From: Nitrosopumilaceae archaeon
GTDB lineage: Archaea > Thermoproteota > Nitrososphaeria > Nitrososphaerales > Nitrosopumilaceae
Reading direction: 5' to 3'
Assembly: GCA_030041535.1 (NCBI GenBank)
Contig: JASHNR010000019.1
Coordinates: 1-59,419, forward strand
DNA: 59,419 bases
Position numbers and translations under genes: made by a program. Shown here in pieces: positions 1-59,419 of this stretch. The stretch's first letter is position 1; each line of letters opens with the position of its first letter. The notes below the pieces were generated by a model. It saw nothing but the letters and a program-made list of their open reading frames with translations, searched no databases and was not told the DNA's origin.

Positions 1-124
1 TGAGTCCAAATCCATAACAAAGTGCAATTTTTTTTAAGAAGCATAAACTGTACAGTGCAATTTGGTTTGCTCCTTGGATTCGGAATTCTCTTATGTCATC
101 CGTTACTTGTGGGAGTGTCTTCAT
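1..124 (-). CDS. Ribose-1,5-bisphosphate isomerase (eIF2B-related), N-terminal fragment cut by window edge
   Basis: The reverse strand is open from an ATG at 124 to the window edge, giving 41 residues of an amino terminus. The start begins three bases after the AMP phosphorylase stop, so the two genes are almost certainly co-transcribed. The motif DIREFRIQGANQIA near residues 10-23 resembles the opening helix of archaeal ribose-1,5-bisphosphate isomerases (IKxMxIRGAxxIA). That family belongs to the eIF2B alpha/beta/delta-like proteins and converts ribose-1,5-bisphosphate, made by AMP phosphorylase, into ribulose-1,5-bisphosphate. The assignment rests on this short stretch plus the neighbour. 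A related eIF2B-like or methylthioribose-phosphate isomerase cannot be excluded from 41 residues. Confidence 0.72.
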   Translation of the reverse strand, partial: MKTLPQVTDDIREFRIQGANQIALYSLCFLKKIALCYGFGL

Positions 125-127
125 GTA

Positions 128-1669
128 CTACCTGTCTATCATAAATGATCTTTTTACAAACGAAGATTCTTTTATTTTGTGTATGAGCATCTCTATATTG
201 TCACCTATTCCAAATGGTTCTGCTTCGGATAATAGCTCAACTGTTCTTGAGAGCTTTCGCGGTTTTTCGGCGTAGATTGTATACAAAACATCACCAATTC
301 GCACCTTGTCTCCAGTCTTCTTGTTAAAAACAATGCCAGCACCCTTGTCCTTTGGAGCTCCTGCCGCTCGAGCAAGTTCTATGAGTGCGATATTGTCCAT
401 CCATAGAATCTGGCCGGGCTTTTTTGCTCTGACCATATATTTTTCTCCACCAATTGCCAAATCTTCAATCTTTACTTTCGAGTTCCCTCCCTGTAGACCT
501 ATAATTTCCCTCATTTTTTTCTCCGCTTTTCCACTATGCAGAATCTCTTTTGCTAGTTGATAGCCACTTTTCTTTCCAACCATCTCAAATATGCTTCCTG
601 CTATATGACAGACTTTGTCGGCAAGATCTGGAACAGCTATCTTGTTCATCAATATAGAAAGAGCTTCTCTGGCTTCAAGTGATGGCCCCATGGTAAACCC
701 TATTGGTTTTTCACCATTTGTCAAAACACAATGTGTACGGATTCCAAGCCTTCGCCCAAGCTCGATTAGTTCTTTAGCCAAAAAGTCAGACTCGCTGACA
801 GTCTGCATTTTTGACCCCCGTCCCGTTGGGATGTCAATGACAAGATGAGTTGCATTAACGGCCTTTTTCTTACTCATGATGGAGGGCAGTAGCAGAGGAT
901 CAATGTACAGTGAATATTCACTTCTAACAAAAATATCATCTGCTGGCGCAAGATCCAATGATCCGCCCCATACCATACAGCCGTTACTTTTTTTTATAAC
1001 ACGTTTCATCTCGCTTATCTCTAGATCTACGGGCATAAGGGTTTCAGCCCTGTCGGCAGTACCACCAGCCGATGTTATTGCCCTTGATGAGACCTTTGGA
1101 ATTGTAAGTCCCATAGCTGCCACAATAGGAACAACTAGCAATGTTGTCTTGTCTCCTGGCACACCGCCTATACTGTGTTTATCCACGATAGTCTTTTTTC
1201 CAAGATCAAGTTGTTTACCAGTTTCAACCATGGACAGAGCAAGACTTGTTGCTTCATCCAAATCCAATCCCTGTATGCTCAACGCAGTAACAAAAGCAGA
1301 AATTTCATTTTCATTTAGGTTTCCCTGCACTACATCTTTTACAATTTCATAAATTTCATGATATAATAACCTCCTTCCAGTCAATCTATTATGAATAAAT
1401 TGAAGAGATTTAGGAAAGGCAGTAATTTCTACATCTACGACAGAATTTTGTTTTATGTCAAGCATGCGTTTAACTTCGTCGTTTATTCCAATATGGCCTC
1501 GATTGACTGACGTTGTTGTGTTAACTATTGCAGTGAGTAATTTTTTTTTAAAATTTAAAGTGATTCTGCCAGAAGCTCTTATTCCAATATCGTCTGCATC
1601 AAACCTGTTAAGAAATACAATTGGTTTTCCACCCGAATCTATTCCCAAAATATCAGCTTTAAGATGCAA
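128..1669 (-). CDS. deoA: AMP phosphorylase (archaeal DeoA family)
   Basis: At 513 residues this has the length of archaeal AMP phosphorylases, which are longer than bacterial thymidine phosphorylases because of an extra N-terminal domain. The phosphate-binding segment KHSIGGVPGDKTT lies at residues 164-176 and SSRAITSAGGTAD at 194-206, both hallmarks of the nucleoside phosphorylase II family. The enzyme phosphorolyses NMPs to free base and ribose-1,5-bisphosphate. The start is TTG at 1669, with an AT-rich box at 1692-1703, about 29 nt upstream, which fits leaderless transcription. The next gene downstream looks like the isomerase that uses its product. In other archaea this pathway feeds form III RuBisCO. 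No RuBisCO lies in the window. Confidence 0.93.
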   Translation of the reverse strand: MHLKADILGIDSGGKPIVFLNRFDADDIGIRASGRITLNFKKKLLTAIVNTTTSVNRGHIGINDEVKRMLDIKQNSVVDVEITAFPKSLQFIHNRLTGRRLLYHEIYEIVKDVVQGNLNENEISAFVTALSIQGLDLDEATSLALSMVETGKQLDLGKKTIVDKHSIGGVPGDKTTLLVVPIVAAMGLTIPKVSSRAITSAGGTADRAETLMPVDLEISEMKRVIKKSNGCMVWGGSLDLAPADDIFVRSEYSLYIDPLLLPSIMSKKKAVNATHLVIDIPTGRGSKMQTVSESDFLAKELIELGRRLGIRTHCVLTNGEKPIGFTMGPSLEAREALSILMNKIAVPDLADKVCHIAGSIFEMVGKKSGYQLAKEILHSGKAEKKMREIIGLQGGNSKVKIEDLAIGGEKYMVRAKKPGQILWMDNIALIELARAAGAPKDKGAGIVFNKKTGDKVRIGDVLYTIYAEKPRKLSRTVELLSEAEPFGIGDNIEMLIHKIKESSFVKRSFMIDR

Positions 1670-1691
1670 CGATGTCCATAACTAATCATTG

Positions 1692-1703
1692 CATATATTA
1701 TAT
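1692..1703 (-). promoter_or_regulatory. TATA-like box of the AMP phosphorylase operon
   Basis: An alternating A/T stretch read on the reverse strand is centred about 29 nt before the TTG start at 1669. This matches the spacing seen at many other genes in the window. Confidence 0.45.
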
Positions 1704-1865
1704 CTGTTTAATTTCCAAAGATGAGTTTCAATTGATAAAATTTAATTTTATGACATAATATAAAAATCCAGAGAGATATCTTTAGGAGATCTTTCTTGAA
1801 AGCATATCACGTTACACATTACAAAAATCAAAGACTGACATAATATGAAACAAATGAGGAGAGGT

Positions 1866-2630
1866 TTAATGCCATGTTTCTCTTTCAATACTTCCGTCTT
1901 TTATAAATATAGACCGATCTGTCTCTTCTGCAAGCTCGGCGTTATGAGTAACCATTATTATTGTTCTGTTAAAGTGGTGGGATAGTTTTTTGAGTATCTC
2001 AAACACTTCTCTGCCAGTTTTTGTATCCAAATTACCAGTTGGCTCATCAGCAAGTATTATTGACGGATTGTTAACAAGTGCTCTTGCAATAGCAACCCTC
2101 TGCTGTTGACCACCGCTTAGATTCGCAGCTTTTTCATTAATTTTATCATCTATACCCAGTGCTTTCATAATCTCTATCGCCTTGAAATTAGCCTCAGTAC
2201 GAGCCATTCCACTTATTGTTACTGGTATCTTGACATTCTTTAGCACTGTTGATCTATTTATCAAATTATACGACTGGAAGATATATCCAATTAACCTATT
2301 TCTGACCATCGCGATTTCCGAATCATTAAGTGAAAATACGTCAACTTCATTAATGTAGACCTTGCCGGCACTAGGTCTGTCTAACGCTCCTATCATGTAT
2401 AACAGGGTTGACTTGCCACTTCCAGATGGTCCTAGAATAGAGACAAACTCGCCTTTTTTTACTGTAAAATTGATATTTGATAATGCAACTACTTTTCCTG
2501 ATTCCGAGTTGTAAATTTTTGATAAATTTTCTACTCTCAGTACATTTTGGTTTTTTTCTTGTCCCTTAGATGCAACTATACTATTGGGGATGGACCTTCC
2601 TTCTAAACTGCCTGCATATTGAACCAGCAT
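1866..2630 (-). CDS. ABC transporter ATP-binding protein (LolD/MacB-type)
   Basis: This 254-residue ATPase has a complete nucleotide-binding domain: Walker A GPSGSGKST at 67-75, Q-loop around 119, signature LSGGQQQ at 171-177, Walker B ILADEP at 192-197 followed by TGNLD, and the switch histidine at 229. The LADEPTGNLD form is typical of the LolD/MacB/FtsE branch, which works with FtsX/MacB-type permeases in lipoprotein extrusion, drug export or cell division. About 30 N-terminal residues precede the domain and could be untranslated if a later start is used. No partner permease is adjacent in this window, so the substrate is unknown. Confidence 0.9.
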   Translation of the reverse strand: MLVQYAGSLEGRSIPNSIVASKGQEKNQNVLRVENLSKIYNSESGKVVALSNINFTVKKGEFVSILGPSGSGKSTLLYMIGALDRPSAGKVYINEVDVFSLNDSEIAMVRNRLIGYIFQSYNLINRSTVLKNVKIPVTISGMARTEANFKAIEIMKALGIDDKINEKAANLSGGQQQRVAIARALVNNPSIILADEPTGNLDTKTGREVFEILKKLSHHFNRTIIMVTHNAELAEETDRSIFIKDGSIERETWH

Positions 2631-2724
2631 GCAATTATGACAAGCATTTGCAATTTATTTTCGGTACACGAATACCAAACATGAGAATCACTTTTTCTGT
2701 TCAATACAATGAGGAAAAATGTCA

Positions 2725-3480
2725 TTAGGATATGGTTACTACGCCAGTTCTCCATGGATGTATTGTACAAAAATAATAATACACACCTGGCTTGTCAAAT
2801 TTGTAGCTAAATGTGTCACCTGTCTTCAATATGGTACTGTTAAACATAGGTATGATGTTACCGTGTCCGTCTTGGCTTTGTATTACATGACCTATGTTAT
2901 CCTCGTTTTGCCATGTTACTGTGGTTCCTCGCATTGCTTCTAGATTTAGCGGTATGAAGAAACTGGCACCAGTTATGGCAGAGTTGCCGTTTGGAATCAT
3001 TACAGTTGCATTCGAAGATACGTTTACGGTGGGAAGCGGATCTATTCCAGTAGTTAAATAATCAAGTATCATATCTGTATTGTTATTTTTCATATCGGCG
3101 CTAACTTTCCATAGTGAACCGGTGTTTGTTGCAAATACTCGGTTGCCATCTAATGCGACGTCAAAGAATTGGCCTTGAGTGGTCTGAACTGGACCTTGCC
3201 CATGAAAAGATCCGTCCGCATCATACAAAAATGACCAGCTTTGGGGCAACATGTATGCATGTATATACGTATCACTCCCATACACCAGAAATGTTCCTTT
3301 TGCGATGGTTGATTGGTTTGACAGTGTCATTCTAAATACGGATTGATACATTTGTGGATTATTGGTATCCATTACTGCGGCTCCACTTCCTTCCATTTGA
3401 TATGATGATTCGGCATATGCCAAATCACACAATCCAGTTAAAACAAGTATTGAGACTATTGCCATAACAATAGTTTTCAT
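2725..3480 (-). CDS. Exported protein with C-terminal cupredoxin (plastocyanin-like) domain
   Basis: A 251-residue secreted protein. Residues 1-24 form a signal peptide (hydrophobic core, then AYAES). Residues 25-150 are a beta-rich domain with no clear family. The last 90 residues are a type 1 copper domain with His198 (NIGHVIQ), Cys238 and His241 (CTIHPWRTG). In many archaeal cupredoxins the corresponding motif is CxxHPWM, where the Met is the axial copper ligand. Here that position is Arg244, so the copper site, if filled, is altered. AOA use small copper proteins as periplasmic electron carriers, and a role in electron transfer is inferred only from the fold. It diverges from the next gene across a roughly 100-base promoter region. 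Confidence 0.85.
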   Translation of the reverse strand: MKTIVMAIVSILVLTGLCDLAYAESSYQMEGSGAAVMDTNNPQMYQSVFRMTLSNQSTIAKGTFLVYGSDTYIHAYMLPQSWSFLYDADGSFHGQGPVQTTQGQFFDVALDGNRVFATNTGSLWKVSADMKNNNTDMILDYLTTGIDPLPTVNVSSNATVMIPNGNSAITGASFFIPLNLEAMRGTTVTWQNEDNIGHVIQSQDGHGNIIPMFNSTILKTGDTFSYKFDKPGVYYYFCTIHPWRTGVVTIS

Positions 3481-3578
3481 GCATTATTTGTCTTGTCTAT
3501 ATTATATAACGAGAATGAAGATTATCAATCAAGATAATCACATACCACTTTAATTTAAAAGAAATTGAAAGAAATTAC

Positions 3579-4055
3579 ATGGTTACAATTCCAGAAGATG
3601 TGCGATATATGATGAAAAGACAAAAGTTCATAGTAGTAGCTTCGGTCGACCCAAACGGATTAGCCAACATATCACCTAGGACTGCATTTTATTTTACAGA
3701 TGATTCCATATATTGGTTAGATTTTTTTAAACACAAATCTCAAGAAAATTTTCGTGTAATACCTTGGGTCAGCGCGGCTGTTTTTGACAAGGAAAAACTA
3801 CAAGGATTTCAAATGAAAGGCAAGGTTAGTTTCATAACTGATGAAAACAAGGTAAAAAAGATCATTGAAACAATATCACGCTCTGCCACTGGTAAGACAT
3901 CCTCAAAAATATTTGAACGTCAAAGTAAGAACATACGTCCTGCCGTGATAATGTTCAAGCCAAAAGCAGTCTATTCACTGAATCCTAAGGAAGAATCAGG
4001 TAAAGCTCTAATTTCTGACAACGATGGTGAAACTATATCATTATTGGGAACATAG
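3579..4055 (+). CDS. Pyridoxamine 5'-phosphate oxidase-like FMN-binding protein
   Basis: The 158-residue product begins like the split-barrel flavoprotein family: an N-terminal helix, then FIVVASVDPNGLANISPRTA (approximately residues 16-35), which is the usual first strand pair of PNPOx-like FMN proteins, followed by the IYWLDFFKHKS segment where FMN phosphate contacts occur. Such proteins are general FMN- or F420-dependent oxidoreductases and the substrate cannot be told. An AT-rich box near 3551-3560 lies about 24 nt before the ATG, so the transcript is probably leaderless. It is divergent from the cupredoxin gene. Confidence 0.75.
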   Translation: MVTIPEDVRYMMKRQKFIVVASVDPNGLANISPRTAFYFTDDSIYWLDFFKHKSQENFRVIPWVSAAVFDKEKLQGFQMKGKVSFITDENKVKKIIETISRSATGKTSSKIFERQSKNIRPAVIMFKPKAVYSLNPKEESGKALISDNDGETISLLGT

Positions 4056-4115
4056 TTATCACAAATGAAATTTTTCAGGTTTATTTAATATAGGAGAAAC
4101 TCAGACAGGGTCAGG

Positions 4116-4361
4116 TTGTCTAACAAAGATAGTGATGAGTGTGCAGATAATCATCATTTAGAATATCCATACATAGATTTTAAAAAGTTCAAAGAGAGAA
4201 GTCGTCGCTTCACATTGTTTGGCTTAATCCCAGCTATGATCACATTGTTCTTGGGTTTGGAGCTTGCCATGACATCCTTGGTACAAAACCATCTTGTTGC
4301 ATTATTGCTTGGCATGATACCATTTGTACTTATTTACATATTTTATAAACTACGGAAATGA
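4116..4361 (+). CDS. Small membrane protein translationally coupled to PPK2
   Basis: An 81-residue protein with a polar, acidic and His-containing N-terminus, a basic stretch KKFKERSRR, then two hydrophobic segments (approximately residues 35-56 and 58-77) ending in a basic tail, which suggests two membrane helices with both ends in the cytoplasm. It starts with TTG. Its TGA stop overlaps the ATG of the polyphosphate kinase gene in an ATGA arrangement, so the two are probably translated together. I do not recognise the family. The pairing suggests a membrane anchor or a partner in phosphate metabolism, but that is inference only. Confidence 0.7.
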
Positions 4362-5251
4362 AAGGCAACATGATAAAAATAAATTGCAAAGATTTTCTTG
4401 TACCTCAAGGAAAAAAGGTCAAGCTCAAGAACTATTCCACAACTGTGAGCCCCATTTACAAATCAAAAGAACAGTATAATCAAGTCCTCAGAAAACATGT
4501 TGAAGAGCTAAGCTCCTTACAAAATCTTCTCTATGCATCAAATCGCTATTCGTTACTATTGATTTTTCAGGCAATGGATGCGGCAGGAAAAGACAGCGCC
4601 ATCAAACATGTGATGTCCGGCATCAATCCTCAAGGATGTCAAGTGTTTAGCTTCAAACATCCAAGTAATGAGGAACTTGAGCATGATTTTTTATGGCGCA
4701 CAGTTCAATGTCTGCCTGAAAGGGGACAAATAGGCATCTTCAATCGTTCCTATTATGAGGAGGTGTTGATTGTTCGGGTACATCCAGAGATTCTTCACAG
4801 CGAATGTATTCCAAATGAATTGTTGGGTAAGCATGCAATTTGGCATCAACGATATCACTCTATACGAAACTTGGAAAGTCACCTACATCGTAACGGAACA
4901 CGCATAATCAAATTTTTCCTTCACATTTCAAAAGAAGAACAGCGAAAGCGTTTTCTAAAGCGCATTGACGCGCCCGAAAAGAACTGGAAATTTAGCCTTG
5001 CCGATATTGAGGAGCGAAAATTTTGGAAACATTACATGAAAGCATATGAAGATTGTCTGAGCGCCACAAGCACGACTAATGCGCCTTGGTATGTTATTCC
5101 TGCAGATGACAAAGAGAACACTAGACTGATCATTTCACAGATCATCCTAGATGCACTAAAAGAACTCAAGATGACATATCCAAAACCAGGTGCAAAACGC
5201 AGACAGGAGTTACGCTCGATTCGTAAATTACTTAGTACGCAAAAATCCTAA
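4358..5251 (+). CDS. ppk2: Polyphosphate kinase 2 family protein
   Basis: This 297-residue protein has the PPK2 core: the Walker A-like loop MDAAGKDS at residues 73-80, then [13 protein letters not shown], and the Walker B/lid segment [13 protein letters not shown] at 125-137. PPK2 enzymes move phosphate between polyphosphate and nucleotides (AMP or ADP to ADP or ATP). The DAAGKDS and NPQGC wording resembles the class II/III type that phosphorylates AMP and ADP from polyphosphate, but class cannot be settled by eye. It starts at 4358 inside the stop of the small membrane protein gene. Such an enzyme would let the cell regenerate ATP from stored polyphosphate. Confidence 0.9.
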
Positions 5252-5322
5252 TTCCTCGACAAGACTTTATGCATTAGGTACATGCATTTGCTCTATCTGA
5301 CATTTGTTATTACAATTTGACG

Positions 5323-5508
5323 CTATTTTGTGGAAAGAACTTTGCCGCATTCTCTGCATTCAATAAGGTTTTGCTTCCGCTGGATATTATCAGACCCGCA
5401 CCTTATGCAAATGAGAATGTATTTTCTTGAGTTTTTTACCCCAAAGAAGTTCAAGAGTCCAATCTTCTGGCTTGCTACCATTTTCTGATCGATAGTGAAT
5501 TGATTCAA
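5323..5508 (-). CDS. Small zinc-ribbon protein (hypothetical)
   Basis: A 61-codon frame beginning with TTG. The C-terminal half has two Cys pairs (CIRCG and CRECG) about 15 residues apart, followed by KVL, the layout of a TFIIB-like or rubredoxin-like zinc ribbon. The N-terminal 30 residues show no family features, and a second Met at codon 10 could be the true start. Function unknown. It is listed because the metal-binding pattern is unlikely in a random frame. Confidence 0.5.
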   Translation of the reverse strand: MNQFTIDQKMVASQKIGLLNFFGVKNSRKYILICIRCGSDNIQRKQNLIECRECGKVLSTK

Positions 5509-5578
5509 TAGAATTTAACAACTAGGTATGCAGTGAACTGCACTGCATCTATTGACATGTAAGGCGAACAAAAATGCT

Positions 5579-6007
5579 TTATTTTACTATCCACACTGGA
5601 CACCTTGAATGCTGTAAAACTCCACTTGCAACACTTCCAAGTAACAATTTCTTAAATCCACCCAATCCACGTGAACCCATCACAATAAGATTTACGCGGT
5701 GCATTTCTGCATAGGAAATCAAAGTTTCAGTAATGGATGTACCTTCAATTGCTTTGATGCAGTAAGGAATTTTGAGTTCTTGTAACTTTGGTTCTAATTT
5801 TGAGAGATCATATTCTGCTGATTTCTTTTGTAATTTTACCATCTCCACGTATGAAGCACCACCATCTGCAGAATAACTAACATTCATGGACACATATGTT
5901 ACAATACTTATTTTTGAGCTATATTTCTTGGCAAGATCCATTGCATATTCAAGTGCTCTATTAGCAGGCTCTGACTTGTCATATGGAACCATGATGTGCT
6001 CAAACAT
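5579..6007 (-). CDS. Universal stress protein (UspA family)
   Basis: The 142-residue product is a single Usp domain. It opens with HIMVPYDKSEPANRALE, the usual first strand and helix, and ends with the ATP-binding signature GSRG at 111-114 followed by GS at 124-125 (G-x2-G-x9-G-S). This makes it an ATP-binding Usp. It is closely similar to the gene at 6584-7012, including the shared ending GFKKLLLGSVASGV, so the two are recent paralogues flanking a third, more distant Usp gene. It diverges from that gene across about 100 bases. Usp proteins in archaea are linked to stress survival. The signal is not visible here. Confidence 0.92.
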   Translation of the reverse strand: MFEHIMVPYDKSEPANRALEYAMDLAKKYSSKISIVTYVSMNVSYSADGGASYVEMVKLQKKSAEYDLSKLEPKLQELKIPYCIKAIEGTSITETLISYAEMHRVNLIVMGSRGLGGFKKLLLGSVASGVLQHSRCPVWIVK

Positions 6008-6107
6008 AAAGAAAGATTATCAATCAGTCCATTTAAAGAGACCTTAGAATTTCATTTTTGATAACTTGATATAACTGGTTTTTAAGTATACAATGTAGAT
6101 TTACAAC

Positions 6108-6542
6108 ATGTCGCAAAATATCCTAAAAAAAATTCTTGTTCCATTGGATGGTTCTCCAAATTCAATAAGAGGTTTAAATGCAGCAATTTCGCTTGCAAAA
6201 CAAAGTAGTGGGACAGTAACAGGACTTTATGTAATATCAAGCTCTGGTTTTTCCAAAGCACCCGCACTGCTAAAAAAATACAGAATGGAATTGATAAAAA
6301 GTGCAGAAAAAATCATGCTTCAAGCTAGATCAAGTGCAACAAAGCATGGCATAGAATTTGATGGAAAGATCATTACCTCGCCTGGCATTGTCAAAACGAT
6401 AGTTGGTTTTGCAAAATCAAAGAGGTTTGACATGGTAGTAATTGGATCTAGGGGTCAGAGCTCGCCGGATGCCAAGTATCTAGGCAGCGTCACCAATGGA
6501 GTCCTTAACAACTTGGAGATCCCAGTTCTCATAGTCAAATAG
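6108..6542 (+). CDS. Universal stress protein (UspA family)
   Basis: This 144-residue single-domain Usp has the N-terminal KILVPLDGSPNSIRGL and the C-terminal nucleotide signature GSRG then LGS (VIGSRGQSSPDAKYLGS), so it should bind ATP. It is clearly diverged from its two neighbours, which resemble each other more. It reads opposite to both and shares an upstream region with the gene at 5579-6007. Its stop codon forms part of a small hairpin that separates it from the convergent Usp gene downstream. Confidence 0.92.
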   Translation: MSQNILKKILVPLDGSPNSIRGLNAAISLAKQSSGTVTGLYVISSSGFSKAPALLKKYRMELIKSAEKIMLQARSSATKHGIEFDGKIITSPGIVKTIVGFAKSKRFDMVVIGSRGQSSPDAKYLGSVTNGVLNNLEIPVLIVK

Positions 6543-6560
6543 ATTGTTTTCCGCAATCTA
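6540..6560. terminator. Hairpin between convergent stress-protein genes
   Basis: A 7-bp inverted repeat (TAGATTG / CAATCTA) with a 7-base loop containing TTTT overlaps the stop of the plus-strand Usp gene. It may act as a bidirectional 3' end. It is short, so the role is tentative. Confidence 0.4.
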
Positions 6561-6583
6561 CCTGCTCAACTATCCCAACTGTT

Positions 6584-7012
6584 TTACTTGATAATCAAAA
6601 CAGGACATTTTGAGTGTTGAGAGACACCACTTGCCACGCTTCCAAGTAACAGTTTCTTAAATCCACCCAGTCCGCGCGAACCCATCACAATAAGATCTAC
6701 TTGATGAGATTCTGCGTATGACACTAGGGTATCTGTAATTGAAATTGCTTCCAATACGTCAGTCTTGAATGGTATCTTTGATTCTTTTAGTCTTGGTTCT
6801 AACTTTGATATTGAGTTGATAGCATCTTCTTCCAATAGTTTTGCTGTCTCTGCGTATGCTGTCCCAAAGTATGGATCGCTTGGGACCTGCAGATGAACAC
6901 ATGCAACAATACTAATACTTGAATTGTATTTTTTTGCAAGATCAACTGCAACCTCAAATGCACGGATAGCAGATTCTGATTTATCATATGGTACCATTAT
7001 GTGTTTTATCAT
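6584..7012 (-). CDS. Universal stress protein (UspA family)
   Basis: A 142-residue Usp that opens with HIMVPYDKSESAIRAFE and carries the ATP-binding signature GSRG-x9-GS near the C-terminus (VMGSRGLGGFKKLLLGSVAS). It matches the gene at 5579-6007 residue for residue in its last third, which indicates local duplication. It ends in CPVLIIK, a typical last strand. The stop faces the plus-strand Usp gene across about 40 bases. Confidence 0.92.
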   Translation of the reverse strand: MIKHIMVPYDKSESAIRAFEVAVDLAKKYNSSISIVACVHLQVPSDPYFGTAYAETAKLLEEDAINSISKLEPRLKESKIPFKTDVLEAISITDTLVSYAESHQVDLIVMGSRGLGGFKKLLLGSVASGVSQHSKCPVLIIK

Positions 7013-7128
7013 ATTTTACATGTAGAATTTGTGTATAAAAAGTGAATTACAAAATATCATAATTGAAAATCAGCATTCAGGGTTAAGGGATGCTTTCATC
7101 GGATATCAGCATGTGACAGTATGTTAAT

Positions 7129-7527
7129 TTACTTTTTTGGATGTGAACAGAGCTCTGTTAGTACTCCATGAAGTGACTTGGGATGAATAAAAGTAATCTT
7201 TGTTCCCCCAGAGCCAGGCCTTACTTCTCCAAGAAATCTTGTTCCTGTACCTTTCATCCTGTTAACTTCGCCCTCTATTTCTCCAGTTTCAAGAGCAATA
7301 TGATGCAAGCCTTCTCCCCTTGTATCAAGGAATTTCTTGATGGGACTTGTCTCCTTTGTTGGCTCCATGAGTTCAATTCTTGAATTTTCAAGATGCAAAA
7401 TTGCAACTCGCACTCCCTCGGTCTCCACTGTCTCAAACTCTACTTCTTTTACTCCAAGCACATTTTGATATTCCTTTACTGCCTCATCCAAGTTGTTGAC
7501 AGCTATTGCAACATGATTTATCTTCAT
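7129..7527 (-). CDS. mce: Methylmalonyl-CoA epimerase
   Basis: A vicinal-oxygen-chelate (glyoxalase-like) protein of 132 residues. It begins INHVAIAVNNLDEAVKEYQ, which carries the first metal-binding His, and contains LHHIALETGEIE and later FIHPKSLHGVLTEL, both standard for methylmalonyl-CoA epimerase. The enzyme interconverts the (S) and (R) forms of methylmalonyl-CoA so that the mutase can use the carboxylase product. I start it at the ATG at 7527, one base after the mutase stop, because homology begins there. A frame extended 11 codons into the mutase gene exists but is unlikely. It is the last gene of the epimerase-mutase-MeaB strand. Confidence 0.93.
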   Translation of the reverse strand: MKINHVAIAVNNLDEAVKEYQNVLGVKEVEFETVETEGVRVAILHLENSRIELMEPTKETSPIKKFLDTRGEGLHHIALETGEIEGEVNRMKGTGTRFLGEVRPGSGGTKITFIHPKSLHGVLTELCSHPKK

Positions 7528-7528
7528 T

Positions 7529-9127
7529 TTAGAATGACTCCTTTGGTTGATACATTCCAAATACTTCTCGAAATGTATTGCTTATCTCTCCCAAGGTGGC
7601 ATAACTTCTCACCGATTCCAAGATGAAAGGCATTAGATTTTCTTCTTTTTCTGCAGCGCTCTTCATCTTCGATAGTGCTGCTTCAGTCTTTTTGTTATCA
7701 CGCGTACTGCGCAGTTCCTTTAGATTCTGCACCTGTTTTACCTGAATGCTGCCGTCAATCTTCATGATCTCTTGTTTTTCTTCAACAGAATCCATAAACT
7801 TGTTAACCCCAACAATCACGCGCTCGTTGCTGTCAATTTCTTTCTTTAGTCTGTATGCATTTTGTCGTATTTCAGACTGGAAAAAGCCTTTCTCAATTCC
7901 AGCAAGTGATCCACCCATCCTGTCAATTCTTTTGAGATATTTGTTTGCCTCTTCCTCTATTTTATCAGTCAATGATTCCACATAGTATGAGCCAGCAAGT
8001 GGGTCAACTGTTTTTGTAATTCCGCTTTCATGCCCCACTATTTGCTGTGTTCGTAGGGCAATCTTTACTGATGCCTCAGTTGGCAGTGCTAATGCTTCAT
8101 CTTTAGAGTTTGTGTGAAGGGATTGACAACCACCCAATACTGCAGCCATTGATTGCACTGCAACTCGTACAATGTTGTTGTCTGGCTGTTGCGCGGTTAA
8201 GGATTCACCGCTTGTCTGAACATGGAATTTAAGCTGCATTGATTTTTTGTCCTTTGCATGGAATCTGTCTTTTACTATTCTTGCATAGATTCTTCTTGCA
8301 GCTCGAAACTTGGCAACCTCTTCGAGAAATTCACTAGTGCAACAAAAGAAAAATGACAATCTTGGAGCAAAGTCGTCAATCTTAAGACCCCTGTCAACAC
8401 ATGTTTCAATGTATTCAATGGCATTTGCAAGAGTAAACGCAACTTCTTGTACCGCATTGCATCCTGCCTCCCTCATGTGGTACCCAGATATTGATACAGG
8501 GTACCACTGCGGCACCTTTTTGGAGCAGTATTCAATCATGTCACCTATCAACCTCATAGACGGCCTTGGAGGATAGATGTAGGTGTTTCTTGCAATGTAT
8601 TCTTTGAGAACGTCATTTTGTGTAGTGCCCCGTAATTGTTCACTTTTTACTCCTTGCGATTCACCTGCAGCAATATACAATGAAAGTAGAGTTGAAGCTG
8701 TTGCGTTAATTGTCATAGATGTACTTACTTTGTCAAGTGGAATGCCGTCAAAGCAGGTCATCATGTCTTTGAGCGATGTGATTGATACTCCCACCTTTCC
8801 CACCTCGCCTTCTGCATGTGGATCATCTGCATCGTACCCTATCTGAGTGGGCAAGTCAAATGCCATACTCAGACCAGTCTGTCCTCTTTCAAGCAGATAC
8901 TTGAATCTCTGATTTGTCTGGGCAGCAGTACCAAAACCAGTATACTGCCTCATTGTCCAAAGTCTGTCCCGGTACATTCCAGGATGAATTGCTCTTGTGA
9001 ACGGGTATTTCCCCGGTTCTTCATTTTTGCTCTTTGGTTTTACTGTTGAATCATAATAGTTTTTTACAGGAATGTTAGAATCAGTTTTTATCTTTTTCTT
9101 TGGAATTGCTGGATTAGTTTTTGCCAT
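7529..9127 (-). CDS. mcmA1: Methylmalonyl-CoA mutase, large (catalytic) subunit
   Basis: This 532-residue protein is the catalytic TIM-barrel subunit without the B12-binding domain, which is encoded separately at 10171-10593. The conserved N-terminal stretch YPFTRAIHPGMYRDRLW begins at residue 41, followed by FGTAAQTN and the GLSMAFDLPTQ segment that lines the CoA channel. The enzyme rearranges methylmalonyl-CoA to succinyl-CoA, which in thaumarchaea is a step of the 3HP/4HB carbon-fixation cycle. It sits between epimerase and MeaB genes with gaps of 1 and 11 bases, so a three-gene operon is likely. Nothing looks truncated. Confidence 0.96.
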   Translation of the reverse strand: MAKTNPAIPKKKIKTDSNIPVKNYYDSTVKPKSKNEEPGKYPFTRAIHPGMYRDRLWTMRQYTGFGTAAQTNQRFKYLLERGQTGLSMAFDLPTQIGYDADDPHAEGEVGKVGVSITSLKDMMTCFDGIPLDKVSTSMTINATASTLLSLYIAAGESQGVKSEQLRGTTQNDVLKEYIARNTYIYPPRPSMRLIGDMIEYCSKKVPQWYPVSISGYHMREAGCNAVQEVAFTLANAIEYIETCVDRGLKIDDFAPRLSFFFCCTSEFLEEVAKFRAARRIYARIVKDRFHAKDKKSMQLKFHVQTSGESLTAQQPDNNIVRVAVQSMAAVLGGCQSLHTNSKDEALALPTEASVKIALRTQQIVGHESGITKTVDPLAGSYYVESLTDKIEEEANKYLKRIDRMGGSLAGIEKGFFQSEIRQNAYRLKKEIDSNERVIVGVNKFMDSVEEKQEIMKIDGSIQVKQVQNLKELRSTRDNKKTEAALSKMKSAAEKEENLMPFILESVRSYATLGEISNTFREVFGMYQPKESF

Positions 9128-9138
9128 ATCTTATTTTC

Positions 9139-10062
9139 TCATTTTAATAATTTAGACATCTTGTCTGCAGCTTCGAATGGATCCATGTCCTTTTTTTGTA
9201 CTTTCTTTAGATATTTAGCATAGGCATTACTTGAATCAAGCATGTTGCTCACTTTGTTTTTGACATTATTTAAAATAATATCCCTCAGTTCCGCATCAAG
9301 TCGAGATTCCTCCTTTTGTTTCTTTGATTTTTTTTGTGATTCCATCAGTTCTCGTAGTTTCTTTGCAAATTCTACCATTCCCTTGTTTGATTTGGCTGAA
9401 GTCATCATAACTGTTGGATTTTTTTCAGACATGCCTATGAAATCCCTTACAGAGTCAAATAGCTGATTTGCCCCAGGCAGATCACTCTTGTTAATCAAAT
9501 AAATGTCACCAATCTCAGTTAGACCTGCTTTTATTGTTTGAATATTATCACCAGTGTTTGGGTTAAAGACTACTATTGTCATATCAACAACTCGCGATAT
9601 GTCAACTTCAGTCTGTCCTGCCCCAACACTTTCTATAATTATCGGATTAAATCCTGCAAATTCCAGCACCCTTATGCTATTTCGCAATGCAAGAGATACC
9701 GCACCTGTTGCACCCCTTGATGCCATGCTGCGAATGTATGTACCAGAATCTGTAGATTCTGTCATCCGGATCCGGTCCCCAAGAATTGCCCCCCCTGTTA
9801 TGTGACTTGTGGGATCTATTGCAAGAACGGCAGCCTTGTAACCAAGTTTGTTGAGCTCAATGCTTGTTTTATTGATTAGAGTACTCTTTCCTGACCCAGC
9901 AGGACCTGTTATGCCAATAGTGATGGCGCGTCCAGAATTTTTGAAGATTTTTTTGACCAGAGTCCTTGCTTCTTTTTCGTCATTTTCAACTATAGATATC
10001 GCTCTTGCAATAGCCCTTCTATTACCTTGCCTGAGTTCTTTTACTAAATCCATATAGAACAA
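9139..10062 (-). CDS. meaB: MeaB/ArgK-type GTPase, methylmalonyl-CoA mutase chaperone
   Basis: A 307-residue SIMIBI-class GTPase with Walker A GPAGSGKST at residues 53-61, the AIDPTSHITGGAILGDRIRM segment (switch region typical of MeaB), and NKSDL as the guanine-specificity motif. MeaB protects methylmalonyl-CoA mutase and gates delivery of adenosylcobalamin. It is the first gene of the minus-strand mutase operon and shares a 108-base divergent promoter region with the B12-binding subunit. The start may be the Met at codon 4 (10053). The difference is small. Confidence 0.94.
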   Translation of the reverse strand: MFYMDLVKELRQGNRRAIARAISIVENDEKEARTLVKKIFKNSGRAITIGITGPAGSGKSTLINKTSIELNKLGYKAAVLAIDPTSHITGGAILGDRIRMTESTDSGTYIRSMASRGATGAVSLALRNSIRVLEFAGFNPIIIESVGAGQTEVDISRVVDMTIVVFNPNTGDNIQTIKAGLTEIGDIYLINKSDLPGANQLFDSVRDFIGMSEKNPTVMMTSAKSNKGMVEFAKKLRELMESQKKSKKQKEESRLDAELRDIILNNVKNKVSNMLDSSNAYAKYLKKVQKKDMDPFEAADKMSKLLK

Positions 10063-10170
10063 TCACGTACCACGCGCACAATAAAATCTTGTTGCAGCAA
10101 TATCAAATAAACGCAGGTCTTCAGAATTTTCCAATAAAGGTTTTAAAACCCAGTTCATACTTTCAAGATC

Positions 10171-10593
10171 ATGTCGCAAAAAGCCCAGACAAAACGAATC
10201 AGAATACTGGTCTCAAAGCTAGGGTTAGACGGTCACGATAGAGGCGCACTAGTATTGTGTAGGGCATTTAGAGACGCAGGAATGGAGGTCATTTACTCTG
10301 GCTTGTTTGCAACACCTGATAGAATTGCACAGATTGCAGAAGACGAAGATGTCAAAGTCATAGCATTGAGTCTACTAAATGGTGCGCACTTGACTCTGTT
10401 TCCAAGAGTTGTAAAAGCTCTCAAAGAAAAAGGAATCAATGATGTACTTGTAATAGGTGGCGGAGTTATTCCGCAGGACGATAAACCAGAGCTTGAAAAA
10501 GCAGGCGTGCTTGGAAACTTTGGACCAGGTACACCACTACCAACCATAATTGAGTTCATCCAGTCCAACTTGACAAAAGACAAGAAAAGTTAG
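10171..10593 (+). CDS. mcmA2: Methylmalonyl-CoA mutase, small (cobalamin-binding) subunit
   Basis: A 140-residue B12-binding domain. DGHDRGA at residues 20-26 is the DxHxxG motif whose His22 is the lower cobalt ligand. SLLNGAHLTLF and VIGGGVIP follow at the expected places for the SxL and GG loops. It pairs with the large subunit at 7529-9127. It is encoded divergently rather than in the same operon, as also occurs where mutase subunits are split in archaea. A TTTTAAAA box around 10140-10150 lies roughly 25 nt before the ATG, which suggests a leaderless mRNA. Confidence 0.95.
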   Translation: MSQKAQTKRIRILVSKLGLDGHDRGALVLCRAFRDAGMEVIYSGLFATPDRIAQIAEDEDVKVIALSLLNGAHLTLFPRVVKALKEKGINDVLVIGGGVIPQDDKPELEKAGVLGNFGPGTPLPTIIEFIQSNLTKDKKS

Positions 10594-10598
10594 AGAAT

Positions 10599-11597
10599 TT
10601 ATTCTGTAGAATCAGGCCACATCATCTGCCGCATCTTCTTTCCCACCTGTTCTACCTGATGTGCATCAATCTCTCTCATGTATCTATCAAATGCGTTTTT
10701 GCTATTCTTTCTGTAATCACTTGTCCATTCTTGGTTAAACGTGCCATCCTGTATCATCTTCAATGCCTTTTTCATCTTCGCTTTAACCTCTTTGTCCATC
10801 ACCATAGGACCTCTAGTCAAACCACCATATCTTGCAGTCTCGCTTACTCGTCGGTACATTCCAGCTATTCCATATCGTTGAATCATATCTACAATTAATT
10901 TGAGTTCATGGAGCACCTCAAAGTAGGCTATTTCTGGTTGATACCCTGCTTCAACTAGAGTCTCAAACGCATTCATTACCATCGATGCTGAACCACCACA
11001 TAGATCTACCTGTTCTCCAAACCAATCCGTCTCGACTTCTTCTTTAAAGGTTGTTTGAATTACTCCAGCTCTTGTACTGCCTATTCCCTTTGCAATGGCA
11101 AGTGTCCTATCCCAAGCTTTTTTGGTATAATCCTGATGAACTGCAACGATTGATGGAGTCCCAAAGTTCTGCTGGTATGTTTCGCGAACCTTTGAACCAG
11201 GACCTTTTGGAGCTATCATTATTACGTCAACATCTTTTGGAGGTACAATCCAGCCCCAGTGTATTGCTGCTGCGTGAGAAAATGAAAGTGCTTTACTAGA
11301 TTTCAAGTTTGGGGCTATCTGTTCCTTGTAAACTTGGGCTTGAACCATATCTGGAATCAATACATGAATGATATCGGCTTTTTCACATGCCTTCTGGACC
11401 GACATTACTTGGTGGCCATCTTCTTTTGCTTTCTTCCAGCTTGCCCCAGATTCTTGTAATCCCATTATAACATTAAGACCTGAATCCTTGAGGTTGTTTG
11501 CCTGTGCGCTGCCCTGAATTCCATAGCCAAGTACTGCGATGGTCTCGTTCTTTATTGGATCTAAGCTTACATCGGAATCTTTCCAAGTTTTAGCCAT
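10599..11597 (-). CDS. ilvC: Ketol-acid reductoisomerase
   Basis: The 332-residue class I enzyme of valine/isoleucine synthesis. The Rossmann motif GYGIQGSAQANNLKDSG starts at residue 24. The central APKGPGSKVRETY segment and the C-terminal knotted domain with ETDWFGEQVDLCGG (Mg-binding acidic residues) and SETARYGGLTRG are all present. It reduces and isomerises acetolactate or acetohydroxybutyrate using NAD(P)H. It is convergent with mcmA2, only five bases apart, and stands alone without other ilv genes nearby. Confidence 0.97.
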   Translation of the reverse strand: MAKTWKDSDVSLDPIKNETIAVLGYGIQGSAQANNLKDSGLNVIMGLQESGASWKKAKEDGHQVMSVQKACEKADIIHVLIPDMVQAQVYKEQIAPNLKSSKALSFSHAAAIHWGWIVPPKDVDVIMIAPKGPGSKVRETYQQNFGTPSIVAVHQDYTKKAWDRTLAIAKGIGSTRAGVIQTTFKEEVETDWFGEQVDLCGGSASMVMNAFETLVEAGYQPEIAYFEVLHELKLIVDMIQRYGIAGMYRRVSETARYGGLTRGPMVMDKEVKAKMKKALKMIQDGTFNQEWTSDYRKNSKNAFDRYMREIDAHQVEQVGKKMRQMMWPDSTE

Positions 11598-11859
11598 ATT
11601 GAACCTTTAAAAATGCTCGAAATAAAAACGTACGATACGTTTTGATGGCAAATTCGATGTATCTCAGTCAGAAAACATGAATGATGAATGAAGGATGCAT
11701 GCATTACACTGTTGACAAAATAGCACAGGATAGGATTTGTTGAGTTATGGCCATATGGATACTTTTCACACCAGAAAATAGATTCTTTGTATCCATACCC
11801 AAATTTCTTTTAAATTATATCTGGACTTGTCAGGGGCGACGTTTTCTCCAACAACATAA
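11598..11859. other. Intergenic region upstream of ilvC
   Basis: About 260 bases between ilvC and the response regulator's upstream palindrome. It should hold the ilvC promoter (the first 50 bases contain TTTAAAAATG-like AT-rich sequence). I see no convincing gene or RNA. A minus-strand frame at 11766-12035 runs into the regulator gene and lacks any recognisable feature. Confidence 0.4.
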
Positions 11860-11877
11860 TTTCCCTTTAAAGGGAAA
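11860..11877. promoter_or_regulatory. 18-bp perfect palindrome upstream of response regulator
   Basis: TTTCCCTTTAAAGGGAAA is a perfect inverted repeat. It ends about 16 bases before the TATA-like box (11894-11904) of the regulator gene and about 50 before its likely start. That placement fits a dimeric transcription factor site, perhaps an activator or autoregulatory operator. Confidence 0.5.
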
Positions 11878-11925
11878 CAATAATCAAAAGATACCTTAAA
11901 TAGGAAATTAATTGTTTTGGTATTT

Positions 11926-12336
11926 GTGGGAGAGAAGGAACAGATCATAAAGGCACTGGCAGTAGATGACAACCCTGACATTCTAACCCTTTTTGTTGAG
12001 CTATTGCAATTAAAGAATTTTGTAGTGGTCGGCAAAGGACAGAATGGTCAAGAAGCTGTAGAGTTGTATCGCACCCTTAAACCAGATATCACATTTTTGG
12101 ATGTTGTCATGCCTAATGGTGATGGCATATACGCTTTAGAGAAGATCCGAGAGATCAATCCTGCTGCAATAGTTGTAATGGTCACGTCAGATCTTGCTGC
12201 CACAACTGCTGAACGATTAGAACAGTTACGTGCTTCAGCAATAATCCACAAGCCATTTGATATCAATGATATAGTGAATGTTGTTAAAGATCTCATATCA
12301 GAAACTAATGCTAACAAAATGAAATTTTTTAATTAA
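11926..12336 (+). CDS. Stand-alone response regulator receiver protein
   Basis: A single receiver domain of about 136 residues: acidic pair DD in ALAVDDNPDIL, phosphoacceptor Asp59 in FLDVVMPNGDG, VMVTSD (Thr switch), and Lys of IIHKPFD. No output domain follows, so it would act by protein contact, as CheY-like proteins do. The chosen start is GTG at 11926, because a CCTTAAATAGG box at 11894-11904 lies about 28 nt upstream. A TTG at 11917 in frame would sit too close to that box. No histidine kinase is adjacent, making it an orphan regulator. An 18-bp palindrome lies just upstream. Confidence 0.9.
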   Translation: MGEKEQIIKALAVDDNPDILTLFVELLQLKNFVVVGKGQNGQEAVELYRTLKPDITFLDVVMPNGDGIYALEKIREINPAAIVVMVTSDLAATTAERLEQLRASAIIHKPFDINDIVNVVKDLISETNANKMKFFN

Positions 12337-12570
12337 TTCTCTTTTTTGACATAAAAAATTTGCAATATATGTAAAACGGATTGGAAATGCATCTAAAATA
12401 GGATCTACAAGTAACCAACATATAAAAAATATAAAATATCTTTTCAGATATCACTATCCAAATCTGGGAAAAGATTTGTTTTGCTTGTATGGTATTTGAG
12501 ATCTTACAGTTTGTTCATCTCTTGAGAATTCTTAAATACAGGAATAATTTTTATCCAAACGGGGGGTAAG

Positions 12571-12768
12571 TTGAGTTCAAAATTATCACTTGATGAGATG
12601 TGGCAAGTAATAGAAGAATATGGCATAGATCGTAAACTTTTAGAAACTACCCAGCCTAGTGATGAATTGCTGTTTAGACTATATTCTTCCATCAAGCAGG
12701 TAAAGGAAAAGTCAGACATGTTTGAAAAAGAAAGTCTTGAGTTTCTCAAGTCCGGTTCATTAGAATAA
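12571..12768 (+). CDS. Small hypothetical protein
   Basis: A 65-residue acidic, helical protein with a TTG start after a G-rich stretch (GGGGGGT) that could serve as a ribosome-binding site. An AATTCTTAAATAC box lies about 37 nt upstream, giving room for a short leader. The sequence WQVIEEYGIDRKLLE followed by a Lys/Glu-rich helix has no family I recognise. Codon use looks like its neighbours. Confidence 0.5.
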   Translation: MSSKLSLDEMWQVIEEYGIDRKLLETTQPSDELLFRLYSSIKQVKEKSDMFEKESLEFLKSGSLE

Positions 12769-12871
12769 TTTTCTCCAATCTAAAAATACAGTGTAATCTA
12801 GTGCGAGTTCTTTATTTTTATTCAAACAATAAACTTGAAGATAATGACAGTACTATAATATCTGAAAATAA

Positions 12872-12991
12872 TCAAATTATCATTTCTTTTCCACATTTTA
12901 CGCATCTAACTAGGGTATCTTTTGACTTTAGCTTGTCAAATTTTCTTGAACCGCAATTAGGACAGATTGGACATGCCCTGAGTTTTTCCAT
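12872..12991 (-). CDS. 39-residue zinc-ribbon protein
   Basis: Reading the reverse strand from the ATG at 12991 to TGA at 12872 gives 39 residues with CPICPNCGS, then KFDKLKSKDTLVRCVKCGK. The pattern C-x2-C-x2-C-G then about 18 residues to C-x2-C-G is that of a small zinc ribbon. A TTGATAAAG box about 25 nt upstream of the ATG fits leaderless expression. Function is unknown. Proteins of this kind often act in transcription or as stand-alone nucleic-acid or protein binders. Confidence 0.6.
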   Translation of the reverse strand: MEKLRACPICPNCGSRKFDKLKSKDTLVRCVKCGKEMII

Positions 12992-13073
12992 GCCTTTATT
13001 GTATCATCGCGGTACTTTATCAATTTGATCAGATACAATAGCGTTTATCAAATAGGATACCATACTTACCAGA

Positions 13074-13601
13074 GTGACGGGAATACATTTTGTCTCAGAT
13101 GATGAGGAAAAGACAGCCCTTGAGTACTTTTATGACATCGGTCTTGGACATGCAAAGCGCGGCAAGCCTAGAGATGCCATATTTTACTTTGATAAGGTTC
13201 TAGCTGTAAACCCAGTACACCTGAATGCTTTAATCAGCAAAGGAAATGCATTGGGAAAGATAGGCAGGTACAATAATGCAATTTCCTCCTATGATGAAGC
13301 TTTGAAACTAGAACCAAAGCATGTAATTTGTCTTTTAAACAAGGGACTTGCCCTGCATTATCTTCAAAGATATGATGAAGCTGTAACTTGTTATGATAAG
13401 ATTCTATCACAAGAGCCAGAACACGCCAGTGCCATGTACCACAAAGCCTGCAGTAAATCGCTCCAGAAAAACACAGAGGAAGCTCTTGTGTTGCTTGAAC
13501 GGGTTGTAGTTCTTGATCCAAAGTACGGAATAAGAGCCAGTGGTGACAAAGATTTGGATATTCTTCGAAATGACGATAGATTCAAAGCACTTGTTACCTA
13601 A
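13074..13601 (+). CDS. TPR repeat protein
   Basis: A 175-residue soluble protein starting with GTG. Three or more tetratricopeptide repeats are visible: GLGHAKRGKPRDAIFYFDKV, ISKGNALGKIGRYNNAISSY, and NKGLALHYLQRYDEAVTCY, each followed by the usual LxLxP turn, and a fourth degenerate unit around AMYHKACSKSLQKNTEEAL. The C-terminal GDKDLDILRNDDRFKALV matches the ending found in many archaeal TPR proteins. TPRs mediate protein contacts and the partner is unknown. A related but longer TPR gene lies at 53981-55126 and shares the same DKDxxxxRxDDxxR ending of the repeat block. Confidence 0.85.
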   Translation: MTGIHFVSDDEEKTALEYFYDIGLGHAKRGKPRDAIFYFDKVLAVNPVHLNALISKGNALGKIGRYNNAISSYDEALKLEPKHVICLLNKGLALHYLQRYDEAVTCYDKILSQEPEHASAMYHKACSKSLQKNTEEALVLLERVVVLDPKYGIRASGDKDLDILRNDDRFKALVT

Positions 13602-13626
13602 ATAATGCAATAGAAAAAATACTGTC

Positions 13627-14523
13627 ATGAAAAATAATAATACAATGAATGTTGGAATTATTGGCACAGGATTGCTTGGAAAAGCAGTTGCAACACGCCT
13701 TCTTAGTACAGGGCATAAGGTTACTGTTTACAACAGGACAGAAGAAAAAACGGAATCACTTAAGAGTATTGGCGCACAAGTTGCAAAGTCACCAAAACAA
13801 GTAGCTGAAAGATCGGATATTGTAATCACAATAGTAAAGGACGCAAAGGCTGTCGAGTCAATATCATTTGGAAAAGACAGCATCATACACGGCAAACATG
13901 AAAAATTGATTGTATCTGATATGAGCACAATTAGTCCTATTTCATCAAGGGAAATAGCTGAAAAATATTCCCAGCATGGAATTCCAATGATTGACAGCCC
14001 TGTTATGGGCGGACCGTCGCTTGCAGAAAAAGGTCAGCTTGTAATCATGATAGGAGGCAAAAAAGAAGTTTATGAAAAATGTAAGTCTGTTTTTGATTCA
14101 ATAGGTGAAAGAACGTTTTACCTAGGAGACAATGGGTCTGCGGATGCAATGAAACTTGCTATGAACTTGCAGATTTCAATTTTGGCATTGGCCATATCAG
14201 AAGGCATCATATTGGCAAAAAAATCTGGTCTAGACCCTCTCCTTTTCTTGGAGGTGCTAAATTCCACCTATTTCAAGACAGGGATGAGTGTTCTCAAAGG
14301 ACCAAAGATGGTAAAAGGAGTCTTTGAGCCAAGTTTCTTTCTAAACGTGATGCAAAAAGACCTAGATGAGATAAATTACACCGCCAAAGAATTTGGGGCA
14401 AATTTACCCGTTGCCAGACTTGCAAATGAATTGTACCAAAATGCAGTCAAAGACGGCTTTGGCAATATTGACTACACAGGAATTCTTGCACATCTTGAGA
14501 AAATCAGCAAATCAGATATCTAG
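13627..14523 (+). CDS. Beta-hydroxyacid dehydrogenase family NAD(P)-dependent oxidoreductase
   Basis: A 298-residue member of the 3-hydroxyisobutyrate/6-phosphogluconate dehydrogenase family. The Rossmann motif GIIGTGLLGKAVATRLL begins near residue 9. The Asn-Arg-Thr after the second strand (VYNRTEEK) is typical of NADP preference. The substrate loop is DSPVMGGPSLAEKGQL, and the catalytic lysine sits in MKLAMNLQ. Family members reduce glyoxylate, succinic or malonic semialdehyde, or oxidise 3-hydroxyisobutyrate. The exact substrate cannot be read from the sequence. Its stop overlaps the convergent MFS gene by four bases. Given the carbon cycle encoded nearby, a semialdehyde reductase role is worth testing. 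Confidence 0.85.
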   Translation: MKNNNTMNVGIIGTGLLGKAVATRLLSTGHKVTVYNRTEEKTESLKSIGAQVAKSPKQVAERSDIVITIVKDAKAVESISFGKDSIIHGKHEKLIVSDMSTISPISSREIAEKYSQHGIPMIDSPVMGGPSLAEKGQLVIMIGGKKEVYEKCKSVFDSIGERTFYLGDNGSADAMKLAMNLQISILALAISEGIILAKKSGLDPLLFLEVLNSTYFKTGMSVLKGPKMVKGVFEPSFFLNVMQKDLDEINYTAKEFGANLPVARLANELYQNAVKDGFGNIDYTGILAHLEKISKSDI

Positions 14524-15746
14524 AGTTCTTCTGGCGGTTTTATTTTTCTAAAATTTAGAAATAATCCTATGTCATATGCTAACTTTAGTACGCCACCAAT
14601 AATGAAAGGGGCTGATAAAAATGAGCCCATTATTGCACCAGCAAGAGATGGGCCCACTGACTGGGCAATGTTTCTTGATGTATTAGTAATCCCGGCTGCT
14701 GCAACACGTTCATTTTCATTTACTACAGCCATCAGATACGACTGACGTGTTGGAACATCCATCTGCGATATACTCATTCTTGCAAAGTACAACCCAATAG
14801 CAATTGGGAAACTTGGTGCAAATGCAATCAATATTAGAAGAATGTTGGATGGTATGTGGGTATAGACCATGGTATTAACAAGACCAATCTTTGACGCTAT
14901 CTTGCTTGCTAGCAAATATGACGCTGCGGTAAGTATGCCTGCTATTGTAAATACATAAGACAGGGTAGACAAGTCAGCGCCAAATTTTGTATAGAACCAA
15001 AAGGAAACTATACTCTGTATCACAAATCCTCCTGCAAAGGAATCAACTGCAAATAGAGATGACATTTTTTTAATAACACTGCGAGATTTTGGCGTTATGG
15101 TACGAGATGATGAATAATCCTTTAGATTCTCAGATTTAATCTCAACCTTGGACGATAGTGCAAGATAGATTGCCAGAGCACCTAATGCACATGCAGCATA
15201 TGCAAGAAAGAGAACTTTGATTGCACTAATTTGATCAAGCCCAAATTGTTGTGAAAAAATGTGCGGTAATCCTGAAAGGAGCACTCCTCCCGACATGGCA
15301 AATGTTCCTACCATGTTATAGATAGAAAAAACAGAGGTTCGTTTTTTTTCATCATTTATTGTTTTAGGTAAAATGGCTTGTTCAAGTGATAAGAATGCCC
15401 CCACCTCAGACCCTGTTACATTAATTGTTCCAATAAGTGCGGCTATAATTAGTGCCACATAGTTGTTGGTTAGGAAAAAGACTACTGCCGAAATAACCAT
15501 CAAAACTGCAAAAAGGATCAAAAACTTTCTGCGCCCTATCTTGTCAGCATACGCACTTGAGACCAGGTTGAAGATTACGCTATTTGCTAACGTGGCAGTT
15601 AGAACAACTCCAATTAAGATTTCATTGAATCCAAGTAAATTGAGGTAAATTGCTAAAATTACGCTCAGAAAGCCGTACGAGAATGTTCTGACAACTCTTG
15701 CACCAAGTATTAGTTTTCCATCTCTTGAGACCCAGCCTAGTGTCAT
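14520..15746 (-). CDS. Major facilitator superfamily transporter
   Basis: A 408-residue membrane protein with about twelve hydrophobic segments in two blocks of six joined by a polar central loop (SSKVEIKSENLKDYSS). The loop between helices 2 and 3 carries YADKIGRRKFL, the MFS signature (G-x3-D-R/K-x-G-R-R/K). It probably exports small molecules or drugs, but the substrate is not apparent. It begins immediately after the metG stop with no spacer, so it is co-transcribed with methionyl-tRNA synthetase. Confidence 0.87.
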   Translation of the reverse strand: MTLGWVSRDGKLILGARVVRTFSYGFLSVILAIYLNLLGFNEILIGVVLTATLANSVIFNLVSSAYADKIGRRKFLILFAVLMVISAVVFFLTNNYVALIIAALIGTINVTGSEVGAFLSLEQAILPKTINDEKKRTSVFSIYNMVGTFAMSGGVLLSGLPHIFSQQFGLDQISAIKVLFLAYAACALGALAIYLALSSKVEIKSENLKDYSSSRTITPKSRSVIKKMSSLFAVDSFAGGFVIQSIVSFWFYTKFGADLSTLSYVFTIAGILTAASYLLASKIASKIGLVNTMVYTHIPSNILLILIAFAPSFPIAIGLYFARMSISQMDVPTRQSYLMAVVNENERVAAAGITNTSRNIAQSVGPSLAGAIMGSFLSAPFIIGGVLKLAYDIGLFLNFRKIKPPEEL

Positions 15747-17393
15747 TTACTGTCCAAGTTTTGATTTATGCACCTGAATATCGGTAGACTCTACTTTCTT
15801 GAAAAGCGGAGAGGCCTCACCCAGATTATGACCTGATTTTATCGCGATTTCAGACATGGAATGCCATGGTTGCTTGGATACATTTCCTGCCAAGTTGAGT
15901 TGAGACCATATTCTCTGCGATGATTCTGGTAAAAATGGATAAAGCGCTATTGCGATAGAACGTACTGCGTGCACTGAAATGAATATGCAATTGTTTGTAC
16001 CTACTCCACCTTTCCACGGTTCCTTTTTCTGAAAGTATTGGTTAAAGTATGCAGAAAACTCCAAGATCTTCTTAAGCGCCCTGTCAAGATTATTTTCTTC
16101 CATTAGAGGTGTCATTTCATTTACCAAGTTTTTGATCTTGTCTTGCGCTTCGGTATCAGCAGAGTCAAGTCCATCAGTGGAAGGAACTACACCTCCAGTA
16201 CTCTTTTTTGTAAAGCCAAGCGCCCGATTGACAAAGTTACCAATATTTCCTATGAGTTCAGAGTTTATCCTAGCTGCAAACTCATCCCAATCAAAATTAA
16301 GATCATCTTGGCTATATGGGGTAATCAGTGTCAAATAGAATCGTAGATAGTCAGAGGGATAAATTTGAAGAAAATCTTTCAGGCCAATATACCAGTTACG
16401 GCTCTTTGAGATCTTTTTTGATTGTAACATGAGATGTCCCCGAGTTGGTATATAGTCAGGAAGTTTGTACTCTTTTTTTATTCCAAGTCTCATTGCGGGT
16501 AAAAACAGATAATGATGATACACTATATCTTTACCAATAAAGTGGTAAATATCTGCCGAGTTCCAAAATTCTTTGCCATCTATTCCCTTGTCATTTAGAA
16601 ACTTTAGTGCTGAAGAAATGTATGCAAGGTGATTGTCAAACCATCCATAGAAGACTTGGCCCTTGGCCGCTTCAAGTGGAATAGGCACACCCCAAGTAAT
16701 GTCTCTTGTGATATCCCAATCTACCAAGCCGTCTTTTATCCAATTTTGTACGTATTTTTTTACGTCCTTTTGGAGATAAGAATCTCCTGCAAGCCATTCA
16801 TTTAATTCGTTTACAAAGTTTGTCAGTTTGAAAAAGTAGTGTTTTGTCTTCTCTTTTGTTGGAGGACTCTTGCAAATTGAACACTTGGGTTCTTCTATCT
16901 CTTGCGGCACCCTCCCACATTTTTCACACAGATCAGAATATTGTTCTTCAGCCTTACAATACGGACATCTGCCTATCACGTACCTATCTGGCAGAAACTT
17001 TTTGTCAACCTTGCAATAGAACTGTATGATCTCTTGCTCGTAAATATGACCATTTTCCATTAATTTTTTAAATACATCTTGTACAAAGGCAATATTTTCC
17101 GAAGAGCTTGTTCTGTAAAATAGATCAAATCCTATTCCAAATGCGGTAAAATCATCATAGTCTCTTTTATTCCAGACTTTGACGTATTCTTCTGGCGTCT
17201 TTTTTTCTTTTTCAGCTTGAATTAAAATGGGTGTGCCATAGTCGTCTGATGCACATATGTAATATGCTTCTGTGCCAGAAAGCTTGAGAAATCTTGTTGT
17301 GATATCAGCAGGTAAATAAGTTGAGGCAACATGACCAAGGTGTATTTCGCCATTTGCATATGGTAACGCGCTTGTTATAATTGCCTTTTTCAT
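15747..17393 (-). CDS. metG: Methionyl-tRNA synthetase
   Basis: A 548-residue class I synthetase. The HIGH motif is HLGH at residues 18-21 and the KMSKS motif is KISKS at 327-331. The connective domain has three Cys pairs (143/146, 156/159, 171/174), which means a zinc-binding knuckle of the archaeal/eukaryotic type. GRCPYCKAEEQYSDLCEKCG is the first part. The C-terminal EMAP/Arc1p-like tRNA-binding domain is absent, which is common in archaea where it may be a separate gene. The start ATG at 17393 leaves 30 bases to the ahcY stop upstream, consistent with an ahcY-metG-MFS unit. Confidence 0.96.
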   Translation of the reverse strand: MKKAIITSALPYANGEIHLGHVASTYLPADITTRFLKLSGTEAYYICASDDYGTPILIQAEKEKKTPEEYVKVWNKRDYDDFTAFGIGFDLFYRTSSSENIAFVQDVFKKLMENGHIYEQEIIQFYCKVDKKFLPDRYVIGRCPYCKAEEQYSDLCEKCGRVPQEIEEPKCSICKSPPTKEKTKHYFFKLTNFVNELNEWLAGDSYLQKDVKKYVQNWIKDGLVDWDITRDITWGVPIPLEAAKGQVFYGWFDNHLAYISSALKFLNDKGIDGKEFWNSADIYHFIGKDIVYHHYLFLPAMRLGIKKEYKLPDYIPTRGHLMLQSKKISKSRNWYIGLKDFLQIYPSDYLRFYLTLITPYSQDDLNFDWDEFAARINSELIGNIGNFVNRALGFTKKSTGGVVPSTDGLDSADTEAQDKIKNLVNEMTPLMEENNLDRALKKILEFSAYFNQYFQKKEPWKGGVGTNNCIFISVHAVRSIAIALYPFLPESSQRIWSQLNLAGNVSKQPWHSMSEIAIKSGHNLGEASPLFKKVESTDIQVHKSKLGQ

Positions 17394-17423
17394 TATCTGG
17401 ATAAAGTTTGTACGTGATTTAAG

Positions 17424-18665
17424 CTATGCCCAGCTTTGACCGTATTTTATCTGAGCTGCAGTTGGTTTGTCCATATTCACGTTCATTGCCTTGAGTGCAT
17501 CGATTGCAATCTGTATGTCAATCTCTTGTGGAACTGTGATTACATTCTTTCCTATCTTTTTGTGATTCTTTGCAATGTAAATCATTGATAGCAATTGATT
17601 TGAAAACGACTGTGCCATAACTTCTGGAGGGTGCCCTTCTGCTGCAACAAGATTAGCAATTCTTCCTTTTCCAACGAGATAAACGCGTTTTCCATTTTTT
17701 AATAAACATTCATCAAGATTTGGACGGACTTCTCGTACTGATTTTGATTCAGTGAGCAAAAACTTGGCATCCACTTCAACATCAAAGTGACCTACATTAC
17801 CCATAATGGCACCGTTTCTCATAGTCAATATGTGCTCTTTTCGAATGATTCCAGTTTGGCCAGTTGCTGTAATGAATATCTCTCCTGTTTTTGCGGCTTC
17901 AGCCATTGGTGCAACTTCAAAACCATCCATATGAGCTTCCAAAGCTCGTACCGGATCGACTTCAGTAACGCAGACTTTTGCTCCCATTCCACGACATCTT
18001 GATGCAACACCTCTTCCTACCCACCCATATCCCGCTACAACAATACGTTTTCCTGCAAATAACAAATTCATTGATCTGAGATATCCATCAATTGTACTCT
18101 GACCTGTTCCATATCTATTGTCAAACATGTGTTTTGTATATGCATCATTGACAGCAATTACAGGATACTTGAGTTTCTTTTCTTTTGCAAGAGCCTTCAA
18201 TCGTATAACACCAGTCGTTGTCTCTTCTGTTCCACCCATGACTTTCATTGACGCAAATTTTTTATTTCCATGTATTTTGCTATGACTGTCAGAACCATCA
18301 TCTGTTAGAATCTGCGGGTTATGACTTAGCATCTGTTCAATACACCAGTCATATTCTTCGGAGGTTTGGCCTGTCCAAGCATAAATGTGAATTCCATTTT
18401 CAGCTAAAAATGCAGCTATGTCATCCTGTGTCGAAAGAGGATTTGCAGCGCAGGCACTTACATCTGCACCCAACTCTTTTGCGCCCATTATCAAGACGGA
18501 TGTTTCTTTTGTAATATGCAGGCATATTCCTATGCGTAGTCCTTTGAGAGGCTGAGATTTCTTTAATCTTCCAATTGTATTAGTGAGAATTTGCATGTGA
18601 TCCCGTGCCCATTCGTATGACATCTTTCCTTTTTCTGCAAGGCTTGGATCCTTTACCTGACTCAT
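17424..18665 (-). CDS. ahcY: S-adenosylhomocysteine hydrolase
   Basis: The 413-residue enzyme cleaves S-adenosylhomocysteine to adenosine and homocysteine, recycling the by-product of methyltransferases. Diagnostic segments are HITKETSVLIMGAKELGADV near the N-terminus, DDGSDSH in the substrate region, VAGYGWVGRGVASRCRGMGA for NAD binding, NVGHFDVEVD, and the C-terminal PTAAQIKYGQSWA. Length and C-terminus fit the archaeal short form. It heads a likely operon with metG downstream, both serving methionine/AdoMet metabolism. It diverges from the Rieske gene across 80 bases. Confidence 0.97.
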   Translation of the reverse strand: MSQVKDPSLAEKGKMSYEWARDHMQILTNTIGRLKKSQPLKGLRIGICLHITKETSVLIMGAKELGADVSACAANPLSTQDDIAAFLAENGIHIYAWTGQTSEEYDWCIEQMLSHNPQILTDDGSDSHSKIHGNKKFASMKVMGGTEETTTGVIRLKALAKEKKLKYPVIAVNDAYTKHMFDNRYGTGQSTIDGYLRSMNLLFAGKRIVVAGYGWVGRGVASRCRGMGAKVCVTEVDPVRALEAHMDGFEVAPMAEAAKTGEIFITATGQTGIIRKEHILTMRNGAIMGNVGHFDVEVDAKFLLTESKSVREVRPNLDECLLKNGKRVYLVGKGRIANLVAAEGHPPEVMAQSFSNQLLSMIYIAKNHKKIGKNVITVPQEIDIQIAIDALKAMNVNMDKPTAAQIKYGQSWA

Positions 18666-18745
18666 ATTGCATCTGAAATTTCAGGGGTATAAAATAGTAT
18701 CAGAAATAACAATCTAAATATTGGATATGTTTTGCTTAAAAAAAT

Positions 18746-19048
18746 ATGGTCTGGAAGAAGGTAGCAGAAAAGAACGAAATTGCGCTAGGTAAAGGTAGAG
18801 AGTTTTCTGTAGATGGTAAAAAAATTGCGATATTCAATCAAGATGGCTTTCATGCACTTGATTCAGTTTGTGTACACCAGGACGGATCTCTTGCGCCTGG
18901 CAAGCTAGAAGGCGATATAGTAGAGTGTCCACTTCATTTATGGCACTATAATATCAAAACAGGGGAGCTCTTGGATTACATCAAAGGAGTAAAACTTCAA
19001 ACATACAAAGTTGAAGTAAAAAACGACGGCATTTATCTAGACATATAA
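18746..19048 (+). CDS. Rieske [2Fe-2S] protein
   Basis: A 100-residue soluble Rieske ferredoxin. The cluster ligands are CVH (SVCVHQDGSLAPG) and CPLH (VECPLHLWHYN), giving the C-x-H and C-x2-H pair about 17 residues apart. No transmembrane anchor is present, so it is more like the small subunit of nitrite reductase or the ferredoxin of an oxygenase than the bc1-type protein. No oxygenase or reductase lies next to it. It probably passes single electrons to an unknown partner in the cytoplasm. Confidence 0.92.
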   Translation: MVWKKVAEKNEIALGKGREFSVDGKKIAIFNQDGFHALDSVCVHQDGSLAPGKLEGDIVECPLHLWHYNIKTGELLDYIKGVKLQTYKVEVKNDGIYLDI

Positions 19049-19111
19049 CAAGTTCAATTAATTTACCACAGAAATCTCTCTACATAATTATCAGGCATGT
19101 GACAGGAGCCA

Positions 19112-19264
19112 CTAGGAAAGAAGCTCCCAGTCATTTTTGCCACATTTACATTGTTTGTTGTATGCATTAATGTATTCCATGTACTCTAAATCCGTACAAG
19201 GTCCCTGATCAGGGATAAAGACTCTGGTATTGCATGACCTACACCTTGCAATAAAATCATTCAA
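19112..19264 (-). CDS. 50-residue zinc-binding protein
   Basis: The reverse strand holds a 51-codon frame from TTG at 19264 to TAG at 19112. It reads RCRSCNTRVFIPDQGPC near the front and KQCKCGKNDWELLS at the end, so four to five cysteines in C-x2-C and C-x-C-G arrangement, compatible with one zinc ribbon. It lies in what would otherwise be an empty 316-base gap. Function is not known. The start codon is the least certain part. Confidence 0.55.
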   Translation of the reverse strand: MNDFIARCRSCNTRVFIPDQGPCTDLEYMEYINAYNKQCKCGKNDWELLS

Positions 19265-19364
19265 TAGTTGAGGTTACAGAACACTTGTAAAAAAACTATA
19301 ACACATAAAAAAATACCATACAATTTTAGCTTAGTTTAAGAGATGCAATTCTTACCAATTTATC

Positions 19365-19574
19365 ATGACCAATTCTCCTTCAAGAGATGAAATAAAAATT
19401 GGAACAAGTGTACTAATAGTACAAAAGCAAGACCAACGTACAGGCGTTTTGACTAGAGGCGTGGTCAAGAGAATCCTTACTTCAAATAACTCTCATCCTC
19501 ACGGAATTAAAGTAGAATTAGATAATGGTAAAATAGGACGAGTTCAGAAATGTGTCAATACTGAAAAGTCATAA
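19365..19574 (+). CDS. YwbE-like (DUF2196) small protein
   Basis: A 69-residue basic protein. The run KQDQRTGVLTRGVVKRILT followed by SHPHGIKVELDNGKIGRV is the full conserved core of the YwbE family, a small beta-barrel domain of unknown function found in bacteria and archaea. It is probably leaderless, since a TTAGTTTAAG box lies about 27 nt before the ATG. No operon partner is obvious. Confidence 0.82.
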   Translation: MTNSPSRDEIKIGTSVLIVQKQDQRTGVLTRGVVKRILTSNNSHPHGIKVELDNGKIGRVQKCVNTEKS

Positions 19575-19638
19575 TGAAAAACATCCATGTAAAAAATACT
19601 TGAAAAAGTTTAATTCTTTAGGATAATTTTAACAAACG

Positions 19639-20427
19639 TTGAATTCAAAAATACTAGAGGAGATCACAGAAAAAGATTTCAACGCCATACAAGAAAAAAT
19701 TGGCTCATTTCTTGTAGAAGAGATTAGAGAACGAAGATCACAGGGAGTAATATTGGGTTTGAGTGGAGGAATAGACTCTGCAGTTATTGCCATGCTTTGT
19801 GCAAAATTTGTCAGAGAAAAGTCACTTGCATTGATAATGCCAGATTCCAAAATTACACCACAGATAGATACAGAAGATGCAATCAAAATTGTTGACAGTT
19901 CACATCTAGAATACAAGTTAATAGATATTGGATTCATCCACAAAGAGTACTCAAAGTACATTGAACCAAGCCCACTAGCATTTGGGAACCTGGGTGCCAG
20001 GATTAGGTCAAACATTTTGTATTATTATGCCAATGCTAGAAATTATCTTGTTCTTGGATCAGGAGATAGAAGCGAGTTTTTGATAGGATATTTTACAAAA
20101 TATGGCGATGGTGCTGCAGACCTCTTGCCAATAGTTTCTCTATACAAAACTCAGATTCGAGCATTTGCAAGATTTCTTGGCGTTCCATCCAGCATAATAT
20201 CAAAACCAAGCGGCCCCCGATTGTGGGAAGGACATACAGCTGAGACAGAAATTGGCATGACGTACGAAGAAATTGATTCCATTCTTCATTGTGTAATTGA
20301 CAAGAATCTCTCAATTGAAGACACTTCCAAGATAACAGAAATACCCATTTCAAATGTGGATAAAATTTACCAGATGCACAAAAGAAGCGAGCACAAAAGA
20401 ATAACACCCAAAGCATGTGTTCTTTGA
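19639..20427 (+). CDS. nadE: NH3-dependent NAD+ synthetase
   Basis: A 262-residue N-type ATP pyrophosphatase. The PP-loop is LSGGIDSAV at residues 41-49. GSGDRSEFLIGYFTKYGDGA and the KPSGPRLWEGHTAE segment are NadE-specific for deamido-NAD binding. It lacks the glutaminase domain, so it uses ammonia directly, the usual case in archaea and fitting for an ammonia oxidiser. The start is TTG with an AGTTTAATTC box about 27 nt upstream. The cysS gene follows 14 bases later, probably in one transcript. Confidence 0.96.
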   Translation: MNSKILEEITEKDFNAIQEKIGSFLVEEIRERRSQGVILGLSGGIDSAVIAMLCAKFVREKSLALIMPDSKITPQIDTEDAIKIVDSSHLEYKLIDIGFIHKEYSKYIEPSPLAFGNLGARIRSNILYYYANARNYLVLGSGDRSEFLIGYFTKYGDGAADLLPIVSLYKTQIRAFARFLGVPSSIISKPSGPRLWEGHTAETEIGMTYEEIDSILHCVIDKNLSIEDTSKITEIPISNVDKIYQMHKRSEHKRITPKACVL

Positions 20428-20441
20428 TAAGATGATAAAGT

Positions 20442-21848
20442 TTGAAAATTTTTGATACATTATCAGTAGCAGAAAAGGAATTAGACATATCAGACAAGGT
20501 AAGAATCTACCTCTGTGGCGTCACAGTATATGATGATAGCCACATAGGACATGCTAGAACGATCATAGTTTTTGATACCCTACGTAGATTTCTAGAATCA
20601 CAGGGAATCAAGGTGGAATTTATTCAAAACTTCACTGATGTAGATGACAAGATAATAAATCGAGCAAGAGCAGAAAATGTATCTACAGATAAGATAAGTT
20701 CAAAATATATTGTAAATTATTTCAAGGAGTTTGATAATCTCAACGTAAGACACGCTGACATGTATCCAAAAGCTACAGAGCACATAGGAGACATGATTAA
20801 TTTGATCAAAGTATTAATTGAGAAAAATTTTGCATATGTGTCAACAAACGGAGTTTATTTTTCAGTATCAAAATTTCATGAATATGGAAAGCTTTCAAAG
20901 AAGAAAACTGACGAGTTAGTCTCTGGCGCGCGCGTAGAGATAGATGAGACTAAAAATGATCCGTTAGATTTTACGTTATGGAAGTTTGCAAATGAGGAAC
21001 CAAAATGGGAAAGCCCATGGGGACCTGGCAGGCCCGGATGGCACATAGAGTGTTCTGCCATGAGTCTAAAATACTTGGGATCCAATTTTGAAATTCATGG
21101 AGGAGGAAGAGATCTTATCTTTCCCCATCATGAAAATGAAATTGCTCAATCAGAGTCATATTCAGGCAAGAATTTTGCCAAGATTTGGATGCATGTAGGA
21201 ATGGTCACAATAAATGGCGAGAAAATGTCAAAATCTCTAGGAAATACAAAATCTGTAGACCATGTTCTAAAAAAATGGGGTGCAAATATAATTAGGCTTT
21301 TTTGCCTTTCAGGACACTATTCTAAACCCATTGATTATTCTGAAGACTTGTTAAGAGAGGCCATAACAAAGTGGCGTCAGGTGGAGAATTGTTATTATGA
21401 ATTAGTCTTGTCAGATGATGGATCTGCCGCCACAGAGGACGTAAAACTCATAGAAGAGACAGTGAAAGAAACCAAGAAAGAATTTGCTGAAGCTTTAAAC
21501 TCAGATTTTAACACGCCGCTTGCATCTAGTGCGTTTTTTAAACTTGTAAAGACGGTAAATCAGATTGCTTCATCTGAACACATGGTGTCTTCCCTTTCCA
21601 ATATGATTTTGCCGGTATTTGATCAAATGCTTGACATTTTAGGCCTAAAGATATCACAAGTTTCTCCAGAGGAAAAAATAAAAATAAATGAACTTATCAA
21701 TAAACGCAATCTATTACGAAGTCAAAAAAACTTTCAGGGTGCAGATAACATTAGGAAAGAGATATCAAACTTGGGAATTGTCCTAATTGATCACAAGAAA
21801 AAAACATTATGGATGAAACAGGAAAGAATTGTCGCCGAGAACAGTTAA
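20442..21848 (+). CDS. cysS: Cysteinyl-tRNA synthetase
   Basis: A 468-residue class I synthetase with HIGH at residues 34-37, KMSKS at 261-265, and the zinc ligands Cys25, Cys204 and the HH of FPHHENE. The C-terminal DALR-like anticodon domain ends with NKRNLLRSQKNFQGADNIRKE, normal for the family. It starts with TTG, 14 bases after nadE. Its stop overlaps the end of the convergent GTPase gene by four bases. Confidence 0.96.
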   Translation: MKIFDTLSVAEKELDISDKVRIYLCGVTVYDDSHIGHARTIIVFDTLRRFLESQGIKVEFIQNFTDVDDKIINRARAENVSTDKISSKYIVNYFKEFDNLNVRHADMYPKATEHIGDMINLIKVLIEKNFAYVSTNGVYFSVSKFHEYGKLSKKKTDELVSGARVEIDETKNDPLDFTLWKFANEEPKWESPWGPGRPGWHIECSAMSLKYLGSNFEIHGGGRDLIFPHHENEIAQSESYSGKNFAKIWMHVGMVTINGEKMSKSLGNTKSVDHVLKKWGANIIRLFCLSGHYSKPIDYSEDLLREAITKWRQVENCYYELVLSDDGSAATEDVKLIEETVKETKKEFAEALNSDFNTPLASSAFFKLVKTVNQIASSEHMVSSLSNMILPVFDQMLDILGLKISQVSPEEKIKINELINKRNLLRSQKNFQGADNIRKEISNLGIVLIDHKKKTLWMKQERIVAENS

Positions 21849-23062
21849 GATTTCTTCGTCTGTGCACTTACCAATGACACTATATCCCTATCGCGTAATT
21901 GATAATTGGTTGGCAATCTTACTCCATATCTGACATCCTTTGCATAGAGTAGCCCTTTGGTAAGATCGGAGTGGATTTCTTTTGCCAAATCTTCTATTGT
22001 TGAACCATCTTTCATAAGAATAAGATTAGGAAGAATGTGCCCTTTTTTGTCTGATAGTTTCTCAGGATCTGCAACAGGATAAACTGAATTCATCTTCAAT
22101 AATTTGAAGACGGTAACATTGATTGCAAATTGTACGCCTGTTCTCATATATTCTCCAAGTATACCTTTTGTAATAAACTCAAGAGCTTCGAGTTGTTTTT
22201 TGTTTAATGCTTCCTTGTGAAGTATTTCAAACTGTTCTGAGCCTGGAATATATTTTATCAAGCCCTTCTGTTCGGCACGCCTAAGAGAAAGTTCGCTATC
22301 AGCGCCTGCAGGTATAATTATAGTATCTACATACTTTTCGCGCAGCCTATCAAAGTTTTTGTCTGCACCCGCAAGATCAATTTTATTTGCCACTATAAGC
22401 GTAGGTTTTGAGATCTTTCGCAAGTGCGCAGAGAATTTTTTGCTATCATTCATATCAAAATTATCAAAGTGCTTGTCTTCAAGACCAGCCACCCGCAGTG
22501 CTTCCTTTACATGGATTTCCTTGACACCTATACCCCTGAAGACGTCAGTAATTGCTACAACCGGCTCTGTTTCAGAGTTGACAAGTTTCGATATCTTGTC
22601 CCTATTACCTTCCAAGAGTTTTTGATACCACATTATCAATTCTTCTTCAATATCAGATACGTCAGCAATTGGGTCTCCTTGACCAATTTCTGTTATTCTT
22701 CCAGCGGCATCCACGCCCCCCGATACATCCACTACATGCAAAAGAGCATCAGATTGAGTTGCAACAGAAAGAAATCTGTTACCCAGTCCCTTTCCTGCCC
22801 AAGCTCCTTTTATGAGACCCGGGAGATCGATGAGCTCAATTGGTATGAACCTCCATCCATCAACACATTTTGAGTTTTGAGGGCTGTCTTGTACATTAAA
22901 TTCTGTGTGAACGCATGGCGTTATCGCATTTCCTATACCGCTCTCTGGTTTCTTTGTTGTAAATGGATAAGTTGAGATCTCCCCACCTGACAGAGTGGCA
23001 GCGTTAAAAAAGGTAGTTTTTCCAGTATTTGTTTTACCGATAAGGCCAATTTTTATTGGCAT
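21845..23062 (-). CDS. OLA1/YchF-related GTP/ATP-binding protein with TGS domain
   Basis: This 405-residue Obg-family P-loop protein has G1 GKTNTGKTTFF at residues 9-19, the Obg/OLA1 sequence STYPFTTKKPE with the switch I Thr, G3 DLPGLIKGAWAGKGLGN, and NKIDLAG as the G4 motif. The N-K-I-D form predicts GTP rather than the ATP preference of true YchF (NxxE). The C-terminal LPNLILMKDGSTIEDLAKEIH is a TGS domain. Archaeal members bind ribosomes, and the exact role is unsettled. It is convergent with cysS. Confidence 0.9.
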   Translation of the reverse strand: MPIKIGLIGKTNTGKTTFFNAATLSGGEISTYPFTTKKPESGIGNAITPCVHTEFNVQDSPQNSKCVDGWRFIPIELIDLPGLIKGAWAGKGLGNRFLSVATQSDALLHVVDVSGGVDAAGRITEIGQGDPIADVSDIEEELIMWYQKLLEGNRDKISKLVNSETEPVVAITDVFRGIGVKEIHVKEALRVAGLEDKHFDNFDMNDSKKFSAHLRKISKPTLIVANKIDLAGADKNFDRLREKYVDTIIIPAGADSELSLRRAEQKGLIKYIPGSEQFEILHKEALNKKQLEALEFITKGILGEYMRTGVQFAINVTVFKLLKMNSVYPVADPEKLSDKKGHILPNLILMKDGSTIEDLAKEIHSDLTKGLLYAKDVRYGVRLPTNYQLRDRDIVSLVSAQTKKS

Positions 23063-23103
23063 GAACTCATCTCGTAATGCTTGCTATTTATCTCTGTTGT
23101 AGA

Positions 23104-23469
23104 TTATTCATGGTGATGATCATTTGAGACATTTCCAAGCGAATCTTTTATCTTGTCTGCATACCATTTGATTTCTCCAAGTTCTTCTTCCGTTAATGCG
23201 TCGCTCCATTTGTCTAGAACTACTTTTAGGATTTGTGAACCATTATACAACAAATTCCAGTATGGATGGTGTTCTGCGGTATCATATGCAAGCTCTGCAA
23301 TTTCCTCAAGTCCCGCTTTTGCGCGTGCAAGTGCATCGGATCTCTCGCCATATATCTTGACAACATTAGAATCAATATTTGGTATCATCTTGATTAGTAC
23401 ATTTTTTTGTTCAAATGATCTTATCAGATCTGAAAGAGCATCACAAAATTTTGCAAAATCTTCTGCCAT
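23104..23469 (-). CDS. Conserved hypothetical helical protein
   Basis: About 121 residues, alpha-helical and acidic, with FAKFCDALSDLIRSFEQKN at the front and a His-rich tail (NDHHHE) that might bind metal. I do not recognise a family. I place the start at the ATG at 23469, two bases after the CoA-binding gene's stop at 23472, because the longer alternative at 23505 would overlap that gene by 34 bases. The spacing suggests a two-gene operon with that protein. Confidence 0.65.
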   Translation of the reverse strand: MAEDFAKFCDALSDLIRSFEQKNVLIKMIPNIDSNVVKIYGERSDALARAKAGLEEIAELAYDTAEHHPYWNLLYNGSQILKVVLDKWSDALTEEELGEIKWYADKIKDSLGNVSNDHHHE

Positions 23470-23471
23470 AT

Positions 23472-23882
23472 CTAGAATAGTCTCTGGTGTTCTGCAAGCA
23501 TACATCGGTTGAAGACAACATCTATTCCTGCTTTTTTTGCTAGTGATTCTGCTTCTGGATTATGAATTCCTTCTTGTAGCCAAAGTATCTCTGGTTTTAT
23601 CTTAATGGCTTCCTCAACTACAGGTTTTACTTGATCAGATGGTCTGAAAACATCAACGATATCTACCTGAACTGGAACATCAAGTAACCTTGGATAACAT
23701 TTTTTTCCTAGAATCTCATCAGTTGTAGGATTAACTGGTATTATGTTGTATCCTTGTTCTGCTAGATATTTTGGCACATAATGTGCCGCCTTTTCTAGAT
23801 TCTTGGACATGCCTACAACTGCTATATTTTTTAATGCATAGATTTTCTTTATTTGTTCATCAGAGTGCAAATCTCTTTCCAT
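23472..23882 (-). CDS. CoA-binding domain protein (YccU-like)
   Basis: A 136-residue single-domain protein of the CoA-binding Rossmann family: NIAVVGMSKNLEKAAHYVPK (Gly-x-Ser loop for CoA), GYNIIPVNPTTDEILGKKCY, and LWLQEGIHNPEAESLAKKAG. These match YccU/YneT-type proteins related to the CoA domain of succinyl-CoA synthetases. The conserved VVFNRCMLAEH at the end carries the family Cys and His. The function of stand-alone members is unknown. It is upstream of and likely co-expressed with the small helical protein. Confidence 0.87.
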   Translation of the reverse strand: MERDLHSDEQIKKIYALKNIAVVGMSKNLEKAAHYVPKYLAEQGYNIIPVNPTTDEILGKKCYPRLLDVPVQVDIVDVFRPSDQVKPVVEEAIKIKPEILWLQEGIHNPEAESLAKKAGIDVVFNRCMLAEHQRLF

Positions 23883-24278
23883 GATTTTGTAATGATTGTT
23901 CCTCTTAATAGATTATCGTGAAACAAATCACAAGCACAAATGTCATGTCATTATTTTATTGAAGAATAGAGATAAAGAAAAGATGCAAAACATATAGGCA
24001 ATAATCATTCCACCCTGCACACCATGAGAATCATGACATTAGGATGTTCTCATTAACGATGTCATTCATTGGTCCTGCTATGACAAATTTTATGCAAGAC
24101 CGATTAGATGTAAACGTAGCTCGATAGACACGGGTTACGCTGACATGATATAGATTACTATGGCAGTGTAAATTTCTGTCAGTGACAGGGAATGTGTAAA
24201 TGACGGTTTTGACGCAAGCTTTTGAATTTTAATTACAGAGACGGGTTTTAAAAAAAGAGATTTGAGATATCGATTCTT
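23883..24278. other. 396-base intergenic region, no gene recognised
   Basis: No frame with coding features was found on either strand. The region has a perfect 13-base inverted repeat CTGTCAGTGACAG at 24176-24188 and several near-repeats of ATGACATTA/GATGTCATT around 24034-24070. It lies between the 3' end of an exported protein gene and the promoter of the CoA-binding gene. A small RNA is possible but unsupported. Confidence 0.35.
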
Positions 24279-24665
24279 TTAACAGCCTAGTTGTGAAAGT
24301 ACTGTCTGTGTTATAGTAGGACTAGCATTTGCATTAGCAAGCGCTGCCTTTACCATAGTGCAAAGACTTGATGTATTAGATGCCACATGTGTTGTGGTTG
24401 GGGTTGTGGTTGTTGTGTTACTTCCACCAGTTTGATTGCCGAACTGAGCATTTGCAAGTGATGCTTGCAATTTATCCCATTCTCCAGGTGCACATAGGTG
24501 ATCTCCACAAACTTTGGTGTCTCCGTATCTCACTGTTATTCGTTGATCATTTAGGATGGAGAAGTCCCTCTGGATCAATGCATTTGATGCAGGAATAGTT
24601 GATACTGCAACAGATGCCATAAGAACTGCTGTTAACAACAGTACTACCGGTAACTTGGACGACAT
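24279..24665 (-). CDS. Exported small protein with Cys motif
   Basis: A 128-residue secreted protein. Residues 1-29 form a signal peptide (SSKLPVVLLLTAVLMASVAV, then ASNA). The mature part contains VCGDHLCAPGEWDKLQ, a CGDxLC motif that I associate with secreted thaumarchaeal proteins, then a Thr-rich linker (TTTTTPTTTH) and a small C-terminal domain ending in GC. Four Cys residues could form two disulfides. I use ATG 24665 rather than 24707, because an ATATAAAAG box at 24687-24695 is 26 nt upstream of 24665. The function is unknown. Confidence 0.75.
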   Translation of the reverse strand: MSSKLPVVLLLTAVLMASVAVSTIPASNALIQRDFSILNDQRITVRYGDTKVCGDHLCAPGEWDKLQASLANAQFGNQTGGSNTTTTTPTTTHVASNTSSLCTMVKAALANANASPTITQTVLSQLGC

Positions 24666-24760
24666 GATTTTAGCTATAGACTGCGAATATAAAAGAATTT
24701 CGCACATTCTATTCTTACCTTACAAAGAAATAGATACTAAATTAATTCTAGATGTTATTC

Positions 24761-25423
24761 ATGATCGCAAAAATAGGCTCAAAGGCACCAAATCTTGGAG
24801 TCTCAAAATGGGTACAAGGTTTACCTACTAACATAGATAAGGAAAAAGACAATGTTATTTTGATTGAAGTATTCCAAGTAAATTGTCCAGGATGTTTTCT
24901 ACATGCAATACCACAGGCAATTGATATTTACAACAAGTACCGTAAAGACGGTGTTACAGTACTTGGGATCTCAACTGCGTTTGAGGATTTTGATAAAAAT
25001 ACTATCGATAACCTTGAACTTCTTCTGACAAAGGGTGAGACAGTAGGTGAGACACTCAGGGCGTTAGGGCAATATGGTCAACTAGTAGATGGAAAAAAAC
25101 TTCCATACAAAATTCCGTTCCCAGTAGGCATGGATCTTTTAAAGAAAGATGAAGATCCGATTAATCAAGAGAAAATAAATGAGATCATAGAAGCCAATGT
25201 ACCAGGATTTGACTCTTATAATGAATATCAGAAATCAGATATCATTGAACGTGTCAAGCAATATCTAAAAAACAAAGAATACTCTGCTCAAACATTTGAA
25301 CAGTATGCTCTGCGAGGCACACCCTCTTCTATTCTAATTGATAAGAAGGGAATACTCAGAGATGTTGTATTTGGTCAAAATGATTTTCTTGAAGAAAATA
25401 TCAAAAAGCTACTCAAAGAATAA
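24761..25423 (+). CDS. Thioredoxin-fold (TlpA/peroxiredoxin-like) protein
   Basis: About 220 residues with a thioredoxin fold: IGSKAPNLGVSKWVQG, then ILIEVFQVNCPGCFLHAIPQ bearing the active-site CPGC, and RGTPSSILIDKKGILRDVVFG with the cis-Pro region. There is no signal peptide, so it acts in the cytoplasm as a thiol oxidoreductase or redox sensor. An insertion of about 70 residues between the CxxC and the cis-Pro loop is longer than in typical thioredoxins. ATG 24752 in frame is an alternative start three codons upstream. It may run into birA, 37 bases downstream. Confidence 0.82.
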   Translation: MIAKIGSKAPNLGVSKWVQGLPTNIDKEKDNVILIEVFQVNCPGCFLHAIPQAIDIYNKYRKDGVTVLGISTAFEDFDKNTIDNLELLLTKGETVGETLRALGQYGQLVDGKKLPYKIPFPVGMDLLKKDEDPINQEKINEIIEANVPGFDSYNEYQKSDIIERVKQYLKNKEYSAQTFEQYALRGTPSSILIDKKGILRDVVFGQNDFLEENIKKLLKE

Positions 25424-25460
25424 AACTCCAAGTAATGTTAATTTGTCAAATAAACAGTAC

Positions 25461-26459
25461 ATGTACACTTCATTTGATGACACTCTTGACAAGATAGTCA
25501 GATTACTAAAATCTCATCAATCAGAGTTTCTTTCGGGAGAAGAACTTAGCAAGTCATTAGGACTTAGCAGAGCGGCCATCTGGAAGAATATAAAAAAACT
25601 CCAGTCCCTAGGTTACAAAATAAAATCAAGGCAGAAATCTGGATACAGACTAGTTGCCAAGACAAATCTAATGCTGCCATGGGAAATTTCAGATGGATTG
25701 CAAACAGAAACTATTGGAAGAAAAATATATTATTTTAATACAATTGATTCAACGCAGAATTTTGCATTAAATATAGCTTTAAAGCCGCATGAGAACGGTT
25801 CTATTGTAATCTCTGAACAGCAGACACATGGTAGAGGAAGACAAAATAGGAAATGGGCATCTCCTAGAGGTGGTATATGGTTATCAGTCCTTCTCAAGCC
25901 AAATTTTGAAATCTCTCAAGCTTCTCTGTTTCCTATGTTGACCTCACTTGCTCTTGCCATGTCAATAGAAAAAGTATTGAGGTTAAGGCCCAAGTTAAAG
26001 TGGCCAAATGACCTTACTCTAGACGATAAGAAAGTAGCTGGGATACTAGTTGACGCATCCATTGAATCTAATCAGATAGATTATCTAGTCATTGGCGTTG
26101 GAATAAATTTCAAGATTCAACCTAGTGCGATAACTAAGATTGTTAAGAATTCTGAGAATTTTTATGGCGTGACAACACTGGTGGGGAAAAAAGAAAAGGC
26201 AGACCCTATACTGCTGCTTCAATCATTCCTGTATGAACTTGAACAACTATACAACAAACTAGTTGCAAACAATTTCCATGAAATCAAAAGTGAGTGGGAA
26301 AAAAGATCTTCAACTATAGGAAGAAATGTCAGTATATCACATCCTAGCGGGGAAATAAAAGGAAAGGCGGTAGGAATAGATAACGACGGAGCATTGCTAA
26401 TTTCCAGCAAGGGAAAGACACAAAGGTTATTGATCGGAGACGTAACTTATCAAATCTAA
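25461..26459 (+). CDS. birA: Biotin-[acetyl-CoA-carboxylase] ligase with HTH domain
   Basis: A 332-residue bifunctional-type BirA. The N-terminal winged helix (SGEELSKSLGLSRAAIWKNI) is followed by the ligase domain with NTIDSTQNFAL, the biotinyl-AMP loop GRGRQNRKWASPRGGIW, KWPNDLTLDDKKVAGIL, and a C-terminal SH3-like domain ending ILSSKGKTQRLLIGDVTYQI in outline. It attaches biotin to the carboxyl carrier protein of acetyl/propionyl-CoA carboxylase, the entry step of the 3HP/4HB cycle, and may also repress genes through the HTH. The start is ATG 25461. The frame is open further upstream into the thioredoxin-like gene, but homology begins here. Confidence 0.94.
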   Translation: MYTSFDDTLDKIVRLLKSHQSEFLSGEELSKSLGLSRAAIWKNIKKLQSLGYKIKSRQKSGYRLVAKTNLMLPWEISDGLQTETIGRKIYYFNTIDSTQNFALNIALKPHENGSIVISEQQTHGRGRQNRKWASPRGGIWLSVLLKPNFEISQASLFPMLTSLALAMSIEKVLRLRPKLKWPNDLTLDDKKVAGILVDASIESNQIDYLVIGVGINFKIQPSAITKIVKNSENFYGVTTLVGKKEKADPILLLQSFLYELEQLYNKLVANNFHEIKSEWEKRSSTIGRNVSISHPSGEIKGKAVGIDNDGALLISSKGKTQRLLIGDVTYQI

Positions 26460-26497
26460 CCATGTTGTGCCATCACACTTGCATGTTTACTAGTCAG

Positions 26498-26506
26498 TTT
26501 TTATAA
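26498..26506 (+). promoter_or_regulatory. TATA-like box of the agmatinase-like gene
   Basis: TTTTTATAA is centred about 26 nt before the ATG at 26528. This spacing decides the start in favour of that ATG over the GTG at 26516. Confidence 0.5.
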
Positions 26507-26527
26507 TTACAAATTGTGAGTATAAGA

Positions 26528-27373
26528 ATGAGAATATGTTGGGCAAATACAGAAAACTATGATGAATCAGACGTTGTAATTTTAGGAGTGCCTGACGAAT
26601 CAAAATCGCATTCACTACGTAAAGGAACTTCGGAGGCACCTCACAAAATAAGAGAAATCTCCAACATAAGAGACACCTACAAGAGAGGCAATGAGACTTC
26701 TGCAGGATATCCGCTTGGCGGCATAAACAAGAAGGTGTATGATTATGGAAATATACTAAGGACTGAAGTGAATGACGTGATAAGCAAGATAGTTTCAAAA
26801 TCAAAAATCCCCATAACTATAGGTGGCGATCATTCTATTTCTACAGAAATCATCAGATCAATATCTAAAAGATACGGTCCAATATCTCTTGTCTATTTTG
26901 ATGCCCATCCCGATTTTATTAGTTCTTCTAGCGGCTATTATGGCTCTGTCTTGCATGATGTCTTGCCTGATATAGATACAAAATCAAGTGCTCAGATCGG
27001 GATAAGAACTCCAGAACAAGAAGAGATAGACAATATCAAAAAATATAATTTATCTGTAATAACCCCTCTTGATATTCTTAAAAACGGCATTACAGAAATT
27101 GACAGAACCATACTTGACAAGATTGGAAAAAACACGTATGTCTCAGTAGATATGGACGCGATCGATCCTGCTTATGCCCCAGGAGTCTCAGTTCCCGTTC
27201 CATTAGGACTTGGAAATCTCGAGGTGCTATATCTTCTCAAATCAATAGCAAAGAAAGGCATTGTCGGACTTGATATCATGGAAGTTTGTCCAAATTATGA
27301 CATCAAGGACAGAACATCTCACCTAGCATCAAGAATGATTGCGGAAGTAATATCGTCCCTGAATGAGACTTAA
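26528..27373 (+). CDS. speB: Agmatinase/arginase family ureohydrolase
   Basis: A 281-residue ureohydrolase. The manganese ligands sit in GGDHSIS, YFDAHPDF and SVDMDAIDPAYAPG, all intact. The N-terminal VVILGVPDESKSHSLRKGTS is typical of the agmatinase branch. The likely reaction is agmatine to putrescine plus urea, for polyamine synthesis, and the urea could be a nitrogen source. Guanidinobutyrase-type relatives have the same motifs, so the substrate is likely but not certain. The gene appears leaderless from ATG 26528. DUF2203 and UbiA genes follow closely. Confidence 0.88.
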   Translation: MRICWANTENYDESDVVILGVPDESKSHSLRKGTSEAPHKIREISNIRDTYKRGNETSAGYPLGGINKKVYDYGNILRTEVNDVISKIVSKSKIPITIGGDHSISTEIIRSISKRYGPISLVYFDAHPDFISSSSGYYGSVLHDVLPDIDTKSSAQIGIRTPEQEEIDNIKKYNLSVITPLDILKNGITEIDRTILDKIGKNTYVSVDMDAIDPAYAPGVSVPVPLGLGNLEVLYLLKSIAKKGIVGLDIMEVCPNYDIKDRTSHLASRMIAEVISSLNET

Positions 27374-27406
27374 TACTTTTAACTGGGCCATCGTGCTAGT
27401 TTGATA

Positions 27407-27811
27407 ATGTTTTCTCATTTTACTCTAAAAGAGGCAAATACGATGCTTCCTTCTATAATTAAGAAATTTAAAGATCTGGTAAATTTGAAAAATGAAGTTA
27501 TAAGAATACAGACCGAGATTGAAACAAACCCCAAATACATGTCCAGTTTCAAAGAATATGCACTCAAGAAACAAGAACTCAATACAACAATTTCAGGTTT
27601 TTACAAAGCAATAGAAGATATAGAGAATTCTGGGATAACCATAAAAAGTATAGATGAGGGATTACTGGATTTTCCATCACTTCGGTTTAATGAAGAAATA
27701 TGGCTTTGTTGGAAAGAAGGCGAAACTGAGATCAAGTTTTGGCATGGAAAGGATGAAGGCTTCAATGGCAGAAAGCCAGTAGAAACTGTCGACTTGGAAA
27801 AATTACGCTAA
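27407..27811 (+). CDS. DUF2203 family protein
   Basis: A 134-residue protein with the DUF2203 pattern: FTLKEANTMLPSIIKKF at the N-terminus, a central helix, GLLDFPSLRFNEEIWLCW, and the hallmark C-terminal FWHGKDEGFNGRKPV. The family is widespread but of unknown function. ATG 27407 is preferred over the TTG at 27401, because an ACTTTTAACT box lies about 27 nt upstream of it. It is 45 bases ahead of the UbiA gene. Confidence 0.85.
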   Translation: MFSHFTLKEANTMLPSIIKKFKDLVNLKNEVIRIQTEIETNPKYMSSFKEYALKKQELNTTISGFYKAIEDIENSGITIKSIDEGLLDFPSLRFNEEIWLCWKEGETEIKFWHGKDEGFNGRKPVETVDLEKLR

Positions 27812-27856
27812 TCAACTGTCACCGCTTTCAGTGCAGGCAATATACCGAAATAGATC

Positions 27857-28777
27857 ATGTCTGAACATTACATAATGCTGTCATCTTGGATACGTATAGT
27901 TCGAATCAAATTTTTACTTGCATCAATAATCTCAGTTTTTCTTGGCCTGGCCATAAATTGGTGGCAAAATACATCTATCAACACAGAATTTGCCGTGTTA
28001 ACATTAGCAGGTGTTGTGGCACTACATGCAAGTGTGGATCTACTCAATGATTATTGGGATTATAAAAGAAAAATAGATACAGAAACTAAGAGAACCAAAT
28101 TCAGTGGAGGTACTGGAGTTTTACCAGAGGGATTGCTCAATCCATCAGAAGTCTATCGTGCAGGAGTTATTCTACTAATTGTTGGCGCGCTAATTGGAGC
28201 ATATTTTGTATTTGAAAGAGGCGTAACAATTGCAATAATTTTGGGATTTGCAATTATTTCAATCTATTTTTATTCTACAAGAATAGTGGATTCAGGTTTG
28301 GGCGAAGTCTTTGTTGCCATTAAAGGTGCAATGATAGTACTTGGGACGTACTTTGTGCAGGCATCACATATAACCGCTGAGCCCATACTTGCAGGCATAG
28401 TTTCTGGAGTTTTATCATCGACTGTTCTCTTTGTAAATTCATTTCCAGATCATGATGCAGACAAATCTCATGGGAGAAAGACACTTGTTATACTGCTTGG
28501 AAGAGCAAAGGCTGCTTCAAGCATATGGATTTTTCCAGTCATATCGTATGGGACAATCATAACTGCAGTTGCATTACACCTCTTTCCAATTGTGTCTCTT
28601 ATCACACTTGTTACCATACCCATTGTAATAAAATCCGGCATGTCCTTGAAACAAAAATTTGATCAGATAGAAGAATTTGTCCCCATAATGAAAAACTTTG
28701 TATCATATAGCAGAATCACCGGTGTTTTACTTGTTCTAAGCTTTGTTGTAGACTATCTCATGAAAGTTGTTCAGTAG
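27857..28777 (+). CDS. UbiA-family prenyltransferase (MenA-like)
   Basis: A 306-residue membrane protein with about eight hydrophobic helices. The first aspartate-rich motif is NDYWDYKRKIDTETK (N/DxxxD) and the second is NSFPDHDADKSHGRKT (DxxxD), which bind the Mg-diphosphate of the prenyl donor. The wording NDYWDYKR...T and the phrase FSGGTGVLPEG are closest to 1,4-dihydroxy-2-naphthoate prenyltransferases. AOA use menaquinone-like quinones, so it could take part in quinone synthesis, but archaeal UbiA proteins also act on lipids and haem. The precise acceptor is undetermined. Confidence 0.87.
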   Translation: MSEHYIMLSSWIRIVRIKFLLASIISVFLGLAINWWQNTSINTEFAVLTLAGVVALHASVDLLNDYWDYKRKIDTETKRTKFSGGTGVLPEGLLNPSEVYRAGVILLIVGALIGAYFVFERGVTIAIILGFAIISIYFYSTRIVDSGLGEVFVAIKGAMIVLGTYFVQASHITAEPILAGIVSGVLSSTVLFVNSFPDHDADKSHGRKTLVILLGRAKAASSIWIFPVISYGTIITAVALHLFPIVSLITLVTIPIVIKSGMSLKQKFDQIEEFVPIMKNFVSYSRITGVLLVLSFVVDYLMKVVQ

Positions 28778-28807
28778 AATTAAATCAACCATGTCTAAAG
28801 TCATCTT

Positions 28808-29914
28808 GTGATAACTGGGTATTCTACACCAGAGGGAACATCCGAGTTTGCAAAGAATCATCCAAATGTTGCAAAAAATCACTTCAAACAATTCGACGGG
28901 TTAGTGTTATCATCTATTGGGATAGGCACTTATCTTGGTAATCCAGACGACGTGACTGACACACTAGTTAAGGATGCGGTGATAAAATCAACCACTTTAG
29001 GTGTAAATGTAATAGATACCGCTATTAATTATAGAGCACAAAAGGCTGAAAGATCAGTAGGCAAAGCAATTGCTCAACTAATCGAAAAGAACAAGGCAAA
29101 AAGGGATCAATTATTCATAAGTACAAAAAATGGCTACATAACAAATGATGGAGATGTAAAAGAAGAATTTTGGCAAAATATTCAAAATACTCTTGTAAAA
29201 TCTGACATAATCAAATCTGGCGATATCTCTTCTGGATATCACTGTATGACAATACCGTATCTTCAAGATCAATTAAACAGGAGTCTCAAAAACTTGGGAC
29301 TGGAATGTGTTGACTTGATGTACCTGCACAATGCCGCTGAAGGACAGCTCCAAGACATATCAAAAGACGAATTCATGAAAAAACTTGGAGACGTGTTTGA
29401 GTTTTATGAAAAACAAAGAAAATCTGGAACAATAAGATACTATGGAATGGCCACATGGGATTGCTTTAGAGTACCACAAGAACACCCACAGTATCTTTCT
29501 ATTTTTGATATTGTCAAGATGGCAAGAGACATAGGCGGTTCTGAAAATGGATTCAAATTCATTCAACTTCCATACAATATGTATCTTGATCAAGCTCTGA
29601 CCATGAAGAATCAAACACAAGATGGTACAACACTCAATATTTTTGAGGCTGCAACCAAGCTTGGAATAGGAGTTTTCACAAGTGTTCCTCTTATGCAGGC
29701 AAAACTTCTAAGTCCAAATGTGTTACCGGAGTTTGGAGAATTAATACGAGCATCTCACAGAGCAATTCAATTTGTCAGGTCTACTCCAGGTGTCATAGCA
29801 CCATTGGTAGGACAAAAATCCTCTTCTCACGTAGACGAGAATTTAGAATTAACAAAGATTCCTGTTTTAAGTGAACAAGAATTTTCAGATATTGTTAGTA
29901 GATTATCACCGTAA
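28808..29914 (+). CDS. Aldo/keto reductase family protein
   Basis: A 368-residue TIM-barrel oxidoreductase that starts with GTG. SIGIGTYLGNPDD and VNVIDTAINYRAQKAERSVG give the family's N-terminal pattern with catalytic Asp and Tyr. The catalytic Lys is in FISTKNG, and GLECVDLMYLHN holds the usual catalytic His. The C-terminal FVRSTPGVIAPLVGQKSS binds the NADPH phosphate. It is longer than the usual 280-330 residues because of inserts around residues 100-140. The substrate is unknown. Confidence 0.88.
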   Translation: MITGYSTPEGTSEFAKNHPNVAKNHFKQFDGLVLSSIGIGTYLGNPDDVTDTLVKDAVIKSTTLGVNVIDTAINYRAQKAERSVGKAIAQLIEKNKAKRDQLFISTKNGYITNDGDVKEEFWQNIQNTLVKSDIIKSGDISSGYHCMTIPYLQDQLNRSLKNLGLECVDLMYLHNAAEGQLQDISKDEFMKKLGDVFEFYEKQRKSGTIRYYGMATWDCFRVPQEHPQYLSIFDIVKMARDIGGSENGFKFIQLPYNMYLDQALTMKNQTQDGTTLNIFEAATKLGIGVFTSVPLMQAKLLSPNVLPEFGELIRASHRAIQFVRSTPGVIAPLVGQKSSSHVDENLELTKIPVLSEQEFSDIVSRLSP

Positions 29915-29952
29915 TTGTAAGTTTTAAATACAAATGACAGACGAATCAAAAC

Positions 29953-30096
29953 ATGCCAGTAGATCCAGTCTGTGGTATTGAGCTTGATGAGAAACTTGCT
30001 CTAGAACATGAGTATAAAGGAAAAAAATATTACTTTTGTTGTCACGGCTGCAAGAGAATTTTTGTAAGGAAACCTAACAAGTGGAAAAAAGATTAG
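29953..30096 (+). CDS. 47-residue YHS-domain protein
   Basis: The plus strand from ATG 29953 to TAG 30096 encodes a stand-alone YHS domain: VDPVCGIELDE, then YKGKKYYFCCHGCKRIF, followed by a basic tail. YHS domains bind metals through these cysteines (here C, CC and C) and occur in copper ATPases and monooxygenases. A TTTTAAATA box at 29922-29930 is 27 nt upstream, so it is leaderless. It overlaps the end of the convergent asparagine-synthase-like gene by four bases. It may be a small copper or other metal carrier. Confidence 0.85.
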   Translation: MPVDPVCGIELDEKLALEHEYKGKKYYFCCHGCKRIFVRKPNKWKKD

Positions 30097-31043
30097 ATAG
30101 GAAATGCCCCACACATTCGGCAAAAATGTGATCCCTCCTCAACAGAATAATTACAATAAGGGCATTTGTTTTTTGACAATCCGAGTCTAGCAGGATAATC
30201 GTAATATCTCCTATAGATCTCATAATAATAAAGCGCTTCTTTTGATAATAATGTGGCTTGTTCTTTTTCTAGATATTTTGCAGTCTTTTCAGAAAAGACA
30301 GAGTCAGGTATTAGACTATCAAAAAAATGCGTTAGCCCGTTTGTGCCTGAGCCATCTTGCATTGCATCCTTATCTCTCCACACAATTGATTGTGGCAACA
30401 TGTTCTCAAATGTTTTTCTCAGAACCCATTTACCATACTTTTTGTCATTTTCTTCATGAACCTTGAGTTCAGAGGGTATTGATTTTGCATATTCTACAAT
30501 TTTTTCATCAAGAAATGGGGTCTGCAAGGCGATTCCAAGAGCCTTCGATATTGACATGGATGGAAAATGCATTATTTTCCATATTCGTTCCAGATCTTTT
30601 TGTAGTTCAGACTGCGACATCCTTTGAAAGAAGCGATAGCCTGCAAAAAGCTCATCAGCCCCATCGCCTGTCACAATAGACTTGAAACCATCATTCTTTG
30701 CATTTTTCATTGTAAGGTAAAGTACAACATTATTTCGGATTTCAATAGGATTGAAAACATGTAGGATTTTGATTGTTTGTTCAATTGCTTGTAATAATTC
30801 ATCAATAGATGCAGAAATCACGGTTAGTTTCAGGTCACGCATCTTAGCAACCAATTGAGCATGTACCAAGTCTGTCGATGGAAAATCTGCGGTCACCATG
30901 ACGTATGCTTGAGTCGTTTTGGCATCAAGGCAAGATGCAATGATTGATGAGTCAAGACCTCCTGACAGAGAAATACTTTCAACTTTACATCTCTTAACAG
31001 CGTCAAATACGATGGACTGTAGCCTTGAACAAATATCTTGCAA
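30093..31043 (-). CDS. Asparagine-synthase-like PP-loop protein with C-terminal zinc ribbon
   Basis: A 316-residue protein with the synthetase domain of asparagine synthase: PP-loop SLSGGLDSSIIAS and GDGADELFAGYRFF, both needed for beta-aspartyl-AMP formation. The N-terminal glutaminase domain is absent, so it would need free ammonia or another nucleophile. The last 25 residues form a zinc ribbon (CPYCNYSVEEGSHFCRMCG). The gene starts at TTG 31043, with a CTTATTTGAG box about 25 nt upstream. It could be an ammonia-dependent asparagine synthetase or an amidoligase of unknown substrate. Confidence 0.85.
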   Translation of the reverse strand: MQDICSRLQSIVFDAVKRCKVESISLSGGLDSSIIASCLDAKTTQAYVMVTADFPSTDLVHAQLVAKMRDLKLTVISASIDELLQAIEQTIKILHVFNPIEIRNNVVLYLTMKNAKNDGFKSIVTGDGADELFAGYRFFQRMSQSELQKDLERIWKIMHFPSMSISKALGIALQTPFLDEKIVEYAKSIPSELKVHEENDKKYGKWVLRKTFENMLPQSIVWRDKDAMQDGSGTNGLTHFFDSLIPDSVFSEKTAKYLEKEQATLLSKEALYYYEIYRRYYDYPARLGLSKNKCPYCNYSVEEGSHFCRMCGAFPI

Positions 31044-31127
31044 TCAGTTGATCTGAAGTAATCTCTCAAATAAGTTATCATGGCGATAAAGACTAGCTTT
31101 AAATATTTTACAAAGGAAAAAATTGTT

Positions 31128-31544
31128 ATGCTTTTGCCTGCTGAAATTGAAACAAAGACGCTAATTCCGGCATTAAGAGCTATCTTGGCTAAAAAACTCA
31201 TCGAGGATCACAAAATACGAGAGGAGGAAGTTTCAAAGATGCTAGGAGTGACTCAAGCTGCAATTAGTAACTATGTAAGAGGAACCAGAGGCGATCCGGA
31301 ACTAATCAACAAGCTTCTTGCAATCAAGGAAGTATCAGATATGATAAGCGATATTTGTAACAATTTAGCATCTAATATGGCATACACACCTTCTAGCCTT
31401 TCAAAATTCATAGGTCTTTGCAATTACATAAAATCAAGTCTTTTGATCTGTGACATACATCACCAGTTAGAATCAAACATAGATGAGGCAATATGCAAGG
31501 AATGTGAAAACATGCTCCTCAAAGGTCCAAGAAGCACTTTCTAA
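31128..31544 (+). CDS. HTH transcriptional regulator (XRE-like, COG2522 type)
   Basis: A 138-residue regulator. Residues 1-60 contain a helix-turn-helix: REEEVSKMLGVTQAAISNYV, with the recognition helix VTQAAISNYVRGTRG. The C-terminal half has two Cys-containing sites (ICDIHH and ICKEC) that could bind a metal or Fe-S cluster and sense redox state. A CTTTAAATAT box at 31097-31106 is 27 nt before ATG 31128, so I prefer that start to the ATG at 31080. It diverges from the asparagine-synthase-like gene, which it may regulate. Confidence 0.85.
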   Translation: MLLPAEIETKTLIPALRAILAKKLIEDHKIREEEVSKMLGVTQAAISNYVRGTRGDPELINKLLAIKEVSDMISDICNNLASNMAYTPSSLSKFIGLCNYIKSSLLICDIHHQLESNIDEAICKECENMLLKGPRSTF

Positions 31545-31861
31545 TTTGTTTTTGTTATAGTTATTTCAATTATTGAGACAAGAGGGCCGTGATTTCCTTG
31601 GCTCTCACTATCTACCACAATATCAGATATCTTAGAATTGCCCCTCATCATGTTTTCAGTTATCACATTTGCCACTGCCACTGCAGTAGGTATTGAATCC
31701 CCCTTAGCCTTGAGAGTAACAGTCCTATGTTTTACCAATTCTGTCAAAATATCCAGCGCGCATTCCATTATTGGTTGTTGATTAATTGCGATCAGTTTTC
31801 CGTCTTTTGAATTGGATGACATATCATTTAGTTGTACATTTTCCTCTATTCCACTCAACAA
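31541..31861 (-). CDS. Alba-domain protein (divergent paralogue)
   Basis: A 106-residue Alba fold: KLIAINQQPIMECALDILTE for the first strand and helix, TVTLKAKGDSIPTAVAVANV for the middle, and VSIIEITITK as the last strand. Classical Alba has GKKPVMNYV, with Lys16 and Lys17 contacting DNA, and ARGRAISKAV in the middle. Here these positions read NQQPIMECA and AKGDSIPTAV, so the main basic contacts are gone. It probably does not coat DNA like the standard protein. The start is TTG 31861, and Met14 (31822) is an alternative. It overlaps the convergent HTH gene by four bases. Confidence 0.82.
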   Translation of the reverse strand: MLSGIEENVQLNDMSSNSKDGKLIAINQQPIMECALDILTELVKHRTVTLKAKGDSIPTAVAVANVITENMMRGNSKISDIVVDSESQGNHGPLVSIIEITITKTN

Positions 31862-31917
31862 ACTCTATCAAACACCAAATTATACATTCTATTAAAATCT
31901 TATCGACAAATCATCCA

Positions 31918-32427
31918 TTAATCGAAGAGATCAATTGGAATATTCTGAAAATCACCATTTGGCAATACGCGTCTTATTGTAATTGGGATGACACGTTTTT
32001 CAAGTTCAGTGTAAGCTAAATCAAGCGAGGTTGCTACTTCTTTAGGTACTGAAATGAATGGTGGTGCTCCAAGGGAAAGTTGTAATGCCCTTGCACCAAG
32101 AATTCTAGCTTTTTCAAAGCGCGTAAGTGTAGGAGGACCTATCATGATCTTGCCCTTTCCGGTAGTTTCAAATTCTACTGGAGTATGTACTGGATCTACT
32201 TCGATAATTTCTCTTGCAGCAATAATTTTTTGTAGCCTTTCCTGTTCTGCAAGTTCTTCTGGTGATAGCTCTTTCTTTCCTCTTTTAGTTACAGGTTTTT
32301 CTTCTACTCCATCCTCAGAGACAACTTCTACAGGTTCTGGCTCTCGTGATAAAATTGATTCAACTGGTTCTTCTTCTGCTGGAACCTCTTCAGTATCTAC
32401 ACTAACTTCCTCAGGTTCATCAGACAT
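31918..32427 (-). CDS. rpoK: DNA-directed RNA polymerase subunit K with acidic N-terminal extension
   Basis: A 169-residue protein whose C-terminal 73 residues are the RpoK/Rpb6 core: PPTLTRFEKARILGARALQL, SLGAPPFI and the ending ITIRRVLPNGDF. RpoK binds the clamp and helps assemble RNA polymerase. Residues 1-60 are very acidic (runs of Glu/Asp and Val/Pro), which is unusual for a subunit normally of 60-100 residues, though eukaryotic Rpb6 also has an acidic tail. The start is ATG 32427, because a TATATATTT box lies 27 nt upstream. The longer frame would run through that box. Confidence 0.92.
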   Translation of the reverse strand: MSDEPEEVSVDTEEVPAEEEPVESILSREPEPVEVVSEDGVEEKPVTKRGKKELSPEELAEQERLQKIIAAREIIEVDPVHTPVEFETTGKGKIMIGPPTLTRFEKARILGARALQLSLGAPPFISVPKEVATSLDLAYTELEKRVIPITIRRVLPNGDFQNIPIDLFD

Positions 32428-32449
32428 TAAGATGGAACGGCAAGAAACG

Positions 32450-32458
32450 TTATATATT
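32450..32458. promoter_or_regulatory. Single shared TATA box of rpoK and a divergent gene
   Basis: TTATATATT is the only strong A/T box in the 52 bases between two divergent start codons. It is centred 27 bases from the rpoK ATG (32427) and 26 bases from the ATG of the cyclophilin-like gene (32480), so it is placed to serve leaderless transcription in both directions. Confidence 0.65.
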
Positions 32459-32479
32459 TCATAATACTCTCGTTCAAAA

Positions 32480-32866
32480 ATGAGTGCCGGATCGGTGTCC
32501 AAAATTGATCTAACACTATCGCTGAAAGGAAAAGCAGAGATGAAACTGGAATTAAAACGTCATCTTGCACCAAAAACTGTCGGTTCCATACTGAGAGCAT
32601 TACCACTTGAAGGCAATTCACACATGATGAGCAATTCCATTGCATTCATGGATACAACACTCACTGCAGGAGGTGAAAAACTCAGAACACAATTCAAAAA
32701 GGGCGAAGTGGGATTCATGGCATCAAATGGTTCGATTTGTTTCTTTTTAGAAGATGTCCCCTCTGCCAAACTTATGACACTTGTTGGCAAAATAACATCA
32801 AACCTGGAAGCGCTAAGAGAAATCAAACCAGGCGATATATTTTCTATATCTCAAGATGGCACGTAG
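32480..32866 (+). CDS. Cyclophilin-like fold protein (TM1367-like)
   Basis: A 128-residue beta-rich protein with KRHLAPKTVGSILRALPLEG, the conserved opening of the cyclophilin-like TM1367/PF04126-type family, and FKKGEVGFMASNGSICFFLED, equivalent to the family's active-site strand. The fold resembles peptidyl-prolyl isomerases but members lack proven isomerase activity. It is leaderless from ATG 32480, using the TATA box shared with rpoK. Its 3' end overlaps ribosomal protein S25e by 16 bases in the convergent sense. Confidence 0.8.
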   Translation: MSAGSVSKIDLTLSLKGKAEMKLELKRHLAPKTVGSILRALPLEGNSHMMSNSIAFMDTTLTAGGEKLRTQFKKGEVGFMASNGSICFFLEDVPSAKLMTLVGKITSNLEALREIKPGDIFSISQDGT

Positions 32867-33159
32867 ATGTGATGTCCGCTATATCCACCTATTCTCTTTA
32901 TTGATCCTTGTTTTAACAAGTTTAGCAGATACGCATTTGCTGCCGACACTTTAACATTTGTTTGTCTAGACAATTCTTGTACGGTGAAGACCTTGGAGTT
33001 TTTTATAAAATTCATGGCTTGACCTTCATCTATTATTACAGAAATGTTTGTCTTTTGTTTCTGTTCTTTCTTGTCTTTCTTTGGACCATCTTTCTTCGCG
33101 GCTTCTGCAGTCTGGGACTTTTCTGCTTGTGCCGGAGATTTTTTCTTTGCTCCACCCAT
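32851..33159 (-). CDS. rps25e: Ribosomal protein S25e
   Basis: A 102-residue S25e. The first 38 residues are Lys/Ala/Gln-rich and disordered (KKDGPKKDKKEQKQK). The winged-helix core follows with FIKNSKVFTVQELSRQTNVK, SAANAYLLNLLKQGSIKRIG, and a GHHIYVP ending typical of the family. It is a component of the small ribosomal subunit in archaea and eukaryotes. A TTTATAAATA box at about 33178-33188 lies 24 nt upstream of its ATG. It overlaps the cyclophilin-like gene's end by 16 bases. Confidence 0.95.
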   Translation of the reverse strand: MGGAKKKSPAQAEKSQTAEAAKKDGPKKDKKEQKQKTNISVIIDEGQAMNFIKNSKVFTVQELSRQTNVKVSAANAYLLNLLKQGSIKRIGGYSGHHIYVPS

Positions 33160-33238
33160 AACCGAGCTCTCTACTTCCTATTTATAAACGAACGAGAATT
33201 TCAGAAGTTCTAAATACAAGCTAAATTTGGGCACTCTT

Positions 33239-33529
33239 ATGGGTTTGGGTGTGATTGAGGAAAAAAATCTTGATGACATCATAACATATGCACTAGATTA
33301 TCCCAAAATGGTTTTGTCCGAGTCCAAGTCTGTATCAGTAACATCTAGCCTTGAAGACTTTGCATATGGAATTTACATTGGCTACATCTGTGGAGTTTTC
33401 TTTGATGGGTTTTTACAGAGAAATAAGAGATACTTAGATTTGGAAGAATCCTCAGACTTTCATAACACCATTTTGAAAAGAACGCCTGAAATACGATTAA
33501 AAATCAAGACACACTTACATCTAAAATAA
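33239..33529 (+). CDS. Conserved hypothetical protein
   Basis: A 96-residue protein: GLGVIEEKNLDDIITYALDY at the front, a central hydrophobic segment FAYGIYIGYICGVFFDGFL that may be a buried or membrane helix, and a basic C-terminus (TPEIRLKIKTH). I do not recognise a family. ATG 33239 is preferred to TTG 33227, because a CTAAATACA box is about 25 nt upstream. It lies between divergent rps25e and the DNA ligase gene, 37 bases before the latter. Confidence 0.6.
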   Translation: MGLGVIEEKNLDDIITYALDYPKMVLSESKSVSVTSSLEDFAYGIYIGYICGVFFDGFLQRNKRYLDLEESSDFHNTILKRTPEIRLKIKTHLHLK

Positions 33530-33566
33530 CTCAACCTTTTATGCTACAGATTGTAAAAATCGTCAG

Positions 33567-35333
33567 ATGAAATTCTCGTTGGTTGCTGACACTCTAGGGT
33601 ACATGGAGGGCACTACCAAACGACTGGAGTTGACTCAACATTTAGTTGATTTATTTAAGATCACTTCATCTGAGATAATTTCAAAGGTAGCATATTTGCT
33701 TCAAGGCAAGTTGAGACCCGAACATGAAGGGGTGGAAATTGGAGTTGCCGAGAAGATCGCAATTAGAGCACTATCAAAATCGACAGGAGTTCCAGTATTG
33801 AAAATAGAACACGAATACAAAAAAGTGGGGGATTTCGGTCAGGCTACTGCCAACATCTTGGAACAAAAAACACAAACAACTTTTCTCAAGGAAGATATCA
33901 CCGTAGAGAGAGTTTATGACACTTTATTCAAGATAGCGTCACTTAAGGGGAATAGGTCCCAAGATATGAAGATGAAATACATCTCTAGCCTATTAAATGA
34001 CGCTAGCCCCACAGAAGGAAGATTCATTGCAAAAATAATTACAGCCAACCTACGATTAGGAGTGGCAGATTATACTATTCTTGACGCACTGTCAATTGCA
34101 TTTACGGGTTCAAAAGAAAATAGGCCGCTGCTAGAACATGCGTACAATGTTTGCAGTGACTTGGGTAGAGTAGCAGAGGCTGTTGCAAAAAATGGGGCCA
34201 GTGCGTTGAAAAGTTTTCAGGTATCAGTTTTCAGTCCGGTTCGTCCCATGCTTGCTGAGAGAGTAAAGAGCGCACAGGAAGCTCACGAGAAAATAGAGAC
34301 AGAGTTTGCTGCAGAATACAAACTTGATGGAGAACGTGTTCAGCTCCACATGCAAAAAGACAAGATCATTCTTTATTCTAGAAGCCTTGAGAATATTACC
34401 AATTATTATCCTGATATTGTGGAGAAGATTGGAAAATCCATAAAGGCCAACGAAGTCATATTGGAGGCAGAAATAGTAGCAATAAATGAAGACACTGGAG
34501 AATTCTTACCTTTTCAAGAACTCATGCATAGAAGAAGGAAATACAACATTGCAAAGGCCGTGCAGGACTATCCCATAACGGTCAATTTCTTTGATGTATT
34601 ATTCGTTGACAGTAAAAGCTGTTTAGACATATCATATAAGGAACGCCGACATGTACTTGAAAATATCGTAAATGACGATTCTTTTGTCAAAATCATGCCT
34701 ATGATGTTAGTCAAAACAGATGACGAGGTAGAGGACTTTCTTGAAAACGCCATTAACTCGGGTTGCGAGGGACTGATGCTCAAACAATTGGATTCTCCAT
34801 ACAGAGCTGGCGCCAGGGCAAGCAATTGGCTCAAACTAAAACGCGAATATAGAAATGAATTAGGCGATTCTCTAGATTTGGTTGTAGTAGGAGCATTTTA
34901 TGGTCGTGGTCGAAGAACTGGCAGATATGGCGCATTGCTCTTGTCAACATATGACGAAGAGGCAGATAGATATCCCAGTGTATGTAAAGTTGGAACCGGA
35001 TTTACAGATGAAAGTTTGGATCAATTCTATCAGATATTATCTGACAAAATCAGAATCAAAAAAGATCCTAGAATTGACAGTGGCCTTGAAGCAGATGTAT
35101 GGTTTGAACCAGAAGTTGTAATTGAAGTAGTGGCTTCTGAAATTACACTGAGTCCCATTCACAAAGTAGCTTTAGACAAGATAAGAAAAGGTAGCGGCCT
35201 TGCCTTGCGTTTTCCCAAATTTACTGGAAAAATTAGATTTGAAAAAACTCCAGAAAACGCGACTTCAGTGAACGAGGTTATCACCATGTACAACAGCCAA
35301 AAGAAAGTTGTACAAGACGAAAAACAATTTTGA
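33567..35333 (+). CDS. lig: ATP-dependent DNA ligase
   Basis: A 588-residue replicative ligase of archaeal/eukaryotic type. The N-terminal DNA-binding domain (residues 1-220) is followed by the catalytic motif I EYKLDGERV with nucleotide-accepting Lys252, motif III FFDVLFV, motif IV EGLMLK, motif V NWLKLKREY and the OB-fold with FYGRGRRTGRYGALL. It seals nicks during replication and repair. The length is normal. The phosphate-regulator-like gene follows in the same direction. Confidence 0.97.
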   Translation: MKFSLVADTLGYMEGTTKRLELTQHLVDLFKITSSEIISKVAYLLQGKLRPEHEGVEIGVAEKIAIRALSKSTGVPVLKIEHEYKKVGDFGQATANILEQKTQTTFLKEDITVERVYDTLFKIASLKGNRSQDMKMKYISSLLNDASPTEGRFIAKIITANLRLGVADYTILDALSIAFTGSKENRPLLEHAYNVCSDLGRVAEAVAKNGASALKSFQVSVFSPVRPMLAERVKSAQEAHEKIETEFAAEYKLDGERVQLHMQKDKIILYSRSLENITNYYPDIVEKIGKSIKANEVILEAEIVAINEDTGEFLPFQELMHRRRKYNIAKAVQDYPITVNFFDVLFVDSKSCLDISYKERRHVLENIVNDDSFVKIMPMMLVKTDDEVEDFLENAINSGCEGLMLKQLDSPYRAGARASNWLKLKREYRNELGDSLDLVVVGAFYGRGRRTGRYGALLLSTYDEEADRYPSVCKVGTGFTDESLDQFYQILSDKIRIKKDPRIDSGLEADVWFEPEVVIEVVASEITLSPIHKVALDKIRKGSGLALRFPKFTGKIRFEKTPENATSVNEVITMYNSQKKVVQDEKQF

Positions 35334-35403
35334 GTAAAGACAGCTTGATCAGAAGCTCTTTACGTAAGGATTATTAGCTGCTGGCATAGAATTAAACGTC
35401 TAG

Positions 35404-36057
35404 ATGTACAGCGGAGAACTTGAAGTTCAGGCAAAGAGGAAGGCACTTGCCGTTTTGCAGGATGAAATAAACAGGATCCTTAACGCCGTGAGAGACCTCT
35501 CATCACTTCCCGAGTTGATAATCAAGGCTGACAAGTCTGAGGTAAAACAGGTTCTTGAGAGAATAAAGAATACAGAGGATGAAGTGGAGGCTTTGCGCAG
35601 AAAAATAACTCGCGAAATTGCAGATGTAGGTGGACTCATGATGAACAGAGAAAACCTATTGAATACAGCATACACGATGGATGAAATAGCAGGCTACATT
35701 ACAGGTATAGCTTTCAAGCTATCAAACATAAAGGGTGCCACGTTGAAGAAGGAAAAAATAGAAAAAGACCTATCAGAACTGATTGAGCAGGCAGTAGACC
35801 AGATCTACAAGATAAACGAGATTGTTCGCGCAATGGGTGGTAACGCCACAGTTGCAATTGATCTGGCCCATGAAGCCCAGAAGATGGAAAGAATGGTAGA
35901 TGAAAAATATCGTGCGTTAACCATAAAGGTCTTGGACGAGGTTACAACTACAAAGGAACTAATGCTTCTAAAAGATGTGGTGGAAGGCATAGAGGAAATG
36001 TCCGATAAATGCCTTCAGGTATCAGATTCATTCATTCTACTAGCTCTTAGCCTATAA
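35404..36057 (+). CDS. PhoU-like DUF47 family protein
   Basis: A 217-residue all-helical protein of the PhoU-like/DUF47 type: two long repeat bundles with ADKSEVKQVLERIKNTEDEV, REIADVGGLMMNRENLLNTA, then TMDEIAGYITGIAFKLSN and a C-terminal VVEGIEEMSDKCLQVSDSF. The E-x-x-A-D and E-x-x-S-D type clusters match metal-binding sites of PhoU folds. Such proteins are linked to phosphate (Pit) transporters or chromosome segregation. No transporter is adjacent here. The start ATG is 35404. Confidence 0.82.
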   Translation: MYSGELEVQAKRKALAVLQDEINRILNAVRDLSSLPELIIKADKSEVKQVLERIKNTEDEVEALRRKITREIADVGGLMMNRENLLNTAYTMDEIAGYITGIAFKLSNIKGATLKKEKIEKDLSELIEQAVDQIYKINEIVRAMGGNATVAIDLAHEAQKMERMVDEKYRALTIKVLDEVTTTKELMLLKDVVEGIEEMSDKCLQVSDSFILLALSL

Positions 36058-36070
36058 AATCGTGAAACTA

Positions 36071-36086
36071 TCTTTTCTCTTTTTTT
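36071..36086 (+). terminator. Poly-T transcription terminator
   Basis: A pyrimidine tract, TCTTTTCTCTTTTTTT, starts 14 bases after the PhoU-like stop. T-rich tracts without a hairpin are the usual archaeal termination signal. Confidence 0.45.
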
Positions 36087-36131
36087 ACAACATTTTGTAA
36101 ACACTAAAATCAATTGCCTTATTGGTGAAAG

Positions 36132-36671
36132 ATGTACTTGAAAGGAGAACTAATTGAGAATAGGATAATAGTATGGGATCTGGAAGAATCAAAATCATTA
36201 TTTGTCGATGGATATTACGGAAAACCAATAGGAATTACAAAACCAAAACCTGACGAGATTAACGTACCTTTGATTTTAGATCTAATAGAAGGATACTATC
36301 TTCTAGAAAAATCAAAACTGAAGATCTATAGAGCTAAAAAGAAAGTCACTTCAAATGAAATGTTGGACATATGTAGACGTGAACATCACAACTTTGACAA
36401 GAAATATCTTGTTTACAGAGATTTTAGAGATAAGGGATATATTGTAAATCCTGGAATCAAGTTTGGTTGCGATTTTGCAGTTTACCAAAAAGGTCCAGGC
36501 ATTGACCATGCACCGTATTTGTTACAGGTTTACAATTCCACAGATACAATATCTGCAACAGGAGTTGTCTTAGCAGGTAGATTGGCTACAACTGTTCGAA
36601 AGCAATTCATCCTTGCAATTCCAAGAGGAAGTAAAATTGATTGCCTAGCACTTGACTGGTGGAGAGCCTAG
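36132..36671 (+). CDS. endA: tRNA-splicing endonuclease
   Basis: A 179-residue EndA that cuts bulge-helix-bulge introns from tRNA precursors. The catalytic triad is at Tyr118 (GCDFAVYQK), His126 (GIDHAPYL) and Lys157 (TVRKQFI), in line with the known Tyr-His-Lys positions of archaeal EndA. YLVYRDFRDKGYIVNPGIKF is the conserved linker. The size fits the homotetrameric form. Its stop overlaps the convergent hypothetical gene by four bases. Confidence 0.95.
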   Translation: MYLKGELIENRIIVWDLEESKSLFVDGYYGKPIGITKPKPDEINVPLILDLIEGYYLLEKSKLKIYRAKKKVTSNEMLDICRREHHNFDKKYLVYRDFRDKGYIVNPGIKFGCDFAVYQKGPGIDHAPYLLQVYNSTDTISATGVVLAGRLATTVRKQFILAIPRGSKIDCLALDWWRA

Positions 36672-37051
36672 AGAAGTTTTTTGATATGAGAGGCTATCCT
36701 GTCATAGACATCGAATAGTTCTTTTGTAATACCCAATTCTTGGCTACTCTTCCATTTACCATGAATTCGAATTCCTTTCTTGGTCGGATCAACCCAAATT
36801 AATGCGTCGTTGGGCGGAAGCTTCAAAATCATGTTTTTGAGTTCGCCATCAGAATTTAGAGATGCCGCAAGGTCTCCTCCAACCCATTCTACTCCAGACA
36901 CTTTCTTTGTGGAAAAGTGCCCTTCGGTATTTAGTTTTGTTTTGGCAAGAAGACCATCAGTATCTACTAGTTGGTTTTTAGTTTTTACAATAAAATGAGC
37001 TTGAAATCGGTCTTGTGCTCCCCAAGGTGACGGATTTAGATCTTGTGACAT
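36668..37051 (-). CDS. Conserved hypothetical protein
   Basis: A 127-residue protein, beta-rich in the middle (FQAHFIVKTKNQL, GIRIHGKWKSSQELG), with no signal peptide or membrane segment. I do not recognise the family. It is the second gene of a small operon: the 78-residue protein upstream ends one base before its start. It converges on endA. Confidence 0.7.
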   Translation of the reverse strand: MSQDLNPSPWGAQDRFQAHFIVKTKNQLVDTDGLLAKTKLNTEGHFSTKKVSGVEWVGGDLAASLNSDGELKNMILKLPPNDALIWVDPTKKGIRIHGKWKSSQELGITKELFDVYDRIASHIKKLL

Positions 37052-37052
37052 T

Positions 37053-37289
37053 TCAACCCTTCTGGATGATTTGAATAACGTCGATGTTACTTCCTTTTAG
37101 ATCTATACAACCATGGTTTGTAACCATAGCTGGTGAATGTGAGAAATACTTTGAATAATAATCACTTTTTTCAACTTCGTCTGTCTCAAATTGTTTTGGT
37201 TCCGCATTTATCCCAATCTTTTCTAACAGATCACAGTATTCTTTTTGCTTGTTTTTTCGTACAATAGTATCAGGTTCAGAATCATGCAT
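37053..37289 (-). CDS. Small hypothetical protein
   Basis: A 78-residue acidic protein with ATG start. It includes KQKEYCDLLEKIGINAEP and ends with IDLKGSNIDVIQIIQKG. No family is recognised. Its stop is one base before the start of the 127-residue protein downstream, so they are co-transcribed. Confidence 0.62.
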   Translation of the reverse strand: MHDSEPDTIVRKNKQKEYCDLLEKIGINAEPKQFETDEVEKSDYYSKYFSHSPAMVTNHGCIDLKGSNIDVIQIIQKG

Positions 37290-37388
37290 GCGTCAGGTTG
37301 AATTCGACCCTCAAATAAATATTAGTGTACCAACACTAGCACATAGGCACAATCGAATAAATAGTCCAAAACATGCCAAATTCTGTTA

Positions 37389-39176
37389 ATGTTAAAGTTC
37401 CAAGATAAACTCGTGGTTATCACTGGTAGTGGCACTGGAATTGGAAAAGCAATAGCGATCAAATTTGCCGAAAATGGTGCAAATATAGTCATTTTAGGAA
37501 GAAGGAAGGAACCGCTTGAAGAAGCTGCCAAGGAGTTGCAACCAATAATTGATAAAGCCAAAAGCGGTGCGTTTGTGAAAATTTTTCCAGGAGTTGATGT
37601 CAGCGACGAAGCAGGGGTTTCTCAAATGTTTGAAGATTTGAAGAAAGCTCATGGAACCGTCGATATTTTAGTAAATAACGCAGGAGTTTCAGGTCCAGTA
37701 ACATGTTTTACCAATTCCCCAATGAATGATTTCAAGAGTACTGTCGGCATTCACCTCACCGGTACATTTTGGACTTCAGCTCAGGCAATCAAATCCATGA
37801 AATCAGGATGCAGAATTATAACAATATCTACTTTCTTCACAGAAGAACGCCCGTTTGAGCAAAGACCATACAGGTTTAGAAGTCCGTACACAGCTTCTCA
37901 AGGAGCAAAGAACAGACTTGCAGAGGCAATGTCGTGGGAGATTACAGACAAAGGAATAGTATCAATTGCTACAAATCCTGGACCAGTTCATTCTGATAGA
38001 ATATACAAAACAGTCTATCCAAAAGCAGCAGCAGAGTTTATGCGAGTCAGTGGTTTTGAAAATATAACTCCAGAGGAAGTAGAGACTGTCAATAATGATA
38101 TCCTTCCACTATTAGGAGAAGATGAGAACACAGTAAAAAACGGAATAAGACAAGCAACATCCAAACTAGCAAAGACAAAGTCAATAACGTCAGAATTAGA
38201 AATTCAAAAACTTGACAATACCATTACCTCGCTTTTGACCAAGATACAACAGATTGCAGAAAAGATTCAAAATAACACTAGCAAGATGATTGCAGATGAA
38301 CAGTTCTTGTCACAGCAACAAGTTGCTGAAACTGTTCTTATGCTATGTGATGAAAACATATCAAAGATTCTAAATGGTAAAGTAATTCCAGGTGACAGAG
38401 TTTTCTATCCGGTTAAACCGCATATAGCTTGCTCAATACCAGATACCAAACCAGACTATAACTCAAAAGTAATTTTGTTTGTAGTAGATGCCACAGAAGA
38501 GTCAGATGTATCAAGAGTAGAACATCTTGCACAAAATATTGAAAGCAATGGAGGAAAAACTGTAATTTTGATTTCAAAGACTAGTATTAAACAAGCTGAG
38601 GAACGGTTGGCAAAGTTCCATTCACATGTAATGGATATCACCAGTCAAGAAAACATGAAAAGAATGCTAAATACCGCCACAGAAAAGATAGGGCCAATAA
38701 ATGCAGTGATTTACGTAACTGGTAAATTGCCTCAAGTCCCAAAGATTACAGAGCTATCAAGACAACAATGGGATGGTCTAGTAGACAAATTCATAAACAC
38801 GCCTGCCCTTGTCCTTCAGCAAGTTCTTAACAGATTTGTTCCAGGAGGAGCAAAAAACCCGCCTCTTTTCAAGGAAAAAGAGGGCAACATCATAATAATT
38901 GGTCCAGATATGCCCTCAGGGAGCAAGGTAACAGGCAGAGACAGAGCAAAAGTAGAAGTGTTCAGAGGTGCACTAAGACCTTTTGTCACAACAGTTAATC
39001 AAGAACTAAGTGACGTTCTCAAGTCAAAAATCAGAATACATTTGATTCTTCCTGGAAGCGTGGATGGTACAGAATCAGACAATTCAAAAATCCTAAATGC
39101 AGTGAATTTCTTCAAATCTGGAAAGGCAATTACAAACTCAGAGGTAATTTACTATCCAGATGAAACGAGATCTTGA
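37389..39176 (+). CDS. Tandem short-chain dehydrogenase/reductase (two SDR domains)
   Basis: A 595-residue protein with two SDR Rossmann domains. Domain 1 (about 1-250) has the cofactor motif TGSGTGIG at 12-19 and NNAG at 96-99. Its active-site segment reads SPYTASQGAK, with Tyr167 present but Gln171 where the catalytic Lys of YxxxK belongs, and Thr148 where the catalytic Ser is expected. A helical linker (about 255-340) follows. Domain 2 (about 357-590) lacks a glycine-rich motif and has GRDRAKVEVF at the active-site position. The MaoC-like gene overlaps its stop. The architecture recalls fungal MFE-2, but the substrate is unknown. Confidence 0.85.
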   Translation: MLKFQDKLVVITGSGTGIGKAIAIKFAENGANIVILGRRKEPLEEAAKELQPIIDKAKSGAFVKIFPGVDVSDEAGVSQMFEDLKKAHGTVDILVNNAGVSGPVTCFTNSPMNDFKSTVGIHLTGTFWTSAQAIKSMKSGCRIITISTFFTEERPFEQRPYRFRSPYTASQGAKNRLAEAMSWEITDKGIVSIATNPGPVHSDRIYKTVYPKAAAEFMRVSGFENITPEEVETVNNDILPLLGEDENTVKNGIRQATSKLAKTKSITSELEIQKLDNTITSLLTKIQQIAEKIQNNTSKMIADEQFLSQQQVAETVLMLCDENISKILNGKVIPGDRVFYPVKPHIACSIPDTKPDYNSKVILFVVDATEESDVSRVEHLAQNIESNGGKTVILISKTSIKQAEERLAKFHSHVMDITSQENMKRMLNTATEKIGPINAVIYVTGKLPQVPKITELSRQQWDGLVDKFINTPALVLQQVLNRFVPGGAKNPPLFKEKEGNIIIIGPDMPSGSKVTGRDRAKVEVFRGALRPFVTTVNQELSDVLKSKIRIHLILPGSVDGTESDNSKILNAVNFFKSGKAITNSEVIYYPDETRS

Positions 39177-39640
39177 TGAAAAAGTTCTCTGAGCTTAAAG
39201 TTGGAGACGAGTTTTTTGCAGAGTGCAGGATTTCTTCAGATGATCTTGACAAATATCTTTCATTTTCAGGAATAAAGAACATAATTTATGAAAAAGAAGG
39301 ACCGTCACACCAACACGACAAAATGGTTTCAGGCAGAGCCATACTAGCAAGAATAGAAGGCGAGTTTACAAGACTTGAAGAAATGTATGGCAATCTTTTG
39401 ATTTTCTACGGCATAGATGGAGATCCAGATTGGAACAACAGACAAACTAGATTTCTCAAGCCTGTCAACACAGATGAAAAATTAAGAATCAAATTCAAGA
39501 TATCTGACAAGCGCGATCTTAATGATGAGTTTGGCCTACTATCAATTGATTTTGAGGGGACAAAAGAGAACGATGAGCTTGCTCTTTTGTCTAAAAGAAA
39601 TCTTTACCAAATTAGAAAGGAACCTCCGGCTAGAAAATAA
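39173..39640 (+). CDS. MaoC-like hotdog-fold protein
   Basis: A 155-residue protein that starts KKFSELKVGDEFFAECRISSDDLDKYLSFSG in outline, the usual beginning of MaoC/FAS1-type dehydratases, with MVSGRAILARIEGEF corresponding to the substrate helix. The hydratase dyad D-x4-H is not obvious: the segment PSHQHDKMVSG stands where it should be. It starts at TTG 39173 within the stop of the tandem SDR gene (TTGA overlap, ATG at 39176 as alternative), so the two proteins are made together and may form one complex acting on an acyl-CoA or similar thioester. Confidence 0.78.
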   Translation: MMKKFSELKVGDEFFAECRISSDDLDKYLSFSGIKNIIYEKEGPSHQHDKMVSGRAILARIEGEFTRLEEMYGNLLIFYGIDGDPDWNNRQTRFLKPVNTDEKLRIKFKISDKRDLNDEFGLLSIDFEGTKENDELALLSKRNLYQIRKEPPARK

Positions 39641-39676
39641 CTAAATTATTTTGGCATTTATTTTTCCATGCTACCA

Positions 39677-40456
39677 TCAGTGGGTTTTAACTGGAGTGTT
39701 AAAAGCGTCCACAAAAAGCTTGATTGATGTTATAGCAAGTATTAGTGTGACAAATATCTTGAGTTTTCTTTCGTCTACTCTTGATGATATTTTACTTCCC
39801 ACAATTCCTCCAGCAAATGCACCTATTGACAACAAACCCGCCTGAGCATAATCAGGATGTCCCAACAGAGAATGAACAATCATTCCCGATGCGGCTGCAA
39901 ACATCAATATGAATTGCGATGTAGGGGCAGCCAATTTCATGGATAACCCTATTGCTACAACCATGAGAGGAATAAAGACTGTACCTCCACCAATTCCAAA
40001 CAGGCTTGAGATTATACCTGCAAAGAAGCTGGCACCTATTGCAAGCATCATGATCTGTTTTGAAAGATGGTATTCTTTGGGCTCCATCTTTCTTCTAGAG
40101 TAAATGTAGACACTTGAAGCAACCAGCACTATACCAAATAGTATCTTAAATGCAGAAGCAGATATTTCATCTGAGATATACGCTCCAAGTACTGTTCCCG
40201 GAAGGGAAAACAATGCCAGTTTTATCCCTAAGGAATACACAATTCGCTTTTGCCTAGCATAAGATAGTGTAGACGCTACTGCATTACAAAAGGCGGCAAA
40301 GAGGCTATCGCTTGCTGCAAGAGTGGGTGAAAACCCAGCAAAAGTCAATGCTGGTACAATAACGAACCCGCCTCCAAGGCCAATCATTGATCCTATTATA
40401 CCAGCAACAAAACCAAGTGGCACTAGCCATAGATATTCAAGCAATGCTAACACCAA
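39677..40456 (-). CDS. TauE/SafE family membrane permease
   Basis: A 259-residue membrane protein with about eight helices in two similar halves, each opening with the family's glycine-rich signature: GIIGSMIGLGGGFVIVPAL near residue 20 and GIISSLFGIGGGTVFIPLM near residue 150. Members export sulfite, sulfoacetate or other small anions. A siroheme reductase and rhodanese occur elsewhere in the window, but nothing adjacent ties this permease to sulfur. It converges on the MaoC-like gene. Confidence 0.9.
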   Translation of the reverse strand: MVLALLEYLWLVPLGFVAGIIGSMIGLGGGFVIVPALTFAGFSPTLAASDSLFAAFCNAVASTLSYARQKRIVYSLGIKLALFSLPGTVLGAYISDEISASAFKILFGIVLVASSVYIYSRRKMEPKEYHLSKQIMMLAIGASFFAGIISSLFGIGGGTVFIPLMVVAIGLSMKLAAPTSQFILMFAAASGMIVHSLLGHPDYAQAGLLSIGAFAGGIVGSKISSRVDERKLKIFVTLILAITSIKLFVDAFNTPVKTH

Positions 40457-40516
40457 GTTGAAATTTCCACGGATTAAGTGAGCGCGTCAAGCTTAATGGA
40501 CCTGAGTATATAGCAA

Positions 40517-41185
40517 TTACTTGGCCACAAGCAATTTCCACAGATAGCCTTTGCTGTTTGTAGTTAATTCTATTTCAAAGTGTTTGTCGTTTAATGGTAC
40601 ACCGTGAGTAGTGCTATCAGGTTCTTTTCCTTTCAAATGAAAATCGCGAAGCGCGTCCATCATGCTTGACAATGTAGTATAGTTACCTGGTGTTTCCGTT
40701 GCCCAGCATTGACATATTGTTTCATTAACAACATCTCCAAATAGAATTTTTATATCATTGTAGTTACCAAACATCGGATCGGTTTGCGCTGCTGCAATCA
40801 CCATCACAGGAGTTAGCGGAGATCCTATCATGTCAAGATTTCCAAGGAAATTACCATGTTCGTCCTTTATTTCTGTGGAAGTGCAATATTCAATCATGGC
40901 TTGTCTTGTCTGATTGGTGAGAAAATTGCAGTATTGATTAATGTCAGATGGGGTGCTAAGCTTCACAGGTTTTGACATGTTTATGTTCTGACTCATTAGA
41001 ATATTTTTCAAGTCCGAATTCGCTTCTGCATAGGTAAAATCCAAAGTATATGCAGAAAGTCCAGGTGGCGCACTTGGTTCTGTTGGTGCCATATTGAATT
41101 GAGTGAGAAATACAACTACAGCTGTAATGCTAGCCGCTGCTGCAATTCCGACGTAAGCATATTTTTTAGATTTCACTATATCCAA
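40517..41185 (-). CDS. Membrane-anchored or exported hypothetical protein
   Basis: A 222-residue protein with one N-terminal hydrophobic segment (AYVGIAAAASITAVVVFLTQ, residues 9-28) that could be an anchor or uncleaved signal, followed by a Pro-rich linker (APTEPSAPPG) and a domain facing outside. It has several Cys residues (YCNFL, EYCTS, TICQCW) that could pair or bind metal. No family is recognised. It diverges from the homoserine dehydrogenase gene across about 70 bases. Confidence 0.7.
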   Translation of the reverse strand: MDIVKSKKYAYVGIAAAASITAVVVFLTQFNMAPTEPSAPPGLSAYTLDFTYAEANSDLKNILMSQNINMSKPVKLSTPSDINQYCNFLTNQTRQAMIEYCTSTEIKDEHGNFLGNLDMIGSPLTPVMVIAAAQTDPMFGNYNDIKILFGDVVNETICQCWATETPGNYTTLSSMMDALRDFHLKGKEPDSTTHGVPLNDKHFEIELTTNSKGYLWKLLVAK

Positions 41186-41256
41186 AGTTTTTCAAGCTTT
41201 AATAAAGGAATCTCAGAGTTCATGAATCTTAATTAATCCCAACATGCGTCTTGTGG

Positions 41257-42270
41257 ATGTTGCGCATAATATTGTGTGGCTTTGGTGTGGTAGGACAAAG
41301 TTTTGCAAAGCTTCTCCTTTCAAGATCTGAGGATCTTTACGCAAAACATGGACTCAAACCCAGAATTGTTGGCGTGTTCGATAGTAAAGGTTCTGCTGCT
41401 TCTTCTGCAGGTATTGATCTGAACAGATTGCTAGAAGTCAAGAAAAAATACGGAAACATACGAAAGTATCACAATAAGGAAAAGGAAGCAAACGGATTAG
41501 ACATGATAAATGGTATGGAGGCTGAAGTTTTAATTGAGACCACGCCAAGTAACTACAAGGATGCAGAACCTGGCATGTCACATATAGTGACTGCAATGAA
41601 AAAAGGTCTTCATGTTATCACAGTGAATAAGGGCCCTCTGGCACTTGCGTTTCCATCATTGATAGAGTTAGCCACATACAATCAGGTACAATTAAGATTT
41701 AGCGGAACTGTGGGCGGGGGTACTCCTATACTAGATTATGCAAAAAACAGTCTTAGGGGGGAAAGAATAGTTTCTTTTCAAGGCATCCTAAACGGCACAA
41801 CAAATTACATTCTTACAAATATGGCTGGCGGTATGACATTTAAGACAGCACTTGCGGATGCAAAGAAAAAAGGATACGTTGAGGCCGATGAGTCATTAGA
41901 TATTGATGGTTTTGATGCAGCGGCCAAGCTTGTAATACTTGCAAATTGGATAATGGACATGAAAGTAACCATCAAAGATATCAAGAGAATTGGGATTAGA
42001 GATGTATCAACTTCCGACATCAAGAAAGCATCGACTAGTCATTCCGCAGTCAAACTGATCGCATCATGTAATAAAGACCTAGAGGTAGCTCCAAGAGAAA
42101 TACCAGTAGATGATCCGCTTTGCGTCAATGGGACATTAAATGCAATTACCTTTAATTCAGAACATTCGGGCCAGCAGACCATAATTGGACGCGGTGCAGG
42201 CGGCATGGAGACTGCAAGTTCCATATTGCGTGACTTGCTGGACATAAAACAGGAAATGTCTAGAGTTTGA
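41257..42270 (+). CDS. hom: Homoserine dehydrogenase
   Basis: A 337-residue enzyme of threonine/methionine synthesis. The NAD(P) motif is LCGFGVVGQSFAKLL at the N-terminus. VNKGPLAL carries the conserved Lys, GGGTPILDYA and GILNGTTNYILTNM the substrate region, and YVEADESLDIDGFDAAAKL holds the catalytic Asp and Lys. No ACT domain is present. I choose ATG 41257 over TTG 41251, because a CTTAATTAATCC box is about 25 nt upstream. The PUA gene overlaps its stop. Confidence 0.95.
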   Translation: MLRIILCGFGVVGQSFAKLLLSRSEDLYAKHGLKPRIVGVFDSKGSAASSAGIDLNRLLEVKKKYGNIRKYHNKEKEANGLDMINGMEAEVLIETTPSNYKDAEPGMSHIVTAMKKGLHVITVNKGPLALAFPSLIELATYNQVQLRFSGTVGGGTPILDYAKNSLRGERIVSFQGILNGTTNYILTNMAGGMTFKTALADAKKKGYVEADESLDIDGFDAAAKLVILANWIMDMKVTIKDIKRIGIRDVSTSDIKKASTSHSAVKLIASCNKDLEVAPREIPVDDPLCVNGTLNAITFNSEHSGQQTIIGRGAGGMETASSILRDLLDIKQEMSRV

Positions 42271-42743
42271 AATCACACCCATTATCTAAAAGTGACAGTA
42301 ATGATATTCTTGAAATAATTGCATCCCAGTGGAAAATAGAATTACCAAAACTAAAGACGTTAGTAAAATACGAGATTGATAATGAAACGTCCATAATCAC
42401 AGGCGATGGTTTCATGGCAGTTAAAATTGGCGAAACATATCTTCCATTTCTTTCTGAAACCTCCTTGCTTGAAAAATTTCCAAAAATCATGGTAGACGCC
42501 GGAGCAATAAAGTTTGTATGCAATGGAGCAAACATCATGCGCCCAGGAATCAAAAAATATACTGAATTTCAAAAGGATCAAATCATATGTGTAGCAGAGG
42601 AAACCCATAACAAATTTCTTGCAATAGGAAAATCTCTCATACCCAGCGATGAAATGCCAAACATCACAAAAGGAGAGGTAGTTAAGAATTTACATTATAT
42701 TTCAGACAAATATTGGGAATCTGCAAAAACGATAAAAAAGTAA
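42267..42743 (+). CDS. PUA-domain RNA-binding protein (MCT-1/Tma20-like)
   Basis: A 158-residue protein. The N-terminal half resembles the pre-PUA domain of MCT-1/Tma20 proteins. The C-terminal PUA domain reads IMVDAGAIKFVCNGANIMRPGIKKY, with the typical GA(I/V)xxxxxGAxVMxPGI pattern, then FQKDQIICVAEETHNKFLAIG. Eukaryotic relatives help ribosome recycling and re-initiation, and archaeal ones are likely RNA or tRNA binders. It starts at TTG 42267, inside the hom stop (TTGA overlap). It converges directly on the proteasome gene. Confidence 0.87.
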   Translation: MKSHPLSKSDSNDILEIIASQWKIELPKLKTLVKYEIDNETSIITGDGFMAVKIGETYLPFLSETSLLEKFPKIMVDAGAIKFVCNGANIMRPGIKKYTEFQKDQIICVAEETHNKFLAIGKSLIPSDEMPNITKGEVVKNLHYISDKYWESAKTIKK

Positions 42744-43337
42744 CTAGTTTTCTGTGGACTCTCTTGCCCCATTCTTGTCAATAACTAGTACGTCAATACC
42801 ATCGCCGCTTGCCGCATCTCGCATTATAGCAGACTTGATTGATTTTACTGCAAGTGTTACTGCATCCTTTTCCTTCATCCCTTTTTTGAATTCCTGATCT
42901 AATACTCCCAATGCCATCTCTGCACCTGTACCTACGGCTGCATAATCATCTGGAAGAACGGAACCTAGTGGGTCAAGTGTGTAAATTGCAGCGTCACCAT
43001 TAACACCGCCTACAATTACCTGAGTAAGCAGTGGATAGAATCTCCTTTCATACATGAGAGATGACATCATTTTAGCTACAGAATTTGGCGGAATCTCCCT
43101 TTTGAGTTCCAATTTTCTAATCTTTGTCAGTGCACGCATCTGCATTGCCAAAACCTGCATGTCTGCCACCATTCCCGCACAGCATGCACCTACAAAATCT
43201 GTTATTTTAAAAGTCTTCTTTGTGTTTTTACTTACCACAAAATTTCCATAGGATATCCTTCTCTCGCTTGCTAGCACTATACCTCCGTCGTAGGTTATTC
43301 CAACCGCCGTAGCGCCTGGCATGTACATAAAGGCCAT
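42744..43337 (-). CDS. psmB: Proteasome beta subunit, possibly non-catalytic
   Basis: A 197-residue 20S beta subunit. PGATAVGITYDGGIVLASERR matches the first strands of beta subunits in outline, with Glu25 and Lys41 (KNTKK) equivalent to Glu17 and Lys33 of the Thermoplasma enzyme. Aligning VGIT without a gap puts Ala9 at the position of the catalytic Thr1. Thr10 would then be Thr2. Such ATA(V/I)G subunits probably pair with an active beta subunit encoded elsewhere. The start is ATG 43337, because a CCTTTATTGT box lies about 25 nt upstream. A longer frame to 43394 is less likely. Confidence 0.92.
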   Translation of the reverse strand: MAFMYMPGATAVGITYDGGIVLASERRISYGNFVVSKNTKKTFKITDFVGACCAGMVADMQVLAMQMRALTKIRKLELKREIPPNSVAKMMSSLMYERRFYPLLTQVIVGGVNGDAAIYTLDPLGSVLPDDYAAVGTGAEMALGVLDQEFKKGMKEKDAVTLAVKSIKSAIMRDAASGDGIDVLVIDKNGARESTEN

Positions 43338-43358
43338 AATTGAACTGCCAAATGAGCA

Positions 43359-43368
43359 CAATAAAGGC
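43359..43368 (-). promoter_or_regulatory. TATA-like box of the proteasome beta gene
   Basis: CCTTTATTGT on the reverse strand is centred about 26 nt before ATG 43337, supporting the shorter start and a leaderless mRNA. Confidence 0.45.
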
Positions 43369-43467
43369 CTTTCTCTAAATCGCTTGTGATCCAAATTCTC
43401 TTGCTGCCAGGATCAGGCATTCCTTTAGCCGACATGCAAAAAAATTGCCTGTCCAAGATTTTTACTG

Positions 43468-44814
43468 CTAGGCACTGAATTTTTTTATTATTTTACACAT
43501 ACATTTTGTTGTCTTTTTTAGCAGGTCAATTCTTGCAAATTCATTAGGGGAGTGGATCCTTGCGTAAACATACGTACTTCCAATTGAAATGCACGGGGCC
43601 TTGAGCACTTTGGAAAACGAATGCATTGGTCCAGTCCCAGCAGATGAGACGCTTATTATTGACGTTCCAAAAGATTCGTCTGCTGACTTTTTTACTATCT
43701 TTACAAATGGATCAGATATCGTAGTTCGAGAAGCTGCCTCCCCATGAATCATGTGTATTTTGACATCCCCAAATCCTTTGTCTTTGAGATGTCGTTTTAG
43801 TCTAGATAGTTGCCTTAGAGGATCCATTTTTGGAACAAGTCTAAAATCAATTTTTACTAGAGCCTTTGATGGTAAAACTGTTTTTGCTCCAGGTCCTTCC
43901 CATCCAGATGAAAATCCTGCTATGTTGCAAGTAGGATTACCTACCACTGCCTTTTGTATGTCTATTCCTTTTTTATTTCCCACAAATCTTTTTATACCAT
44001 ATTCTCTTTTGAACGATTTTTCATCAAACGGTTCACTGGCAATTACACCAAGTTCTTCTTTTGTAAAATTATCAACTTCTCTATACCAATCTTTAATGAG
44101 AATTAATCCATTTTTGTCACGCAGCGTTTTTAGCGCTTCGATCAATCTCCAAGCCGGATTTTCAATTAAGACCGCCAGGCTAGAATGAGCATCACGAATA
44201 GATTCCTGCACAGAGAGCTCGACGTACAACAAGCCTTTCATGCCGAGGCTGATTATAGGTCTGTTCTTTTCATCAACATATCCAAATTCCCAGATTATGC
44301 CATCACATGACAACTTCTTTTGGTATCTTTTCAGATATTCTTCAACATGCATGCTACCAATCTCTTCTTCGCCTTCAACTAGAAATTTTATGTTGCATGG
44401 TACATCGCCTGTTGTTTTTATAAACGCCTCAACTGCTTTGATTCGAGTGATTAGTTCTCCCTTATCGTCAGTCGAGCCACGACCATAGATTTTGTTTCCT
44501 CGCATCTTACCGCTAAACGGCTTATCGTTCCATAATTCAAGAGGCTCTTCGGGTTGAACATCATAATGGTTGTAAAACAGGATTGTTTTGTGTGGGTTTT
44601 TCTTCGACCTGACTTCTCCATAAACTACAGGCGGGACGTTTTTACCCAGCCTTAGTGTTTCTGCTTTGATTCCAGAGCGATTCATTATTCTAACCACTAG
44701 TCTTGCACATTCTTCCAATCCAAGATTTTTTGCAGATATACTTGGTTGTTGAATTAATTTCTGCAAATCAGAAATTAATGCCGGCATGTTTTTGTCTACA
44801 TATTGTTCCTGCAC
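43468..44814 (-). CDS. M20 family metallopeptidase (dipeptidase/ArgE-DapE type)
   Basis: A 448-residue zinc hydrolase. The metal ligands are in FYNHYDVQP (His, Asp bridge), RGSTDDKGELITRI, and VEGEEEIGS (catalytic Glu pair). A dimerisation/lid domain with GNPTCNIAGFSSGWEGPGAK follows, and HSPNEFARID carries the last His ligand. This pattern is that of carboxypeptidase/dipeptidase members acting on short peptides. It lies six bases downstream of the NAD(P)HX dehydratase gene in the same transcript. Confidence 0.9.
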   Translation of the reverse strand: MQEQYVDKNMPALISDLQKLIQQPSISAKNLGLEECARLVVRIMNRSGIKAETLRLGKNVPPVVYGEVRSKKNPHKTILFYNHYDVQPEEPLELWNDKPFSGKMRGNKIYGRGSTDDKGELITRIKAVEAFIKTTGDVPCNIKFLVEGEEEIGSMHVEEYLKRYQKKLSCDGIIWEFGYVDEKNRPIISLGMKGLLYVELSVQESIRDAHSSLAVLIENPAWRLIEALKTLRDKNGLILIKDWYREVDNFTKEELGVIASEPFDEKSFKREYGIKRFVGNKKGIDIQKAVVGNPTCNIAGFSSGWEGPGAKTVLPSKALVKIDFRLVPKMDPLRQLSRLKRHLKDKGFGDVKIHMIHGEAASRTTISDPFVKIVKKSADESFGTSIISVSSAGTGPMHSFSKVLKAPCISIGSTYVYARIHSPNEFARIDLLKKTTKCMCKIIKKFSA

Positions 44815-44820
44815 ACAAAA

Positions 44821-45684
44821 TCACTTTATCCTATCAAATGATTTCATTGCTATCGGAATAAAATCCAAGATGTCTGTTGCCACAATGTGGAAACCATTTT
44901 TCTTTTGTGCCAGTGCACCTGCTTTTCCATTTATGAACACAGCGCTAGATGCAGCCTCTACAGGTTTCCTATTCTTTGATAGCATTGCAGCTACTATCCC
45001 AGAGAGAACATCCCCCGTACCGCCCACAGTCATTGATGCCAAGTTCTTTGGATTAAGGAATGTTTGTGTCCCGTCTGAAACAATGTCAGTTGGTCCCTTT
45101 AGTAGTACGGTTATACCATTGTCTTTTGCATGTTTTTGCACCATTGTTGTCCTCTGCTTTACATTATCAGGAGGAGCCTCCCCAAACAATCTTTTGAATT
45201 CTCCAGCATGCGGAGTAACTACAACTTTTTTGTCTTTAATTTCAGGAAGAATTTCAGGCATAAGTGCGCTTGCGTCAAGAGACAGCATAACTGCTCTGTC
45301 AAGTAGATCTTTTACCAGCATCTTTAATGCCTCTCTATCCTGTATTCCAAGTCCCATGCCAATAGTTGCAGAATCAAGTTCCTTTGGAATTATTCCAACC
45401 AATTTTCTGGCTGCTCCTCTTGTAAGCTTGACGTCAACCAGTGGAATCACAATAAGATTTGGCGAATATGCTCTTGTGGATGCCACATGTGTTTTAGGCA
45501 CACATGTGTAAACTAGATCAGTCCCTGCTCGAAGTGCTGCCAGTGATGAAAGAATTGGAGCACCGTGATACAGATAACTTCCTCCAATAACTAACACTTT
45601 TCCGTTTTCTCCCTTTCTTGACAAAGATTTTCTTGGAGGAATAAAATTTTTGACAATCGTAGCCTGCAGAATTTTGGCCAACAA
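44821..45684 (-). CDS. nnrD: ADP-dependent NAD(P)H-hydrate dehydratase
   Basis: A 287-residue ribokinase-like repair enzyme that converts damaged NAD(P)HX back to NAD(P)H using ADP. Diagnostic segments are KVLVIGGSYLYHGAPILSSL, VVTPHAGEFKRLFG, and the anion-hole GGTGDVLSGIVAAML. The NnrE epimerase domain often fused in front is absent, so that partner would be a separate gene. It lies five bases after the tRNA methyltransferase gene and six before the peptidase, in one operon. Confidence 0.93.
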   Translation of the reverse strand: MLAKILQATIVKNFIPPRKSLSRKGENGKVLVIGGSYLYHGAPILSSLAALRAGTDLVYTCVPKTHVASTRAYSPNLIVIPLVDVKLTRGAARKLVGIIPKELDSATIGMGLGIQDREALKMLVKDLLDRAVMLSLDASALMPEILPEIKDKKVVVTPHAGEFKRLFGEAPPDNVKQRTTMVQKHAKDNGITVLLKGPTDIVSDGTQTFLNPKNLASMTVGGTGDVLSGIVAAMLSKNRKPVEAASSAVFINGKAGALAQKKNGFHIVATDILDFIPIAMKSFDRIK

Positions 45685-45689
45685 ATGTC

Positions 45690-46571
45690 CTATTTTTTCA
45701 CGCCGGATAAACCTTCGTCTTCAGATTCTTCCACAGACTCTTCATCAGGTGCATCGTTAGATTCTATACGAGGTATTACTCTTCTAAGATCTTTTGGAGT
45801 AGTGACTTTACGAGCAAATGCGACGTATGTAGTGTGTCCAATACCTCTGAAAGAATGTCGTGTCTTGCCTTCTCTGGCTTCTATTGTTCGCACAATCTGT
45901 TCAGTAAACTCTAAATCAAAAAAGTCATTTTCCCGCAATGCTGATGCAAGTTTTTCAAGTTGATTCATTGTGGGGCATATTGCTACAAAATATCCACTGC
46001 CTTTGAGCATCTTTCTTGCTTGTGGAACTACAGTCCATGGATCCCCCAAGTCCACTACAACCATATCTACATCTGTTTGTGGTACTTTCTTGATGTTTTT
46101 GACATCCAATTTTTCCATTGTAACATATTTTGAGATTCCGGCTTTTTCGATGTTTTTCCTTGCTATTGCCATAAAGTTTTCATCTACATCATATGTGTAC
46201 ACATGACCACGTGGTTTTGCTATACTGGCAAGAAAAGTAGTCAGTGAACCACTCCCGGTTCCAATTTCAACAATTGACTGTCCGCTTTGCAATCCTGTTC
46301 GTGCAGCAATGTAACCTAGATCTTTTGGATAAACTATCTGAGTGCTGCGCTGACTTTTCATGACATAGTCATATACTGTTGGCTCTAAAAGGTAAATTAT
46401 TTTTCCTTTATTGGTCTTGATTGCACTTCCGTATTCTTTACCTATCACTTTTTTATGATCAATAATTCCAACATGAGTATGGAATTGTTGTTTACGCGAC
46501 ACTTTCATCAGCCATTTCTTTGAATCATCATAAAAAAACAACACATTGTTGTTCTGTTTTATTTTCTTCAC
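45690..46571 (-). CDS. trmI: tRNA (adenine-N1)-methyltransferase TrmI
   Basis: A 293-residue AdoMet methyltransferase of the TrmI family, which in archaea makes m1A57/m1A58 in the T-loop of tRNA. An N-terminal beta domain precedes the core with IVEIGTGSGSLTTFLA (AdoMet loop), VYTYDVDENFMAIARKNI, and DMVVVDLGDPW with the catalytic Asp. The C-terminal SFRGIGHTTYVAFAR is family-typical. About 35 extra acidic residues follow (DEESVEESEDEG), a tail most members lack. It starts an operon with nnrD and the M20 peptidase. Confidence 0.93.
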   Translation of the reverse strand: MKKIKQNNNVLFFYDDSKKWLMKVSRKQQFHTHVGIIDHKKVIGKEYGSAIKTNKGKIIYLLEPTVYDYVMKSQRSTQIVYPKDLGYIAARTGLQSGQSIVEIGTGSGSLTTFLASIAKPRGHVYTYDVDENFMAIARKNIEKAGISKYVTMEKLDVKNIKKVPQTDVDMVVVDLGDPWTVVPQARKMLKGSGYFVAICPTMNQLEKLASALRENDFFDLEFTEQIVRTIEAREGKTRHSFRGIGHTTYVAFARKVTTPKDLRRVIPRIESNDAPDEESVEESEDEGLSGVKK

Positions 46572-46624
46572 AACTAGACCTTATTCCATATGGATAATAG
46601 TATTTCCAAACTTCTGGGCTAGAA

Positions 46625-48511
46625 TTACATCCTATACGGAGCATCGATACCCAACAAAGAAAGTGCTTTGACTAGAGTTTCTTTGAACGACCATACAAGA
46701 CAAAGCCTTGCGTTTATCATTTCAGGAGATTCTGCAGTCAATACTTTGACGTGTTCATAAAATGAATTGAAATATACTGCAAGGTCATAACAATATCTGG
46801 CAATTAGTTTAGGAGATAGGTTCTTTGCAGAGTCTTCTACCTGTATGTCAAATTTGCCAATTATTTTTACCAAGTTTTTCTCATATGAGGTATTCAAATC
46901 ATTAAAAGAGACATCAAATGCAGGCGTTTTGTCAGATTTTTCAAGAATTCTTACAGATCTTGCGTATGCATATTGTATGTATGGCCCCGTGTCTCCTTCA
47001 AGACTTAGCGATTCGGTCATATCAAAGGTGATTATTTTATCAAGATCTTGTTTTATCATGGCATAACGTAGAGCACCAACTGCAACCTGTTCTGCAATTT
47101 TTATAAGAAGCGCATCATCAAGATCTGGATTTCGTTTCTTTACTTCATCATATGTTTTTTTACCAAGTATGTCCAAAACAGAATCGGCGTTAACATAGAT
47201 TCCCTTTCTGCCCGACATCTGGACAGACTTACCTTCAGTTTCAAGATTAAGATTTTTTGCAGTGTCTGAACTCAAAGTTACAGACTCATAACCAAGATGC
47301 ACGTATGACTTTCCCTTTGATTTGAAATCTTCTATTATTTTTGTAATAATTTTTTGCAATCTTGATTGTCTTGAATCAATAACTGTGATTACGGTATCGC
47401 CGGTGAAATTCAGTTTTGTTTCAGTATTTTCAAGAGTGGTCTCCCAAAGTATTCTGCCGTTTTTCTGTACAGTGTACTGCTTATAGTAGAAGGGATCTTC
47501 CAAGATTCCCAGCTTCCACGTAGCATACGGAATATCTTTTGCAATATACGTAGCAACACCGTTACTTCTAATCAAAATCTTATCTTCTTCTGTTTCTGAA
47601 TCAGATTTTATTACCCAGCAACCAGCATTTTTTCCTTCGCTTTCAAGATATATCAATCCCATGGATTTCATTTTCTCAAGAACTACATTCCATAACCTAG
47701 AGCGAACTATCTGTGATTCAAAATTTAGGCAGTCATATGTCACTCCAAGTCGCCAACAAGTCTTGAGTTGTTCTTCAAGAACTCTTCGAGTTATCTCATC
47801 ACCAAATTTTGCAACCTCAGAGTTTCCTTCTTCAAGTTCTTTGAGAACCATAGTCCTTTTTTCTGCAAGAATGGGTTCTTTCCCATATCTTTCAGTAATG
47901 TTCACATATACAGTATCACCACAATAATGATCAAATTTCTGATTCTGAGGCGGCTTGCTATCAAAACCACCGTACTTGAATCCAATGACTATATCTGCCA
48001 CCTGAAGCCCAGAATCGTCTACGTAGTTTAAAATCCTAACATCATAACAGGCTTTGTGTAGAATTCTTGCCATGGTGTCTCCAATTACGATGTTTCTCAC
48101 ATGCCCAATATGCAATGCCTTGTTTGGGTTAACACTTGTATGCTCTACTACAATCTTTGAATTCTGTCCAAGATCAAACTTTCCATAATCTTGTCTTACT
48201 GATGATTGCATGACAGATTCAATGAAAGCGGAATGATTTGCAACAAAGTTAAGATATCCTGATGCATGCACGTTTACTTCGGATACGAATACACGCTTGC
48301 GTTTTTGATATTCATTTGCGATAATCTCTGCTATTTCCGATGGTCTTTTTTTGATGGGTTTTGCCAGTAGAAATCCAATATTACAGCTTACATCCCCAAA
48401 TTCTGGTTTAGCTGCCTCTGATACATCAAACTCTACTATTGGATAACCTAGATCGTTTGAGATTTTTTTTATGTTAGATCGAATTTCATCGAAAAGAAGT
48501 CGTAGTGTCAT
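46625..48511 (-). CDS. argS: Arginyl-tRNA synthetase
   Basis: A 628-residue class I synthetase. HIGH is in NPNKALHIGHVRNIV, the QMSGRKG segment replaces canonical KMSKS as in many ArgRS, and the N-terminal Add1 domain and the C-terminal DALR anticodon-binding domain are present, ending in LSLLGIDAPYRM. Two KYGG/YVNITERYG inserts are ordinary. It lies four bases after the phosphoglycolate phosphatase gene, so the two are co-transcribed. Confidence 0.96.
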   Translation of the reverse strand: MTLRLLFDEIRSNIKKISNDLGYPIVEFDVSEAAKPEFGDVSCNIGFLLAKPIKKRPSEIAEIIANEYQKRKRVFVSEVNVHASGYLNFVANHSAFIESVMQSSVRQDYGKFDLGQNSKIVVEHTSVNPNKALHIGHVRNIVIGDTMARILHKACYDVRILNYVDDSGLQVADIVIGFKYGGFDSKPPQNQKFDHYCGDTVYVNITERYGKEPILAEKRTMVLKELEEGNSEVAKFGDEITRRVLEEQLKTCWRLGVTYDCLNFESQIVRSRLWNVVLEKMKSMGLIYLESEGKNAGCWVIKSDSETEEDKILIRSNGVATYIAKDIPYATWKLGILEDPFYYKQYTVQKNGRILWETTLENTETKLNFTGDTVITVIDSRQSRLQKIITKIIEDFKSKGKSYVHLGYESVTLSSDTAKNLNLETEGKSVQMSGRKGIYVNADSVLDILGKKTYDEVKKRNPDLDDALLIKIAEQVAVGALRYAMIKQDLDKIITFDMTESLSLEGDTGPYIQYAYARSVRILEKSDKTPAFDVSFNDLNTSYEKNLVKIIGKFDIQVEDSAKNLSPKLIARYCYDLAVYFNSFYEHVKVLTAESPEMINARLCLVWSFKETLVKALSLLGIDAPYRM

Positions 48512-48515
48512 GATA

Positions 48516-49211
48516 TCATTTCACTAAAAGTTTTAGTTCAATCTTTTCAAGCGCTTCTATTATTCCGTCTCCTGCATGACCTTGAACTGTAATTGTAGCA
48601 TGAGATTTTACATCATCAGTGGCATTTCCTAATGCCACGCTTACGTCAGCTAGTCCAAAAAGAGGCACATCTGTTTCGCTGTCACCTATTGCGATAACAT
48701 CTTGCTTGGTAGCTGAGAACATCTTCATAACTTCAAGAAATCCATTTGCCTTGTTAACCCCTTTTGAGTTAACATGATAAGCATACATGCTATCAGATAA
48801 CTGCACATTAAAATTATTTTCAGTTAGAATCTTTTTTCCCAGATTGACATCAAAATTTCTTTCAAGAACCACCTCAGTAATACGCGGAAAAACAGGTTTT
48901 TCAATTGCCTCAGGAATCTGTGTTTTAATGAATTGAAACGCCTTCAGGCACTCTTGTTTGTTTCCAATCAACCTGTGTTCATCTGGTCCAGAGGTAATAA
49001 TTCCGCCATTCTCTCCTACTGCTATCCTTGTCGTACCACCAAATACTGATAGGACATAGGCCTCAATAGATGATCTTCCTGTCACGTAGATTACTTTATG
49101 GCCAAGTTTTACTAAATAGCGCAGAGCTGCAAGTGCGTCAAGATCAACTCGCCCTCCCTTGTTATCTGTAATGGTACCATCTATATCCACTGCATATATC
49201 TTGGGTTTCAA
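48516..49211 (-). CDS. pgp: Archaeal phosphoglycolate phosphatase (HAD, Cof-type)
   Basis: A 231-residue HAD phosphatase of the TA0175 type. Motif I is AVDIDGTITDNKG with both Asp, motif II VIYVTGRSS, and motif IV IAIGDSETDVPLF. A type IIB cap lies between. It hydrolyses 2-phosphoglycolate and similar sugar phosphates. This fits salvage of DNA-repair or oxygenation products. It is upstream of argS with four bases between. Confidence 0.9.
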   Translation of the reverse strand: MKPKIYAVDIDGTITDNKGGRVDLDALAALRYLVKLGHKVIYVTGRSSIEAYVLSVFGGTTRIAVGENGGIITSGPDEHRLIGNKQECLKAFQFIKTQIPEAIEKPVFPRITEVVLERNFDVNLGKKILTENNFNVQLSDSMYAYHVNSKGVNKANGFLEVMKMFSATKQDVIAIGDSETDVPLFGLADVSVALGNATDDVKSHATITVQGHAGDGIIEALEKIELKLLVK

Positions 49212-49284
49212 TCAAATCACATAATGATTCCCGGGCATAATAACTGTAATAGACAATCTGTTCTATCATGTTATCTGCAAAGTA

Positions 49285-49602
49285 TCATGGAGTCTTTCCC
49301 TTGAATTGGAAAAATACTTCTTTTCTTGTTCCTTCCTGATCCCACGCCGCAACTTTGTATCTGCCAGAAATTTTCCATTGTTTTGTATCAAACTTTAGTA
49401 CAGTAGAATAAGTTCCCTTTTGAGAATTAATGTACTGATCTGCACTAAAAACTTCCTTCTCTGACGGATCTAAAACTGTCACATGGACTGTCTGTTTAGG
49501 ATTAAGTGTCTCGTAATCTACTTTTAATTTCATATATTCACCTTCATTGTAGATCGGTTTGTCTATATTTAACGTAATTTTATTAGTCGTGATTTGAATC
49601 AT
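49285..49602 (-). CDS. Small beta-sandwich hypothetical protein
   Basis: A 105-residue protein with no signal peptide. It reads like one Ig/MG2-type beta-sandwich: KITLNIDKPIYNEGEYMKLK, VHVTVLDPSEKEVF, then YSTVLKFDTKQWKISGRYKV and AAWDQEGTRKEVFF. MG2 domains occur in macroglobulins and S-layer-associated proteins, but this one is isolated and apparently cytoplasmic. Function unknown. Confidence 0.65.
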   Translation of the reverse strand: MIQITTNKITLNIDKPIYNEGEYMKLKVDYETLNPKQTVHVTVLDPSEKEVFSADQYINSQKGTYSTVLKFDTKQWKISGRYKVAAWDQEGTRKEVFFQFKGKTP

Positions 49603-49690
49603 TTATTGTCAGAATTTAAAATTATGCACTCCTGTGTAAAGATAGATTTTGATAGCGTTAGCTAAAATATTCATGCCTGGTTGCTAACTT

Positions 49691-49936
49691 GTGACCAGAA
49701 AAGGATCAGTAGCTGAAATTTTCAGCAAGGCACTACATTACGACAACCCAGACCTCTATTTTGTCGGCTATATTGATTTCAACACAATTAAGGAAACTAC
49801 GTTAACAGAATTTCTCGAGATTTCTGAGAACTTTGAGACAATACCTGCTACAAGGATCTTCTACATAAAGAAAGGAGATATGATGCTATACCATAAATCA
49901 AATAATAAAAGATCCAAGCCTTCAGAATGTTTTTGA
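49691..49936 (+). CDS. Small protein resembling DUF504 (UPF0248)
   Basis: An 81-residue GTG-start protein. FVGYIDFNTIKETTLTEFLE and ETIPATRIFYIKKGDMMLYH resemble the DUF504 pattern, in which a strand is followed by IPxHRI and a Lys/Arg-Gly-Asp turn. Some DUF504 proteins are tied to RNA repair or tRNA-modifying enzymes. The match is by eye, and the His of IPxHR is Thr here, so the family call is provisional. Confidence 0.6.
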   Translation: MTRKGSVAEIFSKALHYDNPDLYFVGYIDFNTIKETTLTEFLEISENFETIPATRIFYIKKGDMMLYHKSNNKRSKPSECF

Positions 49937-49975
49937 GCATTTAGTTATAATATGTGAGAAAATCACCCTAGGATT

Positions 49976-50473
49976 GTGCTAATTGATTTTTTAAAACCAA
50001 TACTTGAGAATCCGTTCTTTGTAAAGTATGGATTGATTGGTCTTTTTCTAAACTGTATTTTTGCTTCAATTATTCCATTCCCAATAGTGATAACATCGAC
50101 TGCACTACTTCTAGACGGTCAAAGTGCTGTATCTGTGTTTGTTACAATGGCCATTGGATCGATTGGAGGAGGAATTGTAACTTATTTCATAGGGTATGAT
50201 GGAAAAAAGATGTACAAATTGCTGAGAAAAACCCATAGCGAAGAGGATTATAAGAAAAGTTTTGAACGGTTAAACAGACATGGTTGGAGTATAATCTTTG
50301 CTTTAAGTTTAGTACCCATACTGACAGAGATTGTCACAATAATAGCAGGAGTGAAAAGATACAATTTCAAGAAATTTCTCATATCTATGAGCATAGCAAG
50401 GACAACAAGTGCATTTGCTTCAGTTTATTTTGGAAACATGTTTGTTCATTATTTTAATTCATTCAAACTTTAA
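49976..50473 (+). CDS. VTT/DedA-like membrane protein
   Basis: A 165-residue membrane protein beginning with GTG. It has four to five hydrophobic segments, with the VTT features FASIIPFPIVITSTALLL (re-entrant loop with Pro) and GSIGGGIVTYFIGYDGKK (glycine-rich second loop). VTT proteins move lipids or lipid carriers across membranes. It is shorter than typical DedA (200 residues) but resembles the short archaeal type. No partner is evident. Confidence 0.78.
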   Translation: MLIDFLKPILENPFFVKYGLIGLFLNCIFASIIPFPIVITSTALLLDGQSAVSVFVTMAIGSIGGGIVTYFIGYDGKKMYKLLRKTHSEEDYKKSFERLNRHGWSIIFALSLVPILTEIVTIIAGVKRYNFKKFLISMSIARTTSAFASVYFGNMFVHYFNSFKL

Positions 50474-50538
50474 CTAGGAAACAGCAAGTCAAATCGAATT
50501 AGAAAGATTTTATTCAGTATGAAAGCCAAATAAGATAG

Positions 50539-51639
50539 ATGGGAGTACCAGAGAAGATTCAGGCCATAAAAGATGAGATGGCCAAAACTCAGATCAACAA
50601 GGCTACGGAACATCACGTAGGTCTGCTAAAGGCAAAGCTTGCCAAATTAAAAAGAGAAGAAGAGGAAAGAAAATCAAAAAGTTCAGGCAGTTCAATTGGT
50701 TTTGATGTAAAAAGAACAGGAGATGCAACGGTTGTGTTCATCGGACTTCCAAGTGTTGGAAAATCTACTTTACTTAACAGGCTTACCGGTGCAAAGTCAG
50801 CTGTTGGCGCATTTCAATTTACAACTACGACAGTGGTTCCAGGAATGATGGAATACCGCGGTGCCAAAATTCAAGTTCTTGACTTGCCAGGAATAATCAA
50901 AGGAGCATCCACAGGAAAGGGACTTGGCAAAAGAGTTCTTTCAGTTGCAAAGAGTGCAGATTTGGTGCTAATCATATTAGATGTATTCCAGCCCTATCAT
51001 GAGGAAGTAATTAGAACCGAGCTTGGAAACATAGGAATCAGGTTAGATCAAAAACCTCCCAACATAGTCATAGAAAAAACAGGTGATGGCGGATTAGCAG
51101 TAAGCCAACAGGTTCCAATGACTAAGATGCCGGTGAACTTACTCAAAGATATTTTACGAGTATACGGGATAAATAATGCGCGTGTTTTGATAAGAGAGGA
51201 TATCGATTCTGAACAATTAATTGATTATGTATCAGGTAACAAGTTTTATGTCGAATCTTTGACTGTGATGAACAAAATAGATTTGGTAAACCAAGGATTT
51301 CTAAATGAATTACAAGAAAAAGTAAAATCAAAAATCATCCCCATATCAGCTGATGCTGACGTTAACATAGCTGCGCTCAGAGATGCAATTTATGAGTATC
51401 TGGATTTTATCAGAATTTACATGAGACCGAAAGGTGGCGAGACAGATTACAAAGAACCACTCATCATCAGGCGTAGCTCGACTGTTTTAGACGTGTGTAA
51501 CAAATTACACAGAGATTTAAAAAAAGACTTTAGATATGCGTTAGTATGGGGCAAGAGCGTCAAGTTTGGCGGGCAGAGAGCGGGTTTAAGTCACATATTA
51601 GAAGATGAAGATGTGCTCACTATAGTAAAAAGCAAATAG
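50539..51639 (+). CDS. DRG-family GTP-binding protein
   Basis: A 366-residue GTPase of the developmentally regulated GTP-binding (DRG) type found in archaea and eukaryotes. A basic coiled N-terminus precedes G1 GLPSVGKST at 69-77, the DRG switch FQFTTTTVVPG, G3 DLPGIIKGASTGKGLG, G4 NKIDL, and a C-terminal TGS domain. DRG proteins interact with ribosomes and translation factors. Eukaryotic DRGs need a DFRP partner, which is not visible here. The start ATG is 50539. Confidence 0.93.
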   Translation: MGVPEKIQAIKDEMAKTQINKATEHHVGLLKAKLAKLKREEEERKSKSSGSSIGFDVKRTGDATVVFIGLPSVGKSTLLNRLTGAKSAVGAFQFTTTTVVPGMMEYRGAKIQVLDLPGIIKGASTGKGLGKRVLSVAKSADLVLIILDVFQPYHEEVIRTELGNIGIRLDQKPPNIVIEKTGDGGLAVSQQVPMTKMPVNLLKDILRVYGINNARVLIREDIDSEQLIDYVSGNKFYVESLTVMNKIDLVNQGFLNELQEKVKSKIIPISADADVNIAALRDAIYEYLDFIRIYMRPKGGETDYKEPLIIRRSSTVLDVCNKLHRDLKKDFRYALVWGKSVKFGGQRAGLSHILEDEDVLTIVKSK

Positions 51640-51673
51640 TAACAACTAATTTAACAGACAAGTCTTATGATCC

Positions 51674-51850
51674 ATGGAAAAAGAAATAGAATACAGATGG
51701 TGTAAGAAATGTATTTCAAAAACGAAACAAGAGATAATTTTCATGCCAGAGATTCCAACTTACAAAAGAAGACGTCGGTACAAATGCGTACAATGCGGAC
51801 AGACCTCATGGTTACAAGGAAGACGACCGTCAGCTGAATCTGTTTACTAA
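51674..51850 (+). CDS. 58-residue zinc-ribbon protein
   Basis: The plus strand from ATG 51674 to TAA 51850 encodes 58 residues with RWCKKCIS and YKCVQCGQTS, two C-x2-C pairs about 30 residues apart, joined by a basic run (YKRRRRYK). This suits a small nucleic-acid-binding zinc ribbon. It starts 34 bases after the DRG gene. The function is unknown. Confidence 0.7.
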   Translation: MEKEIEYRWCKKCISKTKQEIIFMPEIPTYKRRRRYKCVQCGQTSWLQGRRPSAESVY

Positions 51851-51963
51851 AATGCGATCAAATTTTTAGAATTTTATGAAAAATTTGTTTATAGAATATC
51901 ATCATTTGGTGTAATTTTCTTAAGCGTAACGATAGAAAAACAAGTTAAATGTAAAACTTATCA

Positions 51964-52119
51964 ATGGCAATGAAAAGACGCGCTAAAAAAGCTGCCAAAA
52001 GAAGATCAGCTCCAAAAAGAAAATCTGCTCCAAAGAGAAGATCAGCAGCTAAAAGAACAGCGGGTAAAAAAGCTAAAAGAACAGCTAAAAGAAAATCTGC
52101 AAAGAAACGCAGAAGATAA
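51964..52119 (+). CDS. 51-residue Lys/Arg/Ala-rich histone-H1-like protein
   Basis: The frame from ATG 51964 to TAA 52119 encodes 51 residues, 28 of which are Lys or Arg (15 K, 13 R) and 12 Ala, with Ser, Thr and Pro. Repeated units such as KRRSAPKRKSAPKRRSAAKR give it the look of the histone H1 C-terminal tail or of bacterial Hc1/Hc2 proteins. It would be disordered and bind DNA or RNA through charge. Clean start and stop, and a 14-bp hairpin right after the stop, support a real gene. Met3 (51970) may be the true start. Such proteins are rarely annotated in AOA because of size. Confidence 0.8.
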   Translation: MAMKRRAKKAAKRRSAPKRKSAPKRRSAAKRTAGKKAKRTAKRKSAKKRRR

Positions 52120-52124
52120 AATCA

Positions 52125-52156
52125 AAAATTATCGCTTGACATCAGGCGATAATTTT
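52125..52156 (+). terminator. 14-bp hairpin after the basic protein gene
   Basis: Bases 52125-52138 pair with 52143-52156 (14 pairs including one G-T), leaving a four-base loop ACAT. It begins six bases after the stop codon. An AT-rich tract follows. It could be a 3' end, an RNA-stability element or a regulator of this mRNA. Confidence 0.6.
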
Positions 52157-52440
52157 AATATTTTAGCTAACCATCTTTCTTAGGCATTACGATATACGAT
52201 AGATATAGATTCAAGCTAAGAAGGACTCTCCATTTTGAAGTGTTAAGATTTTCAATCTCATGACATAATTGAGTATCAAATGATTTTGCTTAATTCACAT
52301 CAATACAAACCAAATTCACTTTCACAGCATTATTGCACACATAAAGCCAGATCATTGAGTTTTTTACTAGCATTTTAAGTTCAATTTTATATTTTAAAAC
52401 ATTTCATGTACATAACGCATACTGATTGTGTAAAAATATG
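52157..52440. other. 284-base AT-rich intergenic region
   Basis: No open frame with coding features and no further strong inverted repeat were seen. The region separates the basic-protein hairpin from the 3' end of the collagen-like gene. Whether its T-rich stretches terminate the latter cannot be told. Confidence 0.35.
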
Positions 52441-53853
52441 CTAATAAAGAAAACTTAGTAATTTGATCTGTTGTTCTGTAGTGATAAGATTCTTGGAAGA
52501 TAATATTTCAAGAAGTTGAGTGATTAATTGTTTTTGTTGTTCTGAAAATCCCGGCTGGCCGGGCGGGCCTGGAGGACCTGGAGGGCCGCGTGGACCTACA
52601 TCTCCCATCGTACCTTGTGGGCCTTGTGGACCTTTATCGCCAGACATGCCGGGGGGACCAGTAACTCCTTTATCACCTTGTGGACCTTGAACTCCTTGCG
52701 GGCCTTTATCTCCAGATTGACCTTGTGGACCCAGAGGTCCCTTATCACCTTGAGGACCTTGAATGCCTTGCGGGCCTGGTGGACCCTGTGGGCCTGGCGG
52801 TCCCCTTGGACCTTGTTCACCAGGCGAACCCGGTAAACCTCTAGGTCCTTTTTCACCTTGAGGGCCTGGAATACCTGTCAGACCTTTATCTCCAGGAGGA
52901 CCTTGTGGGCCTTGCGGACCTTTATCTCCAAGTGGACCTTGTGGTCCTGTAAGGCCTTTATCGCCAAGTGGACCTTGCGGGCCCAGCGGACCTTTATCTC
53001 CAAGTGGACCAGAAGGACCTTTTGGTCCTTTATCACCGGGTGGACCAAGAATTCCTTTATCTCCCAGTGGCCCTGGAGGACCTGTTGCACCCTTATCGCC
53101 TATAGGACCTGATTCTCCTGTAAGGCCTTTTTCTCCCTTGTCACCCTTATCTCCCTTATCTCCCTTGTCACCAATTTCTCCCTTGTCTCCTCTTGGACCT
53201 TTATCACCAGATGGACCTTTGTCTCCTGTTATGCCTTTATCGCCAATTGGACCTTTGTCTCCCTTATCGCCTTTATCTCCAGGAGGACCTTGTGGGCCTT
53301 TATCTCCAGGAGGACCTTGTGGGCCTGGAGATCCCTTGTCACCTTGAGAACCCGGAATTCCTTGTTGTCCCGGTGGACCCTGAGGACCTGGCGGTCCTGA
53401 TGGGCCCTGAACTCCCGGTTGACCTTGTGGACCACGCATGCCCTGAGTACCGGACGCAGGATAATAATATTCTGGAGACGGTTTGTGACCCTTTGACGAT
53501 GGTTCATCCCTAGGACTAGGAGTTGTAAGAATTTCACCTGGAATCTTTGGCACACTAACTTGAAAAGCAGAATTAATTGAGGAAAACTGATCAAGAATTA
53601 TGACCCAAACCGAGTCTCTTGTAAACACAAAATCAGGAATGGGGTTTTTTGAAGAGCCCAGAGTCTGAGCGAATTTTGCGTCTTTTACCCTTAGGTGGAA
53701 ATTATCTTTCCAGATAACCGGAAAGTTCCTTCGTTTTATGTCTTCTTGAGAAGGCGGGTAATCACAAATAGAAATTTGCACCTCAAAGACGCCCGATGAG
53801 AGCTTAAATGGCGATTCGCCAGTTATTTCTATTATCCTTTCTCTGGCTGACAT
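52441..53853 (-). CDS. Collagen-like protein with 100 Gly-X-Y triplets
   Basis: A 470-residue protein in three parts. Residues 1-137 are a beta-rich domain with no family I recognise, ending in a Pro/Ser linker ([16 protein letters not shown]). Residues 138-437 are 100 uninterrupted Gly-X-Y triplets by my count, 24 of them GDK, the rest mostly GPP, GPQ, GPL and GPx. Residues 438-470 ([19 protein letters not shown]) are a helical tail that could trimerise. There is no signal peptide, membrane segment or cysteine pair to explain surface display. K-G-D neighbours can form inter-chain salt bridges that stabilise a triple helix without hydroxyproline. Function is unknown. Confidence 0.93.
52543..53442 (-). 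repeat. Coding repeat: collagen Gly-X-Y array
   Basis: A 900-base array of 9-base units, GC-rich against the AT-rich surroundings. On the plus strand it creates spurious open frames rich in Leu/Pro/Ser. Blocks such as [10 protein letters not shown] recur several times, suggesting growth by internal duplication or slippage. Confidence 0.9.
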
Positions 53854-53980
53854 ATCCTAGGTGTAATACCTGAGTATTTTTGTATTTATCCAAGCGTTAT
53901 AAAGCTGCTTTGCCAATAAAATTTACTTTTTGGACATCCGGAATAGTATTTATCTACGGAAAATCCATATTTGACCAGTC

Positions 53981-55126
53981 GTGAAAAAATTATTCAAGGG
54001 CGGTTCAGAGTCACCTGAAAGCACTAGAGAGATAAAACCTGAAACGTCAGTAGAGATATCCAAGGAATCAAAGATAACAGATCCTAACTATACTAGAGAT
54101 AAACTGTACAAGAAAGGAATTTCTTGTATGGCCGATGAAAAAATGGAAGAGGCAGTACGAGCCTTTGAAGGAGCAATACAGATTGATCCAGGACATGTGG
54201 ATTCCCTTCTGAAGTTAGGCTATGCCCGATTTCATATGGGCGACTTGGCTGGATCCATGGGAGATTACAATAAGGTTCACGAGATCGATGTTACAAATTC
54301 AGACGCTTGGAACCTAAAAGGTCTCATCTACTATAGACAAAAAAATTATGAAAAAGCTCTTGAATGTGTAGAAAAGTCAATTGATACCAATCCCACTGAC
54401 GGTATGTCTTGGTACAACAAGGCATGCTATTATTCTCTTTTGAATCATGTTCCTGAGGGCATTGAGGCTTTGAAGCGTTCAATCGAAATAGATGTTAAAA
54501 ATGCAAAGAAGGCGGTAAGGGACAAAGACTTTGAGAACATAAGAGCAGATGACGGATATAGAAGAATTGTCGAGGTTGTAGTATTAGAATCAGTAAGACA
54601 GGGATATCACAAGGTGGGCCAGATAGTTTGGACAACCATGCTAGGCAAGACAGAGGTAGAAGACGCAGCAAGAAAATTAGTGGAAAAAGGTCTATTGATA
54701 AAAGAAGAAAGAAATGCTGGCCTGTCTAAGACAGAAGAGTTTGAGATTGCCCCTGAGTTGGCTGCTAAGATAGGTGTTGAAAAGAAAGGTCTCTTTGGAA
54801 CAACAAAAAAGATCAATCCACTATTAATTCAACACCTAAAAGAAATTAGCGAGGCAGTTCAAGCTGTCAAGTCTGCAATAGAGAAAGGAGATGTTAACGA
54901 CGTCATTGCAAAGATGGACGTATTCATTGATCCTAGTAAAAGAGGCGCACAGATGATAGAGCACTTTTTTGAAGAACATCGAGATATCAGATTATTCAAG
55001 ATTAGATTAACTGACAAAGGTTATGAATACTTGCAGGCAAATAAACAGAAAATGATAGATCTCTTTGACCACATTGAGAGTCAGACTACAAAGAAGCTAA
55101 GAAGCGAGACTACACAAAATACTTAG
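53981..55126 (+). CDS. TPR protein with C-terminal winged-helix-like domain
   Basis: A 381-residue protein, GTG start. Residues 40-190 hold about four TPR units: GISCMADEKMEEAVRAFEGA, LKLGYARFHMGDLAGSMGDY, LKGLIYYRQKNYEKALECVE and a closing repeat with YNKACYYSLLNHVPEGIEAL. The remainder has HKVGQIVWTTMLGKTEVEDAA, which looks like a winged helix, then helical segments with RLTDKGYEYL near the end, another winged-helix-like turn. It could connect a protein partner to nucleic acid. It diverges from the collagen-like gene over 127 bases. Confidence 0.8.
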   Translation: MKKLFKGGSESPESTREIKPETSVEISKESKITDPNYTRDKLYKKGISCMADEKMEEAVRAFEGAIQIDPGHVDSLLKLGYARFHMGDLAGSMGDYNKVHEIDVTNSDAWNLKGLIYYRQKNYEKALECVEKSIDTNPTDGMSWYNKACYYSLLNHVPEGIEALKRSIEIDVKNAKKAVRDKDFENIRADDGYRRIVEVVVLESVRQGYHKVGQIVWTTMLGKTEVEDAARKLVEKGLLIKEERNAGLSKTEEFEIAPELAAKIGVEKKGLFGTTKKINPLLIQHLKEISEAVQAVKSAIEKGDVNDVIAKMDVFIDPSKRGAQMIEHFFEEHRDIRLFKIRLTDKGYEYLQANKQKMIDLFDHIESQTTKKLRSETTQNT

Positions 55127-55130
55127 AATA

Positions 55131-55931
55131 TCATTCCGCTGAGAGATCCCAATAATTTGCGTCTTTTTGTTTTTCAATTGGTTTTGCTAACGATTCCCAT
55201 TCCTTAAACGAACGAACGTAAAGTTTTACATTTTGAATTCCTATGGACTTTAATGCATAGTATCCCAATCCTGAAAGAGTTCCCACACTACCACAATATG
55301 TAACCACCTCAGAGTTGGAAGATATGTTTCTGTTCTGTAGAAGTCTTCTCAACTCATCTTTTGATCTTAGTATATTTTGAGGGGAGGCAAGCATTCGATA
55401 TGGAATGTTAACGGCACCAGGAATATGATGCTCAAGAAAGTTTAGCCTTTCTCTATTATCCATCAATATAGCGCCCTTCTCCTTGGCAGGCATAAGATAA
55501 TCAGCAGTTGCAAGAATTTGAGGTTGTAACTTTAGAGAATGTGTTTTCTTTTCAAGAGATGGAGATTCAAGACTCGTTTCAAGTCCAAGCTTTTTCCACG
55601 ATCCGTATGTAATGTCTAATAAGGAAACTTCTTCGTGACCAATATACTGAAGAGCCCATGCTACCCGTGACGCCAAGGCACCAAATGTGTCATCATATAC
55701 AACAACATGAGTTTCGTCATCAATACCAAAAGATTGTGCGTGTTGAAGAATCTTTTCTGGACTGTCATCAGAGAGAAGACTTGATAATGGGAAATTAATT
55801 GCCCCAGGCAAATGTCCTTGTTTGTAATCTTCTTCTTTTCTTATATCAAGTACCTTGGCACTCTTGTCCCTAATCTCTGATCGCAAGGTATCGGCATCAA
55901 CTGTTATTCTGGCAATCTTTTCTTTGCTCAA
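55131..55931 (-). CDS. Thiosulfate/3-mercaptopyruvate sulfurtransferase (two rhodanese domains)
   Basis: A 266-residue tandem rhodanese. The N-terminal domain (VLDIRKEEDYKQGHLPGAIN) lacks the active Cys, as usual. The C-terminal domain has DNRERLNFLEHHIPGAVNIP and the active loop VTYCGSVGTLSG with the catalytic Cys. The CGS-VGT loop resembles mercaptopyruvate sulfurtransferases more than CRKGVT thiosulfate ones. I start at TTG 55931, which overlaps the reductase stop as TTGA, the same arrangement as two other gene pairs here. ATG 55940 in frame is the alternative. It probably handles sulfane sulfur from the neighbouring pathway. Confidence 0.88.
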   Translation of the reverse strand: MSKEKIARITVDADTLRSEIRDKSAKVLDIRKEEDYKQGHLPGAINFPLSSLLSDDSPEKILQHAQSFGIDDETHVVVYDDTFGALASRVAWALQYIGHEEVSLLDITYGSWKKLGLETSLESPSLEKKTHSLKLQPQILATADYLMPAKEKGAILMDNRERLNFLEHHIPGAVNIPYRMLASPQNILRSKDELRRLLQNRNISSNSEVVTYCGSVGTLSGLGYYALKSIGIQNVKLYVRSFKEWESLAKPIEKQKDANYWDLSAE

Positions 55932-57733
55932 GCAGCACATTCGCCCCTTCCAGTTTTTGCATGATAACTTCCATCGTTTCCATAATCGACGTAAAAGTCA
56001 GGATCTTGCTCAATTGTAGGGGGTGCTACAACAGGCTTTAACAATTCCTTGATATCACTAATTGATTTAACTTTAGGTCCACCGTTACCCTCAATAACCC
56101 TATGAATCCAAGAATCCAAACCTTCACCAGATCTTTTTTCTGATTTGAAGATCTCAATTATTTTCAAAATTGTCGGGATGACTCTCTTAGTGGGAACCTT
56201 GGCAGTCATCAGCCCTAGCATTGAGTTGCCATCTGCTCTTCCACCCAATGACATCGTATACAGTGGATACATGTCTTTTCCTACTCTTCCTCCGCCGCCA
56301 TAAAATCCAATTGTTGCAATTTCGTGTTGGCCGCATGAATTGGGACAGCCACTTATCTTAATTGTAGAATCTCTCAGGTCATCATCTTCGTCAAGTTTTA
56401 GCTCAAGAAATTTTCTTTGAACTTCTTTTGCAAGTCTATGAGAATTAGTCAATGCAAGATTACATGAAGTAGTGCCAGAACACCCCACAACTGAGGCCAT
56501 AGTCAACGCACCAGGATTTGCAAGGCCGACCTCTAACAATTGTGCATAAAGTTTTGGAAGATCTTCATCCCTCACCCACCTAAACACCACATCTTGAACA
56601 AATCCAGTTCTAATTCGTCCCTCTGCAGAAAATTCTCTAGCCATGTCAGCAACAGCACGCAATTGACTTGCCGTAATGTCACCTGACTCTAGTGTAATGA
56701 ACGCCGCACTGTAGCCTTGTTGTTTTTGCTTCATGGTATTAGTTTTGATCCATCTAGACAAGCCCGGCGGGGGCGAAGGGATTTCCGAACTAATCGATAT
56801 TTTACGCAATACTTCAGGAGCCTTATCAAGATCAAGTTTTATCACAACAGATTGGGTTAGTCTTACCATTGTTCTTTCTTTTAGTACAATATTTTGGAAT
56901 TTTTCCCATCCAAGCTCATTAACAAGATATCTCATTCTATTTCTTGCCATATTTTCACGGTTACCCATTCTATCATAGACCCTAATGACTGCGATTATGG
57001 TATAGAGTAAATCTTCTTCTGGAGTAAACTCTTCAAGTTGATGTCCTACAAATGATTGTGCACCAAGTCCACCACCTAAGAAAACCTTGAATCCGTTCTG
57101 CAGTTTTCCGTTAATTTCTATTCTTTGTGGAATAAGACCAACATCCACTATTCTTGCCATTCCGTGTTTCTCGCAACAGGTATAATTGATCTTGAATTTT
57201 CTTGGAAGTGATTGATTCATAGAATTTCGTAATAGAAACTTTGCTGTGGATAGTGCATATGGTGTCGGATCAAATATTTCGTCAGGACACACACCTGCAA
57301 GGGGGCTGCACATTACATTTCTTACCGAATTACCACATGCTTCTCTTGATGTCAATCCAATTTCTGCCAGTCCACGCATAACCTCAGAAACATCTTCCAA
57401 TGCAACCCAATGAAGCTGGAAATTCTGTCTTGTGGAAACATGTGCGCTTCCAATTGAAAATGATTCGCTTAGTTCTGCCATTTTTTCAATCTGCTCTGGA
57501 TAAACTTCACCAGCAGGAATTTTGACACGAATCATACTATAATCATCAGTCATTCTGCTGCCATACGCTCCATGTTGGAGCCTAAATCGTCGTAGATCAT
57601 CACGGCTAATCTTGCCTTGCCTGAAGAGTTTTACCATTTCTGCAAATTTTTCAGCTTCCTCTAGACGACCCCATTGTATTTTGGGCCTTGGGAGGTTATC
57701 AGGCCTAGACTGAGAAAGGCTTGTCTTGCTCAA
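55928..57733 (-). CDS. Ferredoxin-dependent sulfite/nitrite reductase (siroheme, 4Fe-4S)
   Basis: A 601-residue siroheme reductase. The cluster and siroheme ligands are Cys418 and Cys424 (CSGTTSC) and Cys463 and Cys467 (CPNSC). The substrate-binding STRQNFQLHWV and the NVMCSPLAGV segment lie in the first repeat. It reduces sulfite to sulfide or nitrite to ammonia with six electrons from ferredoxin. The coupled rhodanese favours sulfite. Ammonia oxidisers also meet nitrite, and the two activities are hard to separate by sequence. It starts at TTG 57733, with an ATATAAATTTT box about 29 nt upstream. Confidence 0.93.
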   Translation of the reverse strand: MSKTSLSQSRPDNLPRPKIQWGRLEEAEKFAEMVKLFRQGKISRDDLRRFRLQHGAYGSRMTDDYSMIRVKIPAGEVYPEQIEKMAELSESFSIGSAHVSTRQNFQLHWVALEDVSEVMRGLAEIGLTSREACGNSVRNVMCSPLAGVCPDEIFDPTPYALSTAKFLLRNSMNQSLPRKFKINYTCCEKHGMARIVDVGLIPQRIEINGKLQNGFKVFLGGGLGAQSFVGHQLEEFTPEEDLLYTIIAVIRVYDRMGNRENMARNRMRYLVNELGWEKFQNIVLKERTMVRLTQSVVIKLDLDKAPEVLRKISISSEIPSPPPGLSRWIKTNTMKQKQQGYSAAFITLESGDITASQLRAVADMAREFSAEGRIRTGFVQDVVFRWVRDEDLPKLYAQLLEVGLANPGALTMASVVGCSGTTSCNLALTNSHRLAKEVQRKFLELKLDEDDDLRDSTIKISGCPNSCGQHEIATIGFYGGGGRVGKDMYPLYTMSLGGRADGNSMLGLMTAKVPTKRVIPTILKIIEIFKSEKRSGEGLDSWIHRVIEGNGGPKVKSISDIKELLKPVVAPPTIEQDPDFYVDYGNDGSYHAKTGRGECAA

Positions 57734-57758
57734 TTATTGTAGCTACTTTGCGAAGTGC

Positions 57759-57769
57759 ATATAAATTTT
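57759..57769 (-). promoter_or_regulatory. TATA-like box of the siroheme reductase operon
   Basis: An ATATAAATTTT stretch (given on the plus strand) centred about 29-30 nt before the TTG start at 57733. The rest of the 57734-57926 gap shows nothing else I can support. Confidence 0.45.
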
Positions 57770-57926
57770 AAACTAGACGCCAGATATGCACTAGTCAAGT
57801 ATATAGTGGCAGGATTTTCCACTCTATCAACACTACATCAAAAAGTGGAATCCATTAAGAAAAGACGACCTTTTCTAATAACAATATCAGAAAAGAGTTA
57901 AATGAAGATCGACGAGGAAAAATTAT

Positions 57927-58961
57927 GTGTCAGATAAAATCAAGATTGCAGTTGCTGGAAGCGGAAATGTAACATTAACTCTGATAAAAGGCTTAGAATT
58001 CTACAAAAATTCAATCGAAGGACTTTGGCACCCAAAGGTCGCAGACATGACATTAAATGACATGACAATAGTGGCAGTGTTTGACATTGATTCTGCTAAG
58101 GTTGGAAAGAAAATCGTACAGGCAGTTCCAGGTTGCAAGTCAGACTTTGCGGATATTGTGATTCAGCCCGGAATAATGTCAGATACTGTACCCTTCCATA
58201 TCAATCAGAATGGACAGACAAGATCTGTAAGCTATGAAGAGTTTGTCAAATCACTCAAGTCTGTCAGACCAGATTTTCTTGTCAATGTAATTTCTTCAGG
58301 TTTAGACAAGACGTCTGAAAAATATGCTCAGGCGGCATTGGATGTCGGATGCTCTTTTTTTAATGCTACCTCTGCCAAGACCATAACTGAGAATACAAGG
58401 AAGTTGTTTGAGGCAAAGGGCTTGATGATCCTAGGCGATGATTTGATGAGCCAGTTTGGTGGAACTGCCTTTCATCGTGGAATGATAGACTTTATGACAA
58501 GTCGTGGTATTACCGTTCAGAAAGCATATCAGCTTGATGTCGGTGGAAACCAAGATACCATGAATACCATGGCTGAGGAAACAAGGGAGAGAAAACGCAA
58601 CATCAAGACAGAATCTATTGCAATAGAATCCCCGAGTCCATTCAGATCTACCGCAGGCACAACTGAATATGCAGAACAGCTTGGTGATTCTCGTGTTAGT
58701 TACTACTGGATGGAGGCCAAGGGATTCTTGGGTTCTGCAATAGAGATGGACCTTGCTCTTAGGACAAGCGATAGTACAAATGGTTGCAATGTAATAGTTG
58801 ATTCTTTGCGTGCCGCAAAGGGGTTACTGAACAGAAAGGAGCTTGTAAAGTCAGACATTATTTCGTCATATGCATTCAAGAATCCCCCCAAGAAGAGGCA
58901 CATCAGAGAATGCATCAAGTCTTTTGAAGACGAATTTGTGAGCCGAAAACTCATCAGCTAG
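57927..58961 (+). CDS. ino1: Myo-inositol-1-phosphate synthase
   Basis: A 344-residue synthase that makes L-myo-inositol-1-phosphate from glucose-6-phosphate using NAD. The N-terminal IAVAGSGNVTLTLIKGLEFY is the NAD loop. ILGDDLMSQFGGTAFHRGMI and QLDVGGNQDTMNTM are the conserved catalytic segments, with Lys in ATSAKTI. It is the short archaeal type. Inositol phosphate is needed for archaeal phospholipid head groups such as archaetidylinositol, and also for compatible solutes in some archaea. The start is GTG 57927. Confidence 0.95.
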   Translation: MSDKIKIAVAGSGNVTLTLIKGLEFYKNSIEGLWHPKVADMTLNDMTIVAVFDIDSAKVGKKIVQAVPGCKSDFADIVIQPGIMSDTVPFHINQNGQTRSVSYEEFVKSLKSVRPDFLVNVISSGLDKTSEKYAQAALDVGCSFFNATSAKTITENTRKLFEAKGLMILGDDLMSQFGGTAFHRGMIDFMTSRGITVQKAYQLDVGGNQDTMNTMAEETRERKRNIKTESIAIESPSPFRSTAGTTEYAEQLGDSRVSYYWMEAKGFLGSAIEMDLALRTSDSTNGCNVIVDSLRAAKGLLNRKELVKSDIISSYAFKNPPKKRHIRECIKSFEDEFVSRKLIS

Positions 58962-59032
58962 CAAGAATAAAGTCAATACTTAGGTAATCTTTCGTCAATT
59001 AGCAGTTATATTGGAATGGGGAAAAACAGGCT

Positions 59033-59329
59033 TTAGATATTTTGCATGTCAGTTAGATGTCTTGTTAACTCTTTGCCCTTTTTGGAAAGGGTATAAGTTG
59101 TTCTTATAGGTCCTTCCTGTGACACACTGCGTTGCAGTAAGCCAAGAGCGGTCAGCGCCTTCAACGCCCCCGTCACGGTAGCATCGCTTCTAGCCAGTTT
59201 ATTTTCATTTACATAATCAAGAACCTCAGAATAGTGTACCTGTTTTTTCTCATCTACAAACAGCAGAATTTCATAGTATCCCTTCTTGGACAGTTTACGG
59301 AATATCTCTATAATCTTGCTCTTTTCCAC
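59033..59329 (-). CDS. Winged-helix transcriptional regulator
   Basis: A 98-residue single-domain regulator with an HxlR/ArsR/MarR-like winged helix: KSKIIEIFRKLSKKGYYEIL, HYSEVLDYVNENK, SDATVTGALKALTALGLLQR (recognition helix) and the wing RTTYTLSKKGKELTRHL. The ending TLSKKGKEL is typical of HxlR-type proteins. No metal-binding Cys pair is seen. Its target is unknown. It converges on ino1 and its promoter lies between 59330 and the window edge. Confidence 0.85.
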   Translation of the reverse strand: MEKSKIIEIFRKLSKKGYYEILLFVDEKKQVHYSEVLDYVNENKLARSDATVTGALKALTALGLLQRSVSQEGPIRTTYTLSKKGKELTRHLTDMQNI

Positions 59330-59419
59330 ATTTACCCTTCAATATGGATTGCTACCACCAAGATATGTTCCTACGATATAAAATATGCTGTTACAGTGTA
59401 GAATGTACTGTTATATACC

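Follow-up and report, generated by a model that had tools for sequence, protein, structure and literature searches.

The window, by which we mean the whole stretch of 59,419 nucleotides analysed here, carries a gene for a long collagen-like protein whose uninterrupted Gly-X-Y tract is evidently under strong, length-specific selection and whose N-terminal domain is found in most Nitrosopumilaceae genomes. We read this protein as a homotrimeric collagen rod, nucleated at its C-terminus, that would serve as a scaffold or spacer of fixed length, most likely in the cytoplasm, and would be lineage-defining in Nitrosopumilaceae; we put the chances that this whole reading is right at about even. Collagen is usually regarded as an extracellular protein, of animals or of pathogen surfaces, and Nitrosopumilaceae are a globally abundant ammonia-oxidising archaeal family; here, then, a collagen-like gene is a core gene of an archaeal family that ranks among the most abundant. 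Our literature search found neither a published description of this collagen-like family of Nitrosopumilaceae nor protein-level evidence for it.

The features discussed below are collected in Table 1. Read from its ATG (53853..52441, minus strand), the open reading frame gives a product of 470 residues with a single Pfam match, Collagen, at 169.6 bits against a cut-off of 27.2. A sequence-only reading of the window had proposed a long collagen-like protein in an ammonia-oxidising archaeon and had suggested this Pfam search. The first part of the proposal is upheld by the reading frame, the Gly-X-Y tract and the match to PF01391 (E=1.2e-50). The second is upheld by the source genome (1.83 Mb in 66 contigs, 99.9% complete), which holds two archaeal amoA genes (G000:C8:1292-1840 and G000:C12:7996-8544), and the source organism is therefore an ammonia oxidiser. 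Named relatives put it among Ca. Nitrosotalea-like soil archaea, and the most similar N-domain segment among the loci listed, at 93%, is that of Ca. Nitrosotalea sp. TS (L142). Scanning the whole window for Rfam families and tRNAs gave no match.

Table 1. Positions of the collagen-like gene, its parts and its divergent neighbour in the window
Feature	Position	Strand	Basis
Collagen-like protein CDS, 470 aa	52441..53853	-	ORF; PF01391, E=1.2e-50; orthologs family-wide
N-terminal beta-strand-rich domain, family-specific, residues 1-106	53536..53853	-	AlphaFold2 prediction
Variable linker, residues 107-134	53452..53535	-	alignment; length differs among close relatives
Uninterrupted Gly-X-Y tract, 101 triplets, residues 135-437	52543..53451	-	register reading; comparison with relatives
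C-terminal tract end with RGPPGxPG core, probable triple-helix nucleation site	52543..52596	-	near-invariant in family
Conserved helical hairpin, 33 residues (438-470), probable trimerisation cap	52444..52542	-	family-wide profile; model
Divergent intergenic region, 127 bp, between collagen and TPR genes	53854..53980	.	
TPR-repeat protein, divergent neighbour	53981..55126	+	also in ammonia-oxidising families without the collagen gene

The Gly-X-Y register is unbroken over residues 138-437, which makes the 100 consecutive triplets that the sequence-only reading had counted; the preceding triplet, G135-T-Q, is also in register, so that the tract has 101 triplets (or 100 when counted from GMR at residue 138), with 134 (or 137) residues on its N-terminal side and 33 on its C-terminal side. 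GDK accounts for 24 of the triplets, the quarter noted earlier, and 46% of X positions are proline. How closely this pattern is held can be judged from the relatives. The clade of the window's own protein (support 100/99) comprises 11 genomes, each with exactly 101 triplets; the 12 genomes of the next clade are split evenly between 123 and 124. Within the 101-triplet clade about 63% of the wobble positions of glycine codons differ on average, as do 13% of amino acids; the corresponding values in the 123/124 clade are 37-39% and 8%. Both clades show zero differences at the first or second base of these codons and zero glycine substitutions, and the relatives largely agree in the positions of their GDK triplets. 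Because 11 close relatives keep all 101 glycines while about 63% of the glycine wobble sites differ, the tract is not a product of chance, and the purifying selection that this comparison points to is consistent with a triple helix. Family-wide, the tract ranges from 68 to 185 triplets (most have 84-124), with near-constant length only within clades, and its net charge is near neutral in the orthologs (-8 to +10). At 0.286 nm per residue the rod would measure 72-106 nm in most members and about 87 nm for 101 triplets.

Complete ortholog tracts are unbroken except in assemblies showing frame breaks or Ns. Among the copies affected, the collagen gene of Ca. Nitrosotalea sp. TS (L085, G017) is interrupted by an early TGA, that of L117 (G042) is split across frames, and those of L109 and L114 (G040, G061), in a genus with 0.8-Mb genomes, are short and contain Ns or meet the end of a contig. 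These disrupted or shrunken copies could reflect either decay or sequencing error.

One earlier suggestion about the tract fails. The sequence-only reading had proposed that recurring Lys-Gly-Asp pairs stabilise the helix, and KGD and KGE pairs do have a stabilising effect in peptides (PMC7824840); however, the window protein has only five KGD and two KGE, and its Lys/Arg-Gly-Asp/Glu junctions number 8, fewer than the mean of 9.3 in triplet shuffles. Such junctions are enriched in 0 of 50 orthologs (mean 8.8 vs 11.3 shuffled). All 50 are instead enriched in acidic-basic pairs that lie within one triplet (29.5 vs 11.5 shuffled). Since the axial pairs are not enriched, stability would rest largely on proline and the end caps, or else the charge pattern may serve lateral packing. 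The source genome gave no match to the prolyl hydroxylase-type family 2OG-FeII_Oxy_3.

Conservation of the protein is highest at the C-terminal end, in its last 51 residues. Every complete C-terminus has RGPPGxPG followed by a conserved two-helix hairpin, the segment after RGPPGxPG measuring 33-37 residues across the family and ending in -LY in nearly all members. AlphaFold2 places helices at positions 19-34 and 40-50 of the last 51 residues (pLDDT 91), so of the 33-residue helical tail described earlier the length and the helicity stand, but the tail is predicted to be a two-helix hairpin and not one helix. Searches of the tail against Pfam, PDB sequences and PDB folds returned nothing significant. 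We also considered a SHOCT-like domain and rejected it: the two-helix layout is similar, but six tails gave no SHOCT match at E up to 10. The combination of imino-rich triplets with a small helical domain looks like a nucleation and trimerisation cap, by analogy with a prophage collagen-like protein in which the C-terminal domain and a coiled coil have been shown to be trimerisation modules (PMC3368898).

At the other end, the AlphaFold2 model of the N-domain is compact and strand-rich (pLDDT 89.4, pTM 0.80, alignment of 47 rows). The domain had been described from the letters as belonging to no recognised family, and this agrees with Pfam, which has no match to the N-terminal region at curated cut-offs and only a sub-threshold one to DUF6657 (E 0.005-0.05). 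A PDB sequence search with the N-domain gave no significant match, and a PDB fold search gave nothing better than E=0.17. The whole N-terminal region has 131-135 residues in genomes of the 101-triplet clade and is longer, at 137-142, in those of the 123/124 clade. We therefore regard the protein as a collagen-like variant with apparently new end domains, of which only the repeat belongs to the known PF01391 kind.

How widely is this architecture shared? A first search found the N-domain in 65 of 121 relatives. With a profile, it was found in 164 of 180 Nitrosopumilaceae genomes of at least 80% completeness and in none of 120 genomes from the other families of the order, which answers the earlier suggestion to look for the domain in archaeal genomes; a class-level search likewise returned matches in Nitrosopumilaceae only. 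Some of the absences are contig breaks: G001, for example, lacks the N-domain, yet has a tract of 124 triplets that ends in the C-terminus typical of the family. The gene is single-copy in all but two of the matching genomes and is kept even in a streamlined genome of 1.23 Mb (G054).

The locus is similarly steady. The collagen gene stands head-to-head with a gene for a TPR protein in 58 of 60 loci; the opposite flank is usually a DRG-type GTPase gene, with rhodanese and sulfite/nitrite reductase-like genes beyond. In the intergenic region, the motif AAATACAAAAATACT (53873-53887, on the strand of the collagen gene and upstream of it) recurs in most of 18 aligned family members, and a related motif, ATAAATACT, faces the TPR gene. 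Of the families tested, only four (f1, f2, f3 and f8) gave matches to the TPR protein itself. Since these include families that lack the collagen gene, the latter probably arrived or arose beside the TPR gene at the base of Nitrosopumilaceae. For the same reason, namely that the TPR gene occurs without the collagen gene in other ammonia-oxidising families, we do not rely on this neighbour for a function. By eye, the TPR protein has a possible winged-helix region. Also nearby is an MG2-like ORF of 105 residues (window 49285-49602), present in just 6 of 60 syntenic loci; lying beside conserved genes, it would be a recent gain or a gene that is frequently lost.

Drawing these observations together, we propose the following mechanism. 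The C-terminal helical hairpins would bring three identical chains together, and the adjacent GPPGPPG would then nucleate a triple helix that zips toward the N-terminus, with the number of triplets setting the length of the rod, about 87 nm for 101 triplets. Three N-terminal beta-domains on flexible linkers would crown the rod, which would be built in the cytoplasm and stay there; the N-heads may bind a partner, leaving the rod as a fixed-length scaffold or spacer. In this scheme the folds of both end domains are predicted, and the AlphaFold2 models are of single chains, which cannot show a trimer; the trimer, the triple helix, the nucleation site, the cytoplasmic residence and the spacer role are what we infer.

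The step most open to dispute is the location, and here the main rival is export by an unrecognised route, with the protein standing in the S-layer, or reaching beyond it, as a collagen-like stalk whose N-heads are anchored or adhesive and which stabilises the envelope or attaches the cell. None of the orthologs examined has a signal peptide, a membrane helix or anchor, LPXTG or an N-terminus that is hydrophobic, which extends to the family what had been said of the signal peptide in this protein. The highest 19-residue Kyte-Doolittle window reaches 1.54 among 50 orthologs and 1.02 in the window protein, the top-scoring windows of the orthologs fall inside the folded domain, and the C-terminus of the window protein has neither LPXTG nor a hydrophobic segment. 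In contrast, most of the other collagen-like proteins that we found in related families of the order do begin with a signal or membrane segment. With no export signal, assembly and most likely also residence would be cytoplasmic, and the majority of the neighbouring genes, too, code for cytosolic proteins. On the other hand, protein export in archaea may do without any signal that can be recognised, and most described prokaryotic collagen-like proteins act at surfaces, as is generally known (see also PMC8968730). A collagen-like 'adhesin' that is up in low salinity in Nitrosotenuis chungbukensis was taken as a surface protein (PMC13037477), although it need not be of the same family, and the best PDB fold match of the N-domain is the ligand-binding region of the SgrA adhesin (E 0.17, TM 0.50), a weak resemblance that is not significant. 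Weighing these points, we consider a surface role somewhat unlikely.

A second rival is descent from a virus. Prophage side-tail fibres are likewise signal-less collagens with end caps (PMC3368898), and the family's ancestor could have captured such a fibre next to the TPR gene and domesticated it, possibly as a device for defence, killing or attachment. In a viral structure library the N-domain best matches an uncharacterised protein of a siphovirus (E 2.5e-3), but the TM of 0.43 lies below the reliable range, no relatives of the N-domain were found in IMG/VR viral contigs or phage records, and the locus is ordinary, syntenic and devoid of viral genes; we think this origin improbable. Still less probable, in our judgement, is that the tract forms no triple helix in vivo and is a low-complexity polar chain, such as a disordered tether or a condensate-forming region. 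The many GDK triplets and the failure to find hydroxyproline machinery in the genome would fit such a chain, but a disordered tether does not require every triplet to keep its glycine without a single substitution, or a near-invariant GPPGPPG at its end. Finally, the sequence is repetitive and a few relatives have frame breaks, as expected of neutral repeat expansion or an assembly artefact; this the comparative data refute, since equal lengths and triplet patterns recur in independent genomes, single-contig ones included, and the glycine positions are frozen amid extensive synonymous change, and we give it practically no weight.

A bolder form of the cytoplasmic rod would be an intracellular collagen cytoskeleton or molecular ruler, with lineage-set rods of about 70-110 nm organising cell shape, division or a large complex. 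Nitrosopumilaceae cells are only 0.2-0.3 µm wide and mostly thin rods; Nitrososphaeraceae are coccoid, and they lack the collagen gene. We hold this form to be unlikely.

Several known systems share parts of this layout. To the proteins of PF01391 the likeness lies in the uninterrupted, proline-rich Gly-X-Y repeat, and the difference in the two end domains, both of which fall outside Pfam at curated cut-offs. The BclA-type collagen of the Bacillus exosporium has an N-terminal part, a rod and a C-terminal trimeriser, and is assembled from the cytoplasm of the cell that produces it, with no classical signal. It thus shares with the archaeal protein both the layout and the lack of a classical signal, but here there is no spore, and the C-cap is a 33-residue helical hairpin, not a TNF-like beta domain. 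The EHEC prophage tail fibres EPclA-D also do without hydroxylation and hold their rod between an N-terminal domain and a trimerisation domain at the C-terminus (PMC3368898), trimerisation being presumed in our case. Unlike them, the archaeal gene is a cellular core gene without PfN, PfC or Pf2 and without prophage context, and Pfam finds no phage-fibre end domain in the window protein. Secreted bacterial collagen-like adhesins, Scl-type and others, likewise carry a non-collagenous head on a long hydroxyproline-free Gly-X-Y stalk (PMC8968730); the archaeal protein differs in having no signal peptide or wall anchor and a tract length that is near-fixed within clades.

A rod that stays in the cytoplasm would, unusually, make collagen a structural element of the cell interior; an exported one would point to a way out of the cell that has gone unrecognised. 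In both cases the gene provides a marker of Nitrosopumilaceae cell architecture that can be put to the test, and supplies putative hydroxyproline-free triple helices together with a compact, 33-residue candidate trimerisation tag.

Two further groups of proteins with Gly-X-Y triplets were seen. Five (L190, L199, L205, L212 and L213; G075 and G101, family f4) combine 17-30 such triplets with a membrane segment at the N-terminus and with CxxCH-rich regions like those of multihaem cytochromes, and are possibly cytochromes on collagen-like stalks. Three others (L194, L195 and L196; G107, G024 and G025) combine an N-terminal membrane segment and 8-13 triplets with an HtrA/PDZ-like C-terminus.
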